From positions 1 to 30,028 of the IMG/VR virus record IMGVR_UViG_3300027733_000154: a stretch of 30,028 nt of DNA; one strand, given 5' to 3'. Position 1 is the first letter of the stretch; each line of letters begins with the position of its first letter. Below the pieces are notes generated by a model. The model was not told where the DNA came from and made no database searches. It worked only from the letters and a program-made list of their open reading frames with translations. The position numbers and the translations under genes are program-made. This document shows, piece by piece, positions 1 through 30,028 of this stretch. Origin of the DNA: a virus.

Positions 1-129
1 CTCAAAAAAAAAAGTAGTTGCGAAGAAGAAAGTTGCGGTTGCTGAGAACAAGATAAGCGCAGAAGATAGCGCGTTGTGGTTGGCTTATCTTAAAGAGAAA
101 GCGGAATACGTCAACGAAGAAGAATGGGA
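1..129. repeat. Terminal direct repeat, left copy (circular junction)
   Basis: These 129 bases recur at 29899-30028. The only difference is one A: the run is A10 here (4-13) and A11 at the right end (29902-29912). The portal gene reads continuously across the overlap. The simplest reading is a circular or circularly permuted genome of about 29.9 kb written out with a short overlap, and not a true biological terminal repeat. Confidence 0.9.
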
Positions 130-652
130 GTTAATTTCTGACGAAGAAGTAACCAACCCAGAAGGCGAAGAAAATTATCGCACCGAATTTATGAGTGTTC
201 GCGGTTATTCAAACCCCGACGAAGCTAGCAAAGAACTCGATACTGGTCTTTATAAAGTACGTTACTACTACTCAAAGAATTTTACATACAAAGACGGTGA
301 AATTGTAACGCGTGACTTTTGTCAAGACATGGTTGCGTTGTCAAAAGAAGGAGCGTTATTCCGTTACGAAGACATTCAAGACATGAGCGACGCAGGGGTG
401 AACGGACAGTTTGCACCTTCAGGAAGTTCAAGTTATAATTTGTTCATTTTTAAGGGCGGTGTTTATTGCCGCCATGCGTGGTTTAGAAAAGTGTTTGTAC
501 GCAAAAGAGAGAAAGGTCGCTTCCTTCCTAACGACGGATTGAAAAACGACAGAGTTGTAACAGGCGGTGTTGCAAACGAACTATTTCCAAAAGGACAAGA
601 AGCGGTTCGTCCGAACGATATGCCGAATAGAGCATCATTAAAATATAAATAA
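1..652 (+). CDS. Portal protein, C-terminal part (gene starts at 28596, crosses the junction)
   Basis: This is the 3' part of the portal gene. Reading from 14 onward continues the frame that leaves the right end of the window, and it stops with TAA at 650-652. Joined over the overlap with the A11 version, the whole protein is 651 residues. This 212-residue extension is Lys/Ala-rich at first. It then forms a compact domain with the patterns FCQDM, YRYEDI-like FRYEDI, GVNGQFAP and KGGVYCRHAW. I associate that domain with an extra module fused to head proteins in Bacteroidetes phages; its function is unknown. With A10, as in this copy, the upstream frame would end at TAG (15-17) unless a -1 shift occurs. 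An internal TTG at 74 is not needed as a start. Confidence 0.75.
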   Translation, partial: SKKKVVAKKKVAVAENKISAEDSALWLAYLKEKAEYVNEEEWELISDEEVTNPEGEENYRTEFMSVRGYSNPDEASKELDTGLYKVRYYYSKNFTYKDGEIVTRDFCQDMVALSKEGALFRYEDIQDMSDAGVNGQFAPSGSSSYNLFIFKGGVYCRHAWFRKVFVRKREKGRFLPNDGLKNDRVVTGGVANELFPKGQEAVRPNDMPNRASLKYK

Positions 653-660
653 AAACTACA

Positions 661-1233
661 ATGGCACTACAACCCGAAGTTCTACTCATTGACGAAAACT
701 ATATCAAAAAATATACATGGATTAACGGAAGCGTTGACCCGCTTTTGATGTATCCTGCTATCTATCTTTCACAAGACAAGTACGCACAGTTGTATTTAGG
801 AACTGATTTGTACAATCGCATCAAAGAAGACGTTGTGAACGACGACATCACGGGCGCATACGCAACCCTTCTTGACAATTACTTGCGAAGAATGGTAATG
901 TGGTGGACGATGTACGAAGTACTTCCGCATTTGTACGTTAAAACCGACAACGGAAGTTTGGTAATTCGCACAAGCGAAGACACTCAACCTATATCACAAA
1001 CAGACTTACAAAACTACCGCGATCAAGCGCGTCAACAAGCTATGTTTTACACGCAACGAATGGTTGACTTTTTGTGTCAGAACAGCGCAGACTTTCCCGA
1101 ATACACAACGAACACAACAAATCAAATTTGGTCGCAAACAAATGTATATCCTTCTAACGCTTTCGAGATTAGTTCAGGACGCGACAGACGACCATACGAA
1201 TACAGAAGACCGGGACTTGGATGGATTAGATAA
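661..1233 (+). CDS. Head-tail connector (adaptor)-like protein
   Basis: This 190-residue protein lies 8 bases after the portal stop. It is mostly helical, with a pattern I recognise from head-completion proteins of Bacteroidetes phages: an N-terminal ENYIKKYT segment, then a PAIYLSQDKY / LGTDLYNRI block, a hydrophobic helix around YLRRMVMWWTMYEVLPHL, and a late block FYTQRMVDFLCQN-FPEY. Position directly after the portal fits a connector that seals the portal and accepts the tail. The leader is A-rich (aaaaactaca) with no Shine-Dalgarno. Function is inferred from family resemblance and position. Confidence 0.6.
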   Translation: MALQPEVLLIDENYIKKYTWINGSVDPLLMYPAIYLSQDKYAQLYLGTDLYNRIKEDVVNDDITGAYATLLDNYLRRMVMWWTMYEVLPHLYVKTDNGSLVIRTSEDTQPISQTDLQNYRDQARQQAMFYTQRMVDFLCQNSADFPEYTTNTTNQIWSQTNVYPSNAFEISSGRDRRPYEYRRPGLGWIR

Positions 1234-1247
1234 CTAAAAAATAAAAC

Positions 1248-1364
1248 ATGGCTACAAGGGGACGAAAGAAAGACATGGTAAAACAAAAAATTTACGAAGA
1301 AAAATTTCGTAAGTATTTAGTAAGAAAAGAAAAACAAATAAAGAAGTTGAGCAATGAAAGTTAA
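1248..1364 (+). CDS. Small basic protein, 38 residues
   Basis: A short frame begins at ATG 1248 after an A-rich leader (aaaaaataaaac) and ends at TAA 1362-1364, overlapping the lysozyme start by 11 bases. The product is strongly basic and helical (MATRGRKKDM... ending KKLSNES). It fills the gap between connector and lysozyme, which supports it being real. I do not recognise a family. It may also serve to couple translation to the lysozyme gene. Confidence 0.5.
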   Translation: MATRGRKKDMVKQKIYEEKFRKYLVRKEKQIKKLSNES

Positions 1365-1800
1365 CGAGGAAGGTTACGCACTTATAAAACATTTTGAAGG
1401 TTGTCGATTGAAGGCATACAAGTGTCCTGCTAACGTGTGGACTATTGGCTTTGGAAATACTTTCTACGAAAACGGAGATAAGGTGAAAGAAGGCGACGTA
1501 ATCACGCAGCAACGCGCAGACGAATTAGCGAAGTTTATAATTGACCAGTTCGCCGTTTCAATCGCACCGTTCATTTTGCAACCGCTCAACGATAATCAAT
1601 TCAGCGCGTGTGTTTCGCTTGCGTACAACATTGGAACGGGTGGTTTCAAACGTTCGTCGGTATTCAAGAAACTAAACGTGAACCCAACAGACCCAACAAT
1701 AGCTAATTCATTTCGTTTGTGGAACAAGGGCGGCGGTGTTGTTTTGAAGGGTTTGGTTCGTCGCCGTGAAGCTGAAATACAATTATATTTTAAAGCATAA
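1354..1800 (+). CDS. Endolysin: phage lysozyme (glycoside hydrolase family 24, T4/P21 type)
   Basis: This 148-residue muramidase would cut the glycan backbone of host peptidoglycan at the end of infection. The active-site stretch is clear: HFEGCRLKAY (Glu15) followed by NVWTIGFGNT (Thr30). The spacing matches the E-8-D/C-5-T triad of T4-type lysozymes, with Cys24 at the position of the T4 Asp20. Further family blocks are LNDNQFSACVSLAYNIG, the SSVFKKLN region and GLVRRREAE near the C terminus. Length is typical. There is no evident signal peptide, so export would depend on the holin-like proteins encoded just downstream. Confidence 0.92.
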   Translation: MKVNEEGYALIKHFEGCRLKAYKCPANVWTIGFGNTFYENGDKVKEGDVITQQRADELAKFIIDQFAVSIAPFILQPLNDNQFSACVSLAYNIGTGGFKRSSVFKKLNVNPTDPTIANSFRLWNKGGGVVLKGLVRRREAEIQLYFKA

Positions 1801-1818
1801 CGAAAATTATATTTTAAC

Positions 1819-2067
1819 GTGAACACAGAAATTGAAATTGCTTTGATACACGAACAACTGCAGGGCATGGACAAGAAGATTGACCGCATTTACAACGTGT
1901 TAATCGGTGACGACCAGATGAAGATTGAAGGTCTTGTAAGCAAGGTTCAGAAGCACGATAAGTATATTCAGAACCAACGTTTACAGGTTGCGCGTTTGGG
2001 TGGTATTGCAACCGCAGCGGGTATCGTTGGCGGTTTAATTGTTCAACTAATTCTAAAAATGATATGA
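1819..2067 (+). CDS. Holin-like / XhlA-like membrane protein
   Basis: This 82-residue protein starts at GTG 1819; the first ATG in frame is 1867, which would remove a third of it. Residues 1-55 form an amphipathic coiled coil (EIALIHEQLQGMDKKIDRIYNVL). A single hydrophobic segment follows at about 61-80 (GGIATAAGIVGGLIVQLILK). Coiled coil plus one C-terminal membrane segment directly after an endolysin resembles the XhlA type of lysis protein. Its stop overlaps the next start (ATGA). Role in lysis is inferred from topology and position. Confidence 0.6.
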   Translation: MNTEIEIALIHEQLQGMDKKIDRIYNVLIGDDQMKIEGLVSKVQKHDKYIQNQRLQVARLGGIATAAGIVGGLIVQLILKMI

Positions 2068-2333
2068 AAGACTGGTTTAATTCTTTATTAACATCTTGTT
2101 CAAAAGTATCGAGCAAGCGCATTATTGCTATATTTGTTTCACTCAATCTAATTGTAATCAGTTACATTGCAGTTTTCAGTTCTTACGATTGTCCAATTTC
2201 AATGTTCGACACGCTCGCATTGTTAACAGGCGGTTTGTTCGGTGGTACTGTGATTGAAAAGTTTACTAACAAAACAAAGAATGGCAAGGGAACTAACGAC
2301 AGCGAGAACAATAGCAACGGAGATTTGCAGTAA
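2064..2333 (+). CDS. Small membrane protein, candidate holin
   Basis: This 89-residue protein is coupled to the previous gene by an ATGA overlap. A first hydrophobic segment lies at about 19-40 (RIIAIFVSLNLIVISYIAVF) and a second, weaker one at about 50-66 (LALLTGGLFGGTVIE). The tail is polar, rich in Asn, Lys and Ser. Two membrane segments, a charged C terminus and location in the lysis cassette suggest a holin or holin partner. It could equally be an accessory lysis protein. Confidence 0.55.
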   Translation: MKDWFNSLLTSCSKVSSKRIIAIFVSLNLIVISYIAVFSSYDCPISMFDTLALLTGGLFGGTVIEKFTNKTKNGKGTNDSENNSNGDLQ

Positions 2334-3282
2334 ATTTTCTGAAACTCCTTCGCTTACTTTAGCGAAAAAATTGTTTACTGAATATCCTGAAGTCTATAAA
2401 AACATCGAAGCAGCACGAAGTGTTATTCGTTTGATTCGTGGAAAGAATGGCGACTTCAATAGAAAAATAACAACAGATAAAAAGTTGTTTGAAGAAAAGC
2501 CACGACCATTGAACCCGTTCGCGCTTCCAAAGTCTTACGCAAAGAAGCGTAGACACGTTGAAGTCAAAGGAACGAAGTTCTTAATTCTTTGCGATTTGCA
2601 TTTTCCATATCAAGATAACGAAGCTATTGAGTGCGCTATAAATGAAGGTATCAAACAAGGCTGTGATTCAATCATATTGAATGGTGACGCGTTAGACTGT
2701 CACATGATTAGCGACTTCGTTAAAGATCCGCGTAAGCGTAAATTCAAAGACGAACTTTATTCTATTCGTCAATTCCTTGCGTCGCTTAGACACACGTTCC
2801 CAAACGCAAACATTTACTACAAAGAAGGCAACCACGAAGAACGTTACTGGCGTTACATGAGAATCAAAGCACCTGAACTATTCGACATTGACGCGTTCGA
2901 CTTTCCTTCGTTAACGCATTGCGACAAGCACAACGTGAAATGGATTGACGGCAAGAGCAAATTAAACATCGGTAAACTTTCAATCTTTCACGGGCACGAA
3001 TTTGGAAAACAATTCCTTCCGTCTGTGAACGTAGCGCGTGGGTTGTTCATGAAGACAAAGGTTTCTTCTATGTGTGGACACCACCACCAAACAGCGGAAC
3101 ACAACGAGCGGGACGCTAACGGTAAGTTTATAACGTGTTGGGGTGTCGGTTGTTTAAGCGAGCTTTCACCGGACTACAACCCTTATTCAAAATACAATCA
3201 TGGGTTCGCTATTGTGGACAAAGGAAAAAATGGTTACTTTAGCGTTCACAACTATCGAATACACGAAGGACAAATTTTATAA
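2281..3282 (+). CDS. Calcineurin-like metallophosphoesterase
   Basis: This is a 333-residue protein if started at ATG 2281, which has the better A-rich leader; an in-frame ATG at 2254 would add nine residues. All metallophosphoesterase motifs are present: CDLHF (D105, H107), NGDALD (G135-D136), GNHEE (N184-H185-E186), HGHEF (H237-H239) and GHHHQ (267-269). About 90 N-terminal residues precede the catalytic domain and look helical. Proteins of this type recur in Bacteroidetes phages; the substrate (nucleic acid end, nucleotide or protein) cannot be told. The start overlaps the preceding gene by 53 bases. Confidence 0.85.
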   Translation: MARELTTARTIATEICSKFSETPSLTLAKKLFTEYPEVYKNIEAARSVIRLIRGKNGDFNRKITTDKKLFEEKPRPLNPFALPKSYAKKRRHVEVKGTKFLILCDLHFPYQDNEAIECAINEGIKQGCDSIILNGDALDCHMISDFVKDPRKRKFKDELYSIRQFLASLRHTFPNANIYYKEGNHEERYWRYMRIKAPELFDIDAFDFPSLTHCDKHNVKWIDGKSKLNIGKLSIFHGHEFGKQFLPSVNVARGLFMKTKVSSMCGHHHQTAEHNERDANGKFITCWGVGCLSELSPDYNPYSKYNHGFAIVDKGKNGYFSVHNYRIHEGQIL

Positions 3283-3298
3283 ACCTAAAAAAACAACT

Positions 3299-3412
3299 AT
3301 GATTATTGCAATTATTTTTCTTTGCACCGCGCTTGTTGGCGTGTTGTGGGTTCGAGGCATCGACAAGATGGCTAGCGAACACCCAGACTATAACGGAAAC
3401 GACTTAATCTAA
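3299..3412 (+). CDS. Small single-pass membrane protein, 37 residues
   Basis: The frame opens at ATG 3299 after an A-rich leader (cctaaaaaaacaact). Residues 2-19 are hydrophobic (IIAIIFLCTALVGVLWV), followed by an acidic polar tail containing EHPDYNGNDLI. Small proteins with a membrane helix and a C-terminal HPDY-like motif are familiar to me from Bacteroidetes phages; their function is unknown. A longer upstream reading would begin inside the phosphoesterase gene and is not supported. Confidence 0.6.
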   Translation: MIIAIIFLCTALVGVLWVRGIDKMASEHPDYNGNDLI

Positions 3413-3418
3413 CGCACA

Positions 3419-4000
3419 ATGGACAAAAGAGAATACCAACCCGACGCAGTTATTGTTATAATTGCAACAAGTGTTTTTTGGATGCTTGTTTGTTTAGCTT
3501 TTTGGAACTTCAACCCGAAGATTCAAACGGAAATACAGATACAAAAACAAGACAGTATCATTTATTACAATAACGGCGAATACGACCGCTTGCTTCAAGA
3601 AGAAATTGATTTATACGGAACATACAGAAGATATGAAGACGCTCAACTTACAGCCAAAACGACCTATCGCACTCGTCGTGATACTATTCTTGTTCTCGAT
3701 ACTATTTATAAAGTTGATGTTATCCGTTTAGTCAACTCCTGCGACAGCGTTATTGCTTCCGATTCGCTTGTAATCGACAATTTACAGGAACAAATAAACA
3801 TCAAGGACGAAAAGACGAACAACTTAGAAGAAACGGTTGTTGCTTATGAACAAAAAACTAACTTGTTGAGCGAACAAATTAACACTTTGGATGCTGATAA
3901 AAAGAAATTGGAGAAACAAAAAAAGCGCAGAAACCACGCTTTAGTTTTTAGTTCGTCCGTCGCTATTTTGTCGACGTTTGTTCTTGCAATTTTACTTTAG
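3419..4000 (+). CDS. Two-ended membrane protein with coiled coil, unknown function
   Basis: This 193-residue protein has a hydrophobic segment at about 10-29 (AVIVIIATSVFWMLVCLAFW) and another at the very C terminus (about 176-193). Between them lies a long polar region, with heptad-like charge patterning at about 118-170 (NLQEQINIKDEKTNNLEETV). It is the last gene of the rightward late block and follows the lysis cassette, so an envelope-spanning, spanin-like role is possible but not shown. Its last 38 bases overlap the end of the convergent gene on the other strand. Confidence 0.6.
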   Translation: MDKREYQPDAVIVIIATSVFWMLVCLAFWNFNPKIQTEIQIQKQDSIIYYNNGEYDRLLQEEIDLYGTYRRYEDAQLTAKTTYRTRRDTILVLDTIYKVDVIRLVNSCDSVIASDSLVIDNLQEQINIKDEKTNNLEETVVAYEQKTNLLSEQINTLDADKKKLEKQKKRRNHALVFSSSVAILSTFVLAILL

Positions 4001-4148
4001 ATTCGTCGACATAAAACTTCATTGAGAACTGGATTGCTTCGCTTAAAAAAGTGTTGCGACTATTCTCACCGCGTTTCTCGTCAATCTCGTTCCACAGGTC
4101 TTTGTGCAAGTACACGCAGATACCTTTCTTAGTTTTGCTCTGTGCCAT
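3963..4148 (-). CDS. Small ribbon-helix-helix-like DNA-binding protein
   Basis: This 61-residue protein has an N-terminal strand-like CVYLHKDLWNEIDEK, followed by two predicted helices (RNTFLSEAIQFSMKFYV). The pattern resembles ribbon-helix-helix regulators such as the Arc/MetJ/CopG group. It is the final gene of the leftward block, so it may be a regulator of phage transcription. Its start overlaps the gene upstream by 20 bases and its end overlaps the convergent membrane-protein gene by 38 bases. The fold call rests on pattern only. Confidence 0.55.
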   Translation of the reverse strand: MAQSKTKKGICVYLHKDLWNEIDEKRGENSRNTFLSEAIQFSMKFYVDESKVKLQEQTSTK

Positions 4149-4353
4149 CTTCTTTGTTTTTAGTCATCATTGTTCCAATCATTAACGCTAAGTAGATTTT
4201 CTCTTTTGCGTTTAAGTCTTTGCGTTGTGAAAGTTCAAGAAGAATATCTCCGAGAATCTTTCCCTGTTGAAAGTAGGTTGCGATTGAGTTGACGATTTCG
4301 CGCTCACGATCGTATGTCATTTTGAGCGTTTCGTAAAGTGGTATTGGTTTCAT
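4129..4353 (-). CDS. Hypothetical protein, 74 residues
   Basis: This protein starts MKPIPLYETLKMTYDRE and is helical throughout. It has no recognisable motif or membrane segment; a hydrophobic stretch, IYLALMIGTMM, is too short for confident membrane insertion. It sits one base after the upstream gene's stop and overlaps the next gene, so it belongs to the same leftward transcript. Confidence 0.5.
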   Translation of the reverse strand: MKPIPLYETLKMTYDREREIVNSIATYFQQGKILGDILLELSQRKDLNAKEKIYLALMIGTMMTKNKEDGTEQN

Positions 4354-4354
4354 A

Positions 4355-4570
4355 TTATTTTTTTTCTATTTGTTGTTTTACATTATGAAGAAATTCAATT
4401 ACGTCTTCGTGTTGTTGCATACGATTAATCATTGTATCTACTTCAAGAATACACACGTGTTTGATTAATTTAAGAGGTTTATTTTTGTGAATTTTCTTCC
4501 ACCTTGTAAAGATTTCGTCAGCATATTGCTCTATAAATTCTTGACTTACTTTTTCTTCTGTTGCTTCCAT
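4355..4570 (-). CDS. Hypothetical protein, 71 residues
   Basis: This is a helical, charged protein (MEATEEKVSQEFIEQYADEI... ending QQIEKK). I do not recognise a family. It begins 24 bases after the large terminase stop. A promoter-like sequence lies immediately upstream, overlapping the terminase 3' end, so this gene and the two after it might be transcribed separately. The coding strand is A-rich compared with the terminase gene. Confidence 0.5.
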   Translation of the reverse strand: MEATEEKVSQEFIEQYADEIFTRWKKIHKNKPLKLIKHVCILEVDTMINRMQQHEDVIEFLHNVKQQIEKK

Positions 4571-4574
4571 ATTG

Positions 4575-4606
4575 TAAATGTATGCTAAATTATTTTACCC
4601 GACAAC
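4575..4606 (-). promoter_or_regulatory. Candidate promoter for the three genes 4570-3963
   Basis: On the minus strand TTG (4604-4606) is followed after 21 bases by TACATTTA (4575-4582), one base off the Bacteroidota -7 consensus TAnnTTTG. The 15 bases at 4575-4589 match the stronger promoter at 11052-11066 in 13 positions (TTTAGCATAyATTTr). The start codon is only four bases downstream of the -7 element, so the transcript would be almost leaderless. Confidence 0.35.
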
Positions 4607-5905
4607 GTATTGTCCATAACTTGGATTAAGTTCGAAGTACATTCTCATCATTATCGCGTCGGCAACGTCAGGTGAAATACCTTCGCGGTTCTTGATAACG
4701 TCCTTCGGTGTGACCATAAGTTTACCGTCAACGTCTGCGCGGTGTCGTTTAATCATTTCTAACTCACGAACGATTTGTTCTTTGCGCGTGCTGGATAGAA
4801 TCGTTACCTTGTTTTCTTCGACGTATTGAGCAAGTTTATAATAACATTCGCTCTTTAAGTTTTGGTATTGCGGGTGCTTTGGTTTAGATCCGTTGACAAA
4901 CCCGCGACATTTCAAGAAGTCAACCACACCACCACCTACTCCGTCCTCGTCGCACACTACGTCTTGCAATAAAATTGAGTGTTGTTGACAGGTTAAACGA
5001 ACTTTGTTCACGACTTCGTCTAACGCTGCACGATTGAGTTCAATTATATCTATAATCGTAAGACCTTCCCAAACGCAGATAATGGTTCTATCCTTACCAA
5101 AACGCGCTATGTCGGCTGTGATATATTTCTTTCCTTCGTTTATTACTTCGTTCCTAAACATTCGAAGTAAGTTCTCCGTTTGGAATAGTTTGTCGCTGTC
5201 GTCGTCGAACTCCCAATTACCTTCTAAAAGTCTTTTGCGGTCGTATTCAGGAAGGCGACGCAACGATTCAATGTAAGCAACAGGAAGAAACGGGTTGTCC
5301 TGTGGTAACGCTTGCACAAAGGCGCGGTGTGAAGGCAATTCGTTGCGGTTGTTCTTCATGTAGAACTCGTTGTAAAGCCACCCCTTCGCAGGATTGCAGG
5401 ACAAGAAACCTTTGGGAATTAAACCGAACTCGTTTAGTTTATAACGACATCGCGAATGAACAATGCTGACCGCCTTTGCGGTTACTTCGGAACATTCATC
5501 GACGAAATAGTCTGTAATTTCAAGCGACCCTAATGAATTATAGTTCACATCTGAGGGGTAGGCCTGCAAGTCTTTTAGAACAATTTCGCTTCCGTTGAAG
5601 AATTTAATTATGTTTGATTGCCCGTTGAAAGTGTAGTGTTTATTTGCTATCAATCCGAATTCTTCAGCCGTTTCAAAGAACGTGTTTAAGGTCGTCTTTT
5701 TTAAGTTGTCTAACTTTGCACGTCCAATAAGAGAACGCGTCCCTGCGTACTTCAAACGTCGTTGTATCTGCCACATACAACCGAACTTCGTCTTTCCACC
5801 CCCTGCCGCGCCACCGTATAACAATTGTTCAACGATACTATCTGTGTTCAGATAGTTCAACGCTTCAATCTGACGCGGCAGGTATTCGGGTTTGTAAGGT
5901 GTCAT
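4595..5905 (-). CDS. terL: Terminase large subunit (packaging ATPase/nuclease)
   Basis: This 436-residue motor protein pumps DNA into the prohead and cuts it. The N-terminal ATPase shows a Walker A-like GGAAGGGKT (31-39), a Walker B with the catalytic acid YFVDECSE (D136, E137) and a coupling motif LSCNPA (169-173). The C-terminal RNase H-like nuclease shows ITADIARFGKD (D265), VVCDEDGVGGG (D319-D321) and SPDVADAIMM (D413, D416). Both domains look intact and the length is normal. Unusually, it lies on the strand opposite to all other virion genes and is about 7.7 kb from the small subunit, at the end of the replication block. It is preceded by a 51-residue gene overlapping by ATGA. Confidence 0.93.
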   Translation of the reverse strand: MTPYKPEYLPRQIEALNYLNTDSIVEQLLYGGAAGGGKTKFGCMWQIQRRLKYAGTRSLIGRAKLDNLKKTTLNTFFETAEEFGLIANKHYTFNGQSNIIKFFNGSEIVLKDLQAYPSDVNYNSLGSLEITDYFVDECSEVTAKAVSIVHSRCRYKLNEFGLIPKGFLSCNPAKGWLYNEFYMKNNRNELPSHRAFVQALPQDNPFLPVAYIESLRRLPEYDRKRLLEGNWEFDDDSDKLFQTENLLRMFRNEVINEGKKYITADIARFGKDRTIICVWEGLTIIDIIELNRAALDEVVNKVRLTCQQHSILLQDVVCDEDGVGGGVVDFLKCRGFVNGSKPKHPQYQNLKSECYYKLAQYVEENKVTILSSTRKEQIVRELEMIKRHRADVDGKLMVTPKDVIKNREGISPDVADAIMMRMYFELNPSYGQYVVG

Positions 5906-6057
5906 TTCAATTTAATCATTGCGTAAGACTGCGAAAATTGGTAATGTATTTTTTCATTTATCCAACATTCCCAATATCCGTCTGATAAACGTATTTCTTC
6001 ACATTGAATAATATATTCAGAAGCTGTAAAAGGGTGAATGAATTTATATTTTCTCAT
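5902..6057 (-). CDS. Hypothetical protein, 51 residues
   Basis: A short frame between two larger genes is linked to both by four-base ATGA overlaps: its start at 6057 overlaps the stop of the upstream gene, and its stop overlaps the terminase start. That arrangement strongly suggests a translated gene. The product is aromatic-rich (HPFTASEYIIQCEEIRLSD, then YWECWINEK). No family is recognised. Confidence 0.55.
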   Translation of the reverse strand: MRKYKFIHPFTASEYIIQCEEIRLSDGYWECWINEKIHYQFSQSYAMIKLK

Positions 6058-6809
6058 TGCTTACTTAAATATAATTTGTACAACTCACGCATTCCTTCGA
6101 AGCGAATCGATTCCTTCAACAACATTCTTTTGCGGTCGCTCATGCGCTCAACCATTGACTGAACGAGTTGTTGTTCGAAGTAAATGTTCTTCTTCGCGTT
6201 TGCTTTGCACAACCTGTATTCTTCTTCCGTAAAGGTGTCAGCGGTTATCTGTTTGCTTTCTTCGAGCCAACGCATAAGCGACACCGCACGAATCTCAATA
6301 ACCGTATATTTTCCTTTCTTGAAGTTGTGCAAATCTTCTGCAAACATTCTTCTCCAGCTGTCGTCATTTACCGCCATTTCTTTTTCTTTTAGTTGTTTAG
6401 ATTCTTCTTCTTTTGATTCTGCAATTTCACGCTGTATTTGCAGATTTGCTTTATCGCGATGTGGTTTGTAATGTGTCAACACGTCACCAATGAACGACAC
6501 GCTCAACGCTCCGAAGTGTTCGGTTTTCTTTGACAGTTCATTTGCAGCGTTCAATTCAAATGCTAAGTTGAAGTGTTCGAACGTAACCCAACGAAAGTGT
6601 TTGCCTATGAACTCATGCAACATTTGCAACAGTTGCGCTTCGGGTAACGCGATGCCGTACATGGCGCATACCTTTGAGCAAAGTTTTACGAACGCAGGTA
6701 GTTCGTAATCGGCAACGAATGCGCTTTCACGCTCTGCACGATCAACCCTTTGTGTAGTTGTGAGCGTCGTTGTAGATGCGCTGCGCAGCATCGGAGTCGA
6801 ATTTTCCAT
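6054..6809 (-). CDS. Unknown protein of the replication block, 251 residues
   Basis: This is a helical soluble protein. Residues about 35-125 form a compact globular part (FVKLCSKVCAMYGIALPEA, then HFGALSVSFIGDVLTHYK). A long charged helix follows at about 125-150 (AESKEEESKQLKEKE). A basic C-terminal region contains RMSDRKRMLLKESIRFEGM. Similar proteins recur in Bacteroidetes phages beside replication genes, and I suspect a replication accessory or loader role, but I see no catalytic motif. Its first 68 bases overlap the previous gene, and it passes translation to the 51-residue gene by ATGA. Confidence 0.55.
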   Translation of the reverse strand: MENSTPMLRSASTTTLTTTQRVDRAERESAFVADYELPAFVKLCSKVCAMYGIALPEAQLLQMLHEFIGKHFRWVTFEHFNLAFELNAANELSKKTEHFGALSVSFIGDVLTHYKPHRDKANLQIQREIAESKEEESKQLKEKEMAVNDDSWRRMFAEDLHNFKKGKYTVIEIRAVSLMRWLEESKQITADTFTEEEYRLCKANAKKNIYFEQQLVQSMVERMSDRKRMLLKESIRFEGMRELYKLYLSKQ

Positions 6810-7170
6810 TTTTGATTTTAGTGTTTTGTTGGTTTGTAGTTACAAAGGTAGACAAGTCCCACTTCCGCACGGCAGCTTTCCAATCTTTCATTTGATTGCG
6901 TCCGACCTTCCAACCGTTTGCTTCGTAGTGAGCATGAAATTTCTCAGTAAACGCAAGCGCGTCTTTGTCGCTTAACTTTTCACAGGCGTAGTCGTATATT
7001 TCAACAACGGTTGGCTTGACGAACGAAGGCTTCTTTTCTTTCGTTGGTGCTGGAAGTTGAGCGGTTGGAACGTATAACCGACTAAGTATGTCGTTTATCT
7101 TTTGTTCCTGTTCCTTCATTTGCGATTCAAGAATCTCGATTCTCTTTTTGAGTTGTAAAATTAGCATCAT
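6742..7170 (-). CDS. Replication-associated protein with coiled coil and C-terminal DNA-binding-like domain
   Basis: The frame is open further upstream, but the tandem ATG ATG at 7170/7167, preceded by an A-rich leader, is the sensible start and gives 142 residues. Residues 1-35 are a coiled coil (LKKRIEILESQMKEQEQKI). After a Pro/Lys linker, residues about 50-110 show the pattern KPTVVEIYDYACEK - FHAHYEANGW - MKDWKAAVRKW. I know that block from the C termini of phage replication initiator proteins. It probably binds DNA or a replication partner. It overlaps the following gene by 68 bases. Confidence 0.6.
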   Translation of the reverse strand: MMLILQLKKRIEILESQMKEQEQKINDILSRLYVPTAQLPAPTKEKKPSFVKPTVVEIYDYACEKLSDKDALAFTEKFHAHYEANGWKVGRNQMKDWKAAVRKWDLSTFVTTNQQNTKIKNGKFDSDAAQRIYNDAHNYTKG

Positions 7171-7184
7171 GTTTTTGTTTTTAG

Positions 7185-7388
7185 TTAGTCCCACCCTTCG
7201 CCTTTCGCGTCGTCGTCTGCGTCGTCCCATTCTTGACAATCGAAGCATTTTTTTATTTCTCCATCGTCGTCGATTAGCTCGTAGGCTTCTTCGTAAGTTT
7301 TAAGTTTTTGATCCTGAAGAACGGCGTTCACGCGTTCGTCAAGTTCCGCGCTTTCGCAGGTTGGACAAAAGATAAGTTCTGATTTCAT
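7185..7388 (-). CDS. Small acidic protein with possible zinc ribbon
   Basis: This 67-residue protein has CPTC near the N terminus and CFDC near the C terminus, a spacing compatible with one bound zinc. The C-terminal tail is very acidic (DDADDDAK). The start overlaps the stop of the DnaA-like gene by ATGA, so both are co-translated. No specific family is recognised. Confidence 0.55.
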   Translation of the reverse strand: MKSELIFCPTCESAELDERVNAVLQDQKLKTYEEAYELIDDDGEIKKCFDCQEWDDADDDAKGEGWD

Positions 7389-7918
7389 TTTCTTTTTAGT
7401 TGTTTTTTAAGTTTGATTTCTTTTTGATGTTCTAAATGCTCGACAAATTTAGTAAAAAATTTCATTGGTTTAGCATAACCCATTTCTTCGAGAATAAAAC
7501 AGATGCGTTCAACCGTTGCGCGAAACTCTCGGTCTGTTTCAATATGTCCTGCCACCTGGCGAATGCCGTGTATAACTGTCGCGTGATCCTTGCCGTAGTG
7601 TTTGCCTATTGAATCGAGACTAAGTAAGTAACACGGGCGGACAATGAAGAAAATGATTTGTCGTGCGTTGACGATTTCTCTCTTTCGTGTTATCATGTAC
7701 AACTTTTGCGATTCGATACCGAGAACGGAACAGGTCACGTCTTCGAGCGCGCTCCAAAACATTTCGCGTTCGTTCTCCAGTTCTTGTTGTATCTTGATTT
7801 GTTCCGTCGTTAAACGTTCGTAACGTGGTGTCAGCATCAACCATAGCGTTTCGAATCGTTCCATGTGACGGAAAGGAATCATGTCAATTAGTTCTTGTCG
7901 TATTTGTTCGTTAGTCAT
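7385..7918 (-). CDS. DnaA domain IV-like DNA-binding protein
   Basis: In this 177-residue protein, residues about 60-130 match the DNA-binding domain of the replication initiator DnaA. The block SRKREIVNAR-like TRKREIVNARQIIFF is followed by LDSIGKHYGKDHATVIHGIR, which corresponds to the DnaA signature (DHTTVLHA in many bacteria). No AAA+ ATPase is present: the N-terminal 50 residues are a charged helical region (IKIQQELENEREMFW). The protein may bind an origin on the phage genome or compete with host DnaA at its boxes. It lies in the middle of the leftward replication block. Confidence 0.8.
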   Translation of the reverse strand: MTNEQIRQELIDMIPFRHMERFETLWLMLTPRYERLTTEQIKIQQELENEREMFWSALEDVTCSVLGIESQKLYMITRKREIVNARQIIFFIVRPCYLLSLDSIGKHYGKDHATVIHGIRQVAGHIETDREFRATVERICFILEEMGYAKPMKFFTKFVEHLEHQKEIKLKKQLKRK

Positions 7919-7922
7919 TGCG

Positions 7923-8309
7923 TTAGTTGTTATTATAGTTTTTACAAAAGGCGTCTAGCTCTCCGACTTTATCTAATTTTTGCAATTCAAAAGCAAATTT
8001 CAAAAATATGTGATAAAAATGTTTAACATCTTCGTCTTGGTGATTCTTAAAAAATCTTTCTTTTGTACCTTTTAAAAGTAAAAATTGAAGAATTACACCG
8101 TCTTGATATCGAGAAGCTATAAATACGTGTCCTTCTCTAAAACTATAATAAAGATTTTTACTTGGAAAAGGACTTTCAATAGTAAAATTTTCAAAGTTCT
8201 TCATTATTTTTTTAGCGTCATAAGTTACGTAAATATTCCCTTCAGCAACTTCATCGTATAAAAACGCTACTTGCTCCAGTTCTAAATTGAGCGTTACTTG
8301 ATTACTCAT
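7923..8309 (-). CDS. Hypothetical protein, 128 residues
   Basis: The product mixes strands and aromatic residues (NLYYSFREGHVFIASRYQDG, FFKNHQDEDVKHFYHIF). The gene is noticeably richer in A and T than its neighbours, which may mark later acquisition. Its start overlaps the upstream gene by eight bases and it ends five bases before the DnaA-like gene. No family is recognised. Confidence 0.5.
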   Translation of the reverse strand: MSNQVTLNLELEQVAFLYDEVAEGNIYVTYDAKKIMKNFENFTIESPFPSKNLYYSFREGHVFIASRYQDGVILQFLLLKGTKERFFKNHQDEDVKHFYHIFLKFAFELQKLDKVGELDAFCKNYNNN

Positions 8310-8541
8310 TTTCTTCGTTTATTAATTTGGTTGGTGTAAAGGTGCTAAATACTTCTTCGCGTGAAAGACCAGTGTGAAGACAAATGTTGTTGAAGTCTTT
8401 GATTCTCATTCGCTCTGGATGCGTGACGTAAAGTCGTGCCGTCGGATCGCTTATGCGAAGAACGTTCTTAAAGTTAGCCATCGTCTTGAAGTTAACCTTG
8501 ACAAGTCTTCCGAACGGCGTTTTATAGATTGCTTTATTCAT
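8302..8541 (-). CDS. Hypothetical protein, 79 residues
   Basis: This is a basic N-terminal region (YKTPFGRLVKVNFKT) followed by a helical part containing RIKDFNNICLHTGLSREEVF. The last segment loosely resembles the recognition part of a helix-turn-helix, but it is too short to call. It is linked to the upstream gene by ATGA. Confidence 0.5.
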   Translation of the reverse strand: MNKAIYKTPFGRLVKVNFKTMANFKNVLRISDPTARLYVTHPERMRIKDFNNICLHTGLSREEVFSTFTPTKLINEENE

Positions 8542-8927
8542 AAGTTGAAAAGAGATTTCACCACGCGTTGAATGAAGGTGAGTTGACGTTCCTTCGCTTT
8601 CATTGTTGGCGCGTTGGTTTGTTTTTGTTTTGGTTTAGGTTGAGAAAAGAGGTTTGTTTGCTTTGGTAGTTTTGTCTTGCCTAACTTCTTTAATTCGTTG
8701 TACTGGTCTTTCTTCTGAGTAAACAACAAGTAACGGTCTGTGTGAATGCGCTCAACCGCTCTGTATGTTCCGTTTTCTTTCCAATAAAAACCCGCTTCAA
8801 ATAATGGTCGGCAATATCCACGACTGCTATTCATTTTGTAAATTGCTTCTGTTGGTGTGTGTCCTTCGTTTACTAACTTGCAAAATTCACGCACTCTTTC
8901 GATGTTAAATTGTTTTCTTGTTTTCAT
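8538..8927 (-). CDS. Hypothetical basic protein, 129 residues
   Basis: Residues 5-45 look like a helical DNA-binding-type domain (RVREFCKLVNEGHTPTEAIY). A more globular middle follows, then a low-complexity Lys/Gln/Pro stretch (SQPKPKQKQTNAP) and an amphipathic C-terminal helix. It is the first gene after a hairpin at 8971-9007. No family is recognised; a nucleic-acid-binding role is plausible from charge only. Confidence 0.5.
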   Translation of the reverse strand: MKTRKQFNIERVREFCKLVNEGHTPTEAIYKMNSSRGYCRPLFEAGFYWKENGTYRAVERIHTDRYLLFTQKKDQYNELKKLGKTKLPKQTNLFSQPKPKQKQTNAPTMKAKERQLTFIQRVVKSLFNL

Positions 8928-8970
8928 TGTGTTGTGTTTTGATTGTATGGTTTATTATTCATTAAGTGTC

Positions 8971-9007
8971 ATAAAAGGGCATTATGTCTGAGATAACACC
9001 CTTTTAT
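8971..9007 (-). terminator. Intrinsic terminator or attenuator hairpin inside the leftward block
   Basis: A perfect nine-base inverted repeat (ATAAAAGGG 8971-8979 / CCCTTTTAT 8999-9007) encloses a further TTAT/ATAA pairing. On the minus strand the 3' arm ends in CCCTTTTAT, giving a short U-run. It sits in the 94-base gap after the ssDNA-binding-like gene and could lower expression of the genes further down. Confidence 0.5.
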
Positions 9008-9021
9008 AACATCTTATTAAT

Positions 9022-9813
9022 TTAGAACGGCATATCGTCCGTGTCGTCCGTTGAAATTGTTAGACCGCTTTGTTCCAACATTGCTTTCGCTTTGTTCATT
9101 TGATCCGCAGCCTTGTCAAGACGCTGACTAAATTCAGCAGACGAACTCACTTTGTTTTGCAACCACTCTGGAAGCATCTTGAATCGTAAGTCGAAGTCCT
9201 GCGAATCGTAGTCTAAAAGAAACGCGCTGTTCACCTGTGGTGGGCAAGTCATTCCTTTCGCAAGTGGCGACGCTCCTTTCAAGTCTGCGTAGGTACGCCC
9301 TGTGTTCGCTGTGCGGTGCATTACTGACACCATTGCTTCTTTGCCGAGCAAAGTACCAATGTCGAATTTAGACGCGTCAGAATCGCTCATTGACTTACCG
9401 AGCCACGATTGAACGAAGGCTCGTAACCCACTCTTTTCGTGCATCGATAACGTGAAGTCACGACCGATTGAAAACGGTTGTTCACCTTTGCCGAAGTCAG
9501 CGGTTTCCAAAGGTAGTTCGAACACTAAGCGAACTTTGTTAACTAACTTTTCTTCGCCTTGATAGGTGTCCACTATCGTTCCAATGTGAATGATTTGGTA
9601 ACAGCGCGCTACGTGCGTTCCTGCGGGTACTGTTTGTCCTCCGCCGTTGTTTGATTGTTGGGCAATGATGCTCATGTTGTTGTTTATTTGGTTGTTATTA
9701 AATGAATTCAAATATGTCTCGAACTTTATAGCGAGTTCGTGGTCGCTTTCGATGTGCCTTAACTGGCTGTCGTGAATGTCGCTTTGCTCGTTTATTCGTT
9801 TGAAGTAACCCAT
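9022..9813 (-). CDS. ssDNA-binding-like replication protein with acidic tail
   Basis: The core from Met47 (ATG 9675) onward reads MSIIAQQSNNGGG, then VPAGTHVARCYQIIHIGT, a beta-rich body (VNKVRLVFELPLE, FTLSMHEKSGLRAFVQSWLGK) and a C-terminal DDTDDMPF. That acidic tip is typical of single-strand-binding proteins, and the body resembles a replication protein common in Bacteroidetes phages. The frame is open for 46 residues further upstream to ATG 9813, two bases after the previous stop. That segment reads like an independent small protein and ends in a low-complexity NNNQINNN stretch, which is the translated A-rich leader of the inner start. The inner start may therefore be the main one, giving 217 residues. 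Confidence 0.7.
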   Translation of the reverse strand: MGYFKRINEQSDIHDSQLRHIESDHELAIKFETYLNSFNNNQINNNMSIIAQQSNNGGGQTVPAGTHVARCYQIIHIGTIVDTYQGEEKLVNKVRLVFELPLETADFGKGEQPFSIGRDFTLSMHEKSGLRAFVQSWLGKSMSDSDASKFDIGTLLGKEAMVSVMHRTANTGRTYADLKGASPLAKGMTCPPQVNSAFLLDYDSQDFDLRFKMLPEWLQNKVSSSAEFSQRLDKAADQMNKAKAMLEQSGLTISTDDTDDMPF

Positions 9814-9815
9814 CG

Positions 9816-10106
9816 TTAAATGTGATCGTCAAATATGTTCACATCGAAACTAAAACTGATTCCGTCCTTTTCGAGCGTCACGAAGTCAAGGTCGAATTCA
9901 GGATCGTCGCTGCAAAAGAATCGACCGCGCAAGTTAATTGTGTACATATTGTCAAGGTCGTCGATGAACACGAGGTGTTGTTCTTCATTTACTTCGAACC
10001 AACCCGTTTGGTCGTCGTTGTAGTTGTTGGCTATGGCTTTGATTCTTTCGTTCAACGTTCGTATATCGTCGTCGCTGAAGCAGTAAGTGATTTTAGGACA
10101 GTACAT
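9816..10106 (-). CDS. Hypothetical acidic protein, 96 residues
   Basis: ATG 10106 is preceded by a good A-rich leader (taactaaaatcaaaaat), so I prefer it over an upstream in-frame codon. The protein is acidic and strand-rich (GWFEVNEEQHLVFIDDLDN, YTINLRGRFF, ending DVNIFDDHI). The next frame begins two bases after its stop. No family is recognised. Confidence 0.55.
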   Translation of the reverse strand: MYCPKITYCFSDDDIRTLNERIKAIANNYNDDQTGWFEVNEEQHLVFIDDLDNMYTINLRGRFFCSDDPEFDLDFVTLEKDGISFSFDVNIFDDHI

Positions 10107-10116
10107 ATTTTTGATT

Positions 10117-10254
10117 TTAGTTATTGCAAATGTATTCAATTAAGTTGTCGTTCCAACGCGCTTCTGCAAGTTTATGACATTTTTCAATGTTCTCGCTTAT
10201 CTCGTTGTGGCTGTAGTTGTACGCGTTCGCTGAGGAATAAACGCAAACAAAGTT
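10117..10254 (-). other. Open segment with coding character but no start codon
   Basis: About 45 codons, in the +1 frame relative to the end of the upstream 75-residue gene, encode a protein-like sequence (SSANAYNYSHNEISENIEKC, then AEARWNDNLIEYICNN). They end at TAA 10117-10119. There is no ATG, GTG or TTG start in frame. It could be the C-terminal part of the upstream gene separated by a frameshift, a decayed gene, or a gene with a rare start. Confidence 0.3.
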
Positions 10255-10480
10255 AGATTTCTTCTGTTGGGGTTGGTAGTTCCTTGAAAGTCGCTGAATC
10301 AAGTTTGTTGAATACTCGTTCAAGTTGTTCAATTCTCGCTTGATAATAATCATTCCAATCCAGTGTTCCAATTCTCTTATCACCCCAATAGTTTTGTGCG
10401 ATAACGATTGCATCTTTAATTTCTTGAATATCTTCTTCGAATAAGAATGGAGTTGCAAAATAATGTTTTTCATTGTTCAT
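10253..10480 (-). CDS. Hypothetical protein, 75 residues
   Basis: This protein starts MNNEKHYFATPFLFEEDIQ after the leader aaaaccaacaaatcaa. It is helical and charged, with an aromatic patch (AQNYWGDKRIGTLDWNDYYQ). It stops at TAA just where a coding-like +1 frame continues (10117-10254), so its C terminus may be truncated compared with relatives. No family is recognised. Confidence 0.5.
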   Translation of the reverse strand: MNNEKHYFATPFLFEEDIQEIKDAIVIAQNYWGDKRIGTLDWNDYYQARIEQLERVFNKLDSATFKELPTPTEEI

Positions 10481-10494
10481 TTGATTTGTTGGTT

Positions 10495-10665
10495 TTAGAT
10501 TTCTTTTGATAAGATGATTTCTTCGCGTGGTATGGCTGTCTTGATGCGGTCGTAAGCTGCTACCGCTTCGTCGTAAACGTTGTAACTCATGTGAAATTCT
10601 CCGTTTACTTTTAAGACGTAGTACATATCTGTCAACGTCGTCTTTTGAATTAGTTCTACTTTCAT
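10495..10665 (-). CDS. Hypothetical protein, 56 residues
   Basis: The frame begins at ATG 10665, overlapping the upstream stop (ATGA), and ends at TAA 10495-10497. The product, MKVELIQKTTLTDMYYVLKV followed by a helical part (YDEAVAAYDRIKTA), looks like a small beta-alpha protein. No family is recognised. Translation coupling and normal amino acid composition support it. Confidence 0.55.
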   Translation of the reverse strand: MKVELIQKTTLTDMYYVLKVNGEFHMSYNVYDEAVAAYDRIKTAIPREEIILSKEI

Positions 10666-10775
10666 TTTGTGTAGTGATTTGGTTGTTGTTCTAATTGTCT
10701 TGTTTGTTCGTCAATCGTTCCTGCGATTAACATTGCTGCGAAAAGAAGCGCGATGTAGAGTAGTTGTTTTTTCAT
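10662..10775 (-). CDS. Small secreted or membrane peptide, 37 residues
   Basis: MKKQLLYIALLFAAMLIAGT is a short basic start followed by a hydrophobic stretch, as in a signal anchor, and then a polar Gln-rich tail (TRQLEQQPNHYTK). It starts at ATG 10775 after tatttggttttag-type A-rich leader on its own strand and overlaps the next gene by ATGA. Function is unknown. Confidence 0.5.
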   Translation of the reverse strand: MKKQLLYIALLFAAMLIAGTIDEQTRQLEQQPNHYTK

Positions 10776-10794
10776 TTTGTTATTTGGTTTTAGA

Positions 10795-11007
10795 TTACAT
10801 AAAGATTGGAGCCATTGAATAAGAACCTAACGCAAGAACGTATTCGCCACCGTCAAAACCTTTCTTAACTTTCTTACGAACAACCTCGTTTTGTACTTCA
10901 AGAGTAACGAAGTCACCTTTGCGAGATAATACTTTTGCAAAAATAGTGATGTTAGAATCACAGATTAAAGTTGCTTTGATTGTGGTGTTTGGTGTGATAG
11001 TGTTCAT
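10795..11007 (-). CDS. Hypothetical small beta-rich protein, first gene of the leftward block
   Basis: This 70-residue protein is rich in alternating hydrophobic strands (IKATLICDSNITIFAKVLS, FVTLEVQNEVVRKKVKKG). It is the promoter-proximal gene of the leftward block, 45 bases downstream of the promoter at 11052-11085, so it is likely expressed early and strongly. No family is recognised; host-takeover roles are common for such genes but nothing here shows one. Confidence 0.5.
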   Translation of the reverse strand: MNTITPNTTIKATLICDSNITIFAKVLSRKGDFVTLEVQNEVVRKKVKKGFDGGEYVLALGSYSMAPIFM

Positions 11008-11051
11008 GTTGTTTGTTTTGTTTATCTTTGGTGTTGTTGTTAATTGTTTGA

Positions 11052-11085
11052 CAAATATATGCTAAACTTTTGAATACACAACAAA
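11052..11085 (-). promoter_or_regulatory. Leftward promoter, Bacteroidota type
   Basis: On the minus strand TATATTTG (11052-11059) matches the -7 consensus TAnnTTTG exactly. Upstream there are TTG at 11079-11081 (19-base gap) and TTTG at 11082-11085 (22-base gap), both within the 17-23 range known for flavobacteria. It lies in the divergent gap 11008-11126 and points at the whole leftward block. The rightward genes at 11127 probably use a promoter in the same gap, but I see no exact match on that strand. Confidence 0.6.
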
Positions 11086-11126
11086 AAAATGAAAATAAAT
11101 TGAAAATAATTTATAACTAATTGAAA

Positions 11127-11531
11127 ATGAACGTAAAAACTTTTAAGAAAACATATAAAAAAAGTGTTGTGAAGCGTAAAGCAACACCCGAATCTGAATC
11201 GAACCAACAAGAAATTGTAATAAAGTACCTACGTTTAGCATATCCCGACGCGCTTTATTGTGCTTCTGCAGGTGGAATGAGAACAAGTTACTTGCAAGCG
11301 GTTAAAATGAAGCGTACTGGATATGTCAAAGGGTTTCCCGACCTCTTTATTTACGAACCACGCGGATCGTTCTTCGGTCTTGCTATTGAAATGAAGAAAG
11401 AAAAAGGTGGTGTCGCTTCACCAGAACAAAAGCGTTGGCAGGAACAATTAAGAAACAGAGGGTATTGTTCTTATATTTGTAAAGGTAGCGAGGAAGCAAT
11501 CAAAGTAATAGATGAATACTTCAACAGTTGA
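11127..11531 (+). CDS. VRR-NUC domain nuclease (Holliday-junction-resolvase type fold)
   Basis: This 134-residue protein starts at ATG 11127. After a basic N terminus, the core reads ESNQQEIVIKYLRLAYPDAL (E29), then GYVKGFPDLFIYEP with the catalytic Asp of GxPD (D72), then LAIEMKKEKG (E88, K90), SPEQKRWQEQL and GYCSYICKGSEEA. This order (E, PD, ExK, Q) is the restriction-endonuclease-like fold of VRR-NUC nucleases. Such phage enzymes act on branched or recombining DNA. It is first in the short rightward block, and its stop overlaps the next start (TTGA). Confidence 0.85.
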   Translation: MNVKTFKKTYKKSVVKRKATPESESNQQEIVIKYLRLAYPDALYCASAGGMRTSYLQAVKMKRTGYVKGFPDLFIYEPRGSFFGLAIEMKKEKGGVASPEQKRWQEQLRNRGYCSYICKGSEEAIKVIDEYFNS

Positions 11532-12031
11532 CACTTGACAAATACATAGAAGGTAACTATAAAAAGTTCAAAGAACTTGCGAAGAACATTTCGCGAGGTG
11601 AAGATTACTACGAAGATTTGCTTCACGATTCTTTGCTTTCTATGTTTGGGTCAAAGCACATCGAGAATCTAATCGATACAGGTGACTTTGAGTTCTATCT
11701 TATTCGTGTTATGTATCTTGCCGTCAACAGTCCAACGTCGCCTTTCTATCGTCAAACGATTGCATGGAACAGAAACAGACGCGACTTCAAAGAATACGCG
11801 CACGAAGTTGACAAGACGTGGTTGGGCGCACGAATGACCAACGAACAACTGGACATTCTCATCAGTCGACTAACCGAGTTTGAACGTCTGATTTTCCAAG
11901 AATATATCTTCGAAGGTTTTACCTACCGAGAATTTTCTAAACAGACAGGAATACCAACGGTATTTTTATACCGAACTATCGATTCAATTAAAACTAAAAT
12001 AAGAGCAAATGTTATTCGCAAAATCAAATGA
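11528..12031 (+). CDS. Sigma-70-like factor (region 2 and region 4 patterns)
   Basis: This 167-residue protein uses a TTG start at 11528 that overlaps the nuclease stop (TTGA); no ATG is available before the conserved part. Residues about 20-60 resemble sigma region 2 (GEDYYEDLLHDSLLSMF). Residues about 108-160 resemble region 4, with a clear helix-turn-helix (RLTEFERLIFQEYIFEGFTY, REFSKQTGIPTVFLYRTI). It probably binds host RNA polymerase or DNA and could direct late transcription. Region 2 is weak, so a region-4-only transcription factor is the alternative. Confidence 0.65.
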   Translation: MTLDKYIEGNYKKFKELAKNISRGEDYYEDLLHDSLLSMFGSKHIENLIDTGDFEFYLIRVMYLAVNSPTSPFYRQTIAWNRNRRDFKEYAHEVDKTWLGARMTNEQLDILISRLTEFERLIFQEYIFEGFTYREFSKQTGIPTVFLYRTIDSIKTKIRANVIRKIK

Positions 12032-12440
12032 GTACAAAAGACGACTTGAGATATGTCGCACCTGTAAATTCTTTCAACCTTCAACGCAAAGCTGCGGACC
12101 ATTGATCGTGGGTGACGAAGTAGAAACCGAAGTCCTATTCCGAAAGAAGTCAATCAAACTTTGTGGCTGCGTTATGCCTATCAAAGCAAAGTTAGCCTTC
12201 GCATCTTGCCCAGCGTCAAAATGGAACGGTGTCTTGTCGTTGGAAGAACAAATAGAGTTCAAGCGTTTCCTTCTCGATATGAAAGCGCAAGGAAGACTTG
12301 AACAGAAAGATATGTTAAAGTTTTATTCGTTCAAGGACAAAGCCACAGGAGCGTTTAATGAGCGTTCAACGTGTCCGCCCTGCGTGAAGAAAGACATCAA
12401 TACGTTTCTTGATTCAATGAAGGACGTTAACGTTGACTAA
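12009..12440 (+). CDS. Cysteine-rich, probably zinc-binding protein
   Basis: This 143-residue protein starts at ATG 12009, overlapping the sigma-like gene by 23 bases. The N-terminal half contains ICRTC, SCGPL, KLCGCVMPIKAKL and SCPASKW, a Cys spacing that fits two zinc sites. A second pair is CPPC near the C terminus. The ERLEIC...CGC..K..L..CP.SKW pattern is familiar from Bacteroidetes phage proteins of unknown role. Its last four bases overlap the convergent gene. Confidence 0.6.
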   Translation: MLFAKSNEYKRRLEICRTCKFFQPSTQSCGPLIVGDEVETEVLFRKKSIKLCGCVMPIKAKLAFASCPASKWNGVLSLEEQIEFKRFLLDMKAQGRLEQKDMLKFYSFKDKATGAFNERSTCPPCVKKDINTFLDSMKDVNVD

Positions 12441-12664
12441 ATAAACAAGTGAAAGTCTTCTAAACTCGACACGTCCCCTCTGGTGTTGTCTTTAATGTTG
12501 TGCCAACGCATACCACTCAAAAAGAAATCTATTGTCTTATTGGGCGTATAAACGCGAAAGTGACCATGTTGGAAGTGATGCCATGTAATAACATTGTTTG
12601 TCTTGTAGTTAGTCAGTAATTGAATGAACAATTCTTGCTTTGCTTTCTTGTTTATCTTACTCAT
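12437..12664 (-). CDS. Hypothetical protein, 75 residues
   Basis: This is a lone leftward gene between two rightward blocks. The product, SKINKKAKQELFIQLLTNYK followed by a His/aromatic-rich part (TWHHFQHGHFRVYTPNK), ends in LEDFHLFI. No family is recognised. It overlaps the convergent gene by four bases. If a leftward transcript starts at 13113-13146, the structured region would be its long 5' leader. Confidence 0.5.
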   Translation of the reverse strand: MSKINKKAKQELFIQLLTNYKTNNVITWHHFQHGHFRVYTPNKTIDFFLSGMRWHNIKDNTRGDVSSLEDFHLFI

Positions 12665-12671
12665 AATTTTA
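12639..12671 (+). promoter_or_regulatory. Weak candidate promoter for the structured region
   Basis: TTTG (12639-12642) is followed after 21 bases by TAATTTTA (12664-12671), one base off TAnnTTTG. A transcript from here would begin about 15-20 bases before the first paired arm at 12696. It lies at the start of the leftward gene 12437-12664. AT-rich sequence makes chance matches likely. Confidence 0.25.
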
Positions 12672-12695
12672 ATTATTGGACATAGAAAGGTTTAT

Positions 12696-12836
12696 GGGTG
12701 AAAAGACATTAAACTCGCATTTATGCCTTATCAGTATTCCTATTAACTACTACTTGTTAGTGTTTAGTAGTTACTCATAATTCAGAAGATCCTGCATGGG
12801 TTACAGGCAATCAGTTAACTATGTCTAGTTTCACCC
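12696..12836. ncRNA. Structured non-coding element 1: closed multi-branch fold
   Basis: A 14-bp helix closes this element: GGGTGAAA AGACAT (12696-12709) pairs with ATGTCT and TTTCACCC (12821-12826, 12829-12836), leaving a two-base AG bulge. Inside are a perfect nine-bp hairpin (TAACTACTA 12744-12752 / TAGTAGTTA 12765-12773) and a seven-bp hairpin with bulge (GATCCTG 12788-12794 / CAGG 12804-12807 and ATC 12810-12812). No open frame fits. Together this looks like a three-way-junction RNA. Pairing is read directly from sequence; transcription is not shown. Confidence 0.45.
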
Positions 12837-12858
12837 CCAAGTTCCACCTCTGGATTGC

Positions 12859-13004
12859 TTGGATTATTATAACTGTTGTTACTGGTTAATTGTATAATCT
12901 CCAAAATGAAACTCAATGTCATTTCTTACCACTACAAATAACCTTCCTTCTAATTATCACGTTCATTCACCAACTTCACACATCGTTGGTATGGGTTGAA
13001 TGTG
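12859..13004. ncRNA. Structured non-coding element 2: two consecutive hairpins
   Basis: The first hairpin pairs TTGG ATTAT (12859-12867) with ATAAT, a CT bulge and CCAA (12894-12904). The second pairs CACGTTCA (12958-12965) with TGAATGTG (12997-13004), including one G-U pair on the plus strand, and inside it ACCAAC (12969-12974) with GTTGGT (12985-12990). The G-U pair would be A-C on the minus strand, which weakly favours a plus-strand RNA. Nothing else is evident at 12905-12957. Confidence 0.35.
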
Positions 13005-13037
13005 GACAAGACCATTCCTCACTTATCTAAAAAGAAG

Positions 13038-13110
13038 TTGCCCCGCACACCGTACTCGTTAACTTAATAACAGCACAATGCTTGGGGCAATGCTTTGAGA
13101 TTAACGAGTA
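13038..13110. ncRNA. Structured non-coding element 3: H-type pseudoknot
   Basis: Two perfect inverted repeats interlock: TTGCCCC (13038-13044) pairs with GGGGCAA (13084-13090), and TACTCGTTAA (13053-13062) pairs with TTAACGAGTA (13101-13110), in the order a-b-a'-b'. A small AGCA/TGCT hairpin lies between b and a'. Flanking G-U extensions of both helices (37/91 and 52/111) exist only on the plus strand. On the minus strand, however, the GGGGCAA arm is followed by CTTCTTTTT, and a promoter lies just upstream, so a short leftward RNA with a terminator is the rival reading. Confidence 0.45.
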
Positions 13111-13112
13111 TT

Positions 13113-13146
13113 CAAATATAGATATAAATAAACGCGATTTTACAAA
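13113..13146 (-). promoter_or_regulatory. Leftward promoter, Bacteroidota type
   Basis: On the minus strand TATATTTG (13113-13120) matches TAnnTTTG exactly, with TTTG (13143-13146) 22 bases upstream. The element sequence and spacing equal those of the promoter at 11052-11085. It would start a transcript at about 13106, reading into the pseudoknot element and towards the gene 12664-12437. Confidence 0.5.
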
Positions 13147-13162
13147 TAGATTTCAACAACTA

Positions 13163-13193
13163 TTGATTGTTAATAATACATTTAGTATCTTTA
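13163..13193 (+). promoter_or_regulatory. Candidate rightward promoter of the late block
   Basis: TTG (13163-13165) is followed after 20 bases by TATCTTTA (13186-13193), one base off TAnnTTTG. It ends only four bases before ATG 13198, so the message would be leaderless or nearly so. It shares the TTTAG core with the leftward promoters. Confidence 0.4.
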
Positions 13194-13197
13194 GCAT

Positions 13198-13551
13198 ATG
13201 ATTATTATTCCCGCTCAACTTGAATCAGTAGGTACGCGAAAGGACAAGACGCTCAAACTAACGTTTGGAACGAATGAACTTTCACCTTCGCAAGCGTCAG
13301 AACTATTTACAATAGCTAATCAGTTTGGTTATCTCGCCTTCAAAGACGAAGACTTCAAACGCGAAGAATTAGACGCAGTAGAAAGTCTTAAGTCAGAGTT
13401 AGAAGATACCTTAAAGAAGCCTTCACAACGTTTACGCAATGTTCTATTTAGAATGTACGAACAGGACAACGACGGGTTCAAGACCTTCTCAAAATACTAC
13501 GACTCACGAATGGAACAACTTATTAACCATTACAAGAGTAAATTGGGGTGA
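13198..13551 (+). CDS. Conserved hypothetical protein upstream of the small terminase
   Basis: This 117-residue protein has an N-terminal beta part (IIIPAQLESVGTRKDKTLKL, FGTNELSPSQASELF) and a helical C-terminal part (SQRLRNVLFRMYEQDNDGF, then FSKYYDSRMEQLINHYKSK). I have seen this kind of protein directly before terminase small subunits in Bacteroidetes phages, but its function is unknown to me. It is the first gene after the structured non-coding region. ATG 13198 follows a promoter-like sequence very closely. Confidence 0.6.
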   Translation: MIIIPAQLESVGTRKDKTLKLTFGTNELSPSQASELFTIANQFGYLAFKDEDFKREELDAVESLKSELEDTLKKPSQRLRNVLFRMYEQDNDGFKTFSKYYDSRMEQLINHYKSKLG

Positions 13552-13569
13552 TTCTTATATTTATAAATT

Positions 13570-13983
13570 ATGAGCAAGGAAGAAAGCAAACAACAAAACT
13601 CTACACTAAAAAAGAACGCTATGCTAAAAGCATTGGAAAGCACTTTGGGTGTAGTGACTTCAGCGTGTCAGATTGTGGGCATAGATAGAACGACACACTA
13701 CTTGTGGTTAAGTAACGATGAAGACTACAAAGCAAAGGTTGAATCGTTGACCGACCTTGCTGTTGACTTCGCAGAAAGTCAGTTATTCGAATTGATTAAG
13801 GGAGCGCACCGCGAGGTGTCAACACCAGACGGTGAAGTAATCCGTATTCAAGATGCACCCAACACAAGTGCAACAATTTTCTATTTGAAGACGCGAGGAA
13901 AGAAACGAGGGTATGTTGAGCGAACTGAATTAGCAGGTGTGAACGACGCTCCGATTCAGATAATCATCAACGACAAATTATAA
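13570..13983 (+). CDS. terS: Terminase small subunit (DNA recognition)
   Basis: This 137-residue protein has an N-terminal helix-turn-helix (MLKALESTLGVVTSACQIVG, then IDRTTHYLWLSNDEDY) that resembles the DNA-binding domain of phage small terminases. A central helical oligomerisation part follows (VDFAESQLFELIKGAHREV), then TSATIFYLKTRGKKRGYVER, a block typical of this family, and a C-terminal IIINDKL. It would recognise the packaging site and hand DNA to the large subunit, which here is encoded about 7.7 kb away on the other strand. Confidence 0.8.
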   Translation: MSKEESKQQNSTLKKNAMLKALESTLGVVTSACQIVGIDRTTHYLWLSNDEDYKAKVESLTDLAVDFAESQLFELIKGAHREVSTPDGEVIRIQDAPNTSATIFYLKTRGKKRGYVERTELAGVNDAPIQIIINDKL

Positions 13984-14006
13984 CAACCAATTCGACAAAA
14001 CACCGA

Positions 14007-14252
14007 ATGAGTAAAGCAAATTTGACATTTGACCTTGACGACAGGGACGATCGTATTGAGTTCGAGCGCATGATGAAGGCGCGCGACATGGCAATGATGT
14101 TATGGGAACTCGACATGAATGGCTACCGCAAGTTCACGAAGTACAACGACCGACAGGAAGGCGCGTACCAAGAAGGCATCGAAGAAGTATTTGAATACAT
14201 ACGCGAGCTGCTGAAAGAACATCAGATAGACGTTGAACAATTGATAATATAA
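14007..14252 (+). CDS. Hypothetical acidic protein, 81 residues
   Basis: The product is charged and helical (LTFDLDDRDDRIEFERMMKA, AMMLWELDMNGYRKF, then GIEEVFEYIRELLKEH). It follows the small terminase by 23 bases with an A-rich leader. Similar small proteins occur beside terS in Bacteroidetes phages; no function is known to me. Confidence 0.55.
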   Translation: MSKANLTFDLDDRDDRIEFERMMKARDMAMMLWELDMNGYRKFTKYNDRQEGAYQEGIEEVFEYIRELLKEHQIDVEQLII

Positions 14253-14254
14253 CA

Positions 14255-14431
14255 ATGGCGGATATAACAATGTGCAAAGGTATTAACTGCAACCAAACAA
14301 ACACTTGCTACCGGTACATAGCGAAGGCGAACCCATACCGACAAAGCTACTTCAGCGATTCACCAATGAAGAATGGGGACTGCGAAATGTTTTGGGACAC
14401 GCGAGAAATCAAAACGCACCCGAACGGGTAA
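14255..14431 (+). CDS. Small Cys-containing protein, 58 residues
   Basis: The start ATG 14255 lies two bases after the previous stop. The motif pattern MCKGINCNQTNTCYRY - AKANPYRQSYFSD - PMKNGDCEMFW contains four cysteines suited to one metal ion. I know this short family from Bacteroidetes phages and prophages; its role is unknown. Confidence 0.6.
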   Translation: MADITMCKGINCNQTNTCYRYIAKANPYRQSYFSDSPMKNGDCEMFWDTREIKTHPNG

Positions 14432-14560
14432 CGCAATATGCAGAATGAACATAAACGTAACCGAAGGGGTACGAATTAACCGTAGTTGAATTGTCAGCAC
14501 AAACCTGACAAAACAGATACACAAACAAAAGACAGGACAAGACAATTAGTGGCAAATGTT

Positions 14561-14588
14561 TGTCACAATTATTTGAAAAACTGTGACA
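14561..14588. promoter_or_regulatory. Inverted repeat 1 in the 232-base gap before 14664
   Basis: TGTCACA (14561-14567) and TGTGACA (14582-14588) form a seven-base inverted repeat with a 14-base spacer. The gap 14432-14663 has no credible gene. Lack of a U-run argues against a terminator. A regulator binding site or RNA hairpin is possible. Confidence 0.35.
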
Positions 14589-14602
14589 CTTTATAATGTG
14601 AT

Positions 14603-14635
14603 TTTGTCGCAAGTATAGTAGATTTTTGCGACAAA
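14603..14635. promoter_or_regulatory. Inverted repeat 2, perfect 10-base arms
   Basis: TTTGTCGCAA (14603-14612) is matched by TTGCGACAAA (14626-14635) with a 13-base spacer, 28 bases before the next start codon. It lies 14 bases after inverted repeat 1 and shares the TGTCxCA/TGxGACA core with it. It may be an operator pair or a leader hairpin for the tail operon. Confidence 0.4.
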
Positions 14636-14663
14636 GAACGAAGAACTAAACGTATAATAAGTA

Positions 14664-14819
14664 ATGAGCGAAAACAAATTGAATTTCTTACGGTCGCAGA
14701 TTGCGATGTTTCATCCAGAGTGGAGCAAAGAACAAGTACACATGGAAGCCATACGCATTTACAACGAAGCGAACACCATCGATGACGACGACGAGAGTTG
14801 TTTATATTGTGGTTCGTAG
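14664..14819 (+). CDS. Hypothetical protein, 51 residues
   Basis: The frame starts at ATG 14664 after an A-rich leader and ends at TAG 14817-14819. The product has a helical body (FLRSQIAMFHPEWSKEQVHM, EAIRIYNEA), an acidic patch DDDDE and a C-terminal CLYCGS that could contribute to a metal site. No family is recognised. Confidence 0.5.
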   Translation: MSENKLNFLRSQIAMFHPEWSKEQVHMEAIRIYNEANTIDDDDESCLYCGS

Positions 14820-14863
14820 TCAACAAAAGAATTGATATTGTAGATATTAAACAACAAAAAGAA

Positions 14864-15448
14864 ATGAGTATAAAAGTAAGCATACCCGCTGACTATTCTT
14901 CGATTAGCGTGAAGCAATACGTTGACTACCACGCAGCGAAGAACGACATTGACAAGTTGGTTAGCATCAGTAACCTACTGAAAGAACAAGCGGAACAAAT
15001 TCCCTTCCAACACTTGCCGACCTTAATACAAGCGTTCGAGGAAACATTGAAGAACGAAAGCGCCAAGTTCTTTGAAACGATTACAATCAAAGACAAGGAC
15101 TTCGGTTTCATTCCCGACCTTTACTCAATCTCAATGGGTGAATATGCAGACATTTCAACGTGGGCATCTGACGTGTCAACGAACATGGTGAAGATAATGG
15201 GAACGCTTTACCGCCCCATTGACAAGCGCGTTGGAAAAAAGTACACGATCGTTCCACACAGCAAGGCAAACCGCGAACTGGTTGAAGGCTACGTTGAACA
15301 AATGACACTCGAACAATTCAACGGTGCGATGCTTTTTTTTTCGACTTTGCTCAACGAACTAAGCAACACTTCGCTAGATTATTTGGAGAACGAGGTCAAG
15401 AAGTTGACGACGGAACTGACGGAGCAATTGAAGACCGAGAAGGACTGA
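14864..15448 (+). CDS. Tail assembly chaperone, short (zero-frame) form
   Basis: This 194-residue protein starts at ATG 14864. It is soluble and mostly helical (ISVKQYVDYHAAKNDIDKLV, LPTLIQAFEETLKNE, FIPDLYSISMGEYADISTW). Near residue 158, in a run of nine T, a -1 frame opens and stays open for 94 codons. That is the architecture of the gpG/gpGT chaperones that cover the tape measure protein during tail assembly. The downstream tail genes support the call. The tape measure gene itself is unusually far away (22961). Confidence 0.7.
   Translation: MSIKVSIPADYSSISVKQYVDYHAAKNDIDKLVSISNLLKEQAEQIPFQHLPTLIQAFEETLKNESAKFFETITIKDKDFGFIPDLYSISMGEYADISTWASDVSTNMVKIMGTLYRPIDKRVGKKYTIVPHSKANRELVEGYVEQMTLEQFNGAMLFFSTLLNELSNTSLDYLENEVKKLTTELTEQLKTEKD
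15334..15340 (+). promoter_or_regulatory. -1 ribosomal frameshift site (T TTT TTT)
   Basis: The zero frame reads CTT TTT TTT TCG through nine T (15333-15341), giving an in-frame T-TTT-TTT heptamer of the X-XXY-YYZ type. Slipping back by one leads into a frame open to 15624. Read by eye; no stimulatory hairpin was established. Confidence 0.65.
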
Positions 15449-15624
15449 ATCAAGTACTCGGTCGCTACGGTTGGTATCATTTGTTTATGGAAGCGTGCGG
15501 GCGCGACATAACAAAGTTGGACGCAATTACGGAAAAATCAGCGTGGGAGATATTTACATTTATGACTTACCTAATAGATTACAATTATGTCGAACGTTCA
15601 AAGCTACAACGCGCTCATAGATAG
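15334..15624 (+). CDS. Tail assembly chaperone, -1 frame extension (long form)
   Basis: This frame has no stop from the T run to TAG 15622-15624. It reads FFFDFAQRTKQHFARLFGER, then an acidic linker (EVDDGTDGAIEDREG) and a well-formed helical part (GRYGWYHLFMEACGRDITKL, AWEIFTFMTYLIDYN). The region after the zero-frame stop (15449-15586) has no other gene, so this reading fills an otherwise empty gap. Fused through the slip, the long form has 253 residues. It overlaps the start of the fibre gene (15587) by 38 bases. No separate start codon with a leader is evident. Confidence 0.7.
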   Translation, partial: FFFDFAQRTKQHFARLFGERGQEVDDGTDGAIEDREGLNQVLGRYGWYHLFMEACGRDITKLDAITEKSAWEIFTFMTYLIDYNYVERSKLQRAHR

Positions 15625-17914
15625 ATTCCACGCCTTCGCGTCGGGACACTTCATACTTAAAAGATTTTCACACGGACAGATTGAAGTTTCTGACTTAGAA
15701 AAGTTTGGTGAATATCCATTCATGCACGTCGTGCCTTCGAATGTTAGCTACTCAAAAGGAATGAAGACGTTTAGTTTTCAGATTGTCCTTGCTGACCTTC
15801 CGCGCGACAAAGAAGATAAACCCGAATACCAACGCGAAGTTCTTTCCGACCTTCAACGGATCGCGGAAGACTTGGTTGCGGAAATAACAAACCACCGCGT
15901 TTTATTCGGTGACTTAATCACAGTACAAAATGTCACGCTCGAACCATTCTTAGAAGAATTTCACCACACCCTAACCGGTTGGACGATTAGTTTAGATTTA
16001 CTTGTTCCTTACTATTGGGACGCGTGTTCTATACCTGCGGAATGGAACGATATGTGGGAATCTTCAACAGGTGGTACGGGTTCTATCTTGACGTTCATTG
16101 ATTCAATAGTACGCGATGAGAACGGAAACGTTTCGCTTGTCAACGACGAAGCGACACCAGCTCCAAACTACTACTACGGAACGGACGACGAAGGTGTTCG
16201 CGGTTGGTACTTGACTACTGACAACATCGGATTGACTTGCGAAACGATAGGCGACTGTCAAACGATTATTGACATCGAAGCGGCTATTGATGCTCTTGAA
16301 GAAGAAATTGTTTTGAAGGCAGATATAACAAGTATAAGCGTCGTTGGTTTCTCGAATGATTACAACGACCTTTCGAACCTTCCAACGATACCAACGGCAA
16401 CGAGTGACTTAACAAACGATAGTGGCTTCATAACAATAGGTGACGTTCCTGCTCAGGTTAATGCTGATTGGAACAGCGTTAGTGGAGTAAGTGAGATTTT
16501 TAACAAGCCAACTATTCCTGCTGCTCAGATTCAATCCGATTGGAATCAAACAAACAATGTCTTGTTGGACTTCATTAAGAACAAACCAACGATTCCAACT
16601 TCACTACCGCCAACAGGTGCGGCAGGTGGTGACTTGACAGGCACTTATCCAAACCCAACAGTACACCGAGTTCACGGAGTAGACTTCCAAAGTGGAGCAC
16701 CTGCTGTAGATGACACATGGATATACGTTAGCACCCCATTCGGAACACAACCTTTTCAATGGCAGCATAGCAAGTTAAAGACTTCTCAAGTTCAGAATGA
16801 TTCAACCGTAACAGGAACGAATGCAGACGATGCGCTTGAGCATTTAGACAGCACTAAACAAGCGACGCTCGTTAGTGGTACTAATATCAAAACAGTTAAT
16901 TCTAACTCGCTACTCGGCGCAGGTAACGTATCTGTTGGAACGGTAACAAGCGTAGCAGCATTGACGTTAGGCACAACGGGAACAGACCTAAGCAGCACCG
17001 TTGCAACGGGTACAACAACACCTGTAATTACTTTGAATGTACCAACGGCAAGCGCAGCAAATAGAGGTGCTTTGAGTGCTGCAGATTGGAGTACTTTTAA
17101 CGGCAAATTCACGCTACCTTCTTTGACAAGTGGAAGTGTTCTATTCAGCAATGGAACAACCATAGCGCAAAATAACGCTAACTTCTTTTGGGACAATACA
17201 AATAGTCGATTAGGTATTGGTACGGTTACTCCTGCAAATAAACTTCATATTTTTGGAGCATCTGCTACTACGCCTGCTTTAGTTTTTACTACTGCAAATA
17301 GACCAACTGCAATGTCTCTCAATTACAATGATACTGCTCATACGGGTTACATTGATTTTGCAAATATATTTTACATAACGCGAGGCAACGGAACTACATT
17401 TCCTTTCTACATATCTGCAAATAGTAACGTGTTAATAAATTCATTAACAGACGCAGGGTACAAGCTCGATGTGAATGGGACTTTAAGAGTTATTGGAGCT
17501 ACAACTTTAGGTACAACAAGTGCGTCTAACATAACAACGATTGCAACAAGCGGAAGTTCTAATATTTTAAATGTAACCAACACAGCAGGTACTTTTGTTT
17601 TCGGTGTAGATAGTGCAGGCGGTTACGCTCAACCGTCAACGGCAAATAGAGGAATGTGGTTTTACAATTCTTCAGCGAGTGCTTACATCGGTGCTGCTGC
17701 AAGTGGCTGTATTGCAATTAACACAACATCTCCTAACGCATCTGCAATTTTAGATGTGGTAAGTACAACGAAAGGAATTCTATTTCCGCGCATGACTACA
17801 ACGCAAAAGAACGCTATTGCTTCACCTGCAAGCGGTCTTGTTGTTTACGATACTACTTTGGGTAAGTTATGCGTAAGAGGAGCAGCAGCGTGGGAAACAA
17901 TAACATCACTTTAA
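15587..17914 (+). CDS. Tail fibre / tail-associated protein, probable receptor-binding
   Basis: This is a 775-residue modular protein. Residues 1-150 form a tail-attachment domain (YNALIDRFHAFASGHFILKR, then MHVVPSNVSYSKGMKTFSFQ). Residues about 255-370 carry short fibre-like repeats (FSNDYNDLSNLPTIPT, INKPTIP-type repeats, GGDLTGTYPNPTV), a well-known tail fibre pattern. From about 440 on, the sequence is rich in Thr, Ser, Ala and Gly. It ends with a block typical of Bacteroidetes fibres (LDVVSTTKGILFPRMTTTQK, then SGLVVYDTTLGKLCV). It likely reaches the host surface. Confidence 0.75.
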   Translation: MSNVQSYNALIDRFHAFASGHFILKRFSHGQIEVSDLEKFGEYPFMHVVPSNVSYSKGMKTFSFQIVLADLPRDKEDKPEYQREVLSDLQRIAEDLVAEITNHRVLFGDLITVQNVTLEPFLEEFHHTLTGWTISLDLLVPYYWDACSIPAEWNDMWESSTGGTGSILTFIDSIVRDENGNVSLVNDEATPAPNYYYGTDDEGVRGWYLTTDNIGLTCETIGDCQTIIDIEAAIDALEEEIVLKADITSISVVGFSNDYNDLSNLPTIPTATSDLTNDSGFITIGDVPAQVNADWNSVSGVSEIFNKPTIPAAQIQSDWNQTNNVLLDFIKNKPTIPTSLPPTGAAGGDLTGTYPNPTVHRVHGVDFQSGAPAVDDTWIYVSTPFGTQPFQWQHSKLKTSQVQNDSTVTGTNADDALEHLDSTKQATLVSGTNIKTVNSNSLLGAGNVSVGTVTSVAALTLGTTGTDLSSTVATGTTTPVITLNVPTASAANRGALSAADWSTFNGKFTLPSLTSGSVLFSNGTTIAQNNANFFWDNTNSRLGIGTVTPANKLHIFGASATTPALVFTTANRPTAMSLNYNDTAHTGYIDFANIFYITRGNGTTFPFYISANSNVLINSLTDAGYKLDVNGTLRVIGATTLGTTSASNITTIATSGSSNILNVTNTAGTFVFGVDSAGGYAQPSTANRGMWFYNSSASAYIGAAASGCIAINTTSPNASAILDVVSTTKGILFPRMTTTQKNAIASPASGLVVYDTTLGKLCVRGAAAWETITSL

Positions 17915-17925
17915 TAATTTATACA

Positions 17926-18180
17926 ATGGCTAAAATACAACCCGTTATCTTTCCTTTAAACGCAGGAACAGCTACCGAAATGAGCGTACTCATTCTAAAC
18001 TTTGAAACATCAGCAACAACTTGCACCACTTACTATGAATTAAAGAGCGACGAAGGAACTGTTCTAACGAATGGTAACTACACGCTAACCGAACAAGAAT
18101 TTGCAGCATGGGGAACGGACAACGAGTGGGTTGCTGAGTGCGTGGCTAAGGCAATAGGAGTAACAATTATAAAAGAATAG
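17926..18180 (+). CDS. Small virion-associated hypothetical protein, 84 residues
   Basis: ATG 17926 has the typical leader (ttaataatttataca); an upstream in-frame codon inside the fibre gene is unlikely. The protein is beta-rich (IQPVIFPLNAGTATEMSVLI, CTTYYELKSDEGTVL) and ends VAKAIGVTIIKE. Its place directly after the fibre gene suggests a fibre or tail accessory protein. No family is recognised. Confidence 0.6.
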   Translation: MAKIQPVIFPLNAGTATEMSVLILNFETSATTCTTYYELKSDEGTVLTNGNYTLTEQEFAAWGTDNEWVAECVAKAIGVTIIKE

Positions 18181-18181
18181 T

Positions 18182-18310
18182 ATGCAACTTACCGAAGAAC
18201 ATTTGAAGCAGTTAGACGCTTTCATTCAAGAGATGCCTGTCAAATTTGGCTTACCATTGATTCAATTCTTTAACAAGATTAAAGAAGATTCAGAAGTAGA
18301 CAATGGCTAA
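18182..18310 (+). CDS. Small hypothetical protein, 42 residues
   Basis: The frame begins one base after the previous stop and overlaps the next gene by eight bases. The product is MQLTEEHLKQLDAFIQEMPV followed by KFGLPLIQFFNKIKE, an amphipathic helical peptide. Tight packing between two genes supports translation; function is unknown. Confidence 0.5.
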   Translation: MQLTEEHLKQLDAFIQEMPVKFGLPLIQFFNKIKEDSEVDNG

Positions 18311-18908
18311 CGAACAGAGCGCACCAAACTTCTTCGCTGTCGTGAACGACATGGCTAAACGCTTTGTCGAATTGATGCAGTCCGACTATCGCATGAAGCG
18401 AAAAGTGGGACGCAACTACACGAACGCGGTTGCAAGTGGTACGCTCGAAAAGTCGTTAGCTTACAGGTTACAAATCAAAGGACAATCGATAAACATTTCG
18501 GTCTTTGCGAAGGGGAAAGCGGGACAATACTTTTTGTTTCGTGAAAAGGGCGTGAATGGAACACAGAAGTCACAGGGCGCACCGTACTCATTCAAACGCG
18601 GAAGCGGAAGCAAACCTGCAAAAGGTCAAATGTCGCCTATGCAACAAGCGATATACGACTGGATGTCGATAAAAGGAATACGACTACGCGACAAGTCAAG
18701 TGGAAAATTCAAGAAGTCAACTGAAGAACTAAAGCAACAGGTCGCAAAACTGATTATGTTCAAGGTAAGACGCGACGGAATAAAGGGGTGGAACGCGTTT
18801 GGGTACGCATACGAAAACATTTGGGACGAATACGAAGCGAAGGTGGTTGCGGCCTACGGCAAAGACTTCAACGCGGCAATAGAGAATCAATTAAACGATA
18901 TAAAATAA
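18303..18908 (+). CDS. Tail completion / minor tail-like protein
   Basis: This is a basic, 201-residue protein. The N-terminal helix (FFAVVNDMAKRFVELMQSDY) is followed by a strand-rich part (LAYRLQIKGQSINISVFAKG), a loop with GSGSKPAKGQM and C-terminal helices (AYENIWDEYEAKVVAAYG). Shape and position loosely recall HK97 gp10-type tail completion proteins, which join head and tail. That match is weak and rests on general pattern, so the specific role is inference. Confidence 0.5.
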   Translation: MANEQSAPNFFAVVNDMAKRFVELMQSDYRMKRKVGRNYTNAVASGTLEKSLAYRLQIKGQSINISVFAKGKAGQYFLFREKGVNGTQKSQGAPYSFKRGSGSKPAKGQMSPMQQAIYDWMSIKGIRLRDKSSGKFKKSTEELKQQVAKLIMFKVRRDGIKGWNAFGYAYENIWDEYEAKVVAAYGKDFNAAIENQLNDIK

Positions 18909-18909
18909 C

Positions 18910-20145
18910 ATGGCAATTACAATAAACGACCAACCATACCAATACACGCCCGTCGGTCAACGGCTCATGCTTGTTTGCAGTTCAACGAACGTAGCCAACG
19001 CAGGCTTTCGTTTCGTGTTCGACTTCGGTTCGTTTCAGGTCAACGTACAACCAAACGCAGCGAGCAAAGGCATCTTAGACCTCGCGCCTATCTTCCGCGA
19101 ATCATTATTTCACGACGCTTCTTTAATTACAACAACGAACGACGTAGACCCAAAAAGCGTTGCGTTTATTTCTTGCACGATAAAAGAAGGGTGGCTCGTT
19201 GACGGAGTGTTCACAATAAGCGGTAGCGGAATGGCTGACATCGACGACGTCTACGCGTTTCTTGCGGAATATCAAGTAAGCGACGGATACAAACCAAACC
19301 CAAACACACGCTACGCGCTCGACGGAATCACGAAGTATTTAATGAGCGAACGAAATGTCGACACTCACAAATGGAGCGAAGCGACGGCGCGTGGATTGTC
19401 AAGCAACTTCGTTTATATTCCAACGCGATTAGCTGACTGGGGTGTAATGTACACACCTTCAGCAACGGCATTGCTTGCCGACAGCGATTTCGACATTGCG
19501 GTTTTTTCAACTTACGATAATAACGATACTTTAATTGATACCGTAAATGTCAATTTAAGCAACGCAAATAATCTTGTCAATGTCATTGGTGCTAATCCTT
19601 CCAACTTGATAAATGGCGGTTTAGATTTTACAAACGTCAAATACTACACTATACAAATTGGAAAAGAAATCGCGTTCCCCGTTTACACGCCTGCTTCGCG
19701 CTTGTATTGTTTCTATCTTGTTCCTGACGATTGTCGCTTTGACAATGTTCGCTTGGGTTGGACGAATACTGTTGGCGGTGTGGATTACTTCAACTTCACG
19801 AAGAAGTCGGAGTTGTCGTTTAACTACGATCGTAAGCAATATCAAAAAGTAGTTGGAAGTTATAACGCTTCGTCGTTTGGTTTCGACACCTACGACAGAG
19901 GTGTAACCGACCGCTACGTCACAACAACGAAAGGACTACAAATAAACAGCGACTGGGTAAGCGTTGGTGAGTTCAACTTATTACAAACGCTTTGCCGTTC
20001 CAACGACGTATACATAATCAACGACGACGGAACAATGACACCCGTTCTTGTAGACACGCAGAACTTCGTTATCAAGGACGAACGCTATTCGAAACTTTAC
20101 AACGTTACTTTGAATCTTAAATATTCTCAACCTGTTGGCTTATGA
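18910..20145 (+). CDS. Tail-tip / distal tail protein
   Basis: This 411-residue, strongly beta-rich protein starts one base after the previous stop (TAACATG context). It begins ITINDQPYQYTPVGQRLMLV and continues with FRFVFDFGSFQVNVQP, an immunoglobulin- or distal-tail-like pattern. It ends with SKLYNVTLNLKYSQPVGL. Proteins of this shape precede the large tail-tip protein in Bacteroidetes siphoviruses. It overlaps that gene by four bases. Likely role: ring connecting tail tube to tip. Confidence 0.6.
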   Translation: MAITINDQPYQYTPVGQRLMLVCSSTNVANAGFRFVFDFGSFQVNVQPNAASKGILDLAPIFRESLFHDASLITTTNDVDPKSVAFISCTIKEGWLVDGVFTISGSGMADIDDVYAFLAEYQVSDGYKPNPNTRYALDGITKYLMSERNVDTHKWSEATARGLSSNFVYIPTRLADWGVMYTPSATALLADSDFDIAVFSTYDNNDTLIDTVNVNLSNANNLVNVIGANPSNLINGGLDFTNVKYYTIQIGKEIAFPVYTPASRLYCFYLVPDDCRFDNVRLGWTNTVGGVDYFNFTKKSELSFNYDRKQYQKVVGSYNASSFGFDTYDRGVTDRYVTTTKGLQINSDWVSVGEFNLLQTLCRSNDVYIINDDGTMTPVLVDTQNFVIKDERYSKLYNVTLNLKYSQPVGL

Positions 20146-22775
20146 TGAACCAAGTTATACTAACGCTAACGGACAGCAACGGCAACAGCGCGATTCTCGA
20201 CCTTTATGAGAACGAGAAGATGCACTTGAATTACAAGTTCACGGACATTACCGACTTCGCTTCCGTAGGCAATTACTCGCAGGAATTTCGTGTTCCTGCA
20301 AGTGCAACGAATGTAGACTTCTTCGGTGCTATCTTCAACGTAAACTTCGACGGTTGGTTTGACTTCCGTAAGAAGGTCGAAGCGGTCTTAACCGTTAACA
20401 CGATACCAATTGCAAGCGGTCACATTCAGGTTAAAAAGTTGTATTGGCAGAGCGGTAAGTTGTTCGAGTTTGAAGTTGTGTTCTTTGGTGAAGTACCGAA
20501 CCTCGCGCGTCTGCTCAACGAGAAAAAGTTAAAGGACATTGAAACGATTGTCGCGGGCGACCTTGACTACGACTTACTTCACGCTAACGTTGAAACACCA
20601 CCCAACGAACACACGATTCTAACGCTATGCGATAAGTGGAATCTTACTGCAAGTAACGTTGAAGGACAACCCGTTTATTCAACCGTTATTGCAGGGCAAC
20701 CGACTTATAAACCGCTTTACGTTGGACACATGACACCTGCGGTAAAGGCGCAATACTTGTTTGACGAGATAATGAACGACGCAGGGTTGCAGTATTCGAG
20801 CGATAACCTTTCGAACTGTCTAGATAACGTCTACGTTCCATTCGTGAACGGGCAATACTTAGATACAAATGCAGGTTTGAACGACAACGCAAGTTTACTT
20901 GTAGCTACTTCAAACATATCAACAAATTTTAATTCTGGAACTACTTCGTTTTTCCCTTTGTATTTAGATTATGTTGAATATGAAGACGCAGGTTCTAATT
21001 GGAGTGGCGGTGTTTTTACCGCTCCTTTTTCTACTCAATACACATTTCAAATTTGGACAAATGGAACTTATACTATAAACGCAGGTGGTGGGCAATTTAG
21101 TTTATTGTTTCATTTTTTTGTAAATAACGAATACTCAACAGGTTTTATAAATCAATTTGATAATGGCGAAATTTTAGTAAATCAAAATATTACAATATCA
21201 TTAACCCAAGGAGATACATTTAAGGTGTACATTGATAATGAAGGTGGTTTTATTACTGACGTCGATGTTGATTTAATAGGAAACGGAAGCGGTGGTATTG
21301 ATGACTTTAGCGGAACGGGAATAAAACTTGTTTCGATGTCAACTGCATTAACTGAAGCAACAGTTCAAATGGAGTTCAACGCTCCAGACATGAAGCAAAT
21401 TGATTTTATCACGTCAATTCAAAAGATGTTCAACCTTGTTTTCGTGGCGGACAAGACGCTACCAAACACGCTGAAGATTGAACCAATGGTTGAGTACATC
21501 GCAAGTGGAAACACGCTCGATTGGTCGCAGAAACTCGACTTGTCGAAAGATATTATGTATTCGCCAACGACCGACCTTCAAAAGTCTAAGTTCTCTTTCA
21601 CATATACCGAAGACGGCGACTATTTCAATTCGGTTTACAAAGACAACGGGCGCATCTATGGACGTTATGAAGTAACTGAAAGCGACTTCGAAGTAATTAA
21701 CGAGTTCGCAACAGGAGAAGAAAAGGTTGAGTTAGCATTTGCGTCTACACCTTCCTCACCTGTGGAAAATACAGACGTGGTTGTGCCTAAATTCTTAAAT
21801 TCAGAAGGGGAATTCGTGCAACCTAAACCGCGCATACTTTATTACTTCGCTGACTTCTTTGTAAATATGTACGATGAAGTAAGCGGTGACGTATTGCAAA
21901 CGGCTGTTAAGTGTTTGAATAACTACTCGACAATGAACGCGACGGTATCGGATAAAGACTTAAACTTTGCTCCCGAAATACCACCGCATACAATCATTGC
22001 GAACCCATATGAGAATCTTTACAACCGTTGGTGGCGTAACTACTACCGCGAGTTATTCGACGGACAGGCGCGCATCTTAGAAGGTATGTTTGCGCTAACG
22101 CTAAACGACATATTCACATTTCAATTCAGCGACAAAATATGGATAATCGATTCTTGGTGGCGCGTTCTTGAAATTAATGGCTACGTCGTAGGTGAACAAG
22201 ACATGACAAGCGTCAAACTTATTCGTGTACTTGACATCGACAACGGCTGCGACCTTTTGCCTGTGTCCGCTAACTTAGACCAATCGTTAAATTGGGAAAC
22301 ACCGAACGGTGATCCTGCGGCAATAACGCAAGAATGTTGTTTGCGTTTCGGTTACAACTGGAACATAGCAAAGAACAATTGTTTCTCGCAGCCAAACGGC
22401 GGCACGCGTTCCTTCATAACACAACAACCACCGTCGTTAGCACCAACGCGATTTGGCGCACCGGTTAACTTCGGTGGTTCGATAACACAACCAGTTAGAA
22501 CAATAACGACCGACTACGTTGTAACGTCTTTCGACCGCATGATTTTCGCAGATACAACGGCAAACGGCATAACGATTTACTTGCCTTCTGCAACAACAAC
22601 AGCAGGACGTGAATTGATAATACAACGCGTTGTTTCGGGTGCTAATCCACTAACGATTCAAGCATACACAGGAGAAACGGTCGAAGGTAGCGGAAGCGTT
22701 ACGTTGAGCGTAGCAGGTGATACAATAACAATAATAAGCAATGGAACAGATTTCAAAGGAACATCTTCAAAGTAA
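20142..22775 (+). CDS. Large tail-tip / baseplate hub protein with inserted and C-terminal surface domains
   Basis: This is an 877-residue protein. Residues 1-230 resemble a hub domain (LNYKFTDITDFASVGNYSQE, GHIQVKKLYWQSGKLFEF). Residues about 255-400 form a beta-sandwich-like insertion (YTFQIWTNGTYTINAGGGQF, ISLTQGDTFKVYIDNEGG) whose DNA is clearly richer in A and T than its flanks. The hub pattern then resumes (IDFITSIQKMFNLVFVADKT, WIIDSWWRVLEINGY). The last 90 residues (TTDYVVTSFDRMIFADTTAN, then LTIQAYTGETVEGSGSVTL) match a domain common at the ends of phage fibre proteins. Likely role: tail tip with host-contact modules. Confidence 0.7.
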   Translation: MMNQVILTLTDSNGNSAILDLYENEKMHLNYKFTDITDFASVGNYSQEFRVPASATNVDFFGAIFNVNFDGWFDFRKKVEAVLTVNTIPIASGHIQVKKLYWQSGKLFEFEVVFFGEVPNLARLLNEKKLKDIETIVAGDLDYDLLHANVETPPNEHTILTLCDKWNLTASNVEGQPVYSTVIAGQPTYKPLYVGHMTPAVKAQYLFDEIMNDAGLQYSSDNLSNCLDNVYVPFVNGQYLDTNAGLNDNASLLVATSNISTNFNSGTTSFFPLYLDYVEYEDAGSNWSGGVFTAPFSTQYTFQIWTNGTYTINAGGGQFSLLFHFFVNNEYSTGFINQFDNGEILVNQNITISLTQGDTFKVYIDNEGGFITDVDVDLIGNGSGGIDDFSGTGIKLVSMSTALTEATVQMEFNAPDMKQIDFITSIQKMFNLVFVADKTLPNTLKIEPMVEYIASGNTLDWSQKLDLSKDIMYSPTTDLQKSKFSFTYTEDGDYFNSVYKDNGRIYGRYEVTESDFEVINEFATGEEKVELAFASTPSSPVENTDVVVPKFLNSEGEFVQPKPRILYYFADFFVNMYDEVSGDVLQTAVKCLNNYSTMNATVSDKDLNFAPEIPPHTIIANPYENLYNRWWRNYYRELFDGQARILEGMFALTLNDIFTFQFSDKIWIIDSWWRVLEINGYVVGEQDMTSVKLIRVLDIDNGCDLLPVSANLDQSLNWETPNGDPAAITQECCLRFGYNWNIAKNNCFSQPNGGTRSFITQQPPSLAPTRFGAPVNFGGSITQPVRTITTDYVVTSFDRMIFADTTANGITIYLPSATTTAGRELIIQRVVSGANPLTIQAYTGETVEGSGSVTLSVAGDTITIISNGTDFKGTSSK

Positions 22776-22785
22776 AGCAAGCGCA

Positions 22786-22959
22786 ATGGTTGCCTGTTTA
22801 GAGTTCATAAAACTTAACGTTAAAAGCGAAAGCAACTACGGTCGCATCGCTAACGGCAAAAACAAACTAGCAAAATGGTTGTGTCGATTGCATAATTGTA
22901 CGCCTATTTATGTAAACGTAGCGTTTTGGATATTTATAATTTATATAATCTTCTTCTAA
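22786..22959 (+). CDS. Small membrane protein, 57 residues
   Basis: ATG 22786 gives MVACLEFIKLNVKSESNYGR, then NKLAKWLCRLHNCTPIYVNV and a C-terminal membrane helix (AFWIFIIYIIFF). An earlier in-frame ATG at 22741 lies inside the preceding gene and would add 15 residues; I cannot exclude it. The NCTP..VN pattern with a C-terminal membrane helix is familiar from Bacteroidetes phages. Function is unknown. Confidence 0.55.
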   Translation: MVACLEFIKLNVKSESNYGRIANGKNKLAKWLCRLHNCTPIYVNVAFWIFIIYIIFF

Positions 22960-22960
22960 A

Positions 22961-25165
22961 ATGGCAAATACAATAGACTTCAATGTAGATAGTAACGCGA
23001 TGACCGTTCTCAATCAGACGGCTACGGCTGCTGACGGTGCGGCGAAAGGTATTAAGACATTGAAGGCGCAATACGCCGACTTAAAAAAGCAACAAGACCA
23101 ATTCGATCCAGGGACGGAAAAGTTCAACGCGCTTTCCCAAGAAATGGGTGTTCTTAAAGACCGCATGAACGACGCTGCCGAAGCGGTGAAGGGAAACACA
23201 GGGCCTGCGATTGAAGGAATGAGTGCGACGTTTGGAATCATGGGGCAACAGTTAGGCAATCTTGATTTCGAAGGACTAACGCAATCGATTGGAACGTTTA
23301 GCGCAAATCTTTCGCGCATTGATCCTAAAGCAATGATGGGTTCACTTAAAGCTATGTTAGCTGCGGGTGTTCAAGGTTTCAAAGCGTTGGGAAATGTCAT
23401 TAAGCAAAACCCTATCTTTATTTTAGTAGGTGTAATTATTGGAATTATTGCATACTGGAAAGAGTTGAGCGACTTAGTTAGTGGAAAGAAGGGAATGTTG
23501 GAAAGTCTTAACAAACAAGCGGACGCATTAAAAACACAGGAACAATCGTTAACTCGTCAACTAGCGTTGCAAAAAGCGTTAGGCGAAGGAGCAGCAGCAA
23601 TTTTAAGGACGGAACTAGATATGCTTGCAAACAAACAAAAGCAAGCCGAAGTAGCAATGGAAATAGCGGTTCTTGAAGATGACAAAGTAAAGTTCTTGGA
23701 AGCGCAGCAGCAGCAACTTCAAGCCATTAACGACGTAGAACTTCGGAGAATAAAAATACATAAAGACGCGCAAGCATTACTTGACAAAATTCGCGCGGGC
23801 AAAGACGACGAATACAATAAACAGCTTTTACAAAATCAAGCGTTTAGTGAATACAAAGCGCGCACGGAAGAACTTGGTGCAGAGCAGCAAAGAAACAACG
23901 AAAGAGCAAGACAAGTAAACAACGAAATTGCAGACGCGCAAAGAGCAGGAAACAAAGCGTTAGAAGAAAAGTTAATGTTAGAAAAACAATCTTTGTACAA
24001 TCAGAATGTTTCCATTCAATCTAACAAAGACGAAATATGGAACGCGGGAATGGCTGCGAAAGAAGAAGTTAAGACGGAGAAAGAACTAGCAAGAATAGCA
24101 GCAAGCAAAGCTAAACAAGCGGAACGTAAAAGCGCAGCGGATGCAGCAGCTAAAAAGTTAGCAGACGATATTCTTGCAGTCGAGCAGCACATGGTTGAGG
24201 TTCAACGTTCTTTGATGGCTGACAAAGACAGAGAAATTTTACTATTACAAGAAAAGCAAGCGCAAGAATTAAAGACATACGAGAAAGGAAAAAAGAGCGC
24301 GGAAGATTTGGCCAAACTAAAAACTTCACACGCTACTGAATTAAAAATTCTAACGGATAAGTACGACAAAGAAGCGCAAGAAAAAGAAGCTGAAAAGAAA
24401 CTAAAAGAAGAAGAAGCAAGACAAAAAGAACTTGAACGCGTTGAAGAACAATATCAGCTTCTTCAAAAACTTAAAAGCGACGCTTTAGAAAACGAAATAA
24501 ACGAAGCGGTTTTATCGGCTGAAAAACTTCAGGAATTAGCAACGGGCAATCCAGAATTAGAACTTGCAATTCAAGAAGACCTAAAAAAGAAACTTGCTGA
24601 AATAACTAAAAAGTATTTAGACAAGCAAGTTGAAGACACCAAAAAATCGGAAGCGGAAATATCAGCAGCAAAACAAGCAACGCAAGATTTTAGATTGAAG
24701 CAATTAGGCGAATCATTCGCAGCACTTGGAGCGTTAAACGACGCGTTTACAAAGAAGGGACAACAACAATCGAAGAAACAATTTCAGATTCAAAAAGCGT
24801 TGAATCTCGCGTCGGCTGTAGTCGATACTTACGGCGGTATCAATAGAGCGTTGAACGACAAGACAATGCCTTCAACAACAGCGCGTATTATTCAAGCGTC
24901 AATCGTTGGCGCAATGGGACTGGCTAACGTTATCAAAATATCAAAGACAGAATACGGCAACGCGTCCGCACCTTCGGGAACGAATATGAGCGCGGGCGGT
25001 GGTGGCGACGCAGGAACAACAGCCCCTTCACCTGCAAACTTCGCCTTCTTGCAGAACCAACCCAACCAACAACCACCGCTTCAGGCGTACGTCGTTGGAA
25101 CGCAGGTGTCGAGCAACTTAGAAGCGCAACAATTAATTCAAAATCAATCTCGCTTAGGCGGTTAA
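22961..25165 (+). CDS. Tape measure protein
   Basis: This 734-residue protein starts one base after the previous stop. It is almost entirely helical. An N-terminal coiled coil (ADLKKQQDQFDPGTEKFNAL, MGVLKDRMNDAAEAV) is followed by hydrophobic segments at about 150-165 (PIFILVGVIIGIIAYW). A long charged coiled coil at about 180-570 is rich in Lys, Glu, Gln and Ala. A glycine-rich, proline-containing C terminus (SAGGGGDAGTTAPSPANF) closes it. This is the classic tape measure design, which sets tail length and helps DNA entry. The length suggests a tail on the order of 100 nm. Confidence 0.88.
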   Translation: MANTIDFNVDSNAMTVLNQTATAADGAAKGIKTLKAQYADLKKQQDQFDPGTEKFNALSQEMGVLKDRMNDAAEAVKGNTGPAIEGMSATFGIMGQQLGNLDFEGLTQSIGTFSANLSRIDPKAMMGSLKAMLAAGVQGFKALGNVIKQNPIFILVGVIIGIIAYWKELSDLVSGKKGMLESLNKQADALKTQEQSLTRQLALQKALGEGAAAILRTELDMLANKQKQAEVAMEIAVLEDDKVKFLEAQQQQLQAINDVELRRIKIHKDAQALLDKIRAGKDDEYNKQLLQNQAFSEYKARTEELGAEQQRNNERARQVNNEIADAQRAGNKALEEKLMLEKQSLYNQNVSIQSNKDEIWNAGMAAKEEVKTEKELARIAASKAKQAERKSAADAAAKKLADDILAVEQHMVEVQRSLMADKDREILLLQEKQAQELKTYEKGKKSAEDLAKLKTSHATELKILTDKYDKEAQEKEAEKKLKEEEARQKELERVEEQYQLLQKLKSDALENEINEAVLSAEKLQELATGNPELELAIQEDLKKKLAEITKKYLDKQVEDTKKSEAEISAAKQATQDFRLKQLGESFAALGALNDAFTKKGQQQSKKQFQIQKALNLASAVVDTYGGINRALNDKTMPSTTARIIQASIVGAMGLANVIKISKTEYGNASAPSGTNMSAGGGGDAGTTAPSPANFAFLQNQPNQQPPLQAYVVGTQVSSNLEAQQLIQNQSRLGG

Positions 25166-25175
25166 AAAAAACAAT

Positions 25176-25763
25176 ATGAAAAAAATTAAAGTTATTGAAT
25201 ACGGCATTGACGATGCGGGTTTGCTCGGAGTATTCGCGATTAGCGTTGTTGAACAACCTGCAATCGGGGTTGACTTCGTTGCGCTTTCAGAACAACACAG
25301 CGTCAAGTTCAAAGAAGATTTTAGAGGACTGTTGTACGGTGCTTTGCTTATTCCTGACCAACTCATTTACAGACGCGACGACGCAACTAACGAAGAATAC
25401 TATGTGAAGTATTCAAAGGACACTATTCGCGCTATTGCTTACAACTACTTAAAGCAATCAAACCAAAACAACGCAACGGTTGAACACGCGAAAGTGGTTG
25501 AAGGAGTGTCGTTGGTTGAAACGTGGATAATCGAAGGCGAAAACGACAAGTCTAAAAACTTTGGCTTCGACCTACCGGAAGGAACGTGGTTCGGTTGCAT
25601 GAAGGTCGAGAACGACGAAGTGAAACAACAGATTCAAAACAAAGAAGTGTTGGGTTTCTCAATCGAAGGAAACTTTGCCGTTGAGAAAGAAATGTACATG
25701 AGTAAGCACGACGAATTTGCTGCCATTCTTGACGAAATAAACGAACTTCTAAAAGGCGAGTAA
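25176..25763 (+). CDS. XkdF-like phage protease (prohead maturation)
   Basis: This 195-residue protein shows blocks I recognise from the XkdF-like putative serine protease family. GLLGVFAISVVEQPAIGVDF is followed by LLYGALLIPDQLIYRRDDAT, EEYYVKYSKDTIRAIAYNYL, NATVEHAKVVEGVSLVETWI, DLPEGTWFGCMKV and EVLGFSIEGNF. The likely catalytic His is in VEHAK and the Ser in GFSIEG. It directly precedes the scaffold-like and capsid genes, as expected for the enzyme that trims them during prohead maturation. Confidence 0.85.
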   Translation: MKKIKVIEYGIDDAGLLGVFAISVVEQPAIGVDFVALSEQHSVKFKEDFRGLLYGALLIPDQLIYRRDDATNEEYYVKYSKDTIRAIAYNYLKQSNQNNATVEHAKVVEGVSLVETWIIEGENDKSKNFGFDLPEGTWFGCMKVENDEVKQQIQNKEVLGFSIEGNFAVEKEMYMSKHDEFAAILDEINELLKGE

Positions 25764-25939
25764 TGAATATCGAAGCAGGTGGTTTCCTGAAGGTTGAACT
25801 ATTCAACGACGACGCTAACCTGTTTCTTCTTGCACTCACAAAGATTACAAAAGAAGGTGCTGCAATGGGTTTTAAGACCTATGGATTGAATGAACAGGAA
25901 GTGAAGGTACTGAATGACATTCTCGAAAATTTAGGATAA
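25763..25939 (+). CDS. Small hypothetical protein, 58 residues
   Basis: The start overlaps the protease stop (TAATG). The product has an N-terminal part NIEAGGFLKVELFNDDANLF, a helix LLALTKITKEGAAMGF and an acidic C-terminal helix (NEQEVKVLNDILENLG). It is followed closely by a strong hairpin. No family is recognised; position suggests a head-assembly accessory. Confidence 0.5.
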   Translation: MNIEAGGFLKVELFNDDANLFLLALTKITKEGAAMGFKTYGLNEQEVKVLNDILENLG

Positions 25940-25943
25940 AAAA

Positions 25944-25967
25944 AACGGGGGTAACTACTCCCCCGTT
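25944..25967. terminator. G-C-rich hairpin between protease and scaffold genes
   Basis: AACGGGGG (25944-25951) pairs with CCCCCGTT (25960-25967) around an eight-base loop. On the plus strand an A-run precedes it and no U-run follows. On the minus strand the U-run is in terminator position, though no leftward gene exists here. It may still end or stabilise the plus-strand message. Confidence 0.55.
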
Positions 25968-26063
25968 CAAACCTAAAATCAAAATCAACTAATGAAAAGT
26001 CGAATTGTGAAACAAATATACGCTCTTTTCTATTTAGGTACTAAACATTTAATAAACACTTAT

Positions 26064-26630
26064 ATGAATTTACGAGAAAAAGTAAACGCTCTTTTCGCAA
26101 AACACAATGTAAGCCTATCTGCTGAAGAAGTAGTTGAGGTGAAGCAAATGGTTGAAGCGATACTACAAGACGGAACAAGTATCTACTCAGACAGCGACGC
26201 GTGGGCGGTTGGTGTTCGTGCATTCGCTAAAGACATGGACGGCAACGAGGTTGCGTTAATGGACGGTGAATACACAACAGCAGAAGGTCTTGTTGTAACT
26301 GTTACAGGAGGTCTTGTTGAAGAAATCGCAGACGCTGCTGAAGAAGCACCAGAAGCGGAAGTTGCACCCGTTGAGGTTGTAGCTGAAGAACAAGCATCTG
26401 AATCACTAAGCGCGGAAGTTGAAGGACTTTTGTCGTTGGTTGCAAAACTTGAAAGCGAACTTGCTGACATGAAGAAAGCAAACACAGAACTTTCAAGCGA
26501 AGTAACAAAATTAAGCGCACAGCCTGCCGCTACTTCAATCAAAGAAGTAAAGCAAGCAAAACAAACACCTTCGAAGCCATACGCTAAAATGTCGGCTGAA
26601 GAACGTTTCTTATTTCATCTTAAAAAATAA
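26064..26630 (+). CDS. Scaffold-like protein
   Basis: I choose ATG 26064 (MNLREKVNALFAKHNVSL), giving 188 residues; an in-frame ATG at 25992 would add 24 residues of poor character. Residues 1-80 are a small folded domain (EVVEVKQMVEAILQDGTSIY, YTTAEGLVVTVTGGLV). An Ala/Glu/Val-rich linker (EEAPEAEVAPVEVVAEEQ) leads to a coiled coil at about 115-150 (LVAKLESELADMKKANTEL). A basic C terminus ends FLFHLKK. Acidic-linker plus coiled coil plus basic end, directly before the capsid gene, is the usual design of a phage scaffold. Confidence 0.7.
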   Translation: MNLREKVNALFAKHNVSLSAEEVVEVKQMVEAILQDGTSIYSDSDAWAVGVRAFAKDMDGNEVALMDGEYTTAEGLVVTVTGGLVEEIADAAEEAPEAEVAPVEVVAEEQASESLSAEVEGLLSLVAKLESELADMKKANTELSSEVTKLSAQPAATSIKEVKQAKQTPSKPYAKMSAEERFLFHLKK

Positions 26631-26651
26631 TAAAAAAACAAACAATAAAAA

Positions 26652-27548
26652 ATGGCTACTACCACTTCATTAACTTCTACCTACGCAGGTAGAGAAGCAG
26701 CAGGATATATCCGCGCTGCATTCTTGAGTAACGAGTCTTTGGCTGCGGTTACCTTCAAAGAAAACATCGAGTACAAGCAAGTTGTTCGCAAATTAGTTGA
26801 TTCTATCACTTTTGCAAACGCTACTTGTGACTTCACACCAACAGGAACAGTTACTCTTACTGAGCGTATCTTGACTTTGGAAAAATTCCAAGTTCACAGA
26901 CAACTTTGTAAGAAAGACTTTTTAATTGACTGGGAAGCAAGAGAAGAACAAAACGGAAACCTTCACGCTTCTTTGACTGACGCATTAATTGCTAACGTTT
27001 TAGCGGGTGTTGCAGCACGCAACGAGGTTCTTATATGGCAGGGTGTTAACGCTAACGCTGGCGAGTACGATGGTTTCGAAACTTTGTTCTTAGCTGACGC
27101 TGCGGTTCTTGATGTTTCTTCTCCAGTAGCAATTGATGCTACTAATGTAATCGAAGAAATGGGACGCTTAGTTCTTACCCTTCCAACGCGCGTTCGTCGT
27201 GCAACTGAGAAGCCTGTAATCGCAGTTTCTTCTAACGTTGCTGAGGCATACAGAAGTGCAATTCTTGGTCTTGGTGGTGGTTACTACCTTTATCAAGGAG
27301 AATCAGTTGTAATGAATTGGCAGGGACAGTATGACGTTATTGAGTGCCCAGGTATGTCCGACGACACAATGGCGTTTTACCAAAAGTCAAACCTTTGGTT
27401 CGGTACTAACTTGATGGATCAATGGAACAATGTAGCAGTTTTGGATATGTATGCACATGACCTTTCTGACAACGTTCGTTTCGCTGCTTCTTTCTTCGCA
27501 GGTGTACAATACGGCTTCGGAAACGAAATCGCATTTTACCAAGCATAA
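26652..27548 (+). CDS. Major capsid protein (HK97 fold likely)
   Basis: This 298-residue protein follows the scaffold-like gene. Its DNA uses more preferred codons than nearby genes, consistent with high expression. The N-terminal ATTTSLTSTYAGREAAGYIR arm is followed by VRKLVDSITFANATCDFTPT, a long helix region (LTDALIANVLAGVAARNEVL) and PTRVRRATEKPVIAVSSNVA, which resembles the P-domain/A-domain core. It ends FFAGVQYGFGNEIAFYQ. The C-terminal VQYG pattern is common in this capsid group. Gene order protease-scaffold-capsid supports the assignment. Confidence 0.85.
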   Translation: MATTTSLTSTYAGREAAGYIRAAFLSNESLAAVTFKENIEYKQVVRKLVDSITFANATCDFTPTGTVTLTERILTLEKFQVHRQLCKKDFLIDWEAREEQNGNLHASLTDALIANVLAGVAARNEVLIWQGVNANAGEYDGFETLFLADAAVLDVSSPVAIDATNVIEEMGRLVLTLPTRVRRATEKPVIAVSSNVAEAYRSAILGLGGGYYLYQGESVVMNWQGQYDVIECPGMSDDTMAFYQKSNLWFGTNLMDQWNNVAVLDMYAHDLSDNVRFAASFFAGVQYGFGNEIAFYQA

Positions 27549-27575
27549 TTCAACCATTCTAACCCTTGCATAAAC

Positions 27576-27603
27576 AGAGGTAGCGGTTAAACACCGCTCC
27601 TCT
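27576..27603 (+). terminator. Intrinsic terminator after the major capsid gene
   Basis: AGAGG and AGCGGT (27576-27580, 27582-27587) pair with ACCGCT and CCTCT (27593-27603), with one bulged T, and TTTT follows through 27606. It lies 28 bases after the capsid stop and before the tail-tube-like gene, so capsid message may be partly terminated here. Confidence 0.7.
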
Positions 27604-27628
27604 TTTGTGCTAATAAAAACATACAAAT

Positions 27629-28135
27629 ATGGCATGTGAATTAAGCACAGGATTTACACTCGATTGCAAAGACGGCATCGGTGGTATTAAGAAAATTATT
27701 CTTTGTGACACGGTTACTTCGTTAACTTTTGACGCAAACGAAATTGTTACTGCTATCGTTGGTCCAGTTTCAGGTGATTTGTACACATACGAATTACCAA
27801 CGCAAACAGGATCGTTCGAAGAAACAATTAACTTCAACCGTGATGCAGGAACTATTTTCTACACGCAGACGGTAAACGTTATGTTAAACAAATTAAGCGC
27901 TCCTAAGCGTTTAGAATTGCAAACAGTTGCACAAGGTCGTCCGATTGTTTTCGTTAACGATTCAAACGACAACTGGTGGGCTGTTGGTTATGAGTTCGGT
28001 GCTGACCTTTCTACTGCAACAGCAGCTACAGGAACTGCACTTGGTGACATGAATGGTTTCACACTTGCATTTGTACACGAAACTCCAAAGAGAGCGTACA
28101 AATTGAGCGGTACTCCTTTGTCAATTCTTGACTAA
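27629..28135 (+). CDS. Virion structural protein, probable major tail (tube) protein
   Basis: This 168-residue, beta-rich protein reads ACELSTGFTLDCKDGIGGIK, then TYELPTQTGSFEETINFNRD, TIFYTQTVNVMLNKLSAPKR and LGDMNGFTLAFVHETPKRAY. I know close patterns from Bacteroidetes phages, where the protein is abundant in virions and has a tail-tube-like fold. It is flanked by hairpins on both sides, as expected for a highly expressed structural gene. A decoration protein of the head is the alternative, given its place between capsid and portal. Confidence 0.6.
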   Translation: MACELSTGFTLDCKDGIGGIKKIILCDTVTSLTFDANEIVTAIVGPVSGDLYTYELPTQTGSFEETINFNRDAGTIFYTQTVNVMLNKLSAPKRLELQTVAQGRPIVFVNDSNDNWWAVGYEFGADLSTATAATGTALGDMNGFTLAFVHETPKRAYKLSGTPLSILD

Positions 28136-28151
28136 TCAAAAAAACTTTTAC

Positions 28152-28180
28152 ACACATAGGGACAAAGCGTCCCTATGTGT
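28152..28180 (+). terminator. Strong hairpin terminator
   Basis: ACACATAGGGAC (28152-28163) pairs perfectly with GTCCCTATGTGT (28169-28180) around AAAGC, followed by TGTAATTTT. It sits 16 bases after the tail-tube-like gene. A U-rich tail is weak but present. Confidence 0.7.
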
Positions 28181-28210
28181 TGTAATTTTAACGTAAAGGG
28201 AAAAGATAGA

Positions 28211-28594
28211 ATGGTTTATCTCAACACAAATACAGCGAATCAATACGCGTGGCTTTCGTTAGACGAAGGACGTGCCTATTTCAACGTTGCCTTTACTCAT
28301 TACCTTCTTGTCATGACTTACGAAATGACAGGTGAACAACTCGCGCAAGTGGTCGAAGTAATAAACGAGAACGAACGCGTAACTAAAATAAGACTTACAA
28401 CCGTTGGTTTGGTCGATGCAGGTCGTTATCATTACGAAGTGTACGGACAAAACAGCAGCAGCAATATAGACCCAACCAACGCCGCCGTTCTTGGCTTGAT
28501 TGAAAAAAGTTTAATGATTTTACAAGACGAAACAATTTTCTTTGACGTTTCTTCACCGACAATTCCTGTCGACGTAATTTATACAGGTGCATAA
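28211..28594 (+). CDS. Small head/neck-type hypothetical protein, 127 residues
   Basis: ATG 28211 is preferred. An upstream in-frame ATG at 28175 lies inside the terminator arm. The protein is beta-rich (MVYLNTNTANQYAWLSLDEG, YFNVAFTHYLLVMTYEM, VTKIRLTTVGLVDAGRYHYE). It continues with YGQNSSSNIDPTNAAVLGLI and ends with PTIPVDVIYTG. One base separates it from the portal start (TAAC ATG). Position before the portal suggests a structural role; no family is recognised. Confidence 0.55.
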   Translation: MVYLNTNTANQYAWLSLDEGRAYFNVAFTHYLLVMTYEMTGEQLAQVVEVINENERVTKIRLTTVGLVDAGRYHYEVYGQNSSSNIDPTNAAVLGLIEKSLMILQDETIFFDVSSPTIPVDVIYTGA

Positions 28595-28595
28595 C

Positions 28596-30028
28596 ATGAG
28601 CAATATTCAAGCAATAAATCTTTCAGCTTACGAACCAATTGAAGCGGTTGAAAAAGAGAATCGTGCGGGTTGGATTGACTACGGTTTTAACAACTTATTT
28701 CCGCAGCACCTAATCACGCTTTATTACAACAGCCCTATTCATAACGCGTTGACGAACTCAATTGCTTACATGATTGAAGGCAAAGGTACCGGTACGATTC
28801 TCGACAACGCATTGCAAGGTATTGCATTCGACTTAAAACTTCAGGGTTCATTTTGTGCTGAAGTAATATGGTCGTTGGACTTCACTCGCGTTGTTAAAAT
28901 CAATCACTTGCCATTTGAGAACTGTCGTTTAGCTTACGACAAAGAAGAAGAAGACATCACAGGAATTTGGTATTCTCGCGACTGGGCTAACTCAAGAAGT
29001 AAGAAAGGAAAGCCTGAGTTCATTCCTTCATTCAATCCTTCACAGGCGCAAGAACAACCGAGACAAGTTATTTACGCACACGGAATGATGGCAGGAAGTT
29101 CGTACTATGCGAAACCCGACTACTTCGGCGCGTTGAACTACGTTGAGTTGTCCTATCAAATGGGCATGTACCACGTCAATAATATCTTGAATGGTCTATT
29201 CCCTTCATTCATTATTAACTTCTTGAATGGTATTCCGCAAAAAGAAGAACGTGAAGCAATACGTCGTGAGTGGGAAACAAGATTGAGCGGTGCAAGTAAC
29301 GCGGGTAAGTTCTTAATGACCTTCAACGAGGATCCTTCACGCGCTCCGCAAATTGAATCGTTCCCTTTGTCGGACGCTGATAAGCAATATCAATTCTTAA
29401 GCGAAGAAACAGCAAAGCAAATCATGGTAGGACACCGCGTTGTTTCGCCATTGATTCACGGCATACGCGACACGACAGGATTCGGTTCGAATAAGGACGA
29501 AATGATTGTTGGTTTAGAGATATTCAACACGCAGGTTATTCGTCCATATCAAAGAATTATTGAAGAAGTCTTCACACCGATTTTAGGCGACGTAAATATT
29601 GAGATGAACTCAGTATTCGACGACGGAGTTGCAATCGATTCTAACGCACCTATTGACGTAATAGACATACCTTCAACAGACGTAACAGAAACACCAACAG
29701 AATCTAGTGAAAAAGTTAGTGACGTAACGTACAACGGTGCGCAAATCGCTTCCGCTTTGGATATTGTCGCAGCGGTTGGTACAGGAACACTAACGCAAGA
29801 ACAAGCAATTGTTTTCTTGGTTCAGTTCTTAGGTCTTGACGTGGACGTTGCGAAGTCGATGTTTCAAACAGGCGGTGACGCGGTGGCTAAACTGTCCGCT
29901 CAAAAAAAAAAAGTAGTTGCGAAGAAGAAAGTTGCGGTTGCTGAGAACAAGATAAGCGCAGAAGATAGCGCGTTGTGGTTGGCTTATCTTAAAGAGAAAG
30001 CGGAATACGTCAACGAAGAAGAATGGGA
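28596..30028 (+). CDS. Portal protein (N-terminal part, continues across the junction to 652)
   Basis: The portal forms the dodecameric ring through which DNA enters and leaves the head. ATG 28596 opens a frame with no stop to the window end. Characteristic portal stretches are RAGWIDYGFNNLFPQHLITL, YYNSPIHNALTNSIAYMIEG, LKLQGSFCAEVIWSLDF, HLPFENCRLAYDKEEED and YAHGMMAGSSYYAKPDYFGA. Then come VELSYQMGMYHVNNILNGLF, KQIMVGHRVVSPLIHGI, and FGSNKDEMIVGLEIFNTQVI. After about residue 436 a poly-A tract leads into a Lys/Ala linker and the extra C-terminal domain at 1-652. Full length with the A11 tract is 651 residues; a stop right after the tract in the A10 version would give 439, close to ordinary portals. 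Confidence 0.88.
   Translation, partial: MSNIQAINLSAYEPIEAVEKENRAGWIDYGFNNLFPQHLITLYYNSPIHNALTNSIAYMIEGKGTGTILDNALQGIAFDLKLQGSFCAEVIWSLDFTRVVKINHLPFENCRLAYDKEEEDITGIWYSRDWANSRSKKGKPEFIPSFNPSQAQEQPRQVIYAHGMMAGSSYYAKPDYFGALNYVELSYQMGMYHVNNILNGLFPSFIINFLNGIPQKEEREAIRREWETRLSGASNAGKFLMTFNEDPSRAPQIESFPLSDADKQYQFLSEETAKQIMVGHRVVSPLIHGIRDTTGFGSNKDEMIVGLEIFNTQVIRPYQRIIEEVFTPILGDVNIEMNSVFDDGVAIDSNAPIDVIDIPSTDVTETPTESSEKVSDVTYNGAQIASALDIVAAVGTGTLTQEQAIVFLVQFLGLDVDVAKSMFQTGGDAVAKLSAQKKKVVAKKKVAVAENKISAEDSALWLAYLKEKAEYVNEEEW
29899..30028. repeat. Terminal direct repeat, right copy
   Basis: This copy repeats 1-129 with one extra A in the homopolymer. It keeps the portal frame open into the extension domain. 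See the left copy for the circular reading. Confidence 0.9.
29902..29912 (+). promoter_or_regulatory. A-tract in the portal gene, possible slippage site
   Basis: Eleven A follow GCTC here and ten A follow CTC at the window start. With ten A, the frame reads CAA AAA AAA AAG TAG, that is, the dnaX-type heptamer A-AAA-AAG directly before a stop. A -1 shift or a one-base slip restores the extension frame GTA GTT GCG. Either a sequencing error or a functional slippery tract would explain the two lengths. Confidence 0.45.

Follow-up and report, generated by a model that had tools for sequence, protein, structure and literature searches.

A conserved structured RNA of about 430 nt, probably transcribed leftward, in a three-type RNA slot of an aquatic phage group

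Relation to described RNA families

The put RNAs of phage HK022 consist of two short hairpins, without a 300-nt body, and with a leader of this kind RNA polymerase passes terminators and needs no protein factor to do so. GOLLD and ROOL RNAs form homo-oligomeric RNA cages. They are long, ornate and pseudoknotted noncoding RNAs of phages, their function is not known, and they are often located near tRNA islands (PMC12286853). The RNA described here lies at positions 12677–13112 of a stretch of viral DNA of 30,028 nucleotides that was analysed as a whole (the window), and it is one of three types, A, B and C, of which the window carries type A. Like GOLLD and ROOL, type A is a large phage RNA with a pseudoknot, but it differs from them in being fixed beside the sigma factor and terS genes and in having a pseudoknot module at its 5' end. 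A preliminary description of the window had considered an RNA of the GOLLD/ROOL kind; this was not supported, as neither the window nor the A, B and C loci scanned gave a match to an Rfam covariance model of that kind, and there is no tRNA in the 30-kb record. With the HK022 put RNAs type A has in common that a phage transcript is predicted to open with a structured RNA, but here a pseudoknot is followed by a body of 300 nt and the whole is oriented away from the genes that would need service. For the prohead RNA of phi29, the window had no Rfam match at the gathering threshold and none that was credible at E-values up to 5, and at gathering and lax thresholds Rfam gave nothing credible for type A or type C.

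Type B resembles the family RF02932 (Betaproteobacteria-1). The match extends over all 120 positions at 26–38 bits in 5 of 5 type B records tested, always at the same place, although every type B score (the best being 37.9 bits) lies below the family's gathering cut-off of 49.4 bits, and the two have the blocks ACGGCAG, CUGyGGGA and a GGCGAAG-like block in common. This similarity suggests that RF02932 extends to phages of the Bacteroidota type. The sub-threshold type B matches include L008:4436–4755, L073:3862–4190 and L077:1711–2040. No RF02932 match was found for types A and C (four A and C records and the window), and the RNA of the window is thus not a member of RF02932. Acidovorax phage AP1 (OM049504.1; L335:4942–5234) also has a sequence that shares 80% identity with a portion of the RF02932 consensus, in an unannotated gap that reaches from the primase to a lysozyme-like gene.

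When A, B and C were used as BLAST queries, none of 50,697 phage records matched, and the literature searched contained no description of the A, B or C RNAs, nor of the function of RF02932. The type C motif was also searched for in genome contigs; the 10 pattern matches came from unrelated phyla and were rejected, since a pattern with 18 fixed bases would give about this number by chance. Judged from their sequences, types A and C are two RNA families absent from Rfam, and these two families together with a strongly supported 5' pseudoknot module are what the locus adds to the described phage RNAs.

The structured element and its conservation

The element fills most of the noncoding gap between an open reading frame that ends at 12664 and a gene that starts at 13198. 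The gap and its surroundings contain the following features:

11528–12031, plus strand: phage sigma factor, a conserved neighbour of the slot (phrog_1740, E 6.9e-10; weak match to sigma-70 region 4)
12009–12440, plus strand: gene for 143 aa, left border of the slot (phrog_13558, no assigned function)
12437–12664, minus strand: m75, an open reading frame of 75 codons that immediately follows the RNA and is conserved at every type A locus
12677–13112, minus strand: type A structured RNA of about 430 nt (consensus of 16 sequences with a folding energy of -109 kcal/mol and 11 doubly compensated pairs)
13198–13551, plus strand: gene for 117 aa, right border of the slot, 43% identical to a protein of Cellulophaga phage phi19:1

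The m75 frame begins at 12664, and at its other end the stop codon overlaps the last bases of the 12009–12440 gene, which is convergent with it; m75 has no confident PHROG or Pfam match. The 13198–13551 gene is the first of the presumed late block. As its relative in phi19:1 is encoded between ERF and NinG, however, it may belong to recombination and not to the late functions.

The preliminary description had reported a region that is rich in inverted repeats and devoid of a credible gene, and both statements are borne out by the sequence. The repeats occur at the positions claimed, i.e., 12696–12703/12829–12836 (arms GGGTGAAA and TTTCACCC), a hairpin at about 12957–13003 and the interlocked pair, in which 13101–13110/13053–13062 is combined with 13084–13090/13038–13044. 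The longest stop-free stretch in the six frames of 12677–13112 is 46 codons, and homologues differ by indels of 1–3 nt. The comparison with shuffled controls that had been proposed for both strands revealed an energy excess that is real, yet nearly strand-neutral. For the gap (12660–13197) z was -2.87 (plus strand) and -4.18 (minus strand), for the element itself (12677–13112) -3.36 and -3.39, respectively, and in neither case did any shuffle fold as well. A single sequence does not tell the strand of the RNA.

Homologues were collected by searching IMG/VR with the proteins encoded by 13198–13551 and 13570–13983 (terS), which gave more than 100 loci. Among these loci, found by protein similarity, 15 distinct intervals share the type A noncoding element with the window, and when the entire collection was scanned for the pattern, the element was present in 17 contigs, all from the same phage group. 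On the minus strand of the alignment (16 homologues, mean column identity 92%) RNAalifold predicted 145 pairs. The promoter is followed by 118 of these, in which 99.4% of the cells are paired. The covariation check likewise turned out positive, with 11 doubly compensated pairs among the 16 homologues and a covariation score reached by 0 of 500 shuffles; when the pairing partners were slid along the alignment at most one double change was kept. The RNA is on average 94.9% identical to that of the window, and the sigma, 12009 and 13198 genes are 84–86% identical. Many helices never vary, because type A sequences are about 88–100% identical and their diversity is low. By comparison of the homologues, region 12677–13112 is confirmed as a conserved structured RNA of about 430 nt. 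What had been described as a new structured phage RNA with an interlocked (here pseudoknotted) element at 13038–13110 is retained, the RNA having no Rfam match; the direction assigned to it is not.

Strand, promoter and anatomy of type A

A rightward RNA had been proposed, partly on the grounds that G-U pairs favour the plus strand. Instead the minus strand is favoured, with a start near 13108 and an RNA that runs left, away from the late block, and it is the minus-strand consensus that is richer in variable pairs with G-U. Here a minus-strand G-U occurs in 11 variable pairs and an A-C in one, compared to seven with a plus-strand G-U and three with an A-C in the plus-strand consensus, where the split is weaker; the comparison is biased towards whichever strand supplies the structure. 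The minus-strand consensus is also the more stable (-109.1 vs. -87.0 kcal/mol) and has the larger covariation term. Column-shuffle z-scores did not separate the two strands. The strand call is based on the position of the promoter, the comparison with types B and C, the consensus energy and the G-U changes, single-sequence z-scores being equal. The putative promoter elements are:

13113–13120, minus strand: -7 promoter element TATATTTG, invariant in 16 of 16 homologues and adjoining a highly variable spacer
13143–13146, minus strand: possible -33 element TTTG, separated from the -7 element by a 22-nt spacer, in a conserved block upstream of the variable spacer
13186–13193, plus strand: -7-like element TATCTTTA, shared by the type A homologues, a possible separate rightward promoter a few bases ahead of the 13198 start codon

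Past the highly variable spacer, conservation begins abruptly at TATATTTG (13120–13113 on the minus strand), which by the rule scanned is the sole TAnnTTTG of the window with a pseudoknot and a U-run behind it, and the pseudoknot begins right at this element, as it does in types B and C. The -7 consensus of Bacteroidota is TAnnTTTG with its last G at -5 (PMC6847099), which places the predicted 5' end near 13108, and we infer that transcription proceeds from a minus-strand promoter at this position. Simple scans for sigma-70 promoters and terminators found nothing above chance in a model that does not cover Bacteroidota promoters. The Bacteroidota-type promoter, along with a terL 49% similar to that of Flavobacterium phage 11b, may be taken as clues to the host. 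In the window terL (4595–5905, minus strand) and terS (13570–13983, plus strand) are on opposite strands and far apart, and in phage 11b they are adjacent. A divergent pair of TAnnTTTG elements, TATCTTTG (11023, plus strand) and TATATTTG (11059, minus strand), is located between the leftward block and the rightward nuclease and sigma genes, and looks like the main early divergent promoter region.

The leftward direction bears on two of the roles that had been suggested. An HK022 put-like leader, which would modify RNA polymerase for antitermination in the late genes, fits with a transcript whose 5' end is structured from the outset and with types B and C, which lie in cis on the same strand and upstream of the 13198 gene and terS. 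For this window it is hard to sustain with a leftward RNA, as all 16 distinct intervals with type A have it diverging from the 13198/terS operon; the 13198 gene in type A has a promoter-like element of its own and the size of the body differs from that of put as noted above, all of which makes such a leader very unlikely. A hairpin-rich DNA element, i.e., an origin or recombination site that acts without being transcribed, would agree with the single-sequence energy excess being the same on both strands, but we consider it extremely improbable given a conserved block that is bounded by a promoter element, pairing that is kept through G-U changes and a pseudoknot with which the transcripts of unrelated types alike begin. 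No direct evidence for the replication origin that had been suggested was found, and the pairing-preserving G-U changes point to an RNA.

In the order in which they would be transcribed, the parts of type A are:

13053–13110, minus strand: pseudoknot stem S1, TACTCGTTAA (13110–13101) with TTAACGAGTA (13062–13053), exact 10-bp arms
13038–13090, minus strand: pseudoknot stem S2, TTGCCCC (13090–13084) with GGGGCAA (13044–13038), interlocked with S1
13047–13081, minus strand: inner hairpin inside S2, 13081–13068 with 13061–13047, a candidate switch that shares the 3' strand of S1
13029–13037, minus strand: U-rich run CTTCTTTTT behind S2, resembling a terminator or pause site; in types B and C, too, S2 is immediately followed by a U-run
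12957–13003, minus strand: stem-loop domain 2, columns 197–243, with one C-G/U-A double change
12683–12952, minus strand: 3' multibranch domain closed by TAGAAGG/CCTTTCTA (12952–12946/12689–12683), helices 4–15 of the consensus

The architecture of S2 matches that of stem 2 in types B and C. As read off the alignment, S1 is changed to TACTCGATT/AATCGAGTA in 5 of the 16 homologues, and columns 130/141 and 132/139 of the inner hairpin are double-changed in the same five sequences, so that changes across all three strands keep both S1 and the inner hairpin. This suggests that S1 and the inner hairpin are two alternative states. A simple terminator scan reported nothing at the U-run at 13029–13037. 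The multibranch domain, with an inner closing helix formed by 12831–12836/12696–12701, holds eight of the doubly compensated pairs.

The slot, its three RNA types and their possible role

In every complete interval examined, the slot that is flanked by the sigma/12009 genes on one side and by the 13198 gene on the other contains one of the three RNA types. Of 69 distinct complete intervals, gathered by protein similarity alone, 15 have type A, 26 type B and 28 type C, and none is empty or doubly occupied. Nucleotide profiles gave no cross-matches among A, B and C loci. Type A is opposite to the 13198 gene in all of its distinct intervals, and B and C are always on the same strand as this gene. 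No contig with type A together with B or C was found in pattern scans of the whole collection. The only contig with both B and C, 3300034168_000141 (L219, L283), has 61,462 bases, about two genome lengths, and may be two genomes joined. On a tree of the sigma gene, 27 type changes are needed compared to a mean of 29.4 for shuffled labels, in a tree that is made from a short gene and that recombination may itself have scrambled. The distribution of the types on the sigma-gene tree is thus nearly random, with very frequent switches between close relatives.

Each of the three types opens with a pseudoknot and a U-run right behind a TAnnTTTG-like box. In B and C this 5' module has 18 pairs, of which 99.8% are formed and seven are doubly compensated, and its covariation score is reached by 0 of 500 shuffles. 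Identical 5' modules precede both B and C bodies, which indicates that the module recombines separately. Both bodies are on the plus strand: after its 5' module type B continues for about 300 nt (20 of 63 pairs doubly compensated), and type C, which has a long tail rich in pyrimidines, is about 200 nt in size (7 of 23). The distance from the RNA to the 13198 gene ranges from less than 100 to more than 1,000 bases, with varied small open reading frames between, and the gene directly behind B and C can be m75 (homologues with 57–62% identity are found behind many type B RNAs), another small open reading frame or the 13198 gene itself.

A slot that is never empty and that holds one of three unrelated RNAs points to an important job borne by the RNA, and from their mutual exclusion we infer that the three types are equivalent in role. 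There may be several explanations for what this role is. First, the RNA may be a packaging RNA of the prohead type that is made beside terS. One RNA per phage throughout the lineage and the proximity of terS are in accordance with this, but for a part that has to fit one motor it would be odd to be exchanged for either of two unrelated RNAs in phages whose terS is similar, and the phage, which is not phi29-like, has an ordinary terL (see above); this explanation is highly improbable. Second, the RNA may be a cis-acting leader (an attenuator or translational control) of the next gene, m75 here and other small genes in B and C, in which a switch between S1 and the inner hairpin would set the read-through beyond the U-run. 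A same-strand open reading frame does lie directly behind the RNA, which in type A could be the 5' UTR of m75, two competing helices covary with one common strand in type A, and the U-run follows S2 in all types. On the other hand the gene behind B and C varies, a body of 430 nt goes far beyond the needs of an attenuator, and there is no evident gene product to be sensed, and we regard a cis leader as possible but rather doubtful.

Third, and in our opinion probable, the slot is always filled and allele-like, and its leftward RNA of about 430 nt has a body that is functional as RNA, presumably in trans. A trans role is preferred over that of a late-operon leader for two reasons: type A is directed away from the operon, and types B and C are followed by varying genes. 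A late-operon role in cis would thus leave some types unexplained, and A, B and C would jointly be accounted for if the RNA itself is functional, probably in trans. The TAnnTTTG -7 element would serve as the promoter, from which the transcript would present, from 5' to 3', the pseudoknot with its competing inner hairpin, the U-run, the stem-loop domain, the closed multibranch domain and a small same-strand open reading frame. It is conceivable that the 5' pseudoknot folds first as the transcript emerges and that, with the U-run, it acts as a pause or attenuator and/or as a 5' stabiliser, while the body would act as RNA, most likely in trans and with the same role in A, B and C. It is tempting to speculate, although we think it unlikely, that A, B and C are alternative specificity alleles that are swapped as whole cassettes among close relatives under diversifying selection. 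Examples could be superinfection exclusion or immunity groups based on RNA, or RNAs by which host defences are escaped or blocked, with a common kind of 5' pseudoknot as a cap. In this abundant aquatic phage group, the natural swaps of RNAs between close relatives offer a ready-made genetic comparison for the function of large phage RNAs.

In type C (L011:4677–4976, L076:1178–1522, L106:3652–3981) a possible second pseudoknot was observed, in which AGTCA would pair with TGACT, and the tail at the 3' end of this type is a long, nearly pure U/C tract that is conserved in distant relatives.
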